The notes under the pieces are model-generated. The model made no database searches. It was not told the origin of the DNA and saw only the letters and a program-made list of their open reading frames with translations. The translations under genes were made by a program, and so were the position numbers. Below, one piece after another: positions 1-64,000 of a stretch of DNA of 64,000 nucleotides. Origin of the DNA: Methylopila jiangsuensis. Lineage in GTDB: Bacteria; Pseudomonadota; Alphaproteobacteria; Rhizobiales; Methylopilaceae. The stretch lies in the NCBI RefSeq assembly GCF_027922305.1, contig NZ_BSFK01000010.1, positions 372,001-436,000 of the forward strand. The letters run 5' to 3'. Every line of letters starts with the position of its first letter. The stretch's first letter is position 1.

Positions 1-779
1 AAGGCCGCGGGCCGGCCCGACACCTCCACGATCCACACCAGCCGCTCGTCCAGCAGCGGCTTGATGGACTTCGCCAGATGGTCGAGCTCCGCGGCGTTCA
101 GCGGCGTGAAGCCCCAGTTCTCCGACCAGGCGTCGTTGAAGATGTCGATGATCGTGCGCAGCTCCTCGTCGTAGCGCTTCCAATCAAGGGGCCGCACCAC
201 CACGCCCTCGGGCAGGGGGCGGTCGATGATGCGCTGCACGGCCTTCGGGAACGGCGTCTCCATGCGGTAGAGATAGGCGTAGAGGTCCATGGCCTTGACG
301 TAGCCCTGCTCCTCGATCCGCTGCCCGGCGTAAGGCGGATCGTGCGGCATCATCAGCATGGGCGGCGTGTCGAAGCCGTCCACCAGCAGGCCGCTCTCCT
401 CGTTGATGTTCAGGTTGAACGGCCCGAGCGCCTCGGCGCGGCCGCGCGCCTTCAGCCAGGTCTCCGCGGCGCGGAACAGGGCCGCGAACACGGCGGCGTC
501 GTTCTCGGCGGCGATCAGGCCGAAATGGCCGGTCTCCGGATGCCGCTTGTCGGCCTGGGCGCTGATGCGCCCCACCGGAACGCCGTCGCGCAGCGCCAGG
601 AAGAACTGCGCCTCCATGGACTGGAACAGCGGGTTGTGCTTCGGCGACAGCGCCTGGCGGCGTTCGAGGATCAGCTTCGGAATGTGGTTCGGGTCGTGGG
701 CGGCGAGGCGGTCCGGCAGGGTGATGAAGCGGTCGAGGTCGCGCGCGTTCGCGACCGGCAGGATCTCGATGGCGCTCAT
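1..779 (-). CDS. bcerS: bacterial ceramide synthase-like GNAT acyltransferase (3' end cut by window)
   Basis: The visible 259 residues start at an ATG whose ATGA overlaps the stop of the upstream LptG-like gene, which implies translational coupling. The protein looks like the large GNAT-fold family often annotated simply as N-acetyltransferase. It has the conserved block GPFNLNINEESGLL near residue 120, followed by a DTPPMLMMPHDP stretch. In Caulobacter a member of this family is the bacterial ceramide synthase, which N-acylates the sphingoid base. The specific function is inferred from that family and from the serine palmitoyltransferase, ACP and ceramide-kinase-like genes nearby. The stop codon and C-terminus lie before position 1. 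A non-sphingolipid GNAT role is the main alternative. Confidence 0.75.
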   Translation of the reverse strand, partial: MSAIEILPVANARDLDRFITLPDRLAAHDPNHIPKLILERRQALSPKHNPLFQSMEAQFFLALRDGVPVGRISAQADKRHPETGHFGLIAAENDAAVFAALFRAAETWLKARGRAEALGPFNLNINEESGLLVDGFDTPPMLMMPHDPPYAGQRIEEQGYVKAMDLYAYLYRMETPFPKAVQRIIDRPLPEGVVVRPLDWKRYDEELRTIIDIFNDAWSENWGFTPLNAAELDHLAKSIKPLLDERLVWIVEVSGRPAA

Positions 780-1897
780 CGATGAGGCTCCGGGGAGAGG
801 GCGGGGGTGGCGCGTCGGGCGCGGGGCCGGGTCATGCCGCGCTCCATGCGCGAGATCATGGCGCCGCCCAGGGCGGCGAAGACGATGATGGAGGTCCACG
901 ATCCGACGGCGGGAGGGATGACGCCCGTGCCGCCGAGCGTGGTGAGCAGTCCGTCCGACAGAAGAAAGGCGAGACCGAGGCCGAGCCCGAGGAAGCCGTA
1001 GCGCGCCGAGCGGGCGTCGCGCCAGTTGATGAAGGCGGCGGGCATGGCGAGCAGCAGCATGATGGCGGCCGAGAGCGGCGCGGCGTAGACCCTGAGAATC
1101 AGCGTCTCGTAGAAGCTCGCCGGCGCGTTGGACACGCGCTCGCCCTGCAGCGTGGCCTGCGCCGCCGCCGACGAGACCATCCCGCCCGGCGTGAGCGACG
1201 CCACCGCGTCGGAGGGGCGGAACCGGGTCTCCCACACGCCGTCGGCGGGCGTGCGGACGTTGAAGCTCTCCTTCAGCCACGACACATGGGTCGCGCCGGC
1301 GAGCGTCCAGCGACGGTTCTCGTAGCGCGCCTCCCGCGCGGTCAGGCGGCCGGTCGCCACCTTGTCGGCGTTGCGCTCGTAGACCTGAAGGTTGGTCAGC
1401 CGCCGGCCCCGGTCGGCGAGGGCGTCGAAGGAGATCACGTCCGGGCCGAGCCGCAGCCAGGCCGGCTTGTCCGCGTCGATCTTGGGCGCGGGGCCTTCCG
1501 CCCACCACACCGCGAGCCGCTGCTCGGTCTTCGGCAGCACCGCGTCCAGCAGCACGCAATGCAGGATCCCGAGCACGAAGGCGCCCGGGAACATCAGCAC
1601 ATAGAGGTCCCAGGTGCTGCGGCCGGAGGCGCGGGCCGCCACGATCTCGCTGTTGCGGGCCAGCATGCCAAGCGTCATCACCGCGCCGGCGAGCGCGCCC
1701 AGCGGCAGGGCATGGGCGATCAGCGTCGGCGTGCGCAGGGCGAGATACTGCCCGAGCCCCGCCAGACCGTCGCCCCGGTCGAGGATGTCGCCGGCGTTGT
1801 CCACCAGGTCGAGCACTTCGGCGATGGCGGCGAGAATCAGCGTCGCCGTCACCGCGAGCGTGAAGAATTTGGCGCTGAAGTATCGGAGCAGACGCAT
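776..1897 (-). CDS. LptG-like YjgP/YjgQ-family permease, sphingolipid-locus paralogue
   Basis: This 373-residue inner-membrane protein has the LptF/LptG architecture: three N-terminal membrane segments (about 10-30, 57-80, 100-122), a periplasmic jellyroll-like region (about 130-260) and three C-terminal membrane segments (about 267-346). The canonical pair extracts LPS with LptB and LptC. This copy lies 10 bp downstream of a second LptF-like gene and overlaps the ceramide synthase gene by ATGA. The housekeeping lptF/lptG pair normally sits beside lptD, surA or pepA, none of which is here, so this is probably a second pair. The likely cargo is a sphingolipid, which is inference. No ATPase or LptC-like partner is in the window. 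Confidence 0.85.
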   Translation of the reverse strand: MRLLRYFSAKFFTLAVTATLILAAIAEVLDLVDNAGDILDRGDGLAGLGQYLALRTPTLIAHALPLGALAGAVMTLGMLARNSEIVAARASGRSTWDLYVLMFPGAFVLGILHCVLLDAVLPKTEQRLAVWWAEGPAPKIDADKPAWLRLGPDVISFDALADRGRRLTNLQVYERNADKVATGRLTAREARYENRRWTLAGATHVSWLKESFNVRTPADGVWETRFRPSDAVASLTPGGMVSSAAAQATLQGERVSNAPASFYETLILRVYAAPLSAAIMLLLAMPAAFINWRDARSARYGFLGLGLGLAFLLSDGLLTTLGGTGVIPPAVGSWTSIIVFAALGGAMISRMERGMTRPRARRATPALSPEPHR

Positions 1898-1907
1898 GGG
1901 AACGGGA

Positions 1908-3146
1908 TCAGCCGGCGGGAAGCGGTCGGCGGCGGCGGAACAGCCGCGCGAACGGTCGGACGAGACGGGCGCCGGCCGCGCTGAGACCGTCCATGGCGCG
2001 GGAGATGACGGTGTCGCCGGGGCGGTCGGTGCTGGTGGCGTAGAGCAGCGCCGACAGGCCCGCCAGCAGGACGAGCGGGCCCCAGCACAGCAGCGGCGCA
2101 GGGCCGGCCCCCTTGTGCGCCAGCGTCTCGCCGAGCTGCAGCACGTTCTGGAACGCCAGCACCGACAGCGCCGCCACCGCCATGTTCGCCACCCGGCTCT
2201 GGCGGCGCATGGTCATGGACAGCGGCACGATCAGGAACGGCAGGAACACGAGCGCCGCCGCACGCGCCAGCCGGGCGTGGAACTCGGACGACAGCTTGCG
2301 GTCGGGCGTCGCGGAGGCGGGATCGCCCATCTCGCTCCACAATTCGCTGAGCGTGAGCTCGCGCTCGTTGCCGCCGCGGGGGCGGAACGGCGGGGCCTCC
2401 AGCGCGAAGGTCTTGTCGAACACCAGATCGGTGAAGCGCAGCGAACTCGGCCGGCCGCCGGGCTGGGTGTCGCGCAGCACCACGCCACTGTGCAGGCGGA
2501 GCTGCAGGCGCTTTCCGTCCGGCGTCAGCTCCAGCGTGCCGGCGGCGGCGGTGGTCAGCGTCTCGCGCGCGCCGGCGCGGTCTTCGATGAACACGCCGGT
2601 GAGCCTGCGCCCGGTGGCGTCCACCGCGTCCGCGGTGACGGTGAGCCCGTCGCGCACCGAAATGAACGCCTCCGCCGGCGCGTGCGCCCGCCAGGCGTAG
2701 GCCACCGAGGAGTTCAGGATCTCGCGGTAGGCGTAGCGGCTGTGGGGGTCGATGTAGCCGGTGACGGCGATGGTGCCGAGCCCGAGCAGGGCTCCGAGCG
2801 CCACCAGCGGCCGGGTCAGCCGCCAGACCGAGACCCCGGAGGCGAGCATGGATTCCAGCTCCGCCCCCTGCGACATGCGCGAGAAGGCCGAGAACACGCC
2901 GAGCGCGAAGGCGGCGGGCACGGCGAAGCCGAGATAGTGCGGCACCAGATTGGCGGAGAGCGCGAACACCAGAATCACCGGCGCGCCGGCCACCGCCAGC
3001 ACGTCCACCAGCCGGAGGATCCGCTCCAGCAGCAGGCCGAGCAGCACCACGCCGAGCGCGATCGCCATCGGCTTCAGCGTCAGGCCGAGCACGTAGCGCT
3101 CCAGCACGCCGAAGCGCACGCCGGCCGCCTGAGTCCCGGTCCTCAC
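1908..3146 (-). CDS. LptF-like YjgP/YjgQ-family permease, sphingolipid-locus paralogue
   Basis: This is a permease of about 412 residues with the six-helix plus periplasmic-domain LptF/LptG organisation. N-terminal helices lie at about 20-45, 60-80 and 105-125. The periplasmic domain spans about 135-285, and C-terminal helices start at an ALVFLPFLIVPLSM segment. I chose the GTG at 3146 because its GTGA overlaps the stop of the HIT gene. An upstream GTG at 3158 is also in frame. The C-terminus ends in an Arg-rich tail. It forms an operon with the LptG-like gene and the ceramide synthase, so it is probably one half of a dedicated lipid-extraction permease rather than the housekeeping LPS transporter. 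Confidence 0.82.
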   Translation of the reverse strand: MRTGTQAAGVRFGVLERYVLGLTLKPMAIALGVVLLGLLLERILRLVDVLAVAGAPVILVFALSANLVPHYLGFAVPAAFALGVFSAFSRMSQGAELESMLASGVSVWRLTRPLVALGALLGLGTIAVTGYIDPHSRYAYREILNSSVAYAWRAHAPAEAFISVRDGLTVTADAVDATGRRLTGVFIEDRAGARETLTTAAAGTLELTPDGKRLQLRLHSGVVLRDTQPGGRPSSLRFTDLVFDKTFALEAPPFRPRGGNERELTLSELWSEMGDPASATPDRKLSSEFHARLARAAALVFLPFLIVPLSMTMRRQSRVANMAVAALSVLAFQNVLQLGETLAHKGAGPAPLLCWGPLVLLAGLSALLYATSTDRPGDTVISRAMDGLSAAGARLVRPFARLFRRRRPLPAG

Positions 3147-3580
3147 GCCACGGGCCACAGCTTGGCGATCTCCGCCTTCAGCGCGGCGATGGCGCCCGCG
3201 TCCAGCTCCGGCCCGTCGCCCAGCGCCGGCGGTCCGGGCCAGCCGGCGTCGGCGAAGGCGAGGCCGGCGAAGGCGCGCGGCGCCTCGTGCCGGGGAATGA
3301 CGTGAAAGTGCACGTCCGGGTCCACCATCATCAGCATCAGGTAGTTGATCTTGTCGTAGGACGTCAGCCGCTTCAGCGCCGGCTCCAGCCCGGCGACGAT
3401 GCGGCCGAGATCCGCGAAGGCCTCGGGGCTCAGGGCGCCGAAGGCGTTCGCCTCCTCCTTCGCGACGAGGACCAGCGAACCGAAGCCCGGCTGCTTCGGC
3501 CGCACCTGCACGGACCAGTGGTCGGTCTCCCGGACGAGCGTTTCCGGGTAGCCGAATTTCGTCATGGTGGCGTTGGGCAT
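3143..3580 (-). CDS. HIT-family nucleotide-binding hydrolase
   Basis: This 145-residue protein ends in the histidine-triad motif HFHVIPRH (about residues 100-107), matching the H-phi-H-phi-H pattern with the last position varied (HFHVIPR). HIT proteins hydrolyse or transfer nucleoside monophosphates from adenylylated or dinucleotide substrates. The gene is first in the minus-strand operon, and its stop overlaps the LptF-like start. That placement suggests it handles a nucleotide intermediate made by the neighbouring lipid-head-group genes, for example a CDP-lipid or an adenylate by-product; this is inference. A general clean-up hydrolase is equally possible. It diverges from the CDP-alcohol phosphatidyltransferase across a 97-bp gap. 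Confidence 0.85.
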   Translation of the reverse strand: MPNATMTKFGYPETLVRETDHWSVQVRPKQPGFGSLVLVAKEEANAFGALSPEAFADLGRIVAGLEPALKRLTSYDKINYLMLMMVDPDVHFHVIPRHEAPRAFAGLAFADAGWPGPPALGDGPELDAGAIAALKAEIAKLWPVA

Positions 3581-3677
3581 GGGCGGGCGCGGATCAGGCT
3601 TGCGGACGGTGGGGGCGAAGCGGCTGGCAGGATAGGCGTTTCGCCGCTAAACGACAGCTTCAATAAACGAGCATGAC

Positions 3678-4838
3678 ATGGACGGCGTTATGACGACCAA
3701 GGATGGCGGCCCGGCGGCGGCGCGCATCGCGGTGCTGCTGGGGCGCTCCGAGGTGCGGATCTGGGGCATGAGCGCGCAGGAGCGGCTGACGCGCCAGCTC
3801 GGCCGCGCCGGCGCGACCGACGTGCGCTCCGCGCTCGACGGCCTCGCCCCCGACGCGCAGGTGCTGCTGCTGAAGGTGGACCACGCCTATGAGCAGCGGC
3901 TGGTGGACGCGCTCGCCATCCGCCCCGGCGCGGCGCTGCTGGCCGAGGGCGCGCCGGTCGCGGCCCATGTGACGGGCGCGCAGGCGGAGGCCACGGCGGC
4001 GGCGCTGCTCGCGGGCGACGCCGCGGCGCTGCCTGCGGGCGTCGAGGCGCTCGATTCGGAAGGGCTCGGCGGCTCCTACAACTTCAAGCTGCGCAAGCGC
4101 GAGGTCGCCTATGTGATCCCGCTGAACCCGGGGACGGTGGCGGAGGTGGAGAACCGCAGCTTCGCCGGCTCCTACAAGGGCGTCACCGATCTCGTGACCA
4201 AATACGTCTGGCCGAAGCCGGCCCAGATCGTCACCAAATGGTGCGCCGAGCGCCGCATCACCCCGAACGCGGTGACGCTGGTCGGCCTCGCGCTGGTGTT
4301 CGTCGCCTTCTGGGCGTTCTGGAACGGGCATTACCTGTCCGGCCTCGTCGCCGCCTGGATCATGACCTTCCTCGACACCGTGGACGGCAAGCTCGCCCGC
4401 GTCACGCTCACCTCCAGCAAGGTGGGCGACGTGATGGATCACGGCATCGATCTGGTGCATCCGCCGTTCTGGTGGTGGGCCTGGATCGTGGGCCTGCCCG
4501 CCGCCGGCCTGCCGGTGGAGCATGCGGGGCTGATGGTGTTCATCATCTTCGCGGGCTACATCCTGCAGCGGGTGGAGGAAGGGATCTTCTCATGGGCCTT
4601 CGGCATGCACATGCACGTCTGGCGCCCGTTCGACAGCTTCTTCCGGCTGATCACCGCCCGCCGCAACCCGAACCTGCTGATCCTGACGCCGTTCGCGCTG
4701 ATCGGCCGGCCGGACCTCGGCATGCAGATCGTGGTGGTCTGGATCGTGATCTGCTTCGTCGTGCATCTGGCCCAGATCGTTCAGGCGCTGGCGGCGCGCC
4801 GGCGCGGGCCGATCACCTCGTGGCTCGACGCCGCGTGA
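3678..4838 (+). CDS. CDP-alcohol phosphatidyltransferase with N-terminal nucleotidyltransferase-like domain
   Basis: This is a 386-residue membrane enzyme. Residues 233-258 carry the complete CDP-OH signature D-x2-D-G-x2-A-R-x8-G-x3-D-x3-D (D233, D236, G237, A240, R241, G250, D254, D258). It is flanked by membrane helices at about 200-230 and 260-380. Residues 14-165 form a cytosolic domain whose start (RIAVLLGRSEVRIWGMSAQER) resembles the N-terminal part of fused IPC-type synthases. The enzyme would displace CMP from a CDP-activated substrate. It starts a plus-strand operon with the lipid kinase and Tam41-like genes, so ceramide head-group transfer is the likely role by context. The exact alcohol acceptor cannot be read from sequence. 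Confidence 0.85.
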   Translation: MDGVMTTKDGGPAAARIAVLLGRSEVRIWGMSAQERLTRQLGRAGATDVRSALDGLAPDAQVLLLKVDHAYEQRLVDALAIRPGAALLAEGAPVAAHVTGAQAEATAAALLAGDAAALPAGVEALDSEGLGGSYNFKLRKREVAYVIPLNPGTVAEVENRSFAGSYKGVTDLVTKYVWPKPAQIVTKWCAERRITPNAVTLVGLALVFVAFWAFWNGHYLSGLVAAWIMTFLDTVDGKLARVTLTSSKVGDVMDHGIDLVHPPFWWWAWIVGLPAAGLPVEHAGLMVFIIFAGYILQRVEEGIFSWAFGMHMHVWRPFDSFFRLITARRNPNLLILTPFALIGRPDLGMQIVVVWIVICFVVHLAQIVQALAARRRGPITSWLDAA

Positions 4839-4845
4839 GGGCCGC

Positions 4846-5778
4846 ATGAGCCGGCTCGGGGTCATCGCCAACGGCCGGAGCTGGCGCGCGGCCAAGGGCG
4901 GAGCGCCCCGCCGGCCCGCGGGCGTTCCCTTCGAGGCGCCGGGCGATCTCAACGGCTACGCGCCTGCGCTGGCGCGGCTCAAGGCGGCGGGCGTGGACAC
5001 GCTCGCGGTGGTGGGCGGCGACGGCACCCTGCGGGAGGTGATGAGCGCGCTGCCCTCGGCTTACGGCGCAAGCCCGCCGGCGCTCGCGCTGGCGCCTTTC
5101 GGCAAGACCAACGCTGCCGCCGCCGATGTGGGCGGATGCGGCCACGGGCCGGACGCGCTGGAGCGGCTCGCCGGGGCGCTGGCCTCCGGCGTCCCGCTGA
5201 AGCGCAGCGAGCGCCGGCCGATCGCGGCCCGGTTCGACGGCCGGGCGGTGCAGGGCTTCGTCCTGGGCTTCGGCGCCTTCGAGCGCGCCACCCGCATGGT
5301 GGACAGCCGGGTGCATTCCAGGGGCTTCGCCCAGCGCCTCGGGGTCGCCTTCGGCGTGGCGGAGGCGGCGCGGGAGCTGCTGACCGGCCGGGAAGGCGCC
5401 GGCTGGCGCCAGGGCGTGGCGGCGGCGGTCGCGGCCGACGGCGCGGAGGCCTCCGACGACGACCGGTTCTTCTTCCTCGCCACCAGCCTGCGGCGCTTCA
5501 TGCTGGGGCTGTGGCCGTTCTGGGGCGAGGGGGAGGGCGCCATCGCCTGGACCGACGTCTCCGCGCCGCCCCACCGGCTGGCCTCGGCGCTGCTGCCCGC
5601 GGCGCGCGGCCGGGCGACCGACTGGATGCGCGCCAACGGCTACCGCAGCGGGCGGGCCAACCGGATCGACGTGGCGCTGCGCGCGCCCTTCATCATCGAC
5701 GGCGACAGCTTCTCCGCCGGCGCGGACGGGCGGATCGCGATCCAGGCCGGCGCGCCGCTGACCTTTCTCGCGCCATGA
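4846..5778 (+). CDS. cpgB: diacylglycerol-kinase-fold lipid kinase, probable ceramide kinase
   Basis: This 310-residue protein has the GGDGT nucleotide-binding motif at residues 57-61 and a second conserved LAPFGKTNAA segment at 82-91, both diagnostic of the DAGK catalytic family. It lacks a signal peptide. The divergent Caulobacter ceramide kinase belongs to this fold and sits in a comparable position between a CDP-alcohol transferase and a nucleotidyltransferase. Here the gene starts 7 bp after the CDP-alcohol transferase and overlaps the next gene by ATGA. The proposed reaction is ATP-dependent phosphorylation of ceramide to ceramide-1-phosphate. Substrate identity rests on gene context; diacylglycerol or sphingoid-base phosphorylation is the alternative. 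Confidence 0.82.
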   Translation: MSRLGVIANGRSWRAAKGGAPRRPAGVPFEAPGDLNGYAPALARLKAAGVDTLAVVGGDGTLREVMSALPSAYGASPPALALAPFGKTNAAAADVGGCGHGPDALERLAGALASGVPLKRSERRPIAARFDGRAVQGFVLGFGAFERATRMVDSRVHSRGFAQRLGVAFGVAEAARELLTGREGAGWRQGVAAAVAADGAEASDDDRFFFLATSLRRFMLGLWPFWGEGEGAIAWTDVSAPPHRLASALLPAARGRATDWMRANGYRSGRANRIDVALRAPFIIDGDSFSAGADGRIAIQAGAPLTFLAP

Positions 5779-6761
5779 GCCTGCCTCGCGCCATGAGCCT
5801 TGATCCCGCCATGAGCGCGCCGGCGGAGACCGCGCTTCGGGACGCGGTGGCGCGGGAGCTGGCCGCGCCCCAGCCGGACGCGGTGCGGGCCTTCGCCGCC
5901 GCGCTCGGCGCGCGGGCGAAGGGCGGCGCGGCGGGCGTGCTGTTCTACGGCTCGGCGCTGCGCACCGGCGAGACCGACGGCCTGCTCGATTTCTATGTGC
6001 TGCTGGACGATCTGGCGGGCTGGGACGCGGGCCGCCTCGCCCGCGCCGGCGCCGCGATCCTGCCGCCGAACGTGGAATACGCCGAGCACGCGACGCCTGA
6101 CGGCGGCCGGCTCCGGGCCAAGATCGCCATCATGACGCTGGCGCAGTTCCGCCGCCACGCCCGCTGGCGGAGCCGCGACACCACCATCTGGACCCGGTTC
6201 TGCCAGCCCGCGGCGCTGGCCTTCGCCCGCGACGACGCGGCAAGGGACGGCATCGCTCAGGCGGTGGCGGTCGCCGTGCGTTCGGCGGCGTGGTGGGCGG
6301 CGCGGCTTGGGCCTGAGAGCGGCCCGGCGGAGGCGTTCTGGACCGCCCTGTTCCGCCGCACCTACGCCTCGGAGCTTCGGGTGGAGAGCGCGTCGCGCCC
6401 GTCCGACATCGTGGCCCGCGCCCCGGAGCGCTTCGCGCGGCTTCTGGAGCTGGCCTGGACCGCGGACGGCCTTCCCTTCACGCGCGACGGCGAGGGCGCG
6501 CTCGCGCCCGCGGTTGGGCCGGACGAGCGGATGCGGGCGGAAAGAGCGTGGAAAAAGCGACGCCGCCTGGCGAAGCCGCTCAATCTGGCGCGGCTCGCGA
6601 AGGCGGCGTTCACGTTCTCAGGCGGCGCGGATTACATCGCCTGGAAGATCGAGCGGCACTCGGGCCACAAGATCGAGGTCACGCCATTCCAGCGGCGGCT
6701 CCCGCTCCTTGCGGCAGCGCCCGTGCTGTGGCGGCTGTGGCGCCGAGGCGTTCTCCGCTGA
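5775..6761 (+). CDS. Tam41-like nucleotidyltransferase (phosphatidate cytidylyltransferase-like)
   Basis: This protein has 328 residues, using the ATG at 5775 that overlaps the kinase stop. The open frame extends further upstream, but only inside the kinase gene. Residues 57-80 read FYGSALRTGETDGLLDFYVL, the GS...D arrangement of the nucleotidyltransferase fold as seen in mitochondrial Tam41-type CDP-DAG synthases. A later block (NVEYAEH, then KIAIMTLAQF) fits the same family. Known Tam41 proteins convert phosphatidic acid to CDP-diacylglycerol. Between a ceramide kinase and a CDP-alcohol transferase, this enzyme could make CDP-ceramide. The assignment is by motif and context only. Its 3' end overlaps the convergent serine palmitoyltransferase gene by 83 bp. 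Confidence 0.7.
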   Translation: MSLPRAMSLDPAMSAPAETALRDAVARELAAPQPDAVRAFAAALGARAKGGAAGVLFYGSALRTGETDGLLDFYVLLDDLAGWDAGRLARAGAAILPPNVEYAEHATPDGGRLRAKIAIMTLAQFRRHARWRSRDTTIWTRFCQPAALAFARDDAARDGIAQAVAVAVRSAAWWAARLGPESGPAEAFWTALFRRTYASELRVESASRPSDIVARAPERFARLLELAWTADGLPFTRDGEGALAPAVGPDERMRAERAWKKRRRLAKPLNLARLAKAAFTFSGGADYIAWKIERHSGHKIEVTPFQRRLPLLAAAPVLWRLWRRGVLR

Positions 6762-7995
6762 AGACGGCGGTCGGCCCGGGGAAGGCGCAGACGTTGTTCT
6801 CTTCCGGCAGCAGGCCGAGCTCGCGGCCGACGCGGGTCATCAGCGCCACGGCGAAGTCGATCTGCTCGTCGGTGTGCGCGGCGCTGACGCTGGAGCGCAT
6901 GAAGGCCGACGAATTGGGCGTCGCGGGCGGAAGCGCCAGGTTGAGGTACATGCCCTCCTCCAGCAGCCGCTTCCAGAACATCACCGCCACTTCCGGCTGC
7001 TCCACCATCACCGCCACGATCGGCGAGCACTCCGGCCCCACATGGAAGCCGGCGGCGCGCAGGCCTGTGTAGAAGCGGCGGCTGTTGGCGGTCAGCTTCG
7101 TGCGGCGCTGGGGCTCGGCGCGCAGGGTGCGCAGGGCCGACAGCGTGGACGAGATGATCGCCGGCGGCAGCGACGCGGTGAACATGTAGGGCCGCGAGGC
7201 GAGGCGCAGGATCTCGAAGCCCTCGAGGCTCGAGACGCAGAAGCCGCCCACGCTGGCGAGGCTCTTGGAGAAGGTGCCGACCACGAAGTCGACGTCGTCC
7301 TCCACGCCCTCGCGCTCGGCGAGGCCGCGGCCATGCTCGCCGAGCACGCCCATGGAGTGCGCCTCGTCGACCATGAGATAGGCGCCGTACTCGCGCTTGA
7401 CGTCCACGAACTCCTTCAGCGGCGCGGTGTCGCCGAGCATGGAGTAGATGCCCTCGACCACGATCAGCTTGTCGCCCGGCTGGTCGCCCATGCGGCGCAG
7501 GCGCTTGGCGAGGTCGTCCGGATTGTTGTGGCGGAAGCGCACCACCGGCGCGTGGCCGAGGCGCGAGCCGTCATAGATCGAGGCGTGGCTGTCGGCGTCC
7601 AGGAACAGGTGATCGTCCTTGCCCACCAGCGTCGAGATCATGCCGAGATTGGCCTGATAGCCGGTGGAGAACACCATGCAGTGGGTGTGGCCGTAGAAGT
7701 CGGCCAGCGCGCGCTCCAGCTCCTGATGGCCCTTGTAGCTGCCGTTGGCGATGCGCGAGCCGGTGGTGCCGGTGCCGTGGCGGCGGATCGCCTCGATCGA
7801 CTCGGCCTTGGCCTCGTCGTCGAACGTGAGCCCGAGGTAATTGTTGGTGCCGAACAGCAGGGTCTTCTTGCCGTTCACCACGCCTTCGACGCAGGAGATG
7901 ATGTCATCGAACTTCACGGCGAACGGATCGGCGCCGACCTGCTTCAGATGATCATAGCGGTTGTTGAGCGCCGCGAACTTTTCGAGAATCGACAT
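6679..7995 (-). CDS. spt: serine palmitoyltransferase
   Basis: This PLP-dependent alpha-oxoamine synthase condenses L-serine with an acyl thioester to 3-ketosphinganine. With the ATG at 7995 it has 438 residues. The PLP lysine lies in GTFSKSLASVGG (K244), with H137 in DADSHAS, and D210 and H213 in MVDEAHSMG. I chose this start because a GGAG lies 11 nt upstream, whereas the ATG at 8004 has the same GGAG only 2 nt away. The ACP stop is one base upstream, so the genes are coupled. SPT rather than KBL or BioF is supported by the partner ACP and the ceramide genes. The last 27 codons lie antisense to the Tam41-like gene. Confidence 0.93.
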   Translation of the reverse strand: MSILEKFAALNNRYDHLKQVGADPFAVKFDDIISCVEGVVNGKKTLLFGTNNYLGLTFDDEAKAESIEAIRRHGTGTTGSRIANGSYKGHQELERALADFYGHTHCMVFSTGYQANLGMISTLVGKDDHLFLDADSHASIYDGSRLGHAPVVRFRHNNPDDLAKRLRRMGDQPGDKLIVVEGIYSMLGDTAPLKEFVDVKREYGAYLMVDEAHSMGVLGEHGRGLAEREGVEDDVDFVVGTFSKSLASVGGFCVSSLEGFEILRLASRPYMFTASLPPAIISSTLSALRTLRAEPQRRTKLTANSRRFYTGLRAAGFHVGPECSPIVAVMVEQPEVAVMFWKRLLEEGMYLNLALPPATPNSSAFMRSSVSAAHTDEQIDFAVALMTRVGRELGLLPEENNVCAFPGPTAVFSGERLGATAATARALPQGAGAAAGMA

Positions 7996-7996
7996 A

Positions 7997-8248
7997 TCAC
8001 GCATTACTCCGCAGCGTTTCGATCGTCTTCGCGAGATCGTCGACGGTCACGACGCTGGCCATGTCATGCAGCGGGATCGAGATGTCGAACTTGTCCTCGA
8101 GCGCCATGCAGAAATTCATGACTGCAATGGAATCGAGTCCAAGGTCGTTCACGATGTTCATATCCGTCCGAAGTTCGACCTTACGATTGATCACGGTCTC
8201 CAGTGCTTCAGATATGTCCGCGATCAACTGGTCTTTTGCTTCACTCAT
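7997..8248 (-). CDS. acpR: dedicated acyl carrier protein of the sphingolipid locus
   Basis: This 83-residue acidic ACP has the phosphopantetheine attachment motif NDLGLDSIAV at S40. I chose the ATG at 8248, preceded by GGACGGGAAG, because the longer reading frame adds 30 residues with no ACP character. In sphingolipid-making alphaproteobacteria a specialised ACP carries the acyl group used by serine palmitoyltransferase, loaded by a partner synthetase. This gene is directly upstream of spt, and a synthetase gene follows upstream at 8663-10354. Its base composition is lower in GC than its neighbours. Confidence 0.9.
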   Translation of the reverse strand: MSEAKDQLIADISEALETVINRKVELRTDMNIVNDLGLDSIAVMNFCMALEDKFDISIPLHDMASVVTVDDLAKTIETLRSNA

Positions 8249-8352
8249 CTTCCCGTCCTGGCGGGCGCTCCGACTTACGATACTTGAGCAGGCGCAAAAT
8301 ATGAGCTTGTCGCCATTCTGTAAAGTTTCGGTCATCACCCGAAAAAAGTGAT

Positions 8353-8381
8353 GTTAATCAACGACTTGTGGGTGTCGTCAA
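8353..8381 (-). promoter_or_regulatory. candidate sigma-70 promoter of acp-spt
   Basis: On the minus strand TTGACG (8376-8381) is followed after 17 bp by ATTAAC (8353-8358). This places transcription start about 100 bp upstream of the ACP ATG. The -35 box is strong and the -10 box weak (3 of 6 matches). The surrounding 8249-8560 stretch is clearly more AT-rich than the flanking genes. No gene was recognised in the 414-bp gap between the ACP and the acyl-ACP synthetase. Confidence 0.4.
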
Positions 8382-8662
8382 CCATGTTTCCGGCCCCGGA
8401 TCGGCCTGCGTGCGTGTTTGCAAAGCACTGTTGCGCAAATGTCCGGGAAGCCGCGGCGCCTGTTTTGTGGGCTTGCTTGATCGGTCTCCGACAGACGGCC
8501 CGTGGCGCGAGGGCGTGAAAACGACTGAAATTCCAGCAAAGCCGAGGGTGGTTAACAAAGCCTCCATGCGGCGCCGCATTCCGCCGAGGCGCCGGTCGCC
8601 CAAGAGCGTGGCGGCGGCGAAAGGCGCCGGGCTGAAATGAAACGTTGCGGAAAGTGTTCCCC

Positions 8663-10354
8663 TCAGGCCTGCGCGGCCATGGCGCGGTAGAGCTCCCGCG
8701 CCCGGCTGCGGCTGAGCTTGCCGGAGGATGTGACGGGCAGCGCGTGGGCGCCCACGAGCCGCACGACCACCGGCACGCCGAAGCGCTGGCGCAGCAGTCC
8801 GGCCACGTCGTCCGCCAGTTTCGACCGCGTCTCCGGGTCGGAGGACCGGCACTGCACCAGCGCCGCCACCTCCTCGCCCTCCGCGCCGTCCACGGAGAAG
8901 GCGGCCACGTCGCCGGAGCGCAGGCCGGGAATCTCCCGCTCCGCGGCCCATTCCAGATCCTGCGGCCAGAGGTTGCGGCCGTTGACCAGGATCAGGTCCT
9001 TGGCGCGGCCGGTGATCACGATCTGGCCGTCGGCCACGTAGCCGAGGTCGCCGGTGTCGAGCCAGCCGTCGGCGACGGCCTCTGCGGTCGCGTCCGGATC
9101 GCGGAAATAGGCGGTCATCAGGCTCGGACCGCGGGCGAAGATGCGCCCGACCGCGCCCGCCGGGACCACCGCGCCCGCGGCGTCGCGGGCCTCGATGGCG
9201 TGGCCGGGCAGGGCGGGGCCGCACAGCACGAACTCGCGGGCGCGGGCCTCGTCCCCGGCCGGGCGCGCCGCGCCCTCGTTCTCCAGCGCGTCCAGATCGA
9301 GCGTCTCGGTGCGCAGGCCTTCGCCCAGCGGCGCGAAGGACAGCGCCAGCGTCGCCTCGGCCATGCCGTAGCTCGGCGTCAGCGCGCCGGCGTCGAAGCC
9401 GTGGGGGGCGAAGCGCTCCACGAAGCGGCGCAGGATGTGCGGGCGGATCATGTCGCCGCCGATGCCGGCCGTGCGCCAGGACGACAGGTCGAGGTCCTTC
9501 AGGTCGAGCGTCGCGGCGCGCTGGGCGCAGAGCTCGAAGCCGAAGCTCGGGCTGTAGGAGATGGTGGCGCGGTTGCGGGCGATCAGCTCCAGCCACATCA
9601 GCGGCCGGCGGGCGAAGTCGCGGGTGGCGAGGTAATCCACCGACAGGCCGGCCACCACCGGCGTGAGCAGGAAGCCGACCAGCCCCATGTCGTGGTAGAA
9701 CGGCAGCCAGGAGACGCAGCGGTCGGCGGGCGTGGTCTTCAGCCCGTGGCGGCTGATGGCCTCGGCGTTCGCCATCAGCGCCGCGTGCGTCACCATGATG
9801 CCCTTGGGGAACTGGGTGCTGCCGGACGAGAACTGCAGATAGGCGAGGTCCTCCGGCGCAGGCCGGGGCAGGTCGCCCTCCGCGGCGTCTTCGGGCAGAT
9901 CGGCGAGCGCGCCGACGAACCGCAGCGGCAGGCCGGCGGCGGCCTCCTCGAGCCACGCCTTCAGCGGCGCCGGCGCGAAGGCGGCCGCCGCGTCGGCGCG
10001 CTCGATCATGCGGCGGATGTGGGCGAGGTAGGCCTCGCGCCCGCCGAAGGCCATGGGCAGCGGCATGGGCGCCGGGATCAGCCGGGCGTAGCCGCAGGCG
10101 AAGAACAGCCGGACGAAATCGGCCTCGGTCTCGGCGATCAGCGCCACCCGGTCGCCGGGCGCAAGGCCCGCCGCCAGCAGCCGGCGCGCCAGCGCGCGGG
10201 CGTCGTCGCGCAGCCGCGCGTAAGGAAGGCTCTCCAGCAGCGCCCCGCGGGCGGAGTGGAAGTCGAAGCCGCGATCGCCGTCCGCCGCCCGATCGAGCGC
10301 GTCGAGAATCGTCGCGGGGGCGGCGGGGCGGGCGGAAACGTAAGGATCGGTCAT
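8663..10354 (-). CDS. aasR: acyl-ACP/acyl-CoA synthetase (FAAL-like adenylate-forming enzyme)
   Basis: This is a 563-residue ANL-superfamily enzyme. The adenylate P-loop is FSSGSTQFPKG at about residues 175-185. The GWLDTGDLGY and GRAKDLI motifs precede the C-terminal lid, and the catalytic lysine lies in SSGKLSR near residue 547. It would activate a free fatty acid as acyl-AMP and load it onto the dedicated ACP for serine palmitoyltransferase. In Caulobacter and Rhodobacteria such an enzyme (AasR) pairs with the sphingolipid ACP; equivalence here is inferred from gene order. FAAL enzymes for other lipids share these motifs. It is 309 bp beyond the longest possible ACP frame and 414 bp from the chosen ACP start. 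Confidence 0.85.
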   Translation of the reverse strand: MTDPYVSARPAAPATILDALDRAADGDRGFDFHSARGALLESLPYARLRDDARALARRLLAAGLAPGDRVALIAETEADFVRLFFACGYARLIPAPMPLPMAFGGREAYLAHIRRMIERADAAAAFAPAPLKAWLEEAAAGLPLRFVGALADLPEDAAEGDLPRPAPEDLAYLQFSSGSTQFPKGIMVTHAALMANAEAISRHGLKTTPADRCVSWLPFYHDMGLVGFLLTPVVAGLSVDYLATRDFARRPLMWLELIARNRATISYSPSFGFELCAQRAATLDLKDLDLSSWRTAGIGGDMIRPHILRRFVERFAPHGFDAGALTPSYGMAEATLALSFAPLGEGLRTETLDLDALENEGAARPAGDEARAREFVLCGPALPGHAIEARDAAGAVVPAGAVGRIFARGPSLMTAYFRDPDATAEAVADGWLDTGDLGYVADGQIVITGRAKDLILVNGRNLWPQDLEWAAEREIPGLRSGDVAAFSVDGAEGEEVAALVQCRSSDPETRSKLADDVAGLLRQRFGVPVVVRLVGAHALPVTSSGKLSRSRARELYRAMAAQA

Positions 10355-10447
10355 CGGCGGCGGGGGCGTCCGGGCGAAGGATTCAAGGGCGCATCCGTCC
10401 GGGGCGGCGGGGGAGCGGCGTCCGGCGGGCGGGGTCAGCCCTGTCCT

Positions 10448-12205
<1,758 letters not shown>

Positions 12206-12268
12206 GGTGGCGGGGGCTCGCAAGGTGGACGGCACGGCCGCGAGGCGTAGCCGCAATCGCTCGCCGTC

Positions 12269-13516
12269 TCAAGCCCGCCGGGGCGCGGCGGGACGCGGGC
12301 CGAGCAGGACGTCGAGATAGGCGTCCGCCGCGGCGTCCCAGGAGAAGAACGCGCCGCGCCGTTTCAGCCCGTCCGAATCCCGCGGGGCGGCGAGCCGGCG
12401 CGCCATCGCCTCCGCCAGCGCGTCCACGTCTCCGACCGGGACCAGCGGACCGTGGCGGCCGTCTTCGAGAATCTCCCGCGGCCCGCTCGGGCAGTCGGTG
12501 GCGACCACCGGGCAGCCGCAGGCGAGCGCCTGCACCAGCACGCCGGGCAGGCCTTCGAAGGTCGAGGACAGCACGAACAGGTCCGCCCGCGCCATGAAGC
12601 GGAACGGGTTGTCCTGAAAGCCGGGGAAGGCCACGTCGGCCGCGATCCCGAGGTCGCCCGCGAGCCGCTCCAGCGCCGCCCGGTCCGGGCCCTCGCCGAG
12701 GATGACGAGGCGCGCGGGCGTGTGAGCCCGGAGCCGCGCGAAGGCGCGCAGCAGGGTGGGGAAATCCTTCTGCGGCTTCAGCTTGCCGACGCCGAGGATC
12801 ACCGGCGGCGCGCCGTCCGCGAACCACGGATGGTCGAGCGGGGCTTCGGCGGCCTGCGCGAAGTCCGGTCCCACCACGGCGTTGTAGATCGTCCGCACCC
12901 GCTCCGGGGGCAGCCCGGCCACGCGGGCGATGTCGTCGGCGACGCCGTGGGAGACGGCGACCACCGCGTCGGCGCGGGGGTAGAACGTCCGGATCAGCGG
13001 AAGCGCGCGCGCCACGCGGGAATCCTCGGCGGCTTCCGCGTCGGACGAGAAGTGGTTGCGCTGGGACAGCACGATCCGGGCGCCGCTTCGGGCGAGGCTT
13101 TCCGCCGCAACCGCTGCGATGTTGCCGTAGTCCAGCGCCGAAAGCAGCGCCGCGGGGCGTTCCCTCCGAAGGTAGTCCGCAAGCCCTGGAATGGCGCCGA
13201 GCGTCACCGGCGCGCGGGGATCGAGCAGCGCGGGCAGGAGCGCCCGGAACGTCGCGGGGCGCCGCCAGGCCGTGGCCCAGGCGCCGAGCGGGGTGCGGAC
13301 GTTGAGGTCCATCACCCGCACGCCGGGCGGGAGCTGCTTCAGGAACGGCCCGGAGGCGCGCGCCAGCACCAGATCGACGGCGTGGCCGCGCTCGCTCAGC
13401 GCCGCGGCCAGATTGGCCATGGAGCGTTCGGCGCCGTTGCCTTTCAGCGAGCGGATGAACAGCGCGAGCCGCGCAGGCGCTTGCGCGACGGACGGTCGGG
13501 ATTCTACAGCCGTCAT
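12269..13516 (-). CDS. GT4-family glycosyltransferase A
   Basis: This is a 415-residue GT-B fold enzyme. The C-terminal domain has GVGKLKPQKDF (donor phosphate contact), RLVILGEGPD, and the GT4 acidic motif FVLSSTFEGLPGVLVQALACG with an E-x7-E-like arrangement. It is cytosolic, with no membrane segment. It is a close paralogue of the divergent glycosyltransferase that starts 41 bp away: both share VLSQRN, VAVS-GVA, an HPWF segment and DCPSGPxEIL. The gene is cotranscribed with the ABC exporter. It probably adds a hexose or similar sugar to a lipid or lipid-linked acceptor. Donor and acceptor are unknown. Confidence 0.85.
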   Translation of the reverse strand: MTAVESRPSVAQAPARLALFIRSLKGNGAERSMANLAAALSERGHAVDLVLARASGPFLKQLPPGVRVMDLNVRTPLGAWATAWRRPATFRALLPALLDPRAPVTLGAIPGLADYLRRERPAALLSALDYGNIAAVAAESLARSGARIVLSQRNHFSSDAEAAEDSRVARALPLIRTFYPRADAVVAVSHGVADDIARVAGLPPERVRTIYNAVVGPDFAQAAEAPLDHPWFADGAPPVILGVGKLKPQKDFPTLLRAFARLRAHTPARLVILGEGPDRAALERLAGDLGIAADVAFPGFQDNPFRFMARADLFVLSSTFEGLPGVLVQALACGCPVVATDCPSGPREILEDGRHGPLVPVGDVDALAEAMARRLAAPRDSDGLKRRGAFFSWDAAADAYLDVLLGPRPAAPRRA

Positions 13517-13557
13517 GCGCGGGCGTCGGTCGGGCTTGCGGTTCGGGTTCGGAGCGG

Positions 13558-14709
13558 ATGCCCAGACACCACATCGCCATCTTCATGTACAGCGTGTCCG
13601 GCGGCGGCGTGCCCCGGCGCAACGTCACGCTCGCCAACGGGCTGGCGGCCGCCGGACGGCGCGTCGACCTCGTGGTCCTGAACGCCGGCGGGGAGATGCG
13701 CGACAAGGTGGATCCCCGCGTCAGGGTGATCGAGCTCGCCGGCCTGCTCACCTGGGCGCCCGGGCTCCGGTCCAAACGGCGGTGGCAGTTCCAGACCGTG
13801 CGCCGGCCGCTGGCGCGCTATCTCGCCAACGAGCGGCCGGACGTGCTGCTCGCCGCCGACAATTACGCCAATCTGGCCGCGCTCGCCGCGCGCGAGATCG
13901 CGAAGGCGACGCTGCCGGTGGTGGTGAGCCAGCGCAACAACGCGTCCGCCTCGATCGCGAAACGCCCCGAACTGGTGGCGGCGATCCGGCGCGACTACCC
14001 TCAGGCCGAGGCGATCGTCGCCGTGTCGGAGGGCGTGGCCGCGGATCTCGTCGGACTGGGCCTGCCGCGCCACAAGGTTCGGACGGTCTACAACCCCGTC
14101 ATCGAAGAACGCTTCCACGACGCCGCCCGCGCGCCGGTGGAGCATCCCTGGTTCGGCGTCCCCGGCCGCCCGCTGCTGCTGGGGGCGGGGCGCATCGGCC
14201 CGCAGAAGGATTTCGAGACCCTGCTCGCGGCTTTCGCCAAGATGCGGGAGGCCCGGCCCGAAGCGCGGCTGGTCATTCTCGGCGAGGGCAAGACCCCGGA
14301 CGCGCGCCCCGAGCTGAAGCGTTTCGCGGAAGGGCTTGGCCTTGGCGAGGTCGTGGACCTGCCGGGCAGGGTCCCCGACGCGGTGCCCTACATCGCCCGC
14401 GCCGACCTGTTCGTGCTGAGCTCCCGCTGGGAGGGCCTGCCGGGGGTGCTGATCGAGGCGCTCGGCTGCGGCACGCCCATCGTCAGCACCGATTGCCCCA
14501 GCGGTCCCATGGAGATCCTCGACGGCGGCCGGTTCGGCCGTCTGGTCCCGGTCGGCGACGCCGAGGCGCTGGCCGCCGCCATGACCGCCGCTCTCGCCGA
14601 GCCTGCGGACCGCGAGCGGCTGAAGGCCCGCGCCGGGCTGTTCACCACCGAGGCGGCGGTGCGGACCTATCTGGCGCTGTTCGACGGGCTGGAGGCGCGG
14701 GGCTCGTGA
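13558..14709 (+). CDS. GT4-family glycosyltransferase B
   Basis: This 383-residue GT-B fold enzyme starts at an ATG preceded by GGAG. Conserved segments are VVVSQRNNAS, GAGRIGPQKDFETLL, LVILGEGK and FVLSSRWEGLPGVLIEALGCG, the last holding the GT4 acidic motif. It is a diverged duplicate of glycosyltransferase A on the opposite strand. The pair flank a 41-bp divergent promoter region. Its stop TGA overlaps a GTG that starts the next gene, so the two are translationally coupled. It is likely to act on the same glycan or glycolipid as its paralogue; sugar specificity cannot be read. Confidence 0.87.
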   Translation: MPRHHIAIFMYSVSGGGVPRRNVTLANGLAAAGRRVDLVVLNAGGEMRDKVDPRVRVIELAGLLTWAPGLRSKRRWQFQTVRRPLARYLANERPDVLLAADNYANLAALAAREIAKATLPVVVSQRNNASASIAKRPELVAAIRRDYPQAEAIVAVSEGVAADLVGLGLPRHKVRTVYNPVIEERFHDAARAPVEHPWFGVPGRPLLLGAGRIGPQKDFETLLAAFAKMREARPEARLVILGEGKTPDARPELKRFAEGLGLGEVVDLPGRVPDAVPYIARADLFVLSSRWEGLPGVLIEALGCGTPIVSTDCPSGPMEILDGGRFGRLVPVGDAEALAAAMTAALAEPADRERLKARAGLFTTEAAVRTYLALFDGLEARGS

Positions 14710-15878
14710 CCGGCGGGCCGCTGGAGGACGAGGCCTTCGCCTTCCTGTTCGCCAAGATCGTGGCGAGCCATCGCGATCCCGCGCCGTCCAAGCGCAAGGT
14801 TCGCGGTCGGGTGGCGCGGGTGGCCCGCGGGTTCGATCTGTTCGGCGCGCTGTTCGTCTGGGCGGAGCTTGCGCGCCATGCGGTGGCGGCGCCGAAGCTC
14901 GAAACCCGTGGCCGCCTTGCGGTGCTAGACCATTCCAGCGGCATGGCGCGCCGCTTCCTCGACGCCCACGTGGCCCGCGCGCCCTGGGCGCTTCGCCGTT
15001 GGCGCGCGCCGTTCCCCTCCTTCGTCGAGGCGCGGGCGCTGGCGAAGACGATCCGCCGCCGGTCCGCCGGTCGCCCGGCCGACGAGCGCGCCGTCGCCGC
15101 CTATGTCACGGTGAAGACCGCCCGCTGGCGCAAGGTCTACGACCGGCTGTTCGCGGAGGGCGGCGTCGACGCGCTCGTGGTCAACGACGACATGGAGCCC
15201 CGGCGGGTGGCGGCGACGCTGTCCGCGCTTCAAGCCGGGCGGAGGCTCGGTTATTTCGTGATGGCGCCGGGCCGTCGTCGCGTGCCGCCGTTCCCCATCG
15301 ACACGCTGTTCTGCTTCGAGGCGGGGCAGGCCTCCGACCCTTACGCGGCGCGGCTCCGCTGCCTGTGGCGGGAGGGAAGCGCCAGCGCGGCCGCGCCGCG
15401 CCCTCGGCGGGAGCGCTACCGTGTGGGGCTGGTGATGAACGCTCACACCGACGACCACCTGATCCGCGACGCCGAGCAGGCGCTGCTGCGCCATCCCCGC
15501 TGCGCCAGCGTCCATGTGCGCGTCCATCCCAACTACCGCAGCGCCGCCTATGCGGCGCCGACCGTCCCGCTGGAGCGGTTTCTGGAGGATGTGGACGTGG
15601 TGGTGATCGGCAATTCGGGTTCGGGCGTGGAGATCGCGCTCGCCGGGATTCCGCAGCTCTACAGCGAGCGCCTCGACTATGCGGGACGGGACGCCAACGC
15701 CCTCGTCGCCCGCGGTTTCGTGCGCGACGATCCCCGGCCGCTGGACGCGGTGGATTTCGACGCTGCGGTGGAGTTCCGCGCCGATCCCGCCTTCGTCGAG
15801 CGGCTCGCGCCGTTCCTGCAGGCGCCGGCCGGAACCGTCAGCGTGGCGGACGGGCTCAAGGCGCTGTCGGCGGCTTAA
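14706..15878 (+). CDS. unrecognised protein, possible glycan-synthesis enzyme, coupled to GT4-B
   Basis: This 390-residue protein starts at GTG 14706 within a GTGA overlap. I do not recognise the family with certainty. The second half (about 230-360) contains GLVMNAHTDDHLIRDAEQAL, then a VHVRVHPN segment, and VVVIGNSGSGVEIALAGIPQL near residue 300. That last arrangement resembles the C-terminal half of capsule-export or glycerophosphotransferase-type GT-B proteins, where a nucleotide is bound between an Arg/His pair and a Ser/Gly loop. The N-terminal 220 residues are Arg-rich and lack clear motifs, and no signal peptide or membrane helix is visible. Context suggests a surface-glycan step. Its TAA shares the palindrome TTAA with the stop of the convergent ELM1-family gene. 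Confidence 0.7.
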   Translation: MTGGPLEDEAFAFLFAKIVASHRDPAPSKRKVRGRVARVARGFDLFGALFVWAELARHAVAAPKLETRGRLAVLDHSSGMARRFLDAHVARAPWALRRWRAPFPSFVEARALAKTIRRRSAGRPADERAVAAYVTVKTARWRKVYDRLFAEGGVDALVVNDDMEPRRVAATLSALQAGRRLGYFVMAPGRRRVPPFPIDTLFCFEAGQASDPYAARLRCLWREGSASAAAPRPRRERYRVGLVMNAHTDDHLIRDAEQALLRHPRCASVHVRVHPNYRSAAYAAPTVPLERFLEDVDVVVIGNSGSGVEIALAGIPQLYSERLDYAGRDANALVARGFVRDDPRPLDAVDFDAAVEFRADPAFVERLAPFLQAPAGTVSVADGLKALSAA

Positions 15879-16993
15879 GTCCGGGCGGCGTCCGCGAGCC
15901 TCCGCACCGCGGCGGCGGCGGCGGCGAGCTCCTGCGCGCCCCGGTCGCGGGCGGCGGGGCCGCCGTCGAGCAGGCCCTCCCGCGCCATGACGCCGGCGAA
16001 GGCGCCGATGTCGCGGATCGAGGTCACGGCCCCCCACGCCACCAGCGCGTCGAACAGGCGTCGCGTCCACGGGGTCACGCCCATGGCGGCGCGACAGCCC
16101 AGCACGATCCGCATCCAGGCGTCCGGCCGGCGGGGCAGGGGGTGGATCGCCACCGGCCGTCCGGTCATCGCCGCCTCCGCGGCCATGGCGGCGCTGTCCT
16201 CCGTCACGAGGAAGGCGTCGGCGGCGGCCAGGAAGCCGCGATAGGCGTTGTCGCCTTCGCCGAACACCGACAGCCGGTGGGGAACCTGCGCCCTCCCGAG
16301 CGTCTCCCGGATGGCGCGCACGGCGCCGGCGCCGGTGCGCGGCGAGGTGGCCACCAGCAGCGCGCCGCCGCTCGCCTCCGCCCGCGCCAGTCCCGCTTCC
16401 ACGAAGCGGCGGGCGGCGGCGGCGTCGAGGATCAGCGGACGGCTCGATCCGCCGGCCAAAAGAGCGAGCCGCGGGGCGGGCAAAGCGGCGAGGTCCGGCG
16501 GGATGGCGCCGGCCGCCGCCGGCGGATGCGCCAGCGGCAGCGCGTTGCGGATCACGTTGGGGCGGTCGGGCAGGCCGTACTGCGCGGTGGTGACGACGAG
16601 GTCGAACCAGGACAGCGGCGCCCAGGGCCGGCCCACATGGACGAGTTTCGTCCGCCGCCCCGAGGCCATGCGGATCCAGAGCGCGACCGGCGCCGTGCGC
16701 TTGCCGGACGCGATCACCACGTCCGGCCAGGGCGGCGCGATCAGGGCGCGCGAATCGAGCGTCAGCGTGTGCAACGACCCGCGCTGGAGCAGCGTCGGCA
16801 GCGCCCGTCCGGGATTGAAGCGCAGCGGCTTGGCCTCGAACGTCAGGCCCATCGCCTCGGCGAGGGTCAGCACCTGCCGGTTGTCGCCGGCGCGGCGGCC
16901 GAGCAGCGCCCATGCCCGCGGCGGCTCAGCCACGGCGGTCGCGCCCGCATGGTCCGTGGCGCGGGGCCGGCGGCGCGCACGTCTGTAAATCAT
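15875..16993 (-). CDS. ELM1-family (DUF1022-type) protein
   Basis: This 372-residue protein starts at ATG 16993; a longer frame from TTG 17344 adds a low-complexity Arg-rich leader. The pattern AWALLGRRAGDNRQVLTLAEAMG near residue 30, VVIASGKRTAPVALWI, and VFGEGDNAYRGFLAAADAFLVTEDSAAMAAEA near residue 280 fits bacterial relatives of ELM1, a GT-B-like family named from a plant mitochondrial fission factor. Bacterial function is not established. The family is often found with LPS or glycan genes, which matches the adjacent glycosyltransferases. It ends convergently with a 4-bp overlap. Confidence 0.75.
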   Translation of the reverse strand: MIYRRARRRPRATDHAGATAVAEPPRAWALLGRRAGDNRQVLTLAEAMGLTFEAKPLRFNPGRALPTLLQRGSLHTLTLDSRALIAPPWPDVVIASGKRTAPVALWIRMASGRRTKLVHVGRPWAPLSWFDLVVTTAQYGLPDRPNVIRNALPLAHPPAAAGAIPPDLAALPAPRLALLAGGSSRPLILDAAAARRFVEAGLARAEASGGALLVATSPRTGAGAVRAIRETLGRAQVPHRLSVFGEGDNAYRGFLAAADAFLVTEDSAAMAAEAAMTGRPVAIHPLPRRPDAWMRIVLGCRAAMGVTPWTRRLFDALVAWGAVTSIRDIGAFAGVMAREGLLDGGPAARDRGAQELAAAAAAVRRLADAART

Positions 16994-17613
16994 GGAAGGC
17001 GGCGCTCTGTCCCCGCCGCACCCCCGCGCGACCCGCCGCTTCTCCATAAAAGGCGACCACAACGCCCATGCGACGGCGGCTCCGCTGCGTCTCCGGCGCT
17101 CGGTCGCCGGACGGCGGACAGCAGTACGAACCGGCGCCTGCGACCGCAAGGGATGCGGCGCTCCTCGCCGCGTCGAGGCGAAGGTGCGCCGGAACGTCGC
17201 AGGCGGCGCCTGTTCGGCGACAAGCGTCAACCCGGTGGTTCTCCGCCAAAGGTCTAGGTGGGAATGCTGCGGTGCAAACGCGCCTTTGCGCCGGCGCACG
17301 CGCTGAGGCGCAGCGCATCGGGGCTGAATTCCAGCGAAATCCAAGCCGCCTGTGTGCGCTGCAGCTTAAGGAAATGTGCGGCGTCATAGAAGAAAACCTG
17401 AATGGGGCAGTTCAGCCAGGCCAAAGAATGTTGAGGTATCCAGTATGCCAGAAGGCTTCTCTTGGCTGTTTTCGCCTAAAACTGCGACATTTGCTGCATT
17501 GCGACGCCTTTGGCTGCGATTTACCGTTCTTCTTCGAAACGTTAGAGAAAGCTGCGGCGCGCCTTTTCGGCCCGCGCGGCGGCGACGCAAGACAAATGCG
17601 GGAGGGACGCGGT
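16994..17613. other. 620-bp intergenic stretch with an AT-rich island
   Basis: No convincing gene was found between the ELM1-family start and the CoA transferase. Positions about 17330-17575 are visibly AT-richer than the rest of the window, which suggests promoter, leader or remnant DNA. A short frame opening at ATG 17444 behind GAGG has no stop until deep inside the CoA transferase and is rejected as a gene. No terminator-like hairpin with a T tract was seen. Confidence 0.5.
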
Positions 17614-19611
17614 TTGGCCCAGATGAAGAAGAACAAGGTGATCACCGCCGATCAGGCGATCGCCCTGATTCGGGACAACGACGTGGTCACCACCACCGGC
17701 TTCGTCCAGAGCTGCATTCCCGAGGCGCTGCACGCGGCGATCGAGAAGCGCTTCGTGGAGACGCAGCAGCCGAAGAACCTGACGCTGATCATGACCGCCG
17801 GCGCGGGCGATTCGAAGGGCCTCGGCACCGGCCGCCTGCACCACGACGGCCTGCTTGGCCGCGTCATCGCCGCCAATTTCGGGCGCATGCCCAAGGTGGC
17901 GGAGGCCGCGCGCGACAACAGGATCCAGGGCTACAACCTGCCGCAGGGCGTGATCTCCCAGCTGTACCGCGCCGCCGCCGCCGGCCAGCCGGGCCTGTTC
18001 TCCAAGGTCGGCCTGCACACCTATGTGGACCCGCGCCAGGGCGGCGGCCGCGTGAACGAGGTCACCCAGCAGGACATCGTCGACGTCGTCGACGTGGCCG
18101 GCGAGGAGTGGCTGTTCTACAAGGCCACCAAGATCGACGTGGCTCTGATCCGCGGCACCAGCGCCGACCCCCATGGCAACATCTCCATGGAGAAGGAGGC
18201 GCTGACGCTGGACGTGCTGGCCCAGGCCATGGCGGCCCGCAACAACGGCGGCATCGTCATCGCCCAGGTGGAGCGCATCGTCGACGACGGCTTCCTGCTG
18301 CCGAAGGACGTGCGCGTGCCGGGCATCCTGGTGGACTGCGTCGTGCTCGCGGAGCCCGAGCAGCACCGCATGAACTACGGCGTCATGCACAACCCCGCGC
18401 TCGCCGGCCAGATCCGCGTGCCGGTCGGCAACATGGCCAAGATGCCGCTCGACGCCCGCAAGGTCATCGCCCGCCGCGCCTCGTTCGAGCTGCCGCCGAA
18501 CGGCGTGGTCAACCTCGGCGTCGGCGCGCCGGAGGGCATCTCGGCGGTGGCGAACGAGGAGCGCGTCACCCCCTACATCACCCTGACCACCGAGGCCGGC
18601 GCGGTGGGCGGCGTGCTGGCGAGCGGATCGAGCTTCGGCGCGGCCACCAACGCCGACTGCGTCATCGACCAGAACCAGATGTTCGACTTCTACGACGGCG
18701 GCGGGCTCGACATGACCTGCCTCGGCATGGCGGAGGCGGACCAGCACGGCAACGTCAACACCTCCAAGTTCGGCGGCAAGCTGAACGGCTGCGGCGGCTT
18801 CATCAACATCAGCCAGAACGCCCGCACGGTGGTGTTCGCCGGCACCTTCACGGTGGGCGGGCTCGACGTGGCCATCGAGGACGGCCGCGTGGTGATCAAG
18901 CAGGAGGGCCGCTCCCGCAAGTTCATCAAACAGGTGGAGCAGAACACCTTCTCCGGCCCCTACGCCCAGACCCGCGGCCAGCCGGTGCTCTACGTCACCG
19001 AGCGCTGCGTGTTCGAGCTGACGCCTGAGGGCCTTGAGCTCACCGAGATCGCGCCGGGCGTCGACATCCACCGGGACATTCTCGCCCATATGGACTTCAA
19101 ACCCATCATCCGGCGCCCGAAGATGATGGACCCGCGCATCTTCCTCGACGAGCCGATGGACCTGCTGTCCGACCTGCTCAACCTCAAGCTGTGCGAGCGC
19201 ATCAGCTACGACGCCTCGCGCAACATGCTGTTCCTCAACCTGGAAGGCTGGCACTGCCGCACCAAGGAGGACATCGCCGACCTGCGCAAGGCGCTGGTGG
19301 ACGCCTGCGTCGCGGCCGGCCGGCGGGTCAACTCCGTGGTCAATCACGACGGCTTCAAGATCTCGGACAGCCTCTACGACGATTACGCGGAGATGATCGA
19401 GTATCTGCTCGAGCATCACTACGCGACCACCACGCGCTACGCCACCAACGCCTTCCTGCGGATGAAGATGCAGGAGGCTCTGAAGCGCCGGGGCGTCTCC
19501 CCGCATGTGTTCGAGCGCAAGGAAGAGGCGCACGCCTTCCTGGAGGCGACCGCCAAGGCCGCCAACCGCGCCAAGGACGAGCAGAAGGAAGAGGAGACGG
19601 CCGCGGCCTGA
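17614..19611 (+). CDS. acyl-CoA:acetate/3-ketoacid (propionate-type) CoA transferase with C-terminal extension
   Basis: This is a family I CoA-transferase of about 665 residues. The N-terminal half is alpha-like (RDNDVVTTTGFVQSCIPEAL; RGTSADPHGNIS) and the second half beta-like. The presumed catalytic glutamate lies in TTEAGAVGG, followed by FDFYDGGGLDMTCLG and GCGGFINISQN, which are typical of propionate CoA-transferase. TTG 17614 has GGAGG 8 nt upstream; ATG 17623 is the alternative. Family members are usually about 520 residues. Here about 130 extra residues (from about 520) continue with a mixed alpha/beta segment (ISYDASRNMLFLNLEGW...) that looks like a small STAS/SpoIIAA-like fold. The enzyme swaps CoA between short acyl groups and acetate. 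It is followed by a strong terminator. Confidence 0.85.
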   Translation: MAQMKKNKVITADQAIALIRDNDVVTTTGFVQSCIPEALHAAIEKRFVETQQPKNLTLIMTAGAGDSKGLGTGRLHHDGLLGRVIAANFGRMPKVAEAARDNRIQGYNLPQGVISQLYRAAAAGQPGLFSKVGLHTYVDPRQGGGRVNEVTQQDIVDVVDVAGEEWLFYKATKIDVALIRGTSADPHGNISMEKEALTLDVLAQAMAARNNGGIVIAQVERIVDDGFLLPKDVRVPGILVDCVVLAEPEQHRMNYGVMHNPALAGQIRVPVGNMAKMPLDARKVIARRASFELPPNGVVNLGVGAPEGISAVANEERVTPYITLTTEAGAVGGVLASGSSFGAATNADCVIDQNQMFDFYDGGGLDMTCLGMAEADQHGNVNTSKFGGKLNGCGGFINISQNARTVVFAGTFTVGGLDVAIEDGRVVIKQEGRSRKFIKQVEQNTFSGPYAQTRGQPVLYVTERCVFELTPEGLELTEIAPGVDIHRDILAHMDFKPIIRRPKMMDPRIFLDEPMDLLSDLLNLKLCERISYDASRNMLFLNLEGWHCRTKEDIADLRKALVDACVAAGRRVNSVVNHDGFKISDSLYDDYAEMIEYLLEHHYATTTRYATNAFLRMKMQEALKRRGVSPHVFERKEEAHAFLEATAKAANRAKDEQKEEETAAA

Positions 19612-19635
19612 TTCCGCGCCGTCACGGAACTGAAA

Positions 19636-19671
19636 CCCCGCCGGGCGAGGAGCCCGGCGGGGTTTTGTTTT
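19636..19671 (+). terminator. rho-independent terminator after the CoA transferase
   Basis: A perfect 11-bp GC stem (19636-19646 with 19652-19662) and a 5-base loop GAGGA are followed by TTTTGTTTT, 24 bp after the CoA-transferase stop. Confidence 0.92.
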
Positions 19672-19708
19672 AACGAGGCCCGAGGAGGCCGCTGCTCCGG
19701 AGCGATCA

Positions 19709-19935
19709 GGCGCTCAGAGCCGGTCCGGCCCTTTGCGCCAACCGTCATGCCCGCGCTTGCCTCGGGCGTCCCCGACTTGGACGGTCAAGATCTCGCCCGG
19801 CGAAAAGTCGTAGACACCCGGCTTCGCCGGGCATGCGGCGGCAATACCCAAACAGGTCCTCAGGCGCTCGGAGCCGGCCCGGACAGGCCGGCGCTTGGTC
19901 ATGCCCGGGCCTGGTCATCGGGCGTCTACGGCGGG
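19709..19935. repeat. intergenic palindromic repeat cluster (composite copies)
   Basis: This non-coding block contains two copies of a unit reading GTCATGCCCG...GGGCGTC (19742-19783 and 19898-19930), one CCCGGCTTCGCCGGGC hairpin unit (about 19817-19834) and two copies of a CTC(A/G)GAGCCGG unit (19712 and 19866). The same units recur at 32474-32620 and partly at 47646-47745 and 23508-23536. It resembles the REP-like intergenic repeats of Rhizobiales. No gene is seen in 19672-19993. Confidence 0.75.
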
Positions 19936-19993
19936 AAGATTCCGGCTTCTGCGCGACCTGAACTGCGCGCTCCGGCACGCTCCGGACGGTCGC

Positions 19994-20203
19994 TCAGGCC
20001 TTCACGATGACGCTCAGCAGGGCGCGGGCGACGTCGGGCGTGACCTTGCGGCGGTACTTGCGGTGGACGAGCTGGCTGTTGTGGTAGATGTCGTGCTCCA
20101 CATAGACGTGCGCGCCGTCCCAGCGAAGAATGTTGTCGGATTCGGTGGTCTCGATGACGGACAGGTCCTGGATCAGGACGCCCTCGGGGCGCGTGTCGCG
20201 CAT
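19994..20203 (-). CDS. conserved small hypothetical protein
   Basis: This 69-residue protein starts at ATG 20203 with GGAGG about 11 nt upstream. It is charged, with an aromatic middle segment (LRWDGAHVYVEHDIYHNSQLV) and no membrane helix or signal peptide. I do not recognise a characterised family. Good codon position, a proper ribosome-binding site and placement between clear intergenic regions support it as real. It lies downstream of the creatininase-like gene on the same strand, separated by 78 bp. Confidence 0.6.
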   Translation of the reverse strand: MRDTRPEGVLIQDLSVIETTESDNILRWDGAHVYVEHDIYHNSQLVHRKYRRKVTPDVARALLSVIVKA

Positions 20204-20281
20204 TCGGCGGTCTCCCTCCGCTCTTGATGGGTTGCCGCCATGGTGGGACGGCCGGCGCCGCTTGTCGAGCGCCGTGACGGC

Positions 20282-21094
20282 TTAATCCCCCGATGGTCCG
20301 GGGAGCAGCCGCTCGAGCGGGAACCGCGCCACGTCGGCGAGCAGATCCGCGAAGGCGCGCGCGCCGTGCGCCAGCGCCGCCTCGCCCTTGGCGGCGGTGG
20401 CGGCGGCGGCGTTCCCGATCGCGCCCGAGGGATGAAGGTCCTGCGCCATCCAGCCGAAGCCCGCGGGCGCGGCGGCGCGGAGCTGGGCGAAGTCCCGGTC
20501 CATGGCGCGTGTCGCGGGCGTGAAATCCTGCGCCCTGTCCATGCGCACCTGTTCGGGCGCCAGCGCCAGCATCAGCGAGGTTTCGATCTCGCCGCCATGG
20601 ATGCCGTGGCGCAGCTCGTCCGCGGCGAACAGGCCGTCCGGATAGCCGAGCCGATGCCAGCTGGTGAAGGCCGCCAGCATGCCGAACTCGATTCGCAGCG
20701 CCCTTGTCACCGCGTCCATGGCCGGGCCGTTGCCGCCATGGCTGTTGATCACCACCAGCCGGCGCAGGCCCGCGCGCGCGACCGAGCGGCCGATTCCGGT
20801 CCAGGCGGCGATCGCGGTTTCCGGCGACAGGGTCAGCGTGCCGGGAAAGGCGACATGCTCCGGCGAGACGCCGACGGCCTGCAGGGGCAGCACGGTGACG
20901 GGAAGCTCTTCGGGCGTCAGCGCCAGCGCCCGGTCGAGACAGCCTTGGCCGATGATCGCGTCGGTCCCGAGCGGCAGATGGGGGCCGTGCTGCTCAATGG
21001 CGGCCACCGGCAGCACCGCGACCCAGGACGCCAGATCGGCGCCGGCGAAGTCGTCGGTGGTCATCTCGTCCCAGCGGCGGCGCGGCGGGCTCAT
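20282..21094 (-). CDS. creatininase-family amidohydrolase
   Basis: This 270-residue protein has the metal-binding pattern of the creatininase/MftE/ArfB family: AAIEQHGPHLPLGTD (about 31-45), NSHGGNGPAMD (about 116-126) and HGIHGGEIETSLML (about 163-176). Members hydrolyse cyclic amides or formamides, or cleave peptide-derived cofactor precursors, using two divalent metals. No mycofactocin or riboflavin genes are nearby, so the substrate is unknown. Its ATGA overlaps the stop of the pyroglutamyl-peptidase-like gene. The two may act in one pathway on a cyclised amide or peptide, but this is speculative. Confidence 0.85.
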   Translation of the reverse strand: MSPPRRRWDEMTTDDFAGADLASWVAVLPVAAIEQHGPHLPLGTDAIIGQGCLDRALALTPEELPVTVLPLQAVGVSPEHVAFPGTLTLSPETAIAAWTGIGRSVARAGLRRLVVINSHGGNGPAMDAVTRALRIEFGMLAAFTSWHRLGYPDGLFAADELRHGIHGGEIETSLMLALAPEQVRMDRAQDFTPATRAMDRDFAQLRAAAPAGFGWMAQDLHPSGAIGNAAAATAAKGEAALAHGARAFADLLADVARFPLERLLPGPSGD

Positions 21095-21744
21095 GCGATC
21101 GCTCCTGTGGACGGCATGGCGCGGGTATGGCGCAGAATGAGGCCGACCGCACGCGCCATCTCGGTCACGGGCATGCCCGCCGCCCCGGGCCGCCTGCGGG
21201 CGCAGGGCAGGCCGGCCGCCACCTGCTCCCGCATCAGCGGCAGGTGCAGGAAGGCGGCGAGCGGCGCGGCGGGGCGTCCGAGCGCCAGATAGAGCGCCTG
21301 GTTGCAGAGATGCCCGCCGGCGTCGTCGGAGGTCTCCGCCGGAAGGCCCGCGGCCGACAGCGCCGCGCCGAGCGCGCCGAGCCCCGGCCAGGTGGCGCGC
21401 CGGAGAAGCGGACCGTCCGGCTCCACGGGGCCGAGCGCGCCCATGCGGCCGCAGGCGTCCGGCGCCCGCAGGTCGCGGGCGTTGCGGGCCACGCGCTCCA
21501 GCGCCAGGGCGTCGCGCGCGGTCGCCTGTCCCATAAGCAGCAGATGCGTCGGCCGGATGGCGTCAAGGGCGCGGTCAAGCTCGTGGCCGATGCCCTCGGT
21601 GTCGACCGCCAGCCGCGTGAAGGCGACCGGCGCTCCCCACGCCTGCTCCAGACGGGCCCGGTCGGCTTCAAGATGGGTGAGAAGGCGGTCGGAGGCGTTC
21701 CAGCCGCCGTCGAAATCGCCGAACGCCGTGATCAGAAGGGTCAT
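21091..21744 (-). CDS. pyroglutamyl-peptidase I-like (C15 family) protein
   Basis: With the ATG at 21744 the protein has 217 residues and begins MTLLITAFGDFDGGWNASD, the canonical C15 N-terminus (GFxPFxG-type loop with N-P/A-S). The candidate catalytic triad is a Glu in LALERVARN (about 81), a Cys in DDAGGHLCNQALY (about 143) and a His in AAFLHLPLM (about 166). The longer open frame upstream has no family similarity. The enzyme would remove N-terminal 5-oxoproline from peptides. It is divergent from the MarR gene and overlaps the creatininase-like gene by 4 bp. Confidence 0.82.
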   Translation of the reverse strand: MTLLITAFGDFDGGWNASDRLLTHLEADRARLEQAWGAPVAFTRLAVDTEGIGHELDRALDAIRPTHLLLMGQATARDALALERVARNARDLRAPDACGRMGALGPVEPDGPLLRRATWPGLGALGAALSAAGLPAETSDDAGGHLCNQALYLALGRPAAPLAAFLHLPLMREQVAAGLPCARRRPGAAGMPVTEMARAVGLILRHTRAMPSTGAIA

Positions 21745-21884
21745 GGGCCCAAGTCTAGCGCGCATGGAAATGTCATGAAACCTTAGCCGGCGCTGGAAAT
21801 GCGTCGAAGGGCGAAGGAAATTCGGCTCGACGGCGGCCTGTTTCTTACCCATAGAGTTTAGCCGGCGTTCGCCGGAGGCCAGCG

Positions 21885-22355
21885 ATGACGAAGAATCCCT
21901 ACGCCAAGACCGTGGGCTACGCGCTGGTGCATGCGGCGCGGCTGCATCGCGCCCGCAACGCCCAGCTCCTGAACGAGCTCGGCCTGTTTCCGGGGCAGGA
22001 GCAGGTGCTGACCCTGCTCGCCGCCGAGGGCGGCCGCACCATGGGCGATCTGGCCGATCTGCTGCGGGTGCGTCCCCCCACCGCCTCCAAGACCGTGGCG
22101 CGGCTCGCGGCGCAGGGGCTGGTGGAGCGCCGCGTGGCGCCCGGCGACGGCCGGGTGGTGAAGGTGGAGCTGACCGAAGAGGGGCGCCGCCGCGCCGAGG
22201 CGGTGGACGGCGTGTGGAGCGCGCTGGAGGACGAGGCCGCCGACGGGCTCGACGGCAAGGACCGCAAGCGGCTGCGCAAGCTGCTGCGCAAGCTCGGCAA
22301 GAATCTCGGCGGCCGGCTCGACGCCGAAGACTCTCCGGACGAGATCGACGACTGA
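21885..22355 (+). CDS. MarR-family transcriptional regulator
   Basis: This 156-residue protein has a winged-helix core: EQVLTLLAAEGGRTMGDLADLLRVRPPTASKTVARL (recognition helix about 62-85), followed by the wing GLVERRVAPGDGRVVKVELTEEG. The C-terminal dimerisation helices are followed by a charged tail rich in Lys/Arg and ending in acidic residues. The 140-bp space to the divergent peptidase gene is AT-richer and probably holds both promoters. Possible targets are its own promoter and the downstream EamA transporter, as with many MarR proteins, but no operator can be defined. Confidence 0.88.
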   Translation: MTKNPYAKTVGYALVHAARLHRARNAQLLNELGLFPGQEQVLTLLAAEGGRTMGDLADLLRVRPPTASKTVARLAAQGLVERRVAPGDGRVVKVELTEEGRRRAEAVDGVWSALEDEAADGLDGKDRKRLRKLLRKLGKNLGGRLDAEDSPDEIDD

Positions 22356-22528
22356 GCGGGAGCCGCATGCGCCCGGCGCATGGCTCGCGCCTTGCTCTTG
22401 ACCCGCTTCGGCGCCAAACGCGCGGAGGTCTCGCGCAACGCGCGCCCGCAAGCCGTCAGGAGCCGCCGTGATCCTTCCCCGCGTTCCCGCCCCGTCTGGA
22501 GCGCGGGTTGCGCCGAGGCGGCGCTCCC

Positions 22529-23464
22529 ATGTCTGAGGGCTCGCTCCGCCGCGGCAATCTGGACGCGCTGACCGACGCCGCCCGCGCCCAGCGCCTGAAA
22601 GGCGTCGGCCTGCTGCTGCTGGCGCTGGCCTGCTTCTGCGGCTTGGACTCCACCGCCAAGATCCTGAACGGCCATATGCACGTCATGCAGATCGTGTGGG
22701 CGCGCTATGTGTTCCACTTCCTGCTGATGCTGCCCTTCGTCAATCCGTGGAACACGCCGGGGCTGATCCGCAGCCGGCGGCCGGGGCTGCAGATCGGCCG
22801 CGCTCTGCTGCTGATTCTGGTGACGGCCTGCAACTTCTTCGCGCTGATTTACCTGCAGCTCGACGAGACCATGAGCATCACCTTCGCCACGCCGCTGATG
22901 GTGGCGGTGCTGGCGGGGCCGATGCTGGGCGAATGGGTGGGGCCGAAGCGGCTCGCGGCCATCCTGGTGGGCTTTCTCGGGGTGCTGGTGGTCACGCGGC
23001 CCGGCTTCGGCGGGCTGCATCCGGCGGCGCTGGTCGCCTTTCTCGGCTGCGTCGCCTACGCGCTCTACCTGATCGCCACGCGGGTGCTGGCGGCGCATGA
23101 CCCCACCACCACCACGCTGTTCTTCTCGGGGCTCGTGGGCGTGGTGGCGACCTCGCCGGTGGTCCCGTTCTTCTGGACCTGGCCGTCGGCGGGGGACTGG
23201 CTGATGCTCGCCGCCGTCGGGGCTCTCGGCGCGGTGGGGCACGGCCTGCTGATCGCGGCCTACCGGCTGGCGCCGGCGGCGATCCTCGCGCCGTTCATCT
23301 ACGCCCAGCTCGTGGGCATGATCGCCATGGGCTATCTGGTGTTCGGCGACGTGCCCGGCCTGTGGACCCTGTCCGGCGCCGGCATCGTGATCGGCTCGGG
23401 GCTCTACCTGATCACGCGGGAGCGGGTGGCGCGCAAGGTCCCGGCCGCAGCGCCCGCGCCGTGA
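22529..23464 (+). CDS. EamA/DMT-superfamily transporter
   Basis: This 311-residue integral membrane protein has about ten hydrophobic segments and two EamA repeats. The first repeat ends with LDETMSITFATPLMVAVLAGPMLGEWVG and the second with APAAILAPFIYAQLVGMIAMGYLVFGDVP. Both are the typical conserved P-rich helix. ATG 22529 has GAGG 11 nt upstream; a TTG at 22508 would add seven residues. DMT proteins export amino acids, nucleobases or drugs, or import small metabolites. The substrate is unknown. It is separated from the MarR gene by 173 bp. Confidence 0.87.
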   Translation: MSEGSLRRGNLDALTDAARAQRLKGVGLLLLALACFCGLDSTAKILNGHMHVMQIVWARYVFHFLLMLPFVNPWNTPGLIRSRRPGLQIGRALLLILVTACNFFALIYLQLDETMSITFATPLMVAVLAGPMLGEWVGPKRLAAILVGFLGVLVVTRPGFGGLHPAALVAFLGCVAYALYLIATRVLAAHDPTTTTLFFSGLVGVVATSPVVPFFWTWPSAGDWLMLAAVGALGAVGHGLLIAAYRLAPAAILAPFIYAQLVGMIAMGYLVFGDVPGLWTLSGAGIVIGSGLYLITRERVARKVPAAAPAP

Positions 23465-23507
23465 GCGCGGGCGTGCGACGCCGCCAGCGAAACGAATGGT
23501 CTTCGTC

Positions 23508-23536
23508 CGTCATGCCCGCCGTAAGGCGGGCGTGAC
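23508..23536. repeat. intergenic hairpin repeat
   Basis: A 14-bp inverted repeat with one G-T pair flanks a GTAA loop (around CATGCCCGCC / GGCGGGCGTG). The left arm matches the GTCATGCCCG start of the dispersed repeat unit at 19742, 19898 and 32474. No T tract follows, so it is not a standard terminator. Confidence 0.55.
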
Positions 23537-23572
23537 GGCGAGCCTGCATGCAGGCCGACGGCTCCGCCCGTC

Positions 23573-23821
23573 TCACGACGCCGCGCGCCGTCGGCGTCCG
23601 GTCCGCGGCGGGAGCTCGTCCCGGGCCTTCGGCGCGGTCGGCTCGTCGTCATCCAGCAGCGACAGCGCCAGAACGGTGTAGACGCCCACCAGCACGCCGA
23701 AGACGGCGAGCGGGTGGAACGACGGCGCGAGCTTGATCAGCACGAGTCCGAGCGCGCAGAACGCCAGCGCCAGCAGAAACGCCAGCCCGTAGCCGCCGAT
23801 AAGGCCTGATATCCGCTGCAT
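23573..23821 (-). CDS. small membrane protein
   Basis: This 82-residue protein has two strong hydrophobic segments (about 8-29 and 36-56) and a polar, Arg-rich cytosolic tail after LLDDDEPTAPKAR. It resembles many uncharacterised two-helix alphaproteobacterial proteins, and I cannot name a family. Clean start, size and composition favour a real gene. It follows the receiver-domain protein on the same strand, 80 bp downstream. Confidence 0.55.
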   Translation of the reverse strand: MQRISGLIGGYGLAFLLALAFCALGLVLIKLAPSFHPLAVFGVLVGVYTVLALSLLDDDEPTAPKARDELPPRTGRRRRAAS

Positions 23822-23901
23822 CCGCGCCGCATCCTGAGCCGGGGGACGGAGAGAAACGTGGCACGGAACGGCGGCGCTGGCGAATCACCCGCGCGTGGGC
23901 G

Positions 23902-24372
23902 TCAGAGCGACGGGTGGCCCCGGCGGAGAAGGTGGCCGGCCAGCGTCGGGCGCGGCCTCGGGCGCTCCGGCCAGAACGGCGACGGCGTGAAGCCCTTGGG
24001 CGCGGGTTCGGCGGGCGCCCCGTTCAGCCGCTCCGCCATATAGGCGAGCGTGGCCTCGATCTGGACGTCGGTGTAGGGCTTGTCGATCAGGCCGCAGGCG
24101 CCGGCGAAATTGGCCGGCACCATGCCCCGGTTGGCGGTGGTGAAGATGGCCGCGGCGCCTTCGGCGTTGGCCGCGCGCACCACCTCGACGCCTGTCCAGC
24201 CGTCGAGCAGATGCACGTCCACGAAGGCGAGGTCGACCCTGGTGGCCTGCAGCAGCGCCACGGCGCTGACCTGATCGGCGGCCAGTCCCACGAGTTCGTG
24301 CCCCGCGCGGGTCACCACCGGCCCGAGCGTGCCGGCGATCACCATGTCGTCCTCGACGATCAGAACGCGCAT
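23902..24372 (-). CDS. stand-alone receiver-domain response regulator
   Basis: With the ATG at 24372 the protein has 156 residues and begins MRVLIVEDDMVIAG. The receiver signature is complete: the acidic pair ED, the phospho-acceptor aspartate in DLAFVDVHLLDGW (about 53), the Thr in IFTTANRG and the Lys in LIDKPYTD (about 102). About 35 Pro/Arg-rich residues follow, with no output domain. Such single-domain regulators act in phosphorelays, chemotaxis or stress signalling. No cognate kinase is nearby. Confidence 0.87.
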   Translation of the reverse strand: MRVLIVEDDMVIAGTLGPVVTRAGHELVGLAADQVSAVALLQATRVDLAFVDVHLLDGWTGVEVVRAANAEGAAAIFTTANRGMVPANFAGACGLIDKPYTDVQIEATLAYMAERLNGAPAEPAPKGFTPSPFWPERPRPRPTLAGHLLRRGHPSL

Positions 24373-24468
24373 CGCAAGCGTGGCCCCCGTGCCGGCATCT
24401 CCGGCGGAGGGCATAGACCGATCGGCGTCCCGGCGCCAGCGCGGGACCGCGCGTCCGTCGACGGACGC

Positions 24469-25377
24469 TCAGCCGTCCCGGGCGGAGATCGCCTCGTGCC
24501 AGGCCACCGCCCGGCGCGCCATGCCGATGTGCTGGCGCTCATACATGCGGCCGTCCACCTTGATGGCGCCCTTGCGGGCGTTCTCCGGCAGGTCGAACGC
24601 CTCGATCACCTTGCGCGAGCGCGCCACCTCGTCGGCGGTCGGCGCGAAGGAGGTGTTGGCCGGCTCGATCTGGTTCGGATGGATGATGGTCTTGCCGTCG
24701 AAGCCCAGGTCGCGGGACTGGCGGCATTCCGTGCGGCAGCCGTCCACATCCTCGATGTCGTTGAACACGCCGTCGAGGATCGTCAGGCCCTCGGCGCGGG
24801 CGGCGGCCAGCGCGAACATGATCCAGGGCAGCATGGGCACGCGGCCGGGCACGATCTGCGCCCAGGTGTCCTTGGCGAGGTCGTTGGTGCCGAGCACAAG
24901 GCAGGTGAGCCGCGCCTCCGGCATCGCCCGTTTGGCCGCCGCGATCTCCTTGATGTTGAGAATCGAGGCCGGGGTCTCGATCATCGCCCAGATCTTGATG
25001 CTCTCCGGCGCGTCCAGCGCCTCCAGCCGGTTGGCGATGCTCTCCAGCACCGCGGGCGAGGACACTTTCGGCATCAGGATGGCGTCGGGCGCGGCCTCGA
25101 TCGCGGCCTTCAGGTCCTGCTCGCCCCAGGGCGTCTGGGGGGCGTTCACACGGATGATGAGCTCGCGGTCGCCGTAGCCGCCGCTTTTCACCGCGGCGCA
25201 CACCTGATCGCGGGCGATCTCCTTGGCGTCCGGCGCCACCGCGTCCTCGAGGTCGAGGATCAGGGCGTCGGCAGGCAGGGTCCGCGCCTTGTCGAGCGCC
25301 CGCTGGTTGGAGCCCGGCATGTAGAGCACGCTGCGGCGGAGGCGCAGGTCGGTCGGGGAACGTCTCGGCTCGGTCAT
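24469..25377 (-). CDS. CitE-like HpcH/HpaI aldolase/lyase (CoA-ester lyase or thioesterase)
   Basis: This 302-residue TIM-barrel protein has the pattern RSVLYMPGSNQRALDKARTL, DALILDLEDAVAP (metal-binding aspartate/glutamate), IRVNAPQTPWG (conserved Arg), WAMIETPASILN (metal-binding Glu) and GFDGKTIIHPNQI. Members cleave malyl-CoA, methylmalyl-CoA or citramalyl-CoA, or hydrolyse malyl-CoA. The exact substrate is not determined by these motifs. I use ATG 25377; ATG 25392 is an alternative. It is a single-gene unit divergent from rpmJ. Confidence 0.87.
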   Translation of the reverse strand: MTEPRRSPTDLRLRRSVLYMPGSNQRALDKARTLPADALILDLEDAVAPDAKEIARDQVCAAVKSGGYGDRELIIRVNAPQTPWGEQDLKAAIEAAPDAILMPKVSSPAVLESIANRLEALDAPESIKIWAMIETPASILNIKEIAAAKRAMPEARLTCLVLGTNDLAKDTWAQIVPGRVPMLPWIMFALAAARAEGLTILDGVFNDIEDVDGCRTECRQSRDLGFDGKTIIHPNQIEPANTSFAPTADEVARSRKVIEAFDLPENARKGAIKVDGRMYERQHIGMARRAVAWHEAISARDG

Positions 25378-25633
25378 GGCTCTGATGTCCATTGTGCGCT
25401 GCGACACGGGTGATAGAGCACAGCCCGGAGCGGGGCGCCACGATGCTAAAGCACAAGGCCGGGGCGGACGACCGCCTTGCAAAATCCGCCCGTTCCGACT
25501 AGAAGGCGGCCGAACCGTCGGATCGTGATCGCGCGGACGTTGAGTCCGTTTGGTTTCGCTGGGCCGACAGACCGCCACACGAGAGATCGACGCAAGGCGC
25601 CGCGCGAGCGGCCGGCGTCTTGAGGACGAGACC

Positions 25634-25759
25634 ATGAAGATCCGCAACTCGCTGAAGTCCCTGCGCAACCGCCACCGCGACAACCGCATCGTGCGCCGCA
25701 AGGGCCGCGTCTACATCATCAACAAGACCCAGAAGCGCTACAAGGCCCGCCAGGGCTGA
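25634..25759 (+). CDS. rpmJ: 50S ribosomal protein bL36
   Basis: This is a 41-residue ribosomal protein, [18 protein letters not shown] onward, ending in [11 protein letters not shown]. It is the alphaproteobacterial form without the four zinc-binding Cys/His residues of the C+ type. GAGGACGAG lies just upstream of the ATG. It stands alone rather than in the spc operon, as is usual in Rhizobiales. The 174-bp leader upstream holds its promoter, which I could not place precisely. Confidence 0.95.
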
Positions 25760-25810
25760 GGCCGTCCGGGCCTTCGGGCCCGTTCGACGCGCATCGCGTT
25801 TTGACCTTTT

Positions 25811-25840
25811 CATGGCCCGGGGCGTAAGCTCCGGGCCATG
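25811..25840. repeat. hairpin overlapping the TPR gene start codon
   Basis: CATGGCCCGGGGC (25811-25823) pairs with GCTCCGGGCCATG (25828-25840) around a GTAA loop, a 13-bp stem with one mismatch. The right arm contains the first ATG of the TPR gene. It may end rpmJ transcription, although it lacks a T tract, or limit translation of the next gene. Confidence 0.6.
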
Positions 25841-26500
25841 ATGCGTTTGGCCACCGTCGCGGCGCTCGTCGCCGTCCTGTTCTGCGCGGCGTCCGCGGGC
25901 GCCCAGCCGGTCCTGCCGCCGGAACGGGGCCCGGAAGGCATGACGCCGATTCTCCCCGGACCCGCGCCCAAGGCGCCGTCGCCCGAGACCACAGGCCCCG
26001 CGCCGGCCCCGGACGCCCATGGCAAGGCCGTGGACGAGCTGCTGAAGCGCCTGGCCGAGACGAAAGATCCCGCGGTCGCCAAGCGCATCGCCGGCGCGGT
26101 GCAGGCGCTCTGGGCCCGATCGGGAAGCGACACCGCCGATCTGCTCGTCTCCCGCGCCGGCGAGGCCCAGCGCAAGGCGAAGTTCCCCATCGCCATCCGG
26201 CTGATGGATCAGGTGATCGCGCTCAAGCCCGACTACGTCGACGGCTGGAGCCGGCGCGCCGCGCTGCGCTACCAGTCGAAAGACTACGACCGGGCGATGA
26301 TGGACCTGCACGAGGCCCTGACGCGGGAGCCGCGCCAGTTCATGGTCTGGCTGACGCTCGGCCGCATCCTGAAGGAGAGCGGCCTCGACAAGCCCGCGCT
26401 CGGGGCCTTCCGCAAGGCGCTGGCGCTTTACCCGACGATCGAGGGCCTCGACAAGGAAGTGGACGAGCTGGCGCTTCAGGTGGAAGGGCGGCCGATCTGA
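25838..26500 (+). CDS. secreted/periplasmic TPR-repeat protein
   Basis: This 220-residue protein has a Sec signal peptide (hydrophobic residues 4-17, cleavage near SAGA-QP). A Pro-rich linker (about 25-60) is followed by at least two TPR units from about residue 110: PIAIRLMDQVIALKPDYVDGWSRRAALRYQSKDYDRAMMDLHEAL and the next one to FRKALALYPTIEG. TPRs mediate protein interactions; no enzymatic domain is present. The ATG lies within a hairpin, which may affect expression. The alpha/beta hydrolase follows closely on the same strand, suggesting an operon. Confidence 0.82.
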   Translation: MMRLATVAALVAVLFCAASAGAQPVLPPERGPEGMTPILPGPAPKAPSPETTGPAPAPDAHGKAVDELLKRLAETKDPAVAKRIAGAVQALWARSGSDTADLLVSRAGEAQRKAKFPIAIRLMDQVIALKPDYVDGWSRRAALRYQSKDYDRAMMDLHEALTREPRQFMVWLTLGRILKESGLDKPALGAFRKALALYPTIEGLDKEVDELALQVEGRPI

Positions 26501-26529
26501 CGTCCGGCGTCCGCGGCGCGGCGGCGCTC

Positions 26530-27453
26530 GTGGCCGTCCTGATGGCGGGCGCCGGCGTTTCCGAGGCGCGCGGGGCCGAGCCCGCGCGGGCGGAGCGGCG
26601 GATTACCGTCGCCGGCGGGGCGCTCAACGTGGTGGTCCTGACGCCCGCGGATGGCGGGAAGGGGCGGGCGACTCTGCTGCTGCTCCATGGCGCCAGCGGC
26701 AACCTCAGGGACATGGAGCTGGCGATCGGCCGGCGGCTCGCCGTCCGCCGCCGCGTGGTGCTGGTGGACCGTCCGGGCCATGGCGGCAGCGACCGGCTCG
26801 GCGGGCGGGAGATGGCGGGGCTCGGGGCGCAGGGCGACGCGGTCCTGGCGGCGCTGGACGGCCTCGGCGTGCGCCGGGTGGTGGCGGTCGGCCACTCCTG
26901 GTCCGGGGGGCTGGCGGCGCGGCTGGCGCTCGATCATCCCGAGCGCGTGTCCGGCCTCGTGACGCTTGCGGGCGCGACCCATCCGTGGCCGGGCGGCGTC
27001 GCGTTCTACAACCGCGTCGCGGCGGCGCCGGTGGTGGGTCCGCTGTTCTCCACCCTGATCGCGCCGCCGGTCGGGAGGCTTCTGTTCAAGGCCGCGGTGG
27101 CCTCCACCTTCGCCCCGAAGACGATGCCGCCGGATTATCTGGCGCTGGCCAGCTCCCGAACCATCCTGCGGCCGGCGGAGTTCCGCGCCAACGCCCAGGA
27201 TCTCGCCGACCTGAAGGCCAATCTCGCCGCCCAGGCGCCGCGCTATGGCGCGATCCGCGCGCCGACGCTGGTGATGACGGCGGACGCCGACCACATCGTC
27301 TCGCCCGACATCCACTCGCAGGCCTTCGCCCGCGCCGTGCCCGGCGCGACGCTGGTGACGCTGCCGGGCGCGGGGCACATGCCGCACTGGACCGCGACGG
27401 AGAAGGTCGTGGCCGGGATCGAGGCGCTGGCGGCGCGGGTCGAGCGCAACTGA
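26530..27453 (+). CDS. alpha/beta-hydrolase fold protein
   Basis: This protein of about 307 residues starts at GTG 26530 (ATG 26542 is an alternative), with a likely signal sequence in the first 20 residues. The oxyanion region is LLLLHGASGN and the nucleophile elbow is VGHSWSGG (Ser). The acid is probably the Asp in MTADADHIV and the base the His in LPGAGHMPHW. The substrate is unknown. It lies 29 bp after the TPR gene. Its 3' end runs into a bidirectional terminator shared with pyruvate kinase. Confidence 0.85.
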   Translation: MAVLMAGAGVSEARGAEPARAERRITVAGGALNVVVLTPADGGKGRATLLLLHGASGNLRDMELAIGRRLAVRRRVVLVDRPGHGGSDRLGGREMAGLGAQGDAVLAALDGLGVRRVVAVGHSWSGGLAARLALDHPERVSGLVTLAGATHPWPGGVAFYNRVAAAPVVGPLFSTLIAPPVGRLLFKAAVASTFAPKTMPPDYLALASSRTILRPAEFRANAQDLADLKANLAAQAPRYGAIRAPTLVMTADADHIVSPDIHSQAFARAVPGATLVTLPGAGHMPHWTATEKVVAGIEALAARVERN

Positions 27454-27488
27454 AAACGCCCGCCGGGCGGACCGGCGGGCGTTTTCAG
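27450..27488. terminator. bidirectional terminator between the hydrolase and pyk
   Basis: A perfect 16-bp inverted repeat (27450-27465 with 27473-27488) begins CTGAAAACGC and ends GCGTTTTCAG around a 7-base loop. Both strands present a GC stem ending in a T run, serving the convergent genes. Its left arm covers the last codon of the hydrolase. Confidence 0.85.
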
Positions 27489-27514
27489 TTCGGGCGCTTC
27501 GGCGCGAAGAAGGC

Positions 27515-28954
27515 TCAGTCGCGCTTCAGGTGGTCGCCGCCCACATAGGCGATGCGCAGCATGTTGGTGGCGCCCGGCTGGCGCAGCGGCACGCCGGCGG
27601 AGATGATGACGCGGTCCTTCTCGGTCGCGATCCCCTGATCCAGCGCGATGTCGCAGGCGCGGTTCACGATGTCGTCCAGATCGTAGGCGTCGTGGGTCAG
27701 CACCGAATGCACGCCCCACACCAGCGCGAGCCGGCGGCTGGTGGCGAGGCTCGGCGTCAGCGCGATGATCGGCTGCTTCGGCCGTTCGCGGGAGGCGCGG
27801 CGGGCGGTGGTGCCGTAAGCGGTCCAGCAGATGATGGCGGCGAGGTCCAGCGTCTCGGCGATCTGGCGCGCGGCGGCGGAGATGGCGTCGGCCCCGGTGG
27901 GCTCCGGCTCGGCGCGCTGGGCGTCGATGATGGAGCGGTAATAGGGGTCGTTCTCCACGTTGAGCGCGATGGAGTTCATCATCGCCACCGCCTCGACCGG
28001 ATAGGCGCCGGCGGCGCTCTCGGCGGACAGCATGATGGCGTCGGCGCCCTCGAACACGGCGGTCGCCACGTCCGAGACCTCGGCGCGGGTCGGCGTCGGC
28101 TGGGTGATCATGGACTCCAGCATCTGGGTCGCGATGATCACCGGCTTGCCGGCCTTGCGGCAGGCGCGGGTCATCTGCTTCTGCAGCCCCGGCACCACCT
28201 CGAGCGGCATCTCGACGCCCAGGTCGCCGCGGGCGACCATGACCGAGTCCGACAGGTCCACGATCTCCTGAAGCCGGGTCATGGCCTGCGGCTTCTCGAT
28301 CTTGGTCATCACCCCGGCGCGGCCCTGGATGATGTCCGTCGCTTCGGTGATGTCCTCGGGGCGCTGCACGAAGGACAGCGCGATCCAGTCCACGCTGTCG
28401 GTGGCGAGCGCCGCCTCCAGGTCGGCGTGGTCCTTCGGCGTCATGGCCGAGGTCTTGATCAGCGTGTCCGGCAGGCTGACGCCCTTGCGGTCCGACAGGC
28501 GGCCGCCGACGATCACTTCCGCGGTGGTGGAGGTGGGCGTGCAGGCGCGCGCGATCAGGCGGATCTTGCCGTCGTCCAGCAGCAGCGTGTGGCCGGGCTC
28601 CAGCGCCTCCAGAATCTCCGGATGGGGCAGGTGCACGCGGGTCTCGTCGCCGGGCGTCGGGTCGGCGTCGAGCGTGAAGCTCGCGCCCTGCTTCAGCATG
28701 GCGGCGCCGTCCGCGAAGCGGCCGACGCGCAGCTTCGGGCCCTGCAGGTCGATCAGGATGCCGATCGGCCGGGCGACCTCGTCCTCCACGTCGCGGATGG
28801 TCTGCACCAGCTCGCGCATGCGCTCGTGACTGGTGTGGCTCATGTTGATGCGGAACACGTCCGCGCCGGCGCGGAACAGCTTCTCGACCATTTCGGGGGT
28901 CGAGGACGAGGGGCCCAGCGTGGCGAGGACCTTGACGCGACGCAGACGCCTCAT
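27515..28954 (-). CDS. pyk: pyruvate kinase
   Basis: This complete 479-residue enzyme converts phosphoenolpyruvate and ADP to pyruvate and ATP. Landmarks are VKVLATLGPSS at the start, FRINMSHT (nucleotide/phosphate contact), DLQGPKLR, MTKIEKPQA (catalytic Lys), SVMVARGDLGVEMP (metal-binding Glu/Asp) and IIATQMLESMI. The C-terminal allosteric domain is full length (PIIALTPSLATSRRLALVWG). The start overlaps the DUF1036 stop by ATGA, an arrangement typical of Rhizobiales. Confidence 0.97.
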   Translation of the reverse strand: MRRLRRVKVLATLGPSSSTPEMVEKLFRAGADVFRINMSHTSHERMRELVQTIRDVEDEVARPIGILIDLQGPKLRVGRFADGAAMLKQGASFTLDADPTPGDETRVHLPHPEILEALEPGHTLLLDDGKIRLIARACTPTSTTAEVIVGGRLSDRKGVSLPDTLIKTSAMTPKDHADLEAALATDSVDWIALSFVQRPEDITEATDIIQGRAGVMTKIEKPQAMTRLQEIVDLSDSVMVARGDLGVEMPLEVVPGLQKQMTRACRKAGKPVIIATQMLESMITQPTPTRAEVSDVATAVFEGADAIMLSAESAAGAYPVEAVAMMNSIALNVENDPYYRSIIDAQRAEPEPTGADAISAAARQIAETLDLAAIICWTAYGTTARRASRERPKQPIIALTPSLATSRRLALVWGVHSVLTHDAYDLDDIVNRACDIALDQGIATEKDRVIISAGVPLRQPGATNMLRIAYVGGDHLKRD

Positions 28955-29496
28955 TGGACCGCGGCGCCCGGCTCGATGCCCGCGCTCGCGCCTGCGGCGG
29001 GGGCCGCGGCGCGGGGGGCGGGCGTCGGCTGCGGGCTCGCAGGCTGCGCCGCCTTCGCGGTCGGTTCGGTCAACTGCACCGTCCAGCTCCCTTGCTCACC
29101 GGTGTCGATCTCGAAGAAGCCGGAGCGGTCGTAGCCGCGCGCCAGACAGTCCTCGATTCCCCGGATCGTGAATTCCTTGTCGCGCGTGCACATGTAGGCC
29201 TTGCCGTTCCACTCGCCGCCGCGGTCGTAGTCGATCGCGTAGACGTAGTAGAAGCGCGAGGACAGCGCGCCGCGCAGGATGGTCTCGCAGGAGTTGGCGG
29301 AGACGTTCCACCAGCCCTCGGTCGACCAAGTGTCTTTCTCTTTGTAGCCGATCGAGACGCCGATGCGGCTGTTGGTCTTGTTGCAAAGCCGGAAGTCGGC
29401 CCTGGCCGCGCCGGCCGCGGCCGAAAGGCCGGCCACGAACAGCGCGAGAAGGAGAAGGCGCGCGGCGCGCGCGGAAGAAACGATGCGAATCGTCAT
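28951..29496 (-). CDS. DUF1036 exported protein
   Basis: This 181-residue protein has a signal peptide ending near ARA-DF. The DUF1036 domain (about 34-145) includes FRLCNKTNSRIGVSIGYK and several Cys residues, with aromatic pairs (WSTEGWW, FYYVYAIDYD). An Ala/Pro-rich tail follows. Function is unknown; the family is regularly found upstream of pyk in Rhizobiales. A TTGACA (29556-29561) with an A-rich -10-like CAAAAA 17 bp further on lies inside the end of the glycerate kinase gene and may be the promoter of this unit. Confidence 0.87.
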   Translation of the reverse strand: MTIRIVSSARAARLLLLALFVAGLSAAAGAARADFRLCNKTNSRIGVSIGYKEKDTWSTEGWWNVSANSCETILRGALSSRFYYVYAIDYDRGGEWNGKAYMCTRDKEFTIRGIEDCLARGYDRSGFFEIDTGEQGSWTVQLTEPTAKAAQPASPQPTPAPRAAAPAAGASAGIEPGAAVQ

Positions 29497-29544
29497 GCGG
29501 CGTTAACGCTCCCCACGGTCGCGTCAGCGCGCTTTTTGCTGCCG

Positions 29545-30843
29545 TCAGTCTGGTATGTCAACGAGCACGATGCGGAGATCGTTGACGTTGGTGCAGGTCG
29601 GTCCGGTGTAGAGACCATCGCCCGTCGCCTCGAAGAATCCGGTGCTGTCGTTCTCCGCGAGGAAGTGGGCGGGATCGAGACCCTTGGCCGTGGCGCGCTC
29701 CAGAGTGGCGGGATCGACCACCGCGCCGGCCGGGTCCTCCGGCGAGCCGCCGCCGCCGTCCGCGCCGTCGGTGTCGCCCGCGAGCGCCGCCCAGTTCGCG
29801 ACGCCGCCGAGCTCGTTCACCAATGACAGCGCGTACTCCTGGTTCGGACCGCCGCGGCCGTTCCGGCCCTTGATGGTGACGGTGAGCTCGCCGCCGGAGA
29901 TCAGCGCCACCGGCTTCGTCAGGCCGGAGAGGCCGCGGGCGATGGCGGCGTGCTCGGCCGCGACCTCGCGCGCCTCGCCCTCGATGTCGGCGCCCACCAC
30001 GCGCACCTCGACGCCGGCCTCCTCAAGCGTCCGGATGGCGGCGGCCAGAGCGTCGGCCGGGCGCGACACCACCAGGAAGCTGGTGTTGGCGAAGGCGGGA
30101 TCGTCCGCCTTGGGGCTTTCGTTCGCCGGGTTCGACAGCGCGGCGGCCACGTCCGGATGAGGCTCCACGTTGAAGCGCGCCAGGGCGGCGCGGGCGTCCT
30201 CCAGCGTGGTCGGGTCCGGCACGGTGGGGCCGGAGGCGATCACCGAGGGGTCGTCCCGGGGCACGTCGGAGATGGCGAGCGCGAACACCGGGGCCGGATG
30301 GGCCGCGCGGGCCAGACGGCCGCCCTTGATCCTGGACAGGTGCTTGCGCACGGAGTTGATGGCGTCGATGGGCGCGCCGGAGCGCAGCAGCGCCTTGGTG
30401 GTGGCCTGCTTCACCGCGAGGTCGAGCCCGTCCACCGGCGCGACCCAGTTGGCGGAGCCGCCGCCGGTGATGAGCGCCAGCACCAGATCGTCCGGCCCCG
30501 CCTGCTCGGCGAGCGCGATCGTGTCGGCGGCGCCCTGAAGGCCCGCGGCGTCCGGCACCGGATGGCCGGCCTCCACCACCTTGATCCATTCGGTCGGCCG
30601 GGCGTGGCCGTGGCGGGTGACGGCGATGCCCACCAGCCGGTCCGGCCCGAGGCCGTAGGTCTCGCGGTAGAACTTTTCGGCGATCTCGGCGCAGGCGCCG
30701 CCGCCCTTGCCGGCGGCGAGCACGATCACCCGGCCCTTGGGCGGCGCCGGCAGATGGGCCGGCAGGCACACGGCGGGGTGGGCCGCGGCGACGCCGGCGT
30801 CGAAGGCGCGGCGAAGGAGCGAGCGGCGCTCGTCAGGGGTCAT
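29545..30843 (-). CDS. glycerate kinase type 2 (MOFRL family)
   Basis: This 432-residue protein matches DUF4147 plus MOFRL kinases. The N-terminal VIVLAAGKGGGACAEIAEKFYRE and LITGGGSANWVAPVDGL segments match the family, as does the C-terminal LAGDTDGADGGGGSPEDPAGAVVD. It phosphorylates D-glycerate to 2-phosphoglycerate in glyoxylate or serine-cycle metabolism. It is often misannotated as hydroxypyruvate reductase (TtuD). It is divergent from the N-formylglutamate amidohydrolase gene across 111 bp. Downstream pyruvate kinase is consistent with lower glycolysis. Confidence 0.92.
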   Translation of the reverse strand: MTPDERRSLLRRAFDAGVAAAHPAVCLPAHLPAPPKGRVIVLAAGKGGGACAEIAEKFYRETYGLGPDRLVGIAVTRHGHARPTEWIKVVEAGHPVPDAAGLQGAADTIALAEQAGPDDLVLALITGGGSANWVAPVDGLDLAVKQATTKALLRSGAPIDAINSVRKHLSRIKGGRLARAAHPAPVFALAISDVPRDDPSVIASGPTVPDPTTLEDARAALARFNVEPHPDVAAALSNPANESPKADDPAFANTSFLVVSRPADALAAAIRTLEEAGVEVRVVGADIEGEAREVAAEHAAIARGLSGLTKPVALISGGELTVTIKGRNGRGGPNQEYALSLVNELGGVANWAALAGDTDGADGGGGSPEDPAGAVVDPATLERATAKGLDPAHFLAENDSTGFFEATGDGLYTGPTCTNVNDLRIVLVDIPD

Positions 30844-30954
30844 GGTCGAGGCTCCACTGGCGCCGCGCGGACGCGCGACGGAACTGTCGAGAGGTGCGGC
30901 CGGGCGCTCTTCCTATGGCATCGCCGACCGCGCGTCACTACAGTCGCTTAGACC

Positions 30955-31782
30955 ATGACCTGCGACCCATTTTCGCCCGCGACGAAAGACGAATACGACG
31001 CCGTGGAGACGGTCCCCGGCGCGCCCGGCTCCGCTCTGCTGCTGCTGTGCGACCACGCCTCCAACCGCGTGCCGCCGGAGCTCGGCGACCTCGGCCTGCC
31101 GCCGTCCGAATTCGAGCGCCACATCGCCTACGACATCGGCATGCGCGGGGTGACGCTGGCGCTGGCCGAGCGGCTCGGCGCCCCGGCCGTGCTGTCCACC
31201 ACCTCGCGGCTGGTGATCGACCCCAACCGCGGCGAGGATGATCCCACGCTGGTCATGCGCCTGTCCGACGGCGCGATCGTGCCCGGCAACGCCCGCGTGG
31301 ACGCGCTGGAGAAGCGCCGCCGCATCGAGCGCTATTACCGGCCCTATCACGACGCGGTCGCGGCCCGGCTCGACGCCATGGTGGATGCGGGGCTCACCCC
31401 CGCTGTGATCGCGCTCCACAGCTTCACGCCGGCGTGGAAGGGCGTGGCGCGGCCCTGGCGCATCGGGCTGCTGTGGGACCGGGACGACCGCATCGCGGCG
31501 CCGCTGCTCGCCGCTCTGGAGGCGGAGGGCGATCTGGCGGTCGGCGACAACGAGCCCTATGACGGGGCGCTGAAGGGCGACACCATGCACCGCCACGGCA
31601 CGAACCGGGGCTTTCCCCATGTGCTGGTGGAGATCCGCCAGGACCTGGTGGCCGACGCCGCCGGGCAAGAGGCTTGGGCGGACCGCCTCGCCCGCCTGCT
31701 GCCGCCCATTCTCGCGCGCCCCGAGATCGGCCACATCGCCCGTTACGGCTCGCGCACCGATGTCCGGAGACATGACCCATGA
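30955..31782 (+). CDS. N-formylglutamate amidohydrolase family protein
   Basis: This 275-residue protein of the HutG-like FGase family (PF05013) has LLLCDHASNRVPPELGDLGL (about 23-42), HIAYDIGMRGV, SRLVIDPNRGEDDPTLV, IALHSFTPAWKGV and VLVEIRQDLV as conserved metal or substrate segments. Family members release formate from N-formylglutamate or related N-acyl amino acids. No other histidine-degradation gene is nearby, so the physiological role is open. It overlaps the DUF1244 gene by ATGA. Confidence 0.88.
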   Translation: MTCDPFSPATKDEYDAVETVPGAPGSALLLLCDHASNRVPPELGDLGLPPSEFERHIAYDIGMRGVTLALAERLGAPAVLSTTSRLVIDPNRGEDDPTLVMRLSDGAIVPGNARVDALEKRRRIERYYRPYHDAVAARLDAMVDAGLTPAVIALHSFTPAWKGVARPWRIGLLWDRDDRIAAPLLAALEAEGDLAVGDNEPYDGALKGDTMHRHGTNRGFPHVLVEIRQDLVADAAGQEAWADRLARLLPPILARPEIGHIARYGSRTDVRRHDP

Positions 31783-32120
31783 CCGTCGAACCCGTCGCCG
31801 TTCCCGCCGCCCTCGACCTGCCCGGCCTCGACGAGGCCGAGCGCACGGCGCTTGAGGCCGCGGCCTTCCGCCGGCTGGTGAACCACCTGCGCAACCGGCC
31901 GGACGTGCAGAACATCGACCTGATGAACCTCGGCAACTTCTGCCGCAACTGCCTGTCGAACTGGCTGAAGGACGCCGCCGACGCCCAGGGGCTCGCCCTG
32001 TCCAAGGAGGACGCGCGCACGGCCGTCTACGGCATGCCCTATGAGGAGTGGAAGGCGAAGCACCAGACGGAGGCGACGCCGGAGCAGCAGGCGGCCTTCG
32101 CCGCCCGGCGCCAGCGCTGA
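31779..32120 (+). CDS. DUF1244 protein
   Basis: This 113-residue cytosolic protein has the characteristic block FRRLVNHLRNRPDVQNIDLMNLGNFCRNCLSNWL (about 30-63), with two Cys, followed by VYGMPYEEWKAKHQTEA. The family has a solved helical-dimer structure from Sinorhizobium but no assigned function. Its ATG overlaps the amidohydrolase stop, so the two are cotranslated. It is 69 bp upstream of gapR. Confidence 0.92.
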   Translation: MTVEPVAVPAALDLPGLDEAERTALEAAAFRRLVNHLRNRPDVQNIDLMNLGNFCRNCLSNWLKDAADAQGLALSKEDARTAVYGMPYEEWKAKHQTEATPEQQAAFAARRQR

Positions 32121-32189
32121 CGCCACGGCGCTTGACGCGCCTCCCGGGTTTTGCGACCCCCACGCCTCGACATTTCAGGGAGAGCCACG

Positions 32190-32447
32190 TTGAGCACCGT
32201 CAATCCGGACGAGGTCGCCAAGGAGCAGCTGACCGCCTTCGTCGAGCGCATCGAGCGGCTCGAGGAGGAGAAGAAGGGCATCAGCGACGACATCAAGGAG
32301 GTCTACGCCGAGGCCAAGGGCAACGGTTTCGACGTCAAGGTGCTGCGCAAGGTGATCTCGCTGCGCAAGCAGGACGCCGACGAGCGCGCCGAGCAGGAGG
32401 CGATTCTCGATCTCTACCTGCAGGCGCTGGGCATGCCGACCGCCTGA
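32190..32447 (+). CDS. gapR: GapR nucleoid-associated protein (DUF2312)
   Basis: This 85-residue protein starts at TTG 32190 with GGGAGAG upstream; the longer frame has unrelated sequence. The coiled-coil segment [60 protein letters not shown] is the GapR signature. GapR tetramers encircle overtwisted DNA ahead of replication forks and highly transcribed genes and stimulate topoisomerases. It is widely conserved and often essential in alphaproteobacteria. Confidence 0.95.
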
Positions 32448-32473
32448 CCGCGTCTGCTCGTAACCCTCGTCCG

Positions 32474-32620
32474 CCGTCATGCCCGAGCGTGGTCATCGGG
32501 CGTCCACGACGCGATGGGCGAGAGTTTGGTCCGCGGACGGTCCCATGAATACCCGGCTTCGCCGGGCCTGACGAAGTTCAGATCCCGCGCTTCGGCGCCG
32601 TAACGACCGGCTCTGAGCAC
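32474..32620. repeat. intergenic palindromic repeat, composite copy
   Basis: GTCATGCCCGAGCGTGGTCAT with GGGCGTCCACGAC (32474-32510), the hairpin CCCGGCTTCGCCGGGC (about 32552-32567) and GACCGGCTCTGAG (32607-32619) match units seen at 19709-19935. The last unit is in inverse orientation to the one at 19712. No gene is seen in 32448-32621. Confidence 0.75.
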
Positions 32621-32621
32621 G

Positions 32622-32662
32622 AAAAAGCCCCGGACCATGCGGTCCGGGGCTTTTTCTTTTTT
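32622..32662. terminator. bidirectional terminator between gapR and the DUF882 gene
   Basis: A 15-bp perfect stem (32622-32636 with 32641-32655) has an ATGC loop. The plus strand continues with a T-rich tail (32651-32662), and the minus strand has a T5 run from the left arm. Confidence 0.93.
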
Positions 32663-32680
32663 GTCAACGCGGCCGGCGGC

Positions 32681-34624
32681 TCACCCGCGGCGGTTGCCGA
32701 TGCTGGCGGTGGTGTTGGCGGGCTGGGCCGCGAACGACTGGGTGCGCAGCAGCATCACCGAGGAGCCGGAGAAGCGGCCGGGCTTGGCGCCGTAGCTGGG
32801 ATCGACGCCGAAGCCGCCGGCGAGCGCCGCGGTCGGGGCGTCGATCAGGCCCGAGGAGGTCGGCTGCGGATGGCGCAGGGTCTGGTCCCAAGCGGCGGGC
32901 GTCGGCGTGGCGGCGGCGCGCAGCGTGCGGTCGTCGAGCCGGGCGGTGACCATCGGCGCCGCCGGCAGGCTGGCGTGGCGGGCGGCGGAGGACGCGGCGG
33001 CGTAGATGGCGGAGGGCGTGGCGTCCGGCGCGATCACCCGCGGCGCCGAAGCGACGCTGGAGGCCGGCGCATGGGACGCAGGCTTGGCCGCCGCGACGGC
33101 CGGGGCCGGGATCGGCTTGTGCTGGGCCTGGGGCGCGGCCGGACGGCTGCGGTTCTCCACCGGCAGCTGCGCGGTCTGCGGCGCGGCGTAGGCCATGGTC
33201 ATTTCGGGCGCGGCCGGGGCGCGGGACACGAAGGCGTCCGGCAGGCGCGGGAAGGTCGCCGCCTCCGCCTGATAGGCGGCCGCGGTCTGCGGGTTGATCT
33301 CGCGCGGGCGCTGCGCCGAACGGTCGGCCGACACCGGGGTCGGGATGGCGGCGAGCACGGCCACCGCGCTGTCCGCCGGCCGCGGGCGCGGCGCGGGGAT
33401 GGCGGAGGCGAGCGCCATGGCGGGCTCGGCGGCGCTCGCGGGCGCCTCCGCCACGGGGGCGGGGGCCGCGGCGCCGGGGCCCGCGCGCCAGACCATCTCC
33501 GGCTCGCGCGGCGCGGGAACGGGGGCCGGCGCAACGGCGGCGACCACGGTCGGCGCCACGGCGGCGGGGCGGATAGGGGCGATCGGCGGCAGCGGCGCGA
33601 CCGGGGTCGCGGCGGCCATGACCACGGGGGCCTCCTCCTCGACCGGGGCCGCGGGCTTCACGAAACCGGCGGGGCGGGGCGTCGGCACCGGCACGCGCAC
33701 GGTCGCCACGCGGATGGCGGAGGCGGGCGGCGCGGTCTCCTCGGCGTCGTCGGAGGCGGCGGGCGCGGCCGTGCGCGCGCTCGCCGCGCGGCGGGTCGCG
33801 GCGGTGGCGACCACGGTCGGGGCGACCTCCGTCTCGTCCTCGTCGTCCGAGCCGAACAGGCGAGCGAAGAAGCCCTTGCTCTTCCCGCCGCCGGAGCCGG
33901 AATAGGCGTCGTCCAGCGAGACGCCGCCCCGGGCCTTCAGCTCGGCCGCGGCCACCTGGTAGCCGGGCATGTGGCCGCCCTCGGCGGGCTGATGCACGGT
34001 CTTGCCGCCGGGGAACAGGCGGGCGAGCTGGCTGCGGCTCATGCGCGGCCAGGCGCGGATGTTGCCGGCGTCGAGATGGACGAAGGGGCGGCCCGAGGTC
34101 GGGTAGAAGCCGACGCCGCCGCGCTGCAGGCGGATGCCCGCCTCGCGCACCGCGGAGACCGGCACGCCGGTGATGTAGAAGTCCATGGCGCGGCCCAGCA
34201 TGTGCTGGCTGAACTTGGCGACGCCGCGGGAGCGGGCGCGCAGCATGGCGTTGGTTTCAGGGGAGCGGTAGGACGACACGATGTTGATCATCTGGCCGCG
34301 GCCCACCTCGCGGTGCACCTCCCAGACGATGTCGAACAGGCGCGGCTCCATGCGCGTCTGCTTGTCGTTCCGCCAGTCGCGCAGGAAATAGCTCAGCTTG
34401 CGCAGGCCCTCGGCGTCGTAGCGGCCGTTGCGCTTGAACGTCACCGTCAGCGTGTCGCCACGATGCGTGTGGTAGAGCGTGAGCGTCCGCGTGTCGCCGT
34501 TGGCTTGCGCGGTCTGCGTGCCCTCGGAGGCGGCGACCAGCGCGACGACCCCGAGGAGAGCGACGCCGGCTCCCCGCTTGGCGCGGGCGAGAACGGCCTG
34601 TCGTGACGTGAGCGCTTCGAGCAA
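32681..34624 (-). CDS. DUF882 / M15-like peptidoglycan endopeptidase with long Ala/Pro-rich tail
   Basis: This 647-residue exported protein starts at TTG 34624 (AGG 8 nt upstream) with a signal anchor at about 18-42. The DUF882 domain (about 45-215) has YRSPETNAML, the zinc-binding FSQHMLGRAMDFYI (His, Asp) and RPFVHLDAGN (His). Related MepK and YcbK enzymes cut peptide crosslinks in peptidoglycan. The remaining about 400 residues are low-complexity Ala, Pro and Val with no domain, probably a disordered periplasmic region. The neighbouring gene is an L,D-transpeptidase, so the two may act on 3-3 crosslinks. Two GAATC (GANTC) sites lie upstream. Confidence 0.9.
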   Translation of the reverse strand: MLEALTSRQAVLARAKRGAGVALLGVVALVAASEGTQTAQANGDTRTLTLYHTHRGDTLTVTFKRNGRYDAEGLRKLSYFLRDWRNDKQTRMEPRLFDIVWEVHREVGRGQMINIVSSYRSPETNAMLRARSRGVAKFSQHMLGRAMDFYITGVPVSAVREAGIRLQRGGVGFYPTSGRPFVHLDAGNIRAWPRMSRSQLARLFPGGKTVHQPAEGGHMPGYQVAAAELKARGGVSLDDAYSGSGGGKSKGFFARLFGSDDEDETEVAPTVVATAATRRAASARTAAPAASDDAEETAPPASAIRVATVRVPVPTPRPAGFVKPAAPVEEEAPVVMAAATPVAPLPPIAPIRPAAVAPTVVAAVAPAPVPAPREPEMVWRAGPGAAAPAPVAEAPASAAEPAMALASAIPAPRPRPADSAVAVLAAIPTPVSADRSAQRPREINPQTAAAYQAEAATFPRLPDAFVSRAPAAPEMTMAYAAPQTAQLPVENRSRPAAPQAQHKPIPAPAVAAAKPASHAPASSVASAPRVIAPDATPSAIYAAASSAARHASLPAAPMVTARLDDRTLRAAATPTPAAWDQTLRHPQPTSSGLIDAPTAALAGGFGVDPSYGAKPGRFSGSSVMLLRTQSFAAQPANTTASIGNRRG

Positions 34625-34868
34625 TGAACCGACCTGACTGTCTGATCGCCTGCCTGCGCCGCGCGGGGGCGTCGACGCCGCAGGTGATGACTGAAGTCTC
34701 TACGGGTCTGGTTAACGCGGAATGAACCAACCCCGTCGAAAGCGATCCCCCAACCACTCTTCTGTGACCTCGTAGCCGCAGAATCGGAGAAAAGCTAGTC
34801 AGAATCCCACTCGGGCGTGCGGCGGCGCACAATTCTCTTGCGTGTCTTGGCTCCGCCGCACTCTCCCG

Positions 34869-36854
34869 TCAGCGCGAATCGCCGAAGGTGCGCGACAGCC
34901 AGGAGCTGAACGTGTTGGGCTGGCGCTGGGGCGCGACCTCCGGGGGGACCGGCTGCGCCGGCGCGGCCGAGGCCTGCCGGGTGGCGGGCTTCGGCTTGGG
35001 CGCCCTGGCGATCACCGGCTCTGCCGGCAGGGCGGGCAGGGCCTCGCCGGCGAGCGCGGCGCGCACCCGCGCGTCCATGCCGTACAGGTCCGGACGGGTC
35101 TCGAGCGCGCCGTCCTCGCCCGCCACGGCGGTGAAGTAGGCGAGATGCACCGGAATCTTGGTGGACAGCGGCAGGCCGCGCTCCTTGCCGCCGATCATGC
35201 TCTTCAGCTTCGAGCCCGGCAGGCCCTGGTCGCCGGACAGCGCGTCGGCGAACTCCATCGGCTTGTCCACCCGCACGCAGCCGTGACTCAGCGCCCGGAA
35301 ATCGTTGGCGAACAGCTTCCGGCTCGGCGTGTCGTGCAGATACACGGCATGGCGGTTCGGGAACATGAACTTGATGTGGCCGAGGGCGTTGCGCTCGCCC
35401 GGCGGCTGGCGGATGCGCAGCTTGCTCTCGCGGATGTGGGCCCAGTCCACCTGAGACGGCGGCACCACGCGGCCCTTGGAGTCCACCACTTCGAAGCCGC
35501 GCAGCGCGGAGCCCGCCATCTCGTTCATGGCGATGGAGACCGGCACGTTCCAGTAGGGGTTCACCACCAGCCTGTCGATCTCGCTCGACAGCATCGGGGT
35601 CTGGTTGGTGGACTTTCCGATGATGACGCGGGTGCCGTAGGTCTCGCGGCCATCCTCCATGATGGCGAGCTTGAACGCGGTGAGGTCCACGAAGACGTGC
35701 TTGGCGCCGAGCTCCCGCGGCATCCAGCGCCAGCGCTCCATGTTCACGAGCAGCTGCGCGGTGCGGTCCAGCTTGCGGCCGGCGTTCATGGCCCGCAGCG
35801 TCTGGCGGTTCACGAGGCCGGACGCGCCGAGCTTGTTGGCCTTCTGGAACGCGGTCACCTTCTGGGCGAGGGCGTCGTCATAGGTTGTGTCGCCGTCCCG
35901 CGCGTCGAGGCCGAGGCGGGCGCGCAGCTGCGGCACGCGCGGGTCCTGGTCGCCGGGCTTGATCAGCTTGCCTTCGGGGATCACCGGCGCATGGGCGGCC
36001 TCCGCCTGCTCGGCGCGGGCCTCCTTCAGCAGCTTGCGCAGCGCCTGGAACTGGGGCTGGGGCGGGTTGAAGCCGTCGAGCGTGGCGGCGACGTCCGTGG
36101 AGGCCGCTATGGCGGCGAGCGCCGCCGCGGCGTCGAAGGCGGGCGTGCCCACCTCCACGTTGCGGCTGATGGCGGCCGGGTTGGTGCGGCCGCTCCAGGC
36201 CTGACGGGCGTAGGCGAGGGCGGCGGCCGACAGGCGAAGCTCCGTGCGGGCGAGTTCGGTCGCCTCGGTGGTGGCGGGCGCGGTCGGCAGCGCGAAGCGG
36301 GAGGCGTCGAGGCCGTCGTCGTCGGCCGCGGCGATGCGGGCGCGGGCGGCGTCGGCCATGGCGTTGAAGGCGTCGCCGTCGATCCACACCGGCTGGCCGG
36401 CGCGGGCGGCGTAGAAGGCCGTCAGGGCCGCGCGGTCGGCCGCCGTCATCTTCAGGCTGGCGCCGGCTCCATCGGTCGCGAGCAGAAGGGTCACCGCCGC
36501 GCCGACCGGATCGGACGCGGAGGGGCTGAGCGCGGCCGGCGTCGCGGGCGCGGGAACGGCGGGCTGGACCACGAGGGCGGGGTCGGCCGCGGCGGCCGCT
36601 TCACCCGCAGGCGCGGCCGACGTGGCGTCCGCCGCCGGGGCGGCTGCGTCCACCGAGCCGGTGGGCTCGCCTTCGGCCGCGTTCGGCGCGGCCTGCGCGG
36701 CCGCGTCCGTCCGCGGACGCGTGGCGTCCTGCGCGACGGCGCCCGAGGCCAGCAGCGCGGCGAGGCTGACGCCCACCAGCGCGGAGGCTGCGAGACGTGA
36801 CGGGGCGCCTGCGGTCGGGGCTCGGCGCTCTCGGCGGGTCACGCGAACTCTCAT
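34869..36854 (-). CDS. L,D-transpeptidase (YcbB/LdtD-like)
   Basis: This 661-residue protein has a signal peptide ending near AVA-QD and an Ala-rich linker to about 110. A family-typical helical region is followed by a peptidoglycan-binding repeat (about 300-350, DPRVPQLRARLGLDARDGDTTY). The YkuD catalytic domain (about 380-550) has the active-site motif NDFRALSHGCVRVDKP with the nucleophilic Cys. It makes 3-3 crosslinks in the cell wall. It reads in the same direction as the DUF882 gene, with a 244-bp gap. Confidence 0.93.
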   Translation of the reverse strand: MRVRVTRRERRAPTAGAPSRLAASALVGVSLAALLASGAVAQDATRPRTDAAAQAAPNAAEGEPTGSVDAAAPAADATSAAPAGEAAAAADPALVVQPAVPAPATPAALSPSASDPVGAAVTLLLATDGAGASLKMTAADRAALTAFYAARAGQPVWIDGDAFNAMADAARARIAAADDDGLDASRFALPTAPATTEATELARTELRLSAAALAYARQAWSGRTNPAAISRNVEVGTPAFDAAAALAAIAASTDVAATLDGFNPPQPQFQALRKLLKEARAEQAEAAHAPVIPEGKLIKPGDQDPRVPQLRARLGLDARDGDTTYDDALAQKVTAFQKANKLGASGLVNRQTLRAMNAGRKLDRTAQLLVNMERWRWMPRELGAKHVFVDLTAFKLAIMEDGRETYGTRVIIGKSTNQTPMLSSEIDRLVVNPYWNVPVSIAMNEMAGSALRGFEVVDSKGRVVPPSQVDWAHIRESKLRIRQPPGERNALGHIKFMFPNRHAVYLHDTPSRKLFANDFRALSHGCVRVDKPMEFADALSGDQGLPGSKLKSMIGGKERGLPLSTKIPVHLAYFTAVAGEDGALETRPDLYGMDARVRAALAGEALPALPAEPVIARAPKPKPATRQASAAPAQPVPPEVAPQRQPNTFSSWLSRTFGDSR

Positions 36855-36934
36855 CGGGTATCGTCCTTACGCTTGCCGGCGGAGCATGGGCGCGTCGCCG
36901 GTTTGGTTCAATCCGGGATTCGGTCGGCCGCCGC

Positions 36935-38422
<1,488 letters not shown>

Positions 38423-38617
38423 GCGGGCCTTTCGGGCGGGGGTCGCGGGGAGGCCCGAGCATCGCCGTCCAGGGTAAACGCGGGTTTAAGCGAAAGGCTT
38501 CGTTTGTCCGGGCGGTTGATCGCGGGCCTCACGCTTGCGATATCTCGACCGACCAGTCCTCAGCCGGGCCCCGCGCCGCGCGGCCCGCGCGAACCCCACG
38601 ATCGAAGAGCATCGCCC

Positions 38618-40396
38618 GTGTCGAACGCCGCCGCCCTCGGACCGCTGCCCGAATGGAACCTCGCCGATCTCTATCCCGGCCTCGACGCTCCGGAGGTGGC
38701 GGCCGATCTCGCCCGGGCCGACGAGCGCGCCCGCGCCTTCGAGGCCGCCTACAAGGGGCGTCTCGCCGACCTGACGGCGGAGGGCAAGCTCGCCCAGGCG
38801 GTGGCGGACTATGAGTCGCTCGACGACCTGACCGGCCGTCTCGCCGCCTACGCCAGCCTCGTCTACGCCACCGACACCACCGATCCGAAGGGCGCCAAGT
38901 TCTACGGCGACGTGCAGGAGAAGCTGACGGCGGTGTGGTCGCACCTGCTGTTCTTCAACCTGGAGCTGAACCGGCTCGACGACGCCGCGCTCGAGGCGGC
39001 GATGGCGGAGCCCGAGCTGGCGCATTACCGGCCCTTCATCGAGGACACCCGCAAGGAGAAGCCCTACCAGCTCGAGGACCGGGTGGAGCAGCTGTTCCAC
39101 GAGAAGTCCATGACCTCGCGCGGCGGCTGGAACCGGCTGTTCGACGAGACCATGGCCGCGCTGCGCTTCCAGGTGGACGGCAAGGAGCTGACGCTCGAAC
39201 CGACCCTCAACCAGCTTCAGGACGCCGACGGCGAGGTCCGCCGCCGGGCGGCGGAGGCGCTGGCGAAGACCTTCAAGGCCAACCTGCGCACCTTCACGCT
39301 GATCACCAACGTGCTGGCCAAGGACAAGGAGATCTCCGACCGCTGGCGCGGCTTCGAGGACGTGGCCGACAGCCGCCATCTCGCCAACCGGGTGGAGCGC
39401 GAGGTGGTGGACGCGCTGGTCTCGGCGGTGCGCGCGGCCTATCCGCGGCTCTCCCACCGCTACTACAAGCTCAAGGCCAAGTGGTTCGGCCTCGAGGCGC
39501 TGAACCACTGGGACCGCAACGCGCCGCTGCCGAGCGCGCCCACCCGCGTCATCCCATGGGACGAGGCGCGCGACACCGTGCTCGGCGCCTATGGCGGATT
39601 CTCGCCGAAGATGGCGGAGATCGCCGGCCGCTTCTTCGACAGGGGCTGGATCGACGCGCCCACCCGTCCCGGCAAGGCGCCGGGCGCCTTCGCCCACCCC
39701 ACCGTGCCCTCCGCCCACCCTTACGTGCTGCTGAACTATCTCGGCCGGCCCCGGGACGTGATGACGCTCGCCCATGAGCTCGGCCACGGCGTGCATCAGG
39801 TGCTGGCCGCGCCGAACGGCGCGCTGATGGCGCCCACGCCGCTGACGCTGGCCGAGACCGCCTCCGTGTTCGGCGAGATGCTGACCTTCCGGGCGCTGCT
39901 CGACCGCGCCGCCGACCCCGCCCAGCGCAAGGCCATGCTGGCGGGCAAGGTGGAGGACATGATCAACACCGTGGTGCGGCAGATCGCGTTCTACACCTTC
40001 GAGCGCAAGGTGCATGAGGAGCGCCGTCAGGGCGAGCTGACCTCGGACCGGCTGGACGCCATCTGGCTGGAGGTGCAGTCCGAGAGCCTGGGGCCGTCCA
40101 TCCGGCTGGGGGAGGGCTACGAGACCTTCTGGACCTACATCCCCCACTTCATCCACTCGCCGTTCTACGTCTACGCCTACGCCTTCGGCGACTGCCTCGT
40201 GAACTCGCTCTACGCGGTCTACGAGAACGCCTCCGACGGCTTCGCGGAGCGCTACTTCGCGCTGCTCTCCGCCGGCGGCTCGCGGCCCTATCCCGAACTG
40301 CTGGCGCCGTTCGGGCTCGACGCCCGCGACCCGGCCTTCTGGCAGACCGGCCTCGGCCTGATCGAGCGCATGATCGCGGAGCTGGAGACGCTCTGA
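38618..40396 (+). CDS. pepF: M3 family oligoendopeptidase F
   Basis: This 592-residue cytosolic metallopeptidase starts at GTG 38618. The long helical N-terminus contains the oligopeptidase F domain. The zinc site is MTLAHELGHGVHQVL (HExxH, about 382-386) with the downstream glutamate in LTLAETASVFGEMLT. PepF cleaves oligopeptides of about 7-17 residues during peptide recycling. The 195-bp leader shared with the divergent NtrC-type gene holds both promoters. Confidence 0.94.
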   Translation: MSNAAALGPLPEWNLADLYPGLDAPEVAADLARADERARAFEAAYKGRLADLTAEGKLAQAVADYESLDDLTGRLAAYASLVYATDTTDPKGAKFYGDVQEKLTAVWSHLLFFNLELNRLDDAALEAAMAEPELAHYRPFIEDTRKEKPYQLEDRVEQLFHEKSMTSRGGWNRLFDETMAALRFQVDGKELTLEPTLNQLQDADGEVRRRAAEALAKTFKANLRTFTLITNVLAKDKEISDRWRGFEDVADSRHLANRVEREVVDALVSAVRAAYPRLSHRYYKLKAKWFGLEALNHWDRNAPLPSAPTRVIPWDEARDTVLGAYGGFSPKMAEIAGRFFDRGWIDAPTRPGKAPGAFAHPTVPSAHPYVLLNYLGRPRDVMTLAHELGHGVHQVLAAPNGALMAPTPLTLAETASVFGEMLTFRALLDRAADPAQRKAMLAGKVEDMINTVVRQIAFYTFERKVHEERRQGELTSDRLDAIWLEVQSESLGPSIRLGEGYETFWTYIPHFIHSPFYVYAYAFGDCLVNSLYAVYENASDGFAERYFALLSAGGSRPYPELLAPFGLDARDPAFWQTGLGLIERMIAELETL

Positions 40397-40515
40397 CCGC
40401 GCCCGGCCGGGCCGGGGAGGGCGGTCTCGCGCGCTGCCCTTGAGGGGCTTTCGCAATTCGGCCTGATTCGTTGATGAGGCTTTAACTCCCGAGGGGCAGC
40501 CGGGAGAGCTTGGTC

Positions 40516-41067
40516 ATGACATCCCGCATCCTCCGCGCCGCATTGACCGGCGCGGCTCTGGTTTCCGCCGCCTTCTCCGCCAATGCGCAGGACGCGTCCG
40601 CCGCCGCGCTCGCCGCCTCCGGCGTCACAGGCCGCCCCGCCGGCGACGACGCCTGCCCCCGCGTCGTCGTGCTGCGCGGAGCCGAGGCCTTTCCCCGCGG
40701 CGCCTCCGACAGCCACCGCGCCACCGTGTCCGGGTTCGCGCGCGACTGCGCCAATCTGGGCGCGGAGACGCTGCTGAAGGTGGCGCTCGTCGGGCGCAGC
40801 GCCCGCGCGGCCGGCGGGCCGAGCTGGTTCAACGCGCCGCTGACCGTCGCGGTGCTCGACCCGCAGGGCCGCACTGTCGCGGAGCGCCGGATCCGGCTGA
40901 AAGTGGCGCTGCCCCGCGGCAAGACGGCGGGGGCCTTCGCCCATGTGGAGGAGAACCTGTCGCTGCCGCCGCAGCCGACCTACGCCGGCTGGACGGTGGC
41001 GGTGGGCTTCCACATGACCGCCGCCGACGCGAGGCGGGCCGCGAGGACGCTCACCGCCGAGCGGTGA
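40516..41067 (+). CDS. exported hypothetical protein
   Basis: With the ATG at 40516, preceded by GGGAGAG, the protein has 183 residues. A clear signal peptide ends near SANA-QD. The mature part has paired Cys (DDACP and FARDCANLG) and a predominantly beta pattern (TLLKVALVGRSAR, APLTVAVLDPQGRTVAERRI, LPRGKTAGAFAHVEENLSLP). I do not recognise a characterised family. It lies alone between pepF and the F0 operon. Confidence 0.75.
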   Translation: MTSRILRAALTGAALVSAAFSANAQDASAAALAASGVTGRPAGDDACPRVVVLRGAEAFPRGASDSHRATVSGFARDCANLGAETLLKVALVGRSARAAGGPSWFNAPLTVAVLDPQGRTVAERRIRLKVALPRGKTAGAFAHVEENLSLPPQPTYAGWTVAVGFHMTAADARRAARTLTAER

Positions 41068-41077
41068 GACGGCCATG

Positions 41078-41102
41078 AAAAAGGCCGCCCGGAGGCGGCC
41101 TT
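41078..41102 (-). terminator. terminator of the F0 ATP synthase operon
   Basis: The stem GGCCGCC/GGCGGCC (41083-41089 with 41094-41100), extended by AA/TT, is followed on the minus strand by a T5 run (41078-41082). It lies 31 bp after the atpF stop. Plus-strand use is less likely because only TT follows there. Confidence 0.8.
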
Positions 41103-41133
41103 GATCGGATCGTGCGGACTGTCCGGCGCGGGC

Positions 41134-41619
41134 TCAGTTGAGCTTGGCGCGGACCTCCGAGAGGCCGTTGTCGAACAGCTGGTCGCCGAGCGGGCCGCCC
41201 TGCGACTGGTTCCCCAGCACCTTGGCGGCGGCGGAGACCGCGGCGTCGGCGGCGGCGGCGCGCACGTCGGCCACGGCCTGGGCCTCGGCCTGGGCGATCT
41301 TCTGCTCGGCCATGGCGGCGCGGCGGGCGACGAACTGCTCGGCGGCGACCTTGGCCTCGGCGGCGACGCGCTCGGCCTCGATCCGGGCGTTGGCGACCAG
41401 CGTCTCGGCCTCGCGCTCGGCCTCCTCGCGGCGGCGGGCGAAGTCGGCCAGCAGGCGGCTCGCCTCCTCACGCAGGCTGCGGGCCTCGTCCAGCTCGGCG
41501 CGGATCTTCACCGCGCGGTTGTCGAGGGCGTGCAGGATCTTGCCCGGCACGCCGAGATAGACCAGCAGGCCGAGGAAGATGACGAAAGCGACGAGGACCC
41601 AGAACTCGGGAGTGCCCAT
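41134..41619 (-). CDS. atpF: F0 ATP synthase subunit b
   Basis: This 161-residue protein has one N-terminal membrane helix (WVLVAFVIFLGLLVYLGV), then a long charged amphipathic helix (from about 30 to 140) forming the peripheral stalk. It is the last gene of the operon, 12 bp after the b' gene. The low aromatic content and Ala/Glu/Arg-rich coiled coil are typical. It pairs with b' rather than forming the b2 homodimer of enteric bacteria. Confidence 0.94.
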   Translation of the reverse strand: MGTPEFWVLVAFVIFLGLLVYLGVPGKILHALDNRAVKIRAELDEARSLREEASRLLADFARRREEAEREAETLVANARIEAERVAAEAKVAAEQFVARRAAMAEQKIAQAEAQAVADVRAAAADAAVSAAAKVLGNQSQGGPLGDQLFDNGLSEVRAKLN

Positions 41620-41631
41620 GGTTGCGGCTCC

Positions 41632-42246
41632 TCAGCGGGCGAGCGTGGCGTCGACCGCCTGCTCGATCTCGGCGGTGGCGGGCGTGGCGCCGGACAGGCG
41701 CTCGACGATCGCGGCGGCGGCGTCGGCGGCGATGCCGCGCACGTTGCCCATGGCCGCCTGCTTGGTGGCGGCGATCTGGGTCTCGGCGGCGGCGAGCTTC
41801 GCGGCCATCTCGGTGTCGAGGCGCCTGCGGTTCTCGTCCGACTGACGGGCGACGGCCTCACGGGCTTCTGTGGCGATGGCGGAGGCCTTGGCGCGGGCGT
41901 CGGCCTGGGCCTTCAGGAAGGCGTCCTCGGCGGCCTTGCTCTCGGCGCGCAGGCGCTTCGCCTCGGCGAGGTCGCTCTCGATGCGCTCGGCGCGGCCTTC
42001 CACGATGTTGGCGAGGCGCGGCAGGGCGATCTTGGCGACGATGAAGTACAGCGCGCCGAAGGTGATCGCGAGCCAGATCAGCTGCGAGGCGTAGGTCGAG
42101 GAATCGAAAGGCGGGAAAGCGCCGCCATGTTCGCCCGGGGTGGAGGCCATGTGCTCGGCTCCGTGGGATTCGGCCCCGTGCTCGGCCTGCGCGAGGACGA
42201 TGGGCGCCCCCGTGGCGGAGTCGACGGCGATTGCGTTCGGGATCAT
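41632..42246 (-). CDS. F0 ATP synthase subunit b'
   Basis: This 204-residue protein has an unusually long N-terminal segment (about 50 residues, His/Glu-rich around AEHGAESHGAEHM). A single membrane helix (LIWLAITFGALYFIVAKIAL) and the stalk coiled coil follow. b' subunits occur in alphaproteobacteria, cyanobacteria and plastids. Its position between the c and b genes identifies it as b'. The N-terminal extension may lie in the periplasm. Confidence 0.93.
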   Translation of the reverse strand: MIPNAIAVDSATGAPIVLAQAEHGAESHGAEHMASTPGEHGGAFPPFDSSTYASQLIWLAITFGALYFIVAKIALPRLANIVEGRAERIESDLAEAKRLRAESKAAEDAFLKAQADARAKASAIATEAREAVARQSDENRRRLDTEMAAKLAAAETQIAATKQAAMGNVRGIAADAAAAIVERLSGATPATAEIEQAVDATLAR

Positions 42247-42362
42247 CGGCTCACCTGACGGCGGAAAGACATGCGTCGGTCCGGACGGCGGACGGGGAGC
42301 GGCCTGTGGATGAAGCCGCTCCCCGTCTCATGTCCCAACCGACCTGGACCGGGAAGGTCCGA

Positions 42363-42590
42363 TCAGACGGCGAACAGCAGCAGCAGCGCGACGAGCAGCG
42401 AGAAGATGCCGAGCGCTTCCGTCACGGCGAAGCCGAAGATCAGGCGGGCGAACTGCCCGTCGGCCGCGGACGGGTTGCGCAGCGCGCCGGCGAGGTAGCT
42501 CGAGAAGATGTTCGCGACGCCGACGGCGGCGCCGCCCATGCCGAGGGTGGCGAGACCGGCGCCGAGGAACTTCGCGGCTTCAGCTTCCAT
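42363..42590 (-). CDS. atpE: F0 ATP synthase subunit c
   Basis: This 75-residue double-hairpin membrane protein has two hydrophobic helices joined by a polar loop ([15 protein letters not shown]). The proton-carrying glutamate is in helix 2 at [10 protein letters not shown]. The Gly-rich helix 1 ([20 protein letters not shown]) allows tight ring packing. It is located between atpB and the b' gene. Confidence 0.96.
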
Positions 42591-42646
42591 GACGAGAACT
42601 CCGAAGTAAGGGTCGTTGGGGAACAGGCGGACGAGGACGCTGCGGC

Positions 42647-43381
42647 TCAGTGGCCGGGATGCAGCGCGTCGTTCAGGTACATGCAGGTCAGCAGCGCGAA
42701 CACGTAGGCCTGCAGGAAGGCGACGAGGAACTCGAGCGCCGTGATGCCGATGGTCAGCAGCAGCGGAAGCACGCCGAGGGCGAGGCCGACGCCGCCGAGC
42801 GCCGCCGACAGCATGGTCACGAAGCCGGCGAACACCTTCAGGGTGATGTGGCCCGCGAGCATGTTGGCGAAAAGACGGACGGAGAGGCTGATGGGACGCG
42901 AGAGGAACGAGATGACCTCGATCGCGACCACGAGCGGAAGGATGTAGCCCGGCACGCCGTGGGGCACGAACAGCTTCAGGAAGCCGAGGCCGTGCTTGGC
43001 GAAGCCGTAGCCGATCACCGTCAGGATGACGAGCAGCGCCAGCGCGAAGGTGACGATGATGTGGCTCGTGACCGTGAACGAGCCCGGGATCAGGCCGAGC
43101 AGGTTGCAGAACAGCACGAACATGAACAGCGAGAACACGAGCGGGAAGAACACCATCCCGTGCTTGCCGGCCGTCTGGTGGATCATGCCGCGCACGAACT
43201 CATAGGAGAGCTCGGCCAGCGACTGCAGTCGGCCCGGAACGAGGGCCCGCTCGCGGCTGCCCAGCAGCAGCAGGGCCGAAACGCCCGCCACGGCGAGGAT
43301 CATGAAGGTGGCGGAATTGGTGACCGGCCCAAGAAGGGGCGTGATCTGGAACTGGTGGATCGGATCGATCGCGCCTGCCAT
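42647..43381 (-). CDS. atpB: F0 ATP synthase subunit a
   Basis: This 244-residue membrane protein starts at ATG 43381; the longer frame adds Arg-rich residues without homology. The essential arginine is in [14 protein letters not shown] (about 177). Other conserved segments are [17 protein letters not shown] and a C-terminal [22 protein letters not shown]. Together with the c ring it forms the proton channel. Confidence 0.95.
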
Positions 43382-43507
43382 CTGTCGCCTTCGGCCTCTT
43401 CCGTCCCGGCGCCGCGGCTGCATGGAGCCCGGCGCGCCTTCAAGAACCCATGAGCGGACCCGGAAGGATCCGTCGTCGCGCCGGACCCGCGAAGGCCCGG
43501 AAAACAC

Positions 43508-43867
43508 TCAGAGCGGCGGATGGTCGTCCGCGCCCGGATGCCTCGCGATCCCCGCTGCCCGCATGACGTTGAGCACGCCGGCGGCGAAGCCGAGAAGCAG
43601 CAGCACGATGAGGCCGAACGGCGAGGTGTCCAACCAGCGGTCGAGCGCCCAGCCAAGCCCCCCGCCCACGATCACCCCCGCGACCATCTCCGTGCTGAGA
43701 CGGAAGCCGCGCGCGATGCCCTGGGCGTCGCGGGAAGACACCGGACCCGATCCCGCGCCGTCGTCCCGTCCCGCTCCGCGGCGCTCCAGCGCCTTGTCGA
43801 GCCGGTCGAGACGTCCGGCGAGATCGTCGCCTGACCCTTCCCTTCGTTCGTCCGAACCTTTCGCCAT
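43508..43867 (-). CDS. atpI: AtpI-like F0F1 assembly protein
   Basis: This 119-residue protein has a polar N-terminus (1-55) and two membrane helices (about 62-82 and 86-105) of the AtpI/Atp1 family, including the Gly-rich VAGVIVGGGLGWALDRWLDTSPFG. It assists c-ring assembly. It is first in the F0 operon directly behind a good promoter, with 126 bp to atpB. Confidence 0.9.
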   Translation of the reverse strand: MAKGSDERREGSGDDLAGRLDRLDKALERRGAGRDDGAGSGPVSSRDAQGIARGFRLSTEMVAGVIVGGGLGWALDRWLDTSPFGLIVLLLLGFAAGVLNVMRAAGIARHPGADDHPPL

Positions 43868-43924
43868 GCTCAGGCCCCGCGAACCCCTTAGGAGCGCAAA
43901 GCGCGCGCCCCGTAAGTCGCGGGC

Positions 43925-43953
43925 ACCCTAGTTTTTGGCCCTGTGGCTGTCAA
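43925..43953 (-). promoter_or_regulatory. sigma-70-type promoter of the F0 operon
   Basis: TTGACA (43948-43953 on the plus coordinates) and TAGGGT (43925-43930) are separated by exactly 17 bp on the minus strand, about 58-86 bp upstream of the atpI start. The -35 box is perfect and the -10 box matches at T, A and final T. The surrounding 43868-44051 gap is AT-rich and holds no gene. Confidence 0.68.
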
Positions 43954-44051
43954 GGTTCCGCCGCAAAGTTGTAAGTGCTTGATTTGACAATAAAGAACCG
44001 GCTTTCGCAGGGGTGCGGCGGAAACGCCGCGGTCCCCCGGCGCGCTTTGTG

Positions 44052-47000
44052 TCACGCGGTCTCCAGCAGCCGCTCCGCCGCCTGAAGGTCGACGGCCACA
44101 AGCTGGCTCACCCCCCGCTCCGCCATGGTGACGCCGAGCAGCCGGTCCATGCGCGCCATGGTGATGGGGTTGTGGGTCACGGTGAGGAAGCGGGTGCGGG
44201 TGACGCGGCGCATCTCGTCCAGCAAAGCGCAGAAGCGCTCCACATTGGCGTCGTCCAGCGGCGCGTCCACCTCGTCCAGCACGCAGACCGGCGCGGGGTT
44301 GGTGAGGAACACGCCGAACACCAGCGCCAGCGCCGTCAGCGCCTGCTCGCCGCCGGAGAGCAGCGACAGCGTCTGGGGCTTCTTGCCCGGCGGGCGGGCG
44401 ATGACCTCGAGCCCGGCCTCCAGCGGATCGTCGCTCTCCACCAGTTCGAGCCGGGCTTCGCCGCCGCCGAACAGGGTCTCGAACAGCGTCCGGAAATGCC
44501 CGTCCACCGCGGTGAAGGCGGCGAGCAGCCGTCCGCGCCCCTCCTGATTGAGGCTGCGCACCGCGGCGCGCAGCCGGGCGATGGCTTCGGTCAAATCTTC
44601 GCGTTCGGCGGCGAGCGCGCCGTGGCTGGCCTCGATCTCCGCCAGCTCCTCCTCCGCGCGCAGGTTGACGGCGCCCAGCCGGTCCCGTCCGGCGACGGTC
44701 TGGGCGAGGCGCCGCTCGATCTCCTCCCGCGGGAAGTCTGTCCGCAGCGGCTTCAGCGTCTCGGCCAGCGCGGCCGGCTCCATGTCCCGCGCCTCGCGGA
44801 TGCGGTGGGCGGATGCGGCGCGCTTCTCCCGGGCGGCCTCCAGCCGGGCCCCGGCGCGGGCGGCCTCTTCGCGCGCGCGGGCAAGAGCGTCGAGCGCGGC
44901 GCGGGCGGCGAGGTCGGCGGCGCGGTGGGCGCTCTCGGCCTCCGCCTGCCGGCCGGCGGCGGCCTTGGCGGCTGATTCGGCGGCGAGAACCGCGGTCGCC
45001 AGCGTCCGCCGCCGCGCCGCCAGCTCGTCGGGCCGATCCGCCAGCTCCGACCGCTCGGTCTCGGCCTCGGCCCGCCGGGCGGCGAGGCTGTCGAGCCGCT
45101 CCGCCGCGCCGGCGCGGCGCGCGGTCCAGGAGGCGAGGTCGGCGGCGATCTCCTGCGCCCGCGCCTCCCGCCGGCGGGCCTCCGCCGCGCGGGCCTGGGC
45201 CTCGGCGCGCAGGTCCGCCGCGGCTCGGCGGCGCTCCGCGACGGTTTCGGCGAGCGCCGCGGCGCGGCCGTCGTCGCCGGCGTTCCCGTCCAGCGCGTCG
45301 AGGCGGGCGGCGGTCGAGGTTCGGGCGGCGTCGGCCTCCGCGCTCTGCGCCGCGATTCGGTTCAGCGCCTCCGCCACCGCGGATCGGCGGGCGGCGACGC
45401 GGGCGCCGGCGCGTTCCGCCGCCTCCTGCGCGTCGCGGGCCGTGTCCAGCGCCGTGCGGGCGGCGCGGGCGGCGTCGCGCGCGGCCTGCTCGGCGCGGGC
45501 GGCGTCCTGGGTCCCGGCGCGGGCGCGCTCCACCTCGCCGCGCAGCCGGTCGGCCTCGGCGCGGGCGCTCGCGGCCTCCCGCTCCACCGCGCCGAGCCGG
45601 TTCTTCTCCGCCAGCCGCCGGGCGGCGGGGGTGGGCGCGTCGGCGGACACCGTCACGCCGTCCCAGCGCCAGAGATCGCCCTCGCGGCTGACGAGCCGCT
45701 GTCCGGGACTGAGATGGGCTTGCAGCCGCGCGCTGTCAGGGCGCGCCACGACGCCGATCTGGGCGAGGCGGCGCGCCAGTTCCGGCGGCGCGGTCACATG
45801 GGCGGCGAGGGGCGCGGCGCCCTCGGGCAGGGCCGGGTCGGCTTCGCTGAGGGCCGCGCCGGCCCAGCGCGCCTTGGCGGCGGGATCGAGCGGCAGCTCC
45901 AGATCGTCGCCGAGGGCCGCGCCGAGCGCGGTCTCGAAACCGTTCTCCACCACCAGCAGATCGACCGCGGGCGTCACGCCGCCACGGGCGTCGGCGGCCA
46001 GCAGCTTGGCGAGCGTCCGGGCTTCGGTGGCGGCGCGCTCGGCGCGGGCGTTGGCCTGGGCGGCCGGCCCGCGGGCCGCGCTCTCCGCCCCGCGGGCGCG
46101 GGCATGGGCGGCCTCCGCCGCCTGCGCCGCGCGCTCGGCGTCCTCGAATTTGGCCCGGGCGGACGCGGTCGCGGCGGCGAGAGCGGACGCATCGCCGGCG
46201 GCGCCGGCTTCGGCCTCCAGCCGCGCGGCTTCCGCGGCGAGGCCCGCCGCCTCGCGGTGGAGCGCGGCCGTGCGGGCGGCGGCGTCATCCCGGGCGCGCT
46301 CCAGCGTCCGGCGCTCGGCGCGCCGCGCCGCGGCCTCCGCGGTCGCGGCCGCAAGCGCCGATTCGGCCGCCGCCACCGCGGCTTCCGCCTCGGAGAGCCG
46401 CGCGGCGAGGCCGGCGTCCCCGCCGGCGTCGTCGGCGGGGACGGCGAGATCGTCCCGCGCGGCGTCGAGCCGGGCGAGCGTCGCCGCCGCGTCTTCGGCC
46501 AGCGCCGTCTCCCGGACGACGTCGGATGAGATCTGCGTCAGGCGGCGGGCGAGTTCGTCCAGCCGGGCGCGGGCGCGGGCCTCCTCGCCTTCGAGCTGCG
46601 CCGCTTCCTGGGTCAGGCGCCGCAGCGTCGAAGCGGCGTCCTCCGCCGCCGTCCGCGCCGGCGCCAGCGCATGGGCCGCCACGGCCTCGGCGCGCGCCGC
46701 CTCGCCTTGCGACCGCAGCGCCTCGCCCACGGCTGCGACCGCGAGCGCCTCCGCCCGTTCCGCCTCCAGCGCGGCGGCGGCCGCCGCCTCATGGTCCAGC
46801 ACCAGCAGCAGCCCTTCGAGCGCGCGGATCTCGTCGGTCAGCGCCCGGTAGCGTTCGGCGGCGCGCGCCTGCCGGCGCAGGCTCTCCGCCCTTCCGCCGA
46901 GCTGGCCCAGCACGTCCTCGACGCGGGCGAGGTTCTGCTCCGCGCCGTCGAGTCGCTGCTCGGCCTCGCGCCTGCGGGCGTGCAGGCCGGCGATGCCGGC

Positions 47001-47501
47001 GGCCTCCTCAAGGATGCGGCGGCGCTGCTCCGGGCGCGCGTTGATGATCTCGCCGACCCGGCCCTGTCCCACCAGCGAGGGCGAGCGCGGGCCGGAGGAG
47101 GCGTCCGCGAACAGCAGCTGCACGTCGCGGGCGCGCACCTCGCGGCCATTGACGCGGTAGGTGGAGCCGAGCCCGCGGGCGATGCGGCGGCTGACCTCGA
47201 TCTCGTCCGCGCCGTTGAACGGCTCCGGGGCGAGGCGGTCGGCGTTGTCGAGGGTGAGGACCACTTCGGCGTGGTTGCGGGCGGGGCGCGAGCCGCCGCC
47301 GGCGAAGATCACGTCCTCCATGCCGGAGGCGCGCAAGGATTTGAACGAGCTTTCGCCCATCACCCAGCGCAGCGCCTCGACCAGGTTGGACTTGCCGCAG
47401 CCGTTGGGGCCGACGATTCCTGTGAGGCCCGGCTCGATGGGCGCCTCGGTGGCGTCCACGAAGGTCTTGAAGCCGGCGACGCGCAGCTTGACGAAGTTCA
47501 T
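44052..47501 (-). CDS. smc: chromosome segregation ATPase SMC
   Basis: This is a complete 1149-residue SMC. The N-terminal head has Walker A GIVGPNGCGKSN (about 30-40). Long Ala/Arg-rich coiled coils (about 170-490 and 650-1000) flank a hinge near 495-640. The C-terminal head carries the signature LLSGGEQALTALALVF, Walker B PVCVLDEVDAPLDD and the D-loop. SMC with ScpAB organises and resolves sister chromosomes. GC bias makes a 767-residue antisense frame here, which is not a gene. Confidence 0.97.
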   Translation of the reverse strand: MNFVKLRVAGFKTFVDATEAPIEPGLTGIVGPNGCGKSNLVEALRWVMGESSFKSLRASGMEDVIFAGGGSRPARNHAEVVLTLDNADRLAPEPFNGADEIEVSRRIARGLGSTYRVNGREVRARDVQLLFADASSGPRSPSLVGQGRVGEIINARPEQRRRILEEAAGIAGLHARRREAEQRLDGAEQNLARVEDVLGQLGGRAESLRRQARAAERYRALTDEIRALEGLLLVLDHEAAAAAALEAERAEALAVAAVGEALRSQGEAARAEAVAAHALAPARTAAEDAASTLRRLTQEAAQLEGEEARARARLDELARRLTQISSDVVRETALAEDAAATLARLDAARDDLAVPADDAGGDAGLAARLSEAEAAVAAAESALAAATAEAAARRAERRTLERARDDAAARTAALHREAAGLAAEAARLEAEAGAAGDASALAAATASARAKFEDAERAAQAAEAAHARARGAESAARGPAAQANARAERAATEARTLAKLLAADARGGVTPAVDLLVVENGFETALGAALGDDLELPLDPAAKARWAGAALSEADPALPEGAAPLAAHVTAPPELARRLAQIGVVARPDSARLQAHLSPGQRLVSREGDLWRWDGVTVSADAPTPAARRLAEKNRLGAVEREAASARAEADRLRGEVERARAGTQDAARAEQAARDAARAARTALDTARDAQEAAERAGARVAARRSAVAEALNRIAAQSAEADAARTSTAARLDALDGNAGDDGRAAALAETVAERRRAAADLRAEAQARAAEARRREARAQEIAADLASWTARRAGAAERLDSLAARRAEAETERSELADRPDELAARRRTLATAVLAAESAAKAAAGRQAEAESAHRAADLAARAALDALARAREEAARAGARLEAAREKRAASAHRIREARDMEPAALAETLKPLRTDFPREEIERRLAQTVAGRDRLGAVNLRAEEELAEIEASHGALAAEREDLTEAIARLRAAVRSLNQEGRGRLLAAFTAVDGHFRTLFETLFGGGEARLELVESDDPLEAGLEVIARPPGKKPQTLSLLSGGEQALTALALVFGVFLTNPAPVCVLDEVDAPLDDANVERFCALLDEMRRVTRTRFLTVTHNPITMARMDRLLGVTMAERGVSQLVAVDLQAAERLLETA

Positions 47502-47645
47502 CGCCGCAAGGCCCGCCCGCGGCGATGGGCGGGCTCCGGCCAGCGCGCGCCGACGGAGTCCGAAGGCTCAGAGCCCGTCTGGAAAAATCCGGAGCACGCC
47601 ATCAAGAGCCCGTTTGGAAAATGCGGAAGCGTGCTGTTCAAACTC

Positions 47646-47745
47646 CCATCATGCCCGCGCGATGCGCGAGCATCCACGATTTTCGCGGAGAAACTCTTGA
47701 ACGCTCAAGTCGTGGATGCCCGATGACCAAGCTCGGCATTACGGG
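47646..47745. repeat. degenerate intergenic repeat copy with inverted arms
   Basis: GCATCCACGA (47670-47679) and TCGTGGATGC (47710-47719) form an inverted repeat with a 30-bp spacer. The outer sequences resemble the unit at 32474 in both orientations (CATGCCCG to the left; on the minus strand GCTTGGTCATCGGGCATCCACGA to the right). It lies in the 267-bp gap between smc and the DsbA-like gene, which holds no gene. Confidence 0.6.
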
Positions 47746-47768
47746 GGCTTGGATGTCCAGGCCGAGGC

Positions 47769-48461
47769 TCAGGCCTTGAGCAGCGGCTCGAGGATCTTCT
47801 CCATGTCCTCGAACTTGATGGCGCCACGGTAGATCTTGCCGTTGATGAAGAAGGTGGGGGTGGAGTTCACGCCGAACTTCTCGGCGCCGCGCTGGCGCAC
47901 CCAGTTCACCCCGTCGAGCATTTCCTGATTCGTCAGGCAGGCCTCAAAGCTCTCCTGCGTGAATCCGAACTGCTTGGTCAGGGTCTGCAGGCCGGTGACC
48001 GGATCGTTGGAGTAGGCCCACTCCTTCTGGCGGGCGAACAGCGCGTCGACCACGGCGAAATACTTGTCGTCGCCGGCGCAGCGGGCGATCATGAAGCCGG
48101 CGGCGGCGATCGGATCCAGCGGGAACTCCCGCAGGATGAAGCGCACCTTGCCGCCGTCGATGTACTTCTCTTTCAGCTTCGGGAAGGTCTCGTTGGCGAA
48201 GGTGGCGCAGTGCCCGCAGGTCATCGAGGCGTATTCGATGATGGTGACGGGCGCGTCCTCCCTGCCCTCGGCCTTCTCGCCGAGCGGGCCGGCGACGGCG
48301 AGCTCCTCGGTGGAGGGCGCCTGGGCCAGAGCCTGCGACACGAAGCCCGCGCGCGGATCGATGAGAAGCGCGGCGGCCGCGGCGGTGAGGCCGAGGGCGG
48401 CGGCGGATTCGAGGAAGCGGCGGCGGGTGAGGGTCACGGCTGTTCTGGTCCTTGGGCTCAT
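47769..48461 (-). CDS. DsbA-family thioredoxin-fold oxidoreductase (Tat-type signal)
   Basis: This 230-residue periplasmic protein has a twin-arginine signal (LTRRRFLESAAALG at about 11-24) with cleavage near LAQA-PS. The active site is YASMTCGHCATFAN (CGHC, about 80-83), with the cis-Pro in FGVNSTPTFFING. It has the short helical insert of bacterial DsbA-like proteins. It probably introduces or shuffles disulfides in exported proteins. The dsbA-like / DUF721 / mutY order is common in Rhizobiales. Confidence 0.93.
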   Translation of the reverse strand: MSPRTRTAVTLTRRRFLESAAALGLTAAAAALLIDPRAGFVSQALAQAPSTEELAVAGPLGEKAEGREDAPVTIIEYASMTCGHCATFANETFPKLKEKYIDGGKVRFILREFPLDPIAAAGFMIARCAGDDKYFAVVDALFARQKEWAYSNDPVTGLQTLTKQFGFTQESFEACLTNQEMLDGVNWVRQRGAEKFGVNSTPTFFINGKIYRGAIKFEDMEKILEPLLKA

Positions 48462-48576
48462 GCGCTGCTGGAAAGCGGGGCCTGTCGCGTCGTGTCGGCG
48501 GCGCGCAAGGTCGACCGGCCATCAACTATTCGCAAGCGGAATGTGGCGCCAGCATGCCCGAGGCGGGGGACGACGC

Positions 48577-49095
48577 TCACGCCCGCGTGACGCGGGAGCG
48601 GGCCAGCACCGCCTCGCCGAGCCGGACGAGGGCGTCGTTCAGCGCCGCCTCCTCCACCCGCGCGGCGGCGGCGCGCGCCGCTGCGCGCTCCTGGGCGGTG
48701 GCGGCGGGCGGCTCTGGCGCCGTCCGCCGGGGCTGGCGCCGGAACCCCGCCACCGGTCCCTGCCGCAGCTTCAGCGCGCCGACGCAGGCCCAGCCGAGAT
48801 GGGCGTTGACGCGCTCGAGAAGCTCCGCCGCCCGGTGCTGCAGCTCCAGCGCGAAGGCGCCCTCCACCCGCACCAGCAGGGTCGAAGGCTCCGGCGGCGC
48901 GGAGGGATCGGCCGCGGCCCCCCGGCGCGGCGCCACGATCTTCACCGGCACGGTGACGGCGGCGAGCTCCGGCCCCGCGATCAGCTCCCAGCGCGCCACG
49001 ATCTCGGAGCTGGCGAACCCCTGTCTGGCCACCACCGGCCCCAGCGCGGCCGGCGCAAGATCGGAGAGATGGCGGGCGCGGCGCGGCGGTTTCAT
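48577..49095 (-). CDS. DciA-like (DUF721) protein
   Basis: This 172-residue protein starts at ATG 49095; upstream extension has no family similarity. The DUF721 part (about 15-110) includes LAPAALGPVVARQGFASSEIVARWELIAGPELAAVTVPVKI and ALELQHRAAELLERVNAHLG. Bacterial DciA proteins of this family load or assist the replicative helicase DnaB. The tail is Arg/Ala-rich. It diverges from mutY, with 69 bp between them. Confidence 0.85.
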   Translation of the reverse strand: MKPPRRARHLSDLAPAALGPVVARQGFASSEIVARWELIAGPELAAVTVPVKIVAPRRGAAADPSAPPEPSTLLVRVEGAFALELQHRAAELLERVNAHLGWACVGALKLRQGPVAGFRRQPRRTAPEPPAATAQERAAARAAAARVEEAALNDALVRLGEAVLARSRVTRA

Positions 49096-49164
49096 CGGCG
49101 GATCGGTTCGTCTAAGGTCGCGCGGGCGACGGCCCGCCTCCATTCGTTCCTTTGAGATTACGAT

Positions 49165-50259
49165 TTGCCGCAAGCCGCCGAAACCCCCGTTCGGCCCGAT
49201 CCCGACCTGCTGCTCGCCTGGTACGACCGCCACCGGCGCACGCTGCCGTGGCGGGCGCCGGTGGGCGCGCGCGCCGATCCGTACCGGGTCTGGCTGTCGG
49301 AAATCATGCTGCAGCAGACCACGGTGAAGGCGGCGGGACCCTACTTCCTGCGCTTCCTCGAACGTTTTCCGGACGTGGCGTCGCTCGCCCGCGCGCCGCT
49401 GGACGACGTGCTCAAGCTCTGGGCCGGGCTCGGCTATTACTCCCGCGCCCGCAACCTGCACGCCTGCGCGCAGGCCGTGGTCGCGCTCCACGGCGGGCGC
49501 TTTCCCGACACGGAGGCGGAGCTTCTGGACCTGCCGGGGGTCGGCCCCTACACGGCGGCGGCGATCGCGGCCATCGCCTTCGACCGCCCGGCGGTGGTGG
49601 TGGACGGCAATGTGGAGCGGGTGATGGCGCGGCTGTTCGCGGTGGAGGAGCCCATGCCCGCCGCCAAGCCCCGCCTGAGGCGCCTCGCGGCCGAGGTGGC
49701 GCCGGTCCGCCGTCCCGGCGACTACGCCCAGGCCACCATGGATCTCGGCGCCACCATCTGCACGCCCAAGTCGCCCGCCTGCGCGCTCTGCCCCTGGGAC
49801 GATCCCTGCCGCGCCCGCGCCGGCGGCGCGCCGCAGACCTATCCGCGCAAGACGGCGAAGGCGGCGCGGCCGCAGCGTTTCGGCGTGGCCTACTGGGTCG
49901 AGCGGGCGGACGGCGCGGTTCTGGTGCGCGCCCGGCCGCTGAAGGGCCTGCTCGGCGGCATGACCGAGATCCCGACCGGCGCATGGGACGAGGCCATCGA
50001 CCTGTCGGCTCCGCTGGCTGCGCTCGCCCGCGAGGCGCCGGTCGCCGGCCGCTGGCGCCGGCTGCCGGGCGAGGTGGAGCATGTGTTCAGCCATTTCGCG
50101 CTCCGGCTGGCGGTGCTCGCCTGTGACGCGCCCGCCGGCCTTAAGGCGCCGCCCGGCGCCCGCTGGGCGGCGCGCGACGCGCTCGACGGCGAGGCGCTGC
50201 CGTCCGTGTTCCGCAAGGTGGCGGCGCTCGCCCGCGCCGAATTCTCCCGCAAGGCCTGA
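49165..50259 (+). CDS. mutY: A/G-specific adenine glycosylase MutY
   Basis: This 364-residue repair enzyme removes adenine opposite 8-oxoguanine. It starts at TTG 49165. It has the helix-hairpin-helix LPGVGPYTAAAIAAIAFD with the catalytic Asp in VVDGNVERV, the 4Fe-4S ligands C-x6-C-x2-C-x5-C in CTPKSPACALCPWDDPC, and a C-terminal NUDIX-like 8-oxoG-recognition domain (about 230-350, FSHFALRL). It is followed after 3 bp by an MFS gene. Confidence 0.96.
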   Translation: MPQAAETPVRPDPDLLLAWYDRHRRTLPWRAPVGARADPYRVWLSEIMLQQTTVKAAGPYFLRFLERFPDVASLARAPLDDVLKLWAGLGYYSRARNLHACAQAVVALHGGRFPDTEAELLDLPGVGPYTAAAIAAIAFDRPAVVVDGNVERVMARLFAVEEPMPAAKPRLRRLAAEVAPVRRPGDYAQATMDLGATICTPKSPACALCPWDDPCRARAGGAPQTYPRKTAKAARPQRFGVAYWVERADGAVLVRARPLKGLLGGMTEIPTGAWDEAIDLSAPLAALAREAPVAGRWRRLPGEVEHVFSHFALRLAVLACDAPAGLKAPPGARWAARDALDGEALPSVFRKVAALARAEFSRKA

Positions 50260-50262
50260 ACC

Positions 50263-51435
50263 ATGACCGATGCAACCTCTGCGGCGCGCGTTCCGCGCCG
50301 CCTGATGCTGGCGCGCGCGGCGGTGGTCGCCGTGTTCTTCGTCTCGGGCGCGGGGCTCGGCGTCTGGGCGGCGCACATGCCGCTGCTGAAGGGCGGGCTG
50401 TCCTTGAGCGACGGCGATCTGGGCGGCGTGCTGCTGGGCATGGGGCTGGGCGCGGTGGGCGCCATGCCGCTGACCGGGCTGCTGCTGCACCGTTTCGGGG
50501 CCGTGCGGGTCACCGTCACGGCGGCGCTCGCCTTCTGCCTGGCTCTTGCCCTGCCGCCGCACGCCTCGGACGGCCGCGCGCTCATGGTCTGCGCCCTGCT
50601 GCTGGGCGCGCTGATGGGCGGGCTGGACGTGGCCATGAACGCCCAGGCCGCGGCGATCGAGAAGGCCTATGGCCGGCCGATCATGTCGTCGGTCCACGCC
50701 TTCTTCTCCATCGGCGGGCTGTGCGGCGCGGCCGCCTCCGGAGCGCTGATCGCGCTCGACGCCGGCGCGGCGCTGGGCATGGGGCTCTGCGCCGCAGCGC
50801 TCGGCCTGATCGCGGCGCTGGCGGCGCTGCGGCTCGCGCTGCCCGGCGACGCCCATGCGGGGGCGGACGAGGGGCATGGGCTCCGGCTGCCCAGCCGGGC
50901 GGTGCTCGGCCTCGGCGCGCTGGCGCTGCTGGCCTTCCTGTCGGAGGGCGCGATGATCGACTGGAGCGCGGTGTTCATGACGCAGGCGACCGGCGCGAGC
51001 CCGGCGCTCGCGGCGGTGGGCTACGCCGCCTTTTCCGCCGCCATGACGCTGGCGCGGCTCACCGGCGACCGGGTGACGGCGCGGCTCGGGCCGTTGCGGA
51101 CGGTGCAGCTTTCGGGGCTGATCGGCGCGCTGGGGCTCGCCGTCGTCATTCTGGCGCCGATTCCGGAAGTGGCGCTGCTGGGCTTCGTGGTCACCGGCCT
51201 CGGCTACGCCAATGTGGTGCCGGTGCTGTTCTCCGCCTCCACCCGCACGCCGGGGCTCGCGCCGGGAACCGCGCTCGCCATGGTGGCCACCATGGCCTAC
51301 GGCGGCGGGCTGATGGGCCCGCCGCTGATCGGCTTCATCGGCGAAGGCTTCGGCCTCCGCGCCGCCTTCCTGCCGCTGGCGCTGGCGGCGCTGGTCGTCG
51401 CCGCAGGCGTCTCCCGGGCGCTGCCGCGCGGCTGA
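50263..51435 (+). CDS. MFS transporter
   Basis: This 390-residue membrane protein has about 12 hydrophobic segments. A first-loop motif-like LLLHRFGAVRV, the segment VAMNAQAAAIEKAYGRPIMSSVHAFFSIGGL and LARLTGDRVTARLG place it in the family that includes YbjJ-like inner-membrane proteins. The substrate is unknown. The start ATG lies 3 bp after mutY, so it is transcribed with it. Its stop is convergent with ccrM, 7 bp away. Confidence 0.88.
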   Translation: MTDATSAARVPRRLMLARAAVVAVFFVSGAGLGVWAAHMPLLKGGLSLSDGDLGGVLLGMGLGAVGAMPLTGLLLHRFGAVRVTVTAALAFCLALALPPHASDGRALMVCALLLGALMGGLDVAMNAQAAAIEKAYGRPIMSSVHAFFSIGGLCGAAASGALIALDAGAALGMGLCAAALGLIAALAALRLALPGDAHAGADEGHGLRLPSRAVLGLGALALLAFLSEGAMIDWSAVFMTQATGASPALAAVGYAAFSAAMTLARLTGDRVTARLGPLRTVQLSGLIGALGLAVVILAPIPEVALLGFVVTGLGYANVVPVLFSASTRTPGLAPGTALAMVATMAYGGGLMGPPLIGFIGEGFGLRAAFLPLALAALVVAAGVSRALPRG

Positions 51436-51442
51436 GGCGGCT

Positions 51443-53312
<1,870 letters not shown>

Positions 53313-53384
53313 GGAAACCGGCGGCGTGGAGGAGAAGCCATCACGTCCTTGCGCGATTCGGGCGGCTTCCGCGAGCGGCGCCCG

Positions 53385-53816
53385 TCACTCCCGCGCGGTC
53401 ATGCGCCCCGTCGCGTCCCACAGGAAGCCCGGGGCATGGGCGATCTCCCACAGATGGCCGTCCGGGTCGGACACATAGGCCGAATAGCCGCCCCAGAACG
53501 CTGTTTTGGCGGCGCGCGTCAGGCGGCCGCCGGCGGCGACCCAGCGCACCACCGCCTTGTCCACCTCCTCGTTCGATTGCAGATTCCACGCCATGGCGAC
53601 GCCCCGGAAGCCATCGCCCGCGGCCGGAACCTCCGCGTCCTCCGCCAGCGCCTCGCGCCCGTAAAGGGCGAGGATCGCGCCCGGCGTGTTGAAAAACGCC
53701 ACCTGCGCGTTGCTGTCCGCGGCCCGCGTCAGCCCGAGCGCCTCGTAGAACGCGGAGGCGCGCGCCACGTCGGCGACGCCGAGCGTCAGCAGGGACAGCG
53801 AGAGCGGCGACGGCAT
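53385..53816 (-). CDS. VOC-superfamily (glyoxalase-like) protein
   Basis: This 143-residue protein has two beta-alpha-beta-beta-beta modules: LLTLGVADVARASAFYEALGL at the start and AFWGGYSAYVSDPDGHLWEIAHAP near the end. Potential metal ligands include His and Glu in DGHLWEIAH. Such proteins are glyoxalases, dioxygenases or drug-binding proteins. The substrate is unknown. It is a single gene between rnhB and the radical SAM gene. Confidence 0.88.
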   Translation of the reverse strand: MPSPLSLSLLTLGVADVARASAFYEALGLTRAADSNAQVAFFNTPGAILALYGREALAEDAEVPAAGDGFRGVAMAWNLQSNEEVDKAVVRWVAAGGRLTRAAKTAFWGGYSAYVSDPDGHLWEIAHAPGFLWDATGRMTARE

Positions 53817-53842
53817 GGCGCGACATCCTTGGAGCGGGAGCG

Positions 53843-54970
53843 TCAGAACAGGGAGAGCTGGTCAGCGGGTTCGCCGCGTCCTTTACGGGGCGGCGCCACG
53901 AACAGATCGGTGCGGAGCCTGAGATGGCGCCGGTCGAGCCCGAGCCGGGCCGAGGCCATCTCGAAGCGCCGGCCGATGGTCCAGGCCACCACGCCCTCGC
54001 CCTTCTGCCGCACGTCCCAGCCGCTGTCGTAAAGCTTGCCGCCGCGCGTGTCGCGGATCAGCGACAGGATGCGCCGCATCTTGGCCGGATGGTTCTCCAG
54101 CAGCCATTCCTGAAACAGATCCTTAATCTCGTGCGGCAGGCGCAGAAGCACATAGCCGGCTTCCGACGCTCCCGCCGCCTTGGCTGATTCCAGCAGACGG
54201 TCGATCTCGTGCTCGTTGAGCGAGGGGATGATCGGCGCCGTCAGCGCCGTCACCGGCACGCCCGCCTGCGCCAGCCGGGCGATGGTCTCCAGCCGGCGCG
54301 CGGGCGTCGGGGCGCGGGGCTCCATCTGCCGCGCGAGCGTCGGGTCGAGCGTGGTGAGCGAGATCGCCACCTTGGCGAGGCCCTGCTCCGCCATGCGCGA
54401 CAGGATGTCGAGATCCCGCAGCACCAGCGCCGACTTGGTGACGATGCCGACCGGATGGCGCGCCTCCTCAAGCACCTCCAGGATGCGGCGGGTGAGCCGG
54501 TGGGTCTTCTCAAGCGGCTGGTAGGGGTCGGTGTTGGTTCCGAGCGCCATGGTCCGGGGCTTGTAGCCGGGCGCCGACAGCTCCCTGCGCAGCAGCTCCG
54601 CGATGTTGGGTTTGACCGTGAGCCGGCTCTCGAAATCGAGCCCCGGCGACAGGCCGAGATAGGCGTGGGTCGGACGCGCGAAGCAATAGACGCAGCCGTG
54701 CTCGCAGCCGCGATAGGGGTTGACCGAGCGGTCGAACGGGATGTCGGGCGACTGGTTGCGGGTGATGGCGGTGCGCGCCGCCTCCAGCGTCACCTCGGTG
54801 CGGAACGGCTCCAGACTGTCGAGCACGTCCCAGCCGTCGTCCTCCTCGGTGCGCACATAGGGCTCGAATCGCCCGCTGGCGTTGCTGACGGTTCCCCGGC
54901 CGCGCCGCCGGTCGGGCGCGACGGGCTGCGGCGGAGCGGTCGGGAGCGAAGGGCGCGGCGTGGCGATCAT
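53843..54970 (-). CDS. PA0069-type radical SAM protein
   Basis: This 375-residue protein starts at ATG 54970; an in-frame upstream start would run through the LexA-like box and is rejected. The 4Fe-4S cluster motif is NPYRGCEHGCVYCFARPTH (CxxxCxxC), and TMALGTNTDPYQPLEK is the family's conserved segment. It is related to SplB-like radical enzymes, but the reaction is unknown. The tight LexA box suggests a role during DNA damage. Confidence 0.9.
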   Translation of the reverse strand: MIATPRPSLPTAPPQPVAPDRRRGRGTVSNASGRFEPYVRTEEDDGWDVLDSLEPFRTEVTLEAARTAITRNQSPDIPFDRSVNPYRGCEHGCVYCFARPTHAYLGLSPGLDFESRLTVKPNIAELLRRELSAPGYKPRTMALGTNTDPYQPLEKTHRLTRRILEVLEEARHPVGIVTKSALVLRDLDILSRMAEQGLAKVAISLTTLDPTLARQMEPRAPTPARRLETIARLAQAGVPVTALTAPIIPSLNEHEIDRLLESAKAAGASEAGYVLLRLPHEIKDLFQEWLLENHPAKMRRILSLIRDTRGGKLYDSGWDVRQKGEGVVAWTIGRRFEMASARLGLDRRHLRLRTDLFVAPPRKGRGEPADQLSLF

Positions 54971-54995
54971 GCCGAACAGGTTAGGTTCGAAAAAA

Positions 54996-55010
54996 GAACA
55001 TTTCAAGAAC
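54996..55010 (-). promoter_or_regulatory. LexA (SOS) box of alphaproteobacterial type
   Basis: On the minus strand GTTCTTGAAATGTTC fits the direct-repeat consensus GTTC-N7-GTTC used by alphaproteobacterial LexA. It lies 26 bp upstream of the ATG at 54970, in an AT-rich tract, which is the normal position for an operator. Confidence 0.72.
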
Positions 55011-55092
55011 ATTTACGCCGTCGCCGGTCCGGGGTGCGCCTCTCAAGAAAGCCAACAGACTCCGGCGCGTGCGCGTGCTAAAGACACGCTCC

Positions 55093-55770
55093 ATGCTGAG
55101 CGTGGTCATCCCCACCCGAAACGACGAGAACCGGCTTGGGCCGACGCTGGCGGCGCTGGTGCCGGGCGTGGCCGAAGGGCTGGTGCGCGACGTGGCGCTG
55201 GCCGACGGCGGCTCCACCGACGCCACGCTGGAAATCGCCGACATCGCCGGTTGCGGCGTGGTGGGCGGCTTCGCCGACCGCGCCGGCCGCATCGACGCCG
55301 CCATGCGGCGGGCCAAGTCCGGCTGGGTGCTGCTGCTGGAGCCGGGCGTGGTGCTGGCGGAGGGCTGGCGCCACGAAGCGCGCAGCTTCATCGAGGCGGT
55401 GGAGCGGCGGGGCGAGCAGGGGCGCCGCGCGGCGGTGTTCTCCTTCGGACTCGACCGTTTCGGCGCCCGCGCCCGGGCGGAGGAACGTTTCGTCGGGCTG
55501 TGGGGCTCGCTGTCCGGCCTGCCGCAGCCGGAGCAGGGGCTGCTGATCCACAAGTCGCTCTATCAGGAACTGGGCGGCATGCGGCCGCTGCCGGCCATGG
55601 CCGAGGCCGATCTTCTGCGCCGCATCGGCCGCCGGCGTCTAGTGCGGCTGCGCGCGCTGGCGCTGGCGCCGGCGACGCCCCGCCGTCCCACGGGGGCGAA
55701 AGGCGCCATCGGCGCCGGGCTGCTGATGCTCCGGGTGCCGCCGGCGCTGGTTTCGCGGCTCTACGGCTGA
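55093..55770 (+). CDS. GT2-family glycosyltransferase
   Basis: This 225-residue protein starts at ATG 55093 with MLSVVIPTRNDENRLGPTL. The GT-A nucleotide-binding motif is present (VALADGGSTDATLEIA). The fold lacks the usual long C-terminal part and has an LLIHKSLYQELGGM segment near 155-168. It is related to the small TIGR04283-type glycosyltransferases; acceptor and sugar are unknown. It is convergent with moaB. Confidence 0.83.
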   Translation: MLSVVIPTRNDENRLGPTLAALVPGVAEGLVRDVALADGGSTDATLEIADIAGCGVVGGFADRAGRIDAAMRRAKSGWVLLLEPGVVLAEGWRHEARSFIEAVERRGEQGRRAAVFSFGLDRFGARARAEERFVGLWGSLSGLPQPEQGLLIHKSLYQELGGMRPLPAMAEADLLRRIGRRRLVRLRALALAPATPRRPTGAKGAIGAGLLMLRVPPALVSRLYG

Positions 55771-55774
55771 CCGG

Positions 55775-56332
55775 TCAGGCGCCGCGCAGCTTGCCGCGCT
55801 TCAGGTGCTCGTCCAGCCGGGGCAGGATCTCCACGAAGTTGCAGGGCATGTGGCGGTAGTCGAGCTGGGCCTTCAGCACCCCGTCCCAGGCGTCCTTGCA
55901 GGCGCCGGTGGATCCCGGCAGCGCGAAGATGAAGGTCTTGCCGGCGACCCCCGCGGTCGCCCGCGACTGCAGGGTGGAGGTTCCGATCTTGCCCGCCGAA
56001 TAGGCGTGGAACAGGTGCGAGAACCCGTCCATCCGCTTTTCGAACAGCGGCTCCAGCGCCTCGGGCGTCACGTCGCGGCCGGTGAAGCCGGTGCCGCCGG
56101 TGGTCAGCACCACGTCCACCGCCGGATCGGCCACGAAGGCGCAGACCGCGGCGCGCAGCGCCTCCCGGTCGTCCGGCGCGATCCGGCGTCCCGCGAGGCG
56201 GTGCCCGGCCTCCTCCACCCGCGCGGCCAGCGTGTCGCCGGAGCGGTCGTCGGCGGGCGTGCGCGTGTCGGACACGGTGACGATCGCCACGCCGAGCGGG
56301 ATGAAGGGGCGCGTGTCGTCGAGACGGGACAT
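55775..56332 (-). CDS. moaB: molybdenum cofactor biosynthesis protein MoaB
   Basis: This 185-residue protein starts at ATG 56332. It has IPLGVAIVTVSDTRTPADDRSGDTL at the start, the MPT-binding VVLTTGGTGFTGRDVTPEA near 80-98 and FALPGSTGACKDAWD near 140-154. MoaB/MogA adenylylates molybdopterin before molybdate insertion. No other moa gene is nearby. Confidence 0.94.
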   Translation of the reverse strand: MSRLDDTRPFIPLGVAIVTVSDTRTPADDRSGDTLAARVEEAGHRLAGRRIAPDDREALRAAVCAFVADPAVDVVLTTGGTGFTGRDVTPEALEPLFEKRMDGFSHLFHAYSAGKIGTSTLQSRATAGVAGKTFIFALPGSTGACKDAWDGVLKAQLDYRHMPCNFVEILPRLDEHLKRGKLRGA

Positions 56333-56477
56333 GGGATCAGGCTCGCGGCTCAGGATTTCCGGGGCGGGCACTCTGCGCCGGGGCGGCGACGGCGGGCAAG
56401 GGGCGGGCGCCGCTTGAGCCTCAGGCCCATCGCGACCATGTTTCGGTCTCCGCCCGCGGCCGCAACCGGAAGGCCCG

Positions 56478-56936
56478 ATGATCATGCCGCTGCCTTTGAG
56501 CGACCAGCTGGCCGGCCTGCCGGTCTTCTCCGCTTTCGCCCCGTCCACGCTGGCGGCGCTTGCGGAAAACGGAACCGAGCGCGCTGCGGCGGCGGGCGAG
56601 ACCCTGCTGTCGCGGGACCGCGACGTGGACAGTTTCCTGTTCCTGCTGGAAGGCCGCTGGACCATGCGCCGCTTCGTGCGCGGCGTGGCGGAGCCGCTGG
56701 TGTGGCGCGACGAGGAGCCGGGCGCCTGGGCCTCGGGCGTCGCCGCGCTGGAGGCGATCGCCCCCACAGACCTGTTCGCCGACCGGCCCTGCCGGGTGCT
56801 CGACGCGCCTCGCGCCCTGGCGCACGGACTGATGGCGGAAGACCCGGCCTTCGCCGCCCGCATCCTGCGCGACATTCACCGCTGGTCGGAGCGGCTCAGC
56901 GTGCACGCGGCGCTGATGCGCGCCCGAGGTCCTTGA
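56478..56936 (+). CDS. cyclic-nucleotide-binding-domain-like protein without HTH
   Basis: This 152-residue protein resembles the sensor half of Crp-type proteins. SDQLAGLPVFSAFAPSTLAALAENGTERAAAAGETLLSRDRDVDSFLFLLEGRWTMRR matches the first beta strands of the cNMP-binding barrel, but the phosphate-binding cassette (GE-type) is weak and there is no DNA-binding domain. It is followed 2 bp later by an unknown membrane protein, probably in one operon. A scaffolding role is possible. Confidence 0.65.
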   Translation: MIMPLPLSDQLAGLPVFSAFAPSTLAALAENGTERAAAAGETLLSRDRDVDSFLFLLEGRWTMRRFVRGVAEPLVWRDEEPGAWASGVAALEAIAPTDLFADRPCRVLDAPRALAHGLMAEDPAFAARILRDIHRWSERLSVHAALMRARGP

Positions 56937-56937
56937 G

Positions 56938-57963
56938 ATGGGGCGCCGGCTCGTCCGAACGCTCGACTGGACCTCGCGCCTGTCCGGCGCGGCGCTCGGC
57001 CTCTCGGTCGCGGCGGTGGCGCTCGGCCTCGCCCGCGACGTGGGCTGGACCGTGCCGCTGGAGACCGCCGTGGCGCGCACGTTCGCGGACGTGGCGCCGG
57101 CGGAGACGCTGGAGACCCGCGCCCGCGCCGCGCTGGACCACGAGGACGTGGCGCTCGCCCGCGGCTACGCCGATCTGGCGGCCGACCTCAACCGGCCGCT
57201 TGAGGCCGGGACGCTTGAGCGGCTGGCGGCCATGGAAGCCCCGGGCGCGACCGCCTGGCGCGCCATGCGCGGCGCGGCCTGGGGCTTCGCCACCGGCGAA
57301 ACGGAAGGCGGCGCGGCGCTCGCCGGCGCCGTCGCGGCCGATTTCACCGTGGTCGGCGACGTGCGGGATCTGGTGAGCGAAGGCGGCAAGATCGCCCGCG
57401 GCGAGGAGCACAGCGACCTGATGCTGGGGCTCGCCGCGGCGGGAATCGCCGCCACGGCCGCCACCGTCGCCACCGCAGGCGTCGCCGCGCCGGCGAAGTT
57501 CGGCGTCTCCGTGCTGAAGGCGGCGGGGCGGGCCGGCACGCTGACCGCCGAGTTCGCGGCGGATCTCGGACGGCGGGCGCTGAAGCCTGTCGGCGGGGCC
57601 CCCGCCGCCGGCCGAGCGGCGAAATCCATCGACCTCGCCGCCATGGGAAAGGTCGGCCGAGAATTGCGGGCCGCAAGCGCGACGGTTGGGGCGGGCGAAA
57701 CCGTGCGGCTGATGAAGTTCGTGAAGTCCGGCGACGATCTGGCGGAGCTGGCGCCGTTCACGGCGCGGTTCGGGACGCGCTCCCGCGCGGTGGCGGAGCT
57801 GACCGGGCGGGCCTCGCTGAGGGCGTTCCGCACCACGATCCGTCTGGCCGAACGGCTGCTGGCCCATCTCTGGGCGGTTCTGCTCTGGTTCGGCGGGCTG
57901 GTCTGCGGAGCCCTGTCCCATGCGGGCTTCCGCGTCGCGCGGATGCTCGCCGCGCGCATCTGA
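56938..57963 (+). CDS. unrecognised membrane protein
   Basis: This 341-residue protein has an N-terminal hydrophobic segment (about 15-31), an Ala-rich central hydrophobic stretch (about 160-182, LAAAGIAATAATVATAGVAA) and C-terminal hydrophobic residues (about 308-330). Between them are charged helices without known motifs. I cannot assign a family. It is 2 bp downstream of the cNMP-like gene, so the two may work together. Confidence 0.65.
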   Translation: MGRRLVRTLDWTSRLSGAALGLSVAAVALGLARDVGWTVPLETAVARTFADVAPAETLETRARAALDHEDVALARGYADLAADLNRPLEAGTLERLAAMEAPGATAWRAMRGAAWGFATGETEGGAALAGAVAADFTVVGDVRDLVSEGGKIARGEEHSDLMLGLAAAGIAATAATVATAGVAAPAKFGVSVLKAAGRAGTLTAEFAADLGRRALKPVGGAPAAGRAAKSIDLAAMGKVGRELRAASATVGAGETVRLMKFVKSGDDLAELAPFTARFGTRSRAVAELTGRASLRAFRTTIRLAERLLAHLWAVLLWFGGLVCGALSHAGFRVARMLAARI

Positions 57964-58002
57964 AAGGCGGCGGAGAGGCGACCCCTCTCCGCCGGCCGCA
58001 GT

Positions 58003-58464
58003 TTACTGGGCGAGAGCCGCGCTCTTGGACTCTTCGGCCTTCTTGAGCAGCGCCTCGAACTTCTTCTTGGCGACGCCCGTGAACTTCAGGCCCTTCGCCG
58101 CTTCGAGGTTCGGGTAGTTGGAGCCGACGGCGATCAGCGCGACCATGCCCATGCCCATGTGCGGCAGGCACTTGACGCCGTAGACGCCTTCCTTCTCGAC
58201 GGTGACGGAGACGTCCTGCGAGAACTCACCCTTGAACTCCTTGGCGCCCTCGGGGAGGAAGCCCGGAACGGTCTCGGCGTTGTGGCTCGGATCGGTGGCG
58301 ACGAACTTGATGGTGTCGCCCGGGTTGGCCTTGATGAAGCTCGGCTCGAACACCATGCGGCCTTCGGCGCCCTGGTTGAGCATCTTCACTTCGATTTCGG
58401 CCGCGTACGCGCTGGCGGTCAGCGCCGCGAAAGCCGCGGCGGCGAACATCACGCCTCTCAACAT
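58003..58464 (-). CDS. pseudoazurin (blue copper electron carrier)
   Basis: This 153-residue periplasmic cupredoxin starts at ATG 58464 with a signal peptide ending near AYA-AE. The type 1 copper ligands are His61 (PSHNAET) and Cys99, His102 and Met107 in KCLPHMGMGM. Its length agrees with pseudoazurins (about 123 mature residues). It donates electrons to copper nitrite reductase, nitrous oxide reductase or cytochrome peroxidase. None of these is in the window. The leader contains an inverted repeat. Confidence 0.93.
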   Translation of the reverse strand: MLRGVMFAAAAFAALTASAYAAEIEVKMLNQGAEGRMVFEPSFIKANPGDTIKFVATDPSHNAETVPGFLPEGAKEFKGEFSQDVSVTVEKEGVYGVKCLPHMGMGMVALIAVGSNYPNLEAAKGLKFTGVAKKKFEALLKKAEESKSAALAQ

Positions 58465-58578
58465 GTCGCTCTCCCTGAACAATGGAACGGAGCGGATCGG
58501 CGTCCGCTTCCCCTGCGTGCCGGACGATCGACGACGCCCGGTTCCGCTGCGGGGTTTTAGAGCGCGATGCGAGTCAAT

Positions 58579-58603
58579 AACAGGTTATCCGTTTGGACCT
58601 GTT
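58579..58603. promoter_or_regulatory. operator-like inverted repeat upstream of pseudoazurin
   Basis: AACAGGT (58579-58585) and ACCTGTT (58597-58603) form a perfect dyad with an 11-bp centre. A second short dyad, ATAAC-AG-GTTAT, overlaps the left arm (58577-58588). The whole lies 113-139 bp upstream of the pseudoazurin ATG in AT-rich DNA. The binding protein is unknown. Confidence 0.4.
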
Positions 58604-58738
58604 TTCGATTTCCGGTTTCTGACTTTTCAATAAGTCGCAGGGGCGCCGATTTCCCATGTGGCGTGCGGGTCTTCCCGCAGCGCAGCGTGGAGGGTTCCCG
58701 TCCTGCGTCAGTTCGCCGCTGGCCGCGTGGCGCGAGCG

Positions 58739-58930
58739 TCAGAAATCGGACGCGAGGCCCTTGCGCTCCCAGTCGCCGTAACGCACCGGCTCCGGCCCGT
58801 CGCGGCCGTCGATCTCCTTCGTGGCCGCGAGCTCGGCGGCGCGGCGCTCGTAGTCCGCGCGGCGCTCGGCGGCCTCCGCCAGCGCGCGGCGGGCGGCTTC
58901 GCTCAAAGGTCTGTCGCGCGCGTCGTCCAT
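58739..58930 (-). CDS. DUF1674 / succinate dehydrogenase assembly factor 4-like protein
   Basis: This 63-residue protein ends in the family's hallmark [25 protein letters not shown]. The N-terminal helix is charged and Ala-rich. SdhAF4 proteins help incorporate FAD into the succinate dehydrogenase flavoprotein. It stands alone between pseudoazurin and htpX, divergent from htpX. Confidence 0.88.
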
Positions 58931-59069
58931 GGGCGTCGTCTCCTGTCACGAAGGCGGGGCGCCGCCGCGGCGTCTTGGGAACGGCGGCCCCGCGCCCCAC
59001 ATGATACGCGACGACGGCGCGCGGGCGAAACGCCCCGGCGGCCGAAGGACGGACACGGAGAGAGCCTCG

Positions 59070-59993
59070 ATGAACTACTTCCGCACGGCGTTGTTGCTTG
59101 CGGGCATGACCGCGCTGTTCATGGGCGTGGGCTTCCTGATCGGAGGCAAGGGCGGGGCGATGATCGCCTTCGTCGTGGCGCTGGGCATGAACGCGTTCAG
59201 CTACTGGAACTCGGATAAGATGGTCCTGCGCATGACCAACGCGCAGGAGGTGGACGCCCGTTCCGCGCCGGAGTTCTACGGCATGGTGGCGGATCTGGCG
59301 GCCCGGGCGCAGCTGCCCATGCCGCGGGTCTACATCATCCACGAGGACCAGCCGAACGCCTTCGCCACCGGCCGCAACCCGCAGAACGCGGCGGTCGCCG
59401 CCACCACCGGGCTGCTCAACGGCCTGTCGCGGGAGGAGGTGGCGGGCGTGATGGCGCACGAACTCGCCCATGTGAAGAACCACGACACGCTGATCATGAC
59501 GATCACGGCCACCATCGCCGGCGCCATCTCCATGATCGCGAATTTCGGCTTCCTGTTTTCCGGCAACCGGGAGAACAACCAGCCGCTCGGCATGATAGGG
59601 TCGATCGCGATGATGATTCTCGCCCCCATCGCCGCGATGATCGTGCAGATGGCCATCAGCCGGACGCGCGAATACGCCGCCGACCGGCTCGGCGCGGAGA
59701 TCTGCGGCCGTCCGGAATGGCTGGCCTCGGCGCTCCAGAACATCGAGCACGGCGCGGCGCGCATCGAGAACCACGCCGCGGAGCGCAACCCCGCCACCGC
59801 GCACATGTTCATCATCAACCCGCTGTCGGGCCAGCGCATGGACAACCTGTTCTCCACCCATCCGGCCACGCAGAACCGCGTCGCCGCGCTGATGGAGCTG
59901 GCCCAGTCCTGGCGTGGCGCGCAGAACCAGCCCGCGCCCGCCTCCGGTCCGTGGGGCGCTCCGTCCGGCCGTCGCGGAAGCCCCTGGGGTTGA
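59070..59993 (+). CDS. htpX: HtpX membrane metalloprotease
   Basis: This 307-residue M48 protease starts at ATG 59070 with GGAGAG upstream. Membrane helices lie at about 7-26 and 30-46 and near 150-205. The zinc site is [12 protein letters not shown] (about 130-141), with Glu in [12 protein letters not shown]. It degrades misfolded membrane proteins. The family is heat-shock-associated; hrcA is in the same region, but no CIRCE element was found. Confidence 0.95.
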
Positions 59994-60040
59994 GCCGGGA
60001 GCCCGCACCCCGCCGCGCCGGTCCGCGCCGCGCGCTCGGC

Positions 60041-61363
60041 ATGCCCCAGAAAGCGCCGGAGCCGCCGGGGCTGGCCGCGCGCCGCGTCGCCGTGCGCCTC
60101 GTGGAAGGCGTGCTGTCCCGCGCGCGTCCGCTGGACGCGGCGCTTGAGGCCGAGCACGATCCGTCCGGCTTCCGGAGCCTCGACGAGCGCGACCGGGCGC
60201 TCGCCCGCGCCATCGCCGGCGTGACTCTGCGCCGGTTCGGCACACTGCGCGGCCTGATCGCGGCCCGGCTCGACAAGGGACTTCCCAAGAAGGGCGGGCC
60301 GCTGGAGGCCATCATGGCCACCGCCGCGGCGCAGGCGCTGTTCATGCAGATTCCGGCGCACACCGCGGTCGATCTGGCGGTGGCCGGCGCCCGCGCCGAT
60401 CCGGACGCGCGGCATTTCTCCGGCCTCGTCAACGCGGTGCTGCGGGGGATCGTCTCCGCCGGCGCCCCCGAGACGGTCGAGGACGGTCAGGACCTGCCGC
60501 CGTGGCTCTACGCCCGCTGGACGCGCGCCCATGGCCCGGCGCGGGCGGCGGCCATCGCCCGCGCGCTCGCCACCGAAGCGCCGCTCGACTTCACGGTGAA
60601 AAGCGACGCGTCCGGCTGGGCCGAACGGCTCGGCGGTCTGGCGCTGCCCACGGGCAGCGTGCGGCTTGCGCCCGGCGGCCGCGTCGCCGATCTCGCCGGT
60701 TACGGCGACGGCGCCTGGTGGGTGCAGGACGCCGCGGCGGCCATCCCCGCCCGGCTGTTCGGCGACCTGCGCGACAAGCGCGCCATCGACCTCTGCGCCG
60801 CGCCCGGCGGCAAGACCGCCCAACTCGCGCTCGCGGGCGCCGAGGTGGTGGCGGTGGACAAGTCCGCCGAACGCCTGCGCCGGCTCACCGACAACCTGTC
60901 CCGGCTCGGCCTGTCCGCCACCGCCCGCGTGGGCGACGCCTCCGCCATCAGCCTGGAGCCCGCGGACGCGGTGCTGCTCGACGCGCCCTGCAGCGCCACC
61001 GGCACCATCCGTCGACACCCCGACGTCGCCTGGATGAAGCGCGAGAGCGACATCGGGACACTCGCCAAGCTGCAGACGGGTCTGCTCGACGCCGCGGTCC
61101 GGCTGGTCGCGCCGGGCGGGCGGCTCGTCTACTGCACCTGCTCGCTGGAGCCGGAGGAGGGCGAGCGCCAGATCGAGGCGCTGGTCGCTCGCGCGCAGGG
61201 CCGCGTCACGGTCGATCCGGTCGCGCCGGACGAGCTGCCGGGCCTCGCCGACGCGGTGACGGCGGACGGGTTCGTGCGCACGCTGCCGAGCCATCTGCCG
61301 GCCGACGACGTCCGTCTCGCCGGTCTCGACGGCTTCTTCGCCGCGCGTTTGCGTGTGGACTGA
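60041..61363 (+). CDS. rsmB: RsmB-like 16S rRNA m5C methyltransferase
   Basis: This 440-residue protein starts at ATG 60041; a TTG at 59990 overlapping the htpX stop is an alternative. An N-terminal NusB-like domain (about 10-140) is followed by the Rossmann AdoMet domain: DLCAAPGGKTAQLALAGAEV, motif IV DAPCSATGTIRRHPD and motif VI VYCTCSLEPEEGE, both with catalytic cysteines. It methylates C967 of 16S rRNA. The rsmB-heparinase neighbourhood is conserved in Rhizobiales. Confidence 0.93.
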   Translation: MPQKAPEPPGLAARRVAVRLVEGVLSRARPLDAALEAEHDPSGFRSLDERDRALARAIAGVTLRRFGTLRGLIAARLDKGLPKKGGPLEAIMATAAAQALFMQIPAHTAVDLAVAGARADPDARHFSGLVNAVLRGIVSAGAPETVEDGQDLPPWLYARWTRAHGPARAAAIARALATEAPLDFTVKSDASGWAERLGGLALPTGSVRLAPGGRVADLAGYGDGAWWVQDAAAAIPARLFGDLRDKRAIDLCAAPGGKTAQLALAGAEVVAVDKSAERLRRLTDNLSRLGLSATARVGDASAISLEPADAVLLDAPCSATGTIRRHPDVAWMKRESDIGTLAKLQTGLLDAAVRLVAPGGRLVYCTCSLEPEEGERQIEALVARAQGRVTVDPVAPDELPGLADAVTADGFVRTLPSHLPADDVRLAGLDGFFAARLRVD

Positions 61364-61485
61364 AGCCTTCCGCGCGCCCATCGAATCGCGACACGGCCTG
61401 CAGCCTGTGTTTCAATCGTTTGAATAGGCTCGCGCTTTCGGCGCAGCGTGAAGATTGAGGCGAAGCTCGAAGGGGGGCGCAGCGT

Positions 61486-63267
61486 ATGACCGGCGTCGCG
61501 CTCGGCGAGAAAGCCCGGCTCGCGCGCGCCGTGGCGGCGGAATGCGCCTCCGTGATCTGGCGCGGCGTCGCCGCCCGCTCGGCGGCGCTGCTGATCCGGC
61601 CCACCCGCACGCCCGACAAGCTGGTGATCGCGCCGCAGGACCTGCGCACCTCGGACCCCACCCGCGCGGCGGAAATCTACGCCGGCCGCTTCGTGTTCGA
61701 GGCCAAGAGCGTGGACACCCGCGGGGCGTCCCCCTTTCTCGCGCCGCCGCCGTCGCAGGCCTGGGCCGAGGCGCTGCACGGCTTCGGCTGGCTGCGGCAT
61801 CTCAGGGCCGCGGACACCACGCTGTCCCGCGCCAACGCCCGTGCGCTGGTGGACGAATGGATCGGCCTGCGCGGCGGCGTGGCCCGCGGCGCGGCGCGGC
61901 GGCCGGAGGTGGCGGCGCGGCGGGTGATCTCGTGGCTGTGCCAGTCGCCGCTGATTCTCGACGGCGCCGACCGCGCCTTCTACCGCCGCTTCCTGCGCAG
62001 CCTCGCGCGCCAGACCCGCCGCCTCGCCCGGCTGAAGCTCCGGACCGAGGACGGCCTGCCGCGCCTCACCGTCGCCTGCGCGCTGGTCTATGCGGGCCTG
62101 TGCCTTGCGGGCGAGACCCGCCTGCTGAAGACCGCCTCCAAGCAGCTCGCCGACGAGCTCGACCGCCAGATCCTCGCCGACGGCGGCCATGTGAGCCGCA
62201 ACCCGGCGGCGATCGTGGAGGTGCTGCTGGACCTGCTGCCGCTGCGGCAGGCCTTCGCGGTCCGGGGCGTGGCGCCGCCGCAGGGGCTGCTGAACGCCAT
62301 CGACCGCGCCATGCCCATGCTGCGCTTCTTCCGCCACGGCGACGGGGCCTTCGCCCAGTTCAACGGCGCGGGGCCGAGTCGCAACGATCTGGTGGCGACG
62401 GTGCTGGCCTATGACGACGCCCGCGGCCCGGTGATGGAGGAGGCACCCCATTCCGGCTACCAGCGGCTGGTCGCCGGCGACACGCTGGCGCTTGAGGATG
62501 TGGGCGCGCCGCCGCCGCGCGGCGTGTCGCGCTTCGCCCATGCGGGCTGTCTGTCGTTCGAGTTGTCCCACGGGTCCGAGCGGATCGTGGTGAACTGCGG
62601 CGCGCCGGAGATCGGACGCGAGGCGTGGGACGCCGCGGCGCGGGCGACCGCGGCCCATGCCGCCGCGGTGATCGCGGACACCTCCTCCTGCCGCTTCGTG
62701 ACGGCGCCGTGGCTCAGGCGTTTCATCGGCCCGCTGATCCTCGCCGGCCCCTCGCGGCCGCAGGTGAAGCGGCAGCGCGAACCGGGCTTCGTCCGCGTCA
62801 CCGCCCGGCATGACGGCTACGCCCGACGCTTCGGGGTCGATCACGAGCGCGCGCTGCGCCTGTCCGACGACGGGCTGACGCTGGAGGGCGAGGACCGCTT
62901 CCTGCCGGTCCGGGTCGGGCCCCCGCCCGAGGACCGGAAGGTGGCGCTTCGGTTCCATCTCCACCCGGCGATCCGCGCCGCCCCGGCCCAGGACGGCCAG
63001 AGCGTGCTGCTGAGCGCCGCCAGCGGCGCCGGCTGGCTGTTCTCCTCGCCGGACGCGGTCGCCGAGGTGGAGGAGAGCGTGCATCTCTCCGGCGCCCACG
63101 GCCCCCGCCGGGCGGAGCAGATCGTGGTGCGGGGCACGCTCAGGGGCACGCCGAGCCTCGGCTGGAGCCTGCGGCGGATCGAGCGCGGCCCGGCCCGCCG
63201 GGCGCGCATGCCCAGCGGCGCCGAGGCCGGCGAGCTGTTCGGGCCGGACGCGCCGCTTCTGTCCTGA
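61486..63267 (+). CDS. heparinase II/III-family protein
   Basis: This 593-residue protein has an N-terminal all-helical toroid (about 60-340, RLARLKLRTEDGLPRLTVACALVYAGLC) and a C-terminal beta-rich heparinase II/III domain (about 340-580, SRFAHAGCLSFELSHGSERIVVNCG). No signal peptide is evident. The bacterial substrate is unknown; a uronic-acid-containing polysaccharide is likely by family. It is 122 bp after rsmB. The purH gene that often follows in Rhizobiales is absent; a DUF3617 gene follows instead. Confidence 0.9.
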   Translation: MTGVALGEKARLARAVAAECASVIWRGVAARSAALLIRPTRTPDKLVIAPQDLRTSDPTRAAEIYAGRFVFEAKSVDTRGASPFLAPPPSQAWAEALHGFGWLRHLRAADTTLSRANARALVDEWIGLRGGVARGAARRPEVAARRVISWLCQSPLILDGADRAFYRRFLRSLARQTRRLARLKLRTEDGLPRLTVACALVYAGLCLAGETRLLKTASKQLADELDRQILADGGHVSRNPAAIVEVLLDLLPLRQAFAVRGVAPPQGLLNAIDRAMPMLRFFRHGDGAFAQFNGAGPSRNDLVATVLAYDDARGPVMEEAPHSGYQRLVAGDTLALEDVGAPPPRGVSRFAHAGCLSFELSHGSERIVVNCGAPEIGREAWDAAARATAAHAAAVIADTSSCRFVTAPWLRRFIGPLILAGPSRPQVKRQREPGFVRVTARHDGYARRFGVDHERALRLSDDGLTLEGEDRFLPVRVGPPPEDRKVALRFHLHPAIRAAPAQDGQSVLLSAASGAGWLFSSPDAVAEVEESVHLSGAHGPRRAEQIVVRGTLRGTPSLGWSLRRIERGPARRARMPSGAEAGELFGPDAPLLS

Positions 63268-63328
63268 CGCGGTTGCGCGTGGCCGCGGCCGGCGTATGGT
63301 GCGCCCGGTTCAACCGGGAAGATTTGCC

Positions 63329-63868
63329 ATGCGTCCTGTCCATGTCGCGGCCGCGCTCGCGGCTCTCGTCGCGCCGGCCTTCGCCGCAGGCTTCGACCTT
63401 CCGCCCCGCACGCCGGGCCAGTGGGAGATGAAGGTGCAGGTGGACACGGCCGCCATGCCGCCGCAGATCATCCGCATGTGCCTCGACGCCGAGACCGACA
63501 AGCTGCTGAACGCCAAGTTCGCGGGAACCGCCCAGCGGCTGTGCTCGCGGCAGGAGCAGAAGACCGACGGCGACGCCATCGTGCTCGAGAGCGACTGCGC
63601 GGTCGGCGACCTGAAGACCTTCTCCCGCAGCGTCATCACCGGCGATTTCGCCAGCGCCTACGTCATGCGCACCGACGTCCAGATGGAGGGCAGCAACGCT
63701 CCCGACGGCGTGAAGCGCACCACGCCCGCCGGCCCCTCGTCGCAGCAGACCACCATCGAGGCGAAGCGCGTGGGCGAATGCGCCGCAGGCTTCAAGCCCG
63801 GCGACGTGGACTTCGGCATGGGCCGCATCACCAACCTGCGCGACATGCCCGATCCGAACATCAACTGA
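63329..63868 (+). CDS. DUF3617 exported protein
   Basis: With the ATG at 63329 the protein has 179 residues. A signal peptide ends near AFA-AG. The domain starts DLPPRTPGQWEMKVQVDTAAMP and has paired Cys residues (RMCLDAETDK and LCSRQEQ; later ESDCAVGD and ECAAGFKPGD), the usual DUF3617 pattern. Function is unknown; it is probably periplasmic. Confidence 0.85.
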   Translation: MRPVHVAAALAALVAPAFAAGFDLPPRTPGQWEMKVQVDTAAMPPQIIRMCLDAETDKLLNAKFAGTAQRLCSRQEQKTDGDAIVLESDCAVGDLKTFSRSVITGDFASAYVMRTDVQMEGSNAPDGVKRTTPAGPSSQQTTIEAKRVGECAAGFKPGDVDFGMGRITNLRDMPDPNIN

Positions 63869-63890
63869 TCGACGCGCCGGGCGGGCGGCC

Positions 63891-64000
63891 TCAGCCGCCC
63901 AGCACCCGGCCCACGAGCCGGGCGGTGTAGTCCACCATCGGCACCACGCGGGCGTAGTTCAGCCGCGTCGGGCCGATGACGCCGAGCACGCCCACGATCT
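63891..64000 (-). CDS. hrcA: heat-inducible transcription repressor HrcA (C-terminus only)
   Basis: The visible 36 residues read [20 protein letters not shown] and end LVGRVLGG, the conserved C-terminal end of HrcA. The gene begins beyond position 64000. HrcA represses groESL and dnaK operons through the CIRCE element. Confidence 0.9.

Follow-up and report, generated by a model that had tools for sequence, protein, structure and literature searches.

A Methylopilaceae locus predicted to make and export a ceramide phosphoglycerate-type lipid, in a genus where no CerR-type reductase was found

Among described systems, the one most like the locus considered here is the Caulobacter CPG2 cluster (CC_1152-CC_1168), whose published order, in the available part of PMC11324152, agrees with that of C. 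segnis (L129). The same part of that source reports that CC_1158 is dispensable for CPG2 in Caulobacter, and that CPG itself forms without CpgA, CpgD and CC_1153. Because CPG needs none of these three proteins there, no CDP-ceramide-consuming enzyme is assigned in the pathway proposed below. The mechanism of CpgC is called unidentified in the available portions of both a 2025 paper (PMC12275187) and a 2026 preprint (PMC13228409). Literature searches, with subscription journals mostly outside their reach, found no paper linking Rhizobiales, ceramide and serine palmitoyltransferase, nor any on CDP-ceramide in bacteria.

The window, the whole 64,000-nucleotide stretch of Methylopila jiangsuensis DNA that was analysed, begins within a cluster of this kind (Table 1). 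Every gene named in an earlier note is present according to ORF calls and Pfam or equivalog profile matches, with the Spt, ACP, AMP-ligase, lipid kinase, CDP-alcohol transferase and Lpt families all detected, and the contiguity it described, including two Lpt-type permeases, is found in the window. The extent it gave, 1-10354, does contain these genes but cuts the unit at both ends, excluding a CC_1153-type gene on the left and an MsbA-like ABC gene on the right, and the HIT-like gene was missed from its list.

Table 1. Features of the sphingolipid locus and of the unlinked cpgD (window positions unless a contig or stretch is named; percentages are identities)
Feature	Position	Strand	Evidence or remark
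CC_1153-type MobA/CofC-like nucleotidyltransferase gene	L009:6921-7661	-	adjoins cerS just left of window
cerS, CC_1154-type GNAT ceramide synthase, 5' part	1..779	-	55% to C. segnis CerS
lptG2-type permease (CC_1155-type)	776..1897	-	PF03739 2.2e-56; same place in C. segnis, 34%
lptF2-type permease (CC_1156-type)	1908..3158	-	PF03739 3.3e-61; 38% to C. segnis
HIT-family-like gene, place of CC_1157	3143..3580	-	56% to C. segnis gene at same place
cpgA (CC_1159-type), CDP-alcohol phosphotransferase	3678..4838	+	PF01066 2.5e-11; 51% to C. segnis
cpgB (CC_1160-type), lipid/ceramide kinase	4846..5778	+	PF00781 8e-10; 38% to C. segnis
cpgC (CC_1161-type), nucleotidyltransferase-like protein, perhaps Tam41-like	5775..6761	+	48% to C. 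segnis
spt, serine palmitoyltransferase	6679..8004	-	NF047599 8.2e-204, 676.6 bits
acpR, specialised acyl carrier protein	7997..8338 (longest ORF)	-	PF00550 2.5e-11
acpR-aasR gap	8339..8662	.	cerR position in most related loci; too short for cerR
aasR (CC_1165-type), fatty acyl-AMP ligase / acyl-AcpR synthetase	8663..10354	-	NF006624; 59% to C. segnis
MsbA-like ABC exporter, candidate lipid flippase	10448..12256	-	PF00664 + PF00005
cpgD, COG1213-type gene	G000 C16:210094-210831		unlinked to locus

Spt exceeds the cut-off of the serine palmitoyltransferase equivalog NF047599 (676.6 against 500 bits), has Spt chains as its best PDB matches (3.6e-132) and carries the PLP-lysine motif TFSKSL. This score, together with the common gene order of the eight genus stretches compared (L009 and L041-L047, the L041 contig ending inside the cluster), excludes chance. 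The suggestion of a near-complete bacterial sphingolipid locus is borne out by these model and PDB matches and by the C. segnis order, and the Caulobacter-like arrangement proposed for it is indeed that of the C. segnis cluster.

The remaining genes are similarly recognisable. The start codon of cerS lies at window 777-779 and the gene continues past the left edge to G000:C10:371661. As in the Caulobacter-type CPG2 cluster, profiles and comparison with C. segnis identify an LptF/LptG-type pair, with the lptG2-type permease scoring 200.8 bits against the LptG equivalog (under its cut-off of 240) and the lptF2-type permease 177.7 bits against that for LptF (under its cut-off of 230). The HIT-family-like gene is 58% identical to a plasmid gene annotated as HIT family, and found no match in a Pfam search. 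CpgB contains a GGDGT motif and AcpR a GxDS site; the true acpR start is probably further inside the longest ORF. The cpgC ATG overlaps the cpgB stop, the 3' ends of spt and cpgC overlap, and AasR reaches 824.6 bits against NF006624 (cut-off 600). The MsbA-like gene lies beside aasR in all six genus stretches that reach it (L042-L047) and, among the matches listed, in all three named Methylopilaceae loci. CpgA has the DxxDGxxAR..GxxxDxxxD motif and an N-terminal domain of unknown kind, which profile comparison did not convincingly link with CC_1153, CpgC or Tam41; with CpgD it matched over a short stretch of 29 columns (E 5e-4, probability 32%), whereas the positive control, CC_1153 against CpgD, reached a probability of 93% over 207 columns.

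The observed gene identities, order, motifs and conservation make it highly probable that the locus specifies biosynthesis and export of an anionic ceramide-(di)phosphoglycerate-type phosphosphingolipid, that it is orthologous, gene for gene, to the CPG2 cluster of Caulobacter, and that an ancestor of this Methylopilaceae group probably acquired it laterally. By analogy with the Caulobacter work, AasR would load a fatty acid onto AcpR, Spt would condense the AcpR-bound acyl group with serine, CerS would N-acylate the Spt product to an oxidised ceramide, and CpgB would phosphorylate ceramide. CpgC would process ceramide-1-phosphate onward, perhaps, as proposed here, by transferring CMP from CTP to yield CDP-ceramide; CpgD, encoded elsewhere in the genome, would make CDP-glycerate, from which CpgA would add a second phosphoglycerate. 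Our candidates for outward lipid movement are the MsbA-like exporter and LptF2/LptG2. On the same analogy, the head group can be predicted to be that of Caulobacter CPG2. A CpgD match is found in 10/10 genus genomes at 266-291 bits (that of G076 contains a TGA); the same search gave just 36-37 bits in two genomes that lack sphingolipid genes. The gene beside cerS was rejected as CpgD: the C. segnis locus shows it to be CC_1153, the true CpgD being of COG1213 type.

The genus includes Hansschlegelia beijingensis (Methylopilaceae, Hyphomicrobiales), and the nearest named genomes among the best 80 of 589 confirmed matches are Methylopilaceae. The description of the source as rhizobial stands at the level of the order, but the family, whose members are methylotrophs, is not a classical rhizobial one. 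CpgC and CerS were each found in 10/10 sampled genus genomes, the G215 CpgC in two pieces, and Spt in nine, the exception being G142, where a contig end interrupts the cluster. None of the three had a match in G269 or G285, which represent the other two genera sampled in the family. The surveys sampled 297 genomes from the order, 385 from the class and 299 from the phylum. Within the order, Spt occurs in 40/297 genomes and CpgC in 30/297; in keeping with the earlier statement that most Rhizobiales are not known to make ceramides, the genes are a minority trait there, but not unique. In the Spt tree the genus sequences group with Pararhizobium mangrovi, away from the other hyphomicrobial Spts sampled, and an AU test on 49 chosen rows of 104 rejects a single hyphomicrobial Spt clade (p 0.0074; the tree was a quick one and has several long branches). 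This suggests that an ancestor of this Methylopilaceae group gained the locus laterally. Comparable clusters lie on two plasmids. One of these plasmids was typed as conjugative, which suggests that the pathway for an outer-membrane lipid can be transferred whole.

The description of the locus as near-complete holds for its core genes but overlooks one specific gap. A CerR-type reductase is encoded in 69/84 comparable loci, mostly between AasR and AcpR, and a CerR-profile search found no orthologue in 10/10 genus genomes. Their best matches score 102-122 bits, against 116-144 in seven genomes without sphingolipid genes and 303-438 in 18 genomes with CerR; the three named Methylopilaceae, one of them the same strain as G170, likewise had no CerR-type match (111-116 bits). 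Relative to the reference pathway, the ceramide steps are thus incomplete; in Methylopilaceae the backbone may remain 3-oxo or be reduced by an unrelated enzyme. The 'SDR' of pDCB2 was rejected as an alternative reductase, since it scores 370.8 bits as CerR.

Replacement of CerR by an unrelated reductase, with the backbone reduced as usual and an ordinary CPG/CPG2 as the final lipid, is reasonably likely. Loss or replacement is not unique to the genus, as two Komagataeibacter and four f78 genomes bear CpgC without a CerR-type match; the presumptive reductase has good homologues in other Spt-bearing proteobacteria, in the available part of a published survey (PMC9386255); and the CerR profile finds several NAD-binding paralogues in every genome searched. 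Against this, the genus stretches compared show no further conserved gene next to the cluster, reductase or other, and the best CerR-profile matches of 9/10 genus genomes group with homologues from genomes without sphingolipid genes (G235 was left out of the tree, and L082 dropped from the alignment for a stop codon). For the same reason, CerR-like genes beside cpgD in G076, G170 and G252 are unsupported as a replacement. Two sequences are exceptions in this tree: G453 falls at the base of the CerR side with a long branch, and G285 lies apart.

The chances are about even that CpgC is another kind of enzyme, converting ceramide-1-phosphate to CPG otherwise than by a Tam41-type cytidylyltransferase reaction. 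The window CpgC has no Pfam match at E 10, and PF09139 matches just 2/71 CpgC sequences at E up to 10, the best (1.4e-4, 21.8 bits) being below the gathering cut-off of 24. With the 71-row alignment (A4; fragments L127 and L153 dropped, L169 and the window CpgC added), the hhalign score of 16.3 was exceeded by 4/100 column shuffles (maximum 18.9); the CpgC HMM failed on two Tam41 segments (-0.9 and -1.3 bits), and Tam41 tests with the CpgC consensus and three plasmid CpgCs gave no match. The tests do not all point this way, however. A blind PF09139 search of 299 genomes gave two matches, the better of which was a CpgC beside a kinase gene, with PF09139 as its sole Pfam match; the second (L170), a sigma-factor-like ORF, was taken as chance. 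A 27-row CpgC/Tam41 alignment reached 24.3, higher than any of 30 shuffles (maximum 19.45), and is collinear over 137 columns, at an hhalign probability of just 4%. It aligns the motifs YGS, DF, K, RF..P and Y..(D/E)xR, the motif being found in the window CpgC too. Support for the Tam41-like label given earlier is weak and mixed: the profile comparisons conflict, and the window protein lacks a PF09139 match. Searches found no PF09139 match in its own genome, no Tam41 match on the plasmids searched and no solved CpgC structure in the PDB. CpgC is perhaps a distant Tam41 relative and candidate CDP-ceramide synthase, a kinship from which CDP-ceramide is predicted.

It is rather unlikely that the lipid keeps the 3-oxo ceramide backbone formed by Spt and CerS alone, with CpgB and CpgC acting on oxidised ceramide. 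The genus CerR-profile scores do resemble those of sphingolipid-free genomes, and the available part of PMC11087976 reports that oxidised ceramide accumulates on cerR deletion in Caulobacter and that one model places CerS ahead of CerR. However, use of oxidised ceramide by CpgB and CpgC is an assumption, and a missing CerR orthologue is not a missing reductase activity. Less probable again is the joint reading, in which CpgC is a CTP:ceramide-1-phosphate cytidylyltransferase related to mitochondrial Tam41 and the CerR-less Methylopilaceae use a 3-oxo-ceramide backbone; if true, bacterial phosphosphingolipids would be built via CDP-ceramide, a liponucleotide parallel to CDP-diacylglycerol. A role of the genes in another alpha-oxoamine pathway (biotin, haem or 2-amino-3-ketobutyrate) and in diacylglycerol phospholipid metabolism is extremely improbable: Spt belongs to the same superfamily as BioF, KBL and ALAS, but their models match it at 337.8, 324.4 and 223.6 bits, each under its own cut-off; best matches to biotin or haem enzymes, the contrary outcome named by the earlier note, were looked for, and the Spt models and PDB chains score far better; and ACP, AasR and CerS adjoin spt.

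These results extend the CPG2 gene set to a Hyphomicrobiales family. They go beyond known work in the apparent lack of a CerR-type reductase throughout the genus, a natural background for testing whether ceramide reduction or N-acylation comes first, which is disputed, and in the possible distant kinship of CpgC with Tam41, which offers a concrete hypothesis, CDP-ceramide formation, for its mechanism.

Compared with the Tam41/TAMM41 CDP-diacylglycerol synthases (PF09139; PDB 6ig2, 6ig4, 7ecd), CpgC shares collinear motifs in the profile alignment but differs in the lack of a PF09139 match to the window protein and in its presumed substrate, ceramide-1-phosphate instead of phosphatidate. The Diaphorobacter pDCB2 and Pseudomonas pPNP1 plasmid clusters have the same pathway genes and an MsbA-like ABC transporter; unlike the locus described here, they carry CerR and a metallophosphoesterase gene, in another gene order. 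On pPNP1 cerS is in two pieces, with an IS5 transposase gene between them. The resemblance to the Caulobacter CPG2 cluster, seen via C. segnis, extends along CC_1153, CerS, LptG2, LptF2, CC_1157, CpgA, CpgB, CpgC, Spt, AcpR and AasR. The C. segnis order, AasR-CerR-AcpR-Spt / CpgC-CpgB-CpgA / HIT-LptF2-LptG2-CerS-CC_1153, is that of this locus apart from CerR, of which no orthologue was found in the Methylopilaceae genomes searched. Neither CC_1158 nor the Wzx-like CC_1166 was seen at the locus, and the neighbour of aasR is the MsbA-like ABC exporter here but a Wzx-like protein in C. segnis. CpgD is unlinked in G000, unlike in Caulobacter, yet is present in the genome; with it, the gene set shared with Caulobacter comprises Spt with AcpR and AasR, and orthologues of CerS, CpgA, CpgB, CpgC and CC_1153.

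All of the sphingolipid genes claimed by the earlier note can be identified in the window through ORF listing and matches to Pfam and NCBIfam models. From left to right, they encode CerS, LptG-type and LptF-type permeases, a HIT-like protein, a CDP-alcohol phosphotransferase, a lipid kinase, a nucleotidyltransferase-like protein, Spt, an acyl carrier protein and a fatty acyl-AMP ligase. The phosphotransferase, kinase and nucleotidyltransferase-like genes lie on the plus strand and the last three on the minus strand; the 5' part of cerS falls within the window, and the remainder past its left edge (the genome comprises 18 contigs, 3.7 Mb). Spt reaches 676.6 bits with NF047599, whose cut-off is 500, the BioF, KBL and ALAS models (NCBIfam) all fall under their own cut-offs against this protein, and its best solved-structure matches are Spt chains. 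Both model scores and solved structures therefore argue against the best matches of Spt being to biotin- or haem-pathway enzymes. CpgA, CpgB, AcpR, Spt, CpgC and AasR of the window all carry the catalytic motifs expected of such proteins. The spt and cpgC genes are convergent with overlapping 3' ends, the coding overlap being 77 bases in all nine genus genomes with both matched. Most Spt matches outside the genus stop at query residues 387-411 of 441.

Within the genus, CerS and CpgC are present in 10/10 sampled genomes and Spt in 9/10, the exception (G142) having a contig end inside the cluster; no match to any of the three was found in the two other sampled genera of Methylopilaceae. Among the best 80 of 589 matches, the nearest named loci also include Chenggangzhangella methanolivorans and a Methylopila assembly, both placed in Methylopilaceae, as is Hansschlegelia; one genus genome (G170) has an Spt identical to that of Hansschlegelia beijingensis. 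Across 297 genomes of the order, 69 have CerS-like proteins (E ≤ 1e-20, weaker paralogues included), 40 Spt (E ≤ 1e-100) and 30 CpgC (E ≤ 1e-10), and CpgC occurs in 42 of 385 genomes sampled from the class. Hence ceramide genes occur patchily, in a minority of the order, and are no singular find.

In the Spt tree, the Methylopilaceae join Pararhizobium mangrovi within a larger group that also holds Caulobacteraceae, Azospirillaceae and gammaproteobacteria, separate from other sampled hyphomicrobial Spts. The AU test rejects a single clade of hyphomicrobial Spts (p = 0.0074; 49 of 104 Spts, in a quick tree with several long branches). The simplest reading of this tree is that the cluster was probably gained laterally. 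That mobile DNA can carry the phosphosphingolipid pathway is shown by two plasmids. The Diaphorobacter sp. JS3051 plasmid pDCB2 was typed as IncP and conjugative, and has a Tn3 transposase near the phosphosphingolipid genes. The Pseudomonas sp. JS425 plasmid pPNP1 was typed as non-mobilizable, and its cerS is in two pieces flanking an IS5 transposase gene. Their gene set comprises Spt, AcpR, AasR, CerR, CerS, CpgA, CpgC (annotated 'hypothetical protein' in both records), CpgD, the lipid kinase, Lpt permeases and an ABC exporter.

AasR, AcpR and Spt are collinear within 5 kb at 84 loci, and 69 of these encode the ceramide reductase CerR (at least 200 bits). The 15 without it are ten Methylopilaceae loci, of which L047 and L091 represent one strain, and L050, L072, L073, L165 and L167; L050 has CerR elsewhere in its genome. 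When a 13-row CerR profile was run over 39 genomes, 18 gave 303-438 bits and all ten genus genomes just 102-122 bits, with seven genomes lacking sphingolipid genes at 116-144 bits and four f78 genomes at 73-117 bits. Twelve named genomes gave 111-116 bits in three Methylopilaceae, 103-105 in two Komagataeibacter and 313-423 in the remaining seven. In a tree, nine of the ten genus best matches cluster with homologues from genomes without sphingolipid genes, in a group we take to be NDUFA9-like, distant from CerR. As these matches are low and outside CerR, it appears that these bacteria would either halt at the 3-oxo stage or employ an unrelated reductase; across the genus stretches that were compared, the cluster has no further conserved neighbour. 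In three genomes (G076, G170 and G252) a housekeeping CerR-like gene directly adjoins cpgD, but the tree does not place it as CerR. Further genomes that carry CpgC but gave no strong match of the CerR type are L165 and L167 (Komagataeibacter), G322, G453, G550 and G627. The Komagataeibacter genomes contain a weak full-length relative split in two (66 and 47 bits), and so may have a diverged CerR.

The mechanism of CpgC is left open in published work (PMC12275187; PMC13228409). Tam41, which has a nucleotidyltransferase plus winged-helix fold, converts phosphatidate and CTP to CDP-diacylglycerol (PMC7018664), and the product of CpgB is ceramide-1-phosphate (PMC10331486); by analogy, we hypothesise that CpgC would convert ceramide-1-phosphate to CDP-ceramide. 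In favour of a Tam41 relation, a blind run of the Tam41 model PF09139 over 299 Pseudomonadota genomes gave two matches below E 0.01, the better of which (2.2e-4) is a CpgC adjoining a lipid kinase gene; PF09139 is this protein's sole Pfam match (E 1.4e-4, 21.8 bits, under the cut-off of 24). Conserved positions of 71 CpgC, which include D50 and K93 in consensus numbering, align in order with the solved Tam41 chains 6ig2 and 7ecd, and a 27-row hhalign comparison reached 24.3, the maximum of 30 shuffles being 19.45. Against the relation, hhalign gave that comparison a probability of 4%, and a 71-row version scored 16.3, exceeded by 4/100 shuffles; the CpgC HMM fails to recognise Tam41 segments, and PF09139 matches just 2/71 CpgC, the best E being about 0.01 once corrected for 71 tests. 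The window CpgC has no Pfam match, nor did the CpgC consensus or three plasmid CpgCs match in the Tam41 tests. Furthermore, Caulobacter forms CPG, its ceramide phosphoglycerate, even without CpgA, CpgD or CC_1153, as PMC11324152 describes; hence none of these is an obvious CDP-ceramide-consuming transferase, a difficulty for the CDP-ceramide reading. None of the five CDP-alcohol phosphotransferase matches in the window's genome, CpgA included, is linked to CDP-ceramide use. As the negative profile tests weigh heavily, it is improbable that CpgC is a Tam41-related CTP:ceramide-1-phosphate cytidylyltransferase and that the Methylopilaceae, having lost CerR, run the route on 3-oxo-ceramide. The interest lies in a candidate natural CerR-free background and the CDP-ceramide hypothesis.

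At a second locus of this genome, the gene for a highly reducing type I PKS (KS-AT-DH-MT-ER-KR-ACP) is accompanied by genes for an alpha-oxoamine synthase (37% to Spt) and another CerS-like GNAT (31-33%), a combination present in 7/7 genus loci examined. This locus appears to make a ceramide-like lipid derived from a polyketide, and presumably resembles rkpA/rkpG.

Positions of features in the window, elsewhere in its genome (G000) and on plasmids
Feature	Sequence	Position	Remark
spt/cpgC 3' overlap	window	6679-6761	
Two divergent glycosyltransferase-like genes	window	12269-14709	adjoin exporter; identified by eye
CpgD	G000, contig C16	210094-210831	match outside cluster
Second locus	G000, contig C16	about 71.7-81.8 kb	L040:1729-11821
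Plasmid loci L212, L213	NZ_CP065408.1	about 41-68 kb	
Plasmid loci L210, L214	NZ_CP073662.1	about 64-86 kb	

An MsbA-like ABC exporter gene adjoins AasR in all six genus stretches reaching that far and in 3/3 named Methylopilaceae loci, and is also found on both plasmids; it and LptF2/LptG2 may make up a dedicated route of export. The glycosyltransferase-like pair is not one of the cluster's conserved neighbours across the compared stretches of the genus.

The Caulobacter region, as described in PMC11324152, has 17 genes (CC_1168-CC_1152), including five for ceramide (aasR, cerR, acpR, spt and cerS), six for the head group (CC_1161, 1160, 1159, 1158, 1153 and 1152) and transport genes. Caulobacter ions of the CPG/CPG2 type are reported at m/z 704.49 and 872.47. 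Caulobacter segnis (L129), which supplied the reference sequences, has the order AasR, CerR, AcpR, Spt, CpgC, CpgB, CpgA, calcineurin-like phosphoesterase (in the position of CC_1158), HIT, LptF2, LptG2, CerS, MobA-like nucleotidyltransferase (CC_1153) and CpgD, the last on the other strand. The resemblance in order proposed by the earlier note is borne out, the window locus being collinear with that of C. segnis minus CerR, CC_1158 and CpgD, with identities from 34% (LptG2) to 60% (Spt). CpgD lies away from the cluster in 10/10 genus genomes (266-291 bits; the G076 match contains TGA). In the exporter's place, by contrast, C. segnis has a Wzx-like protein (Pfam match under cut-off). The window locus is thus a real, conserved cluster of a known kind, from which it departs in having lost CerR and in carrying another putative flippase.
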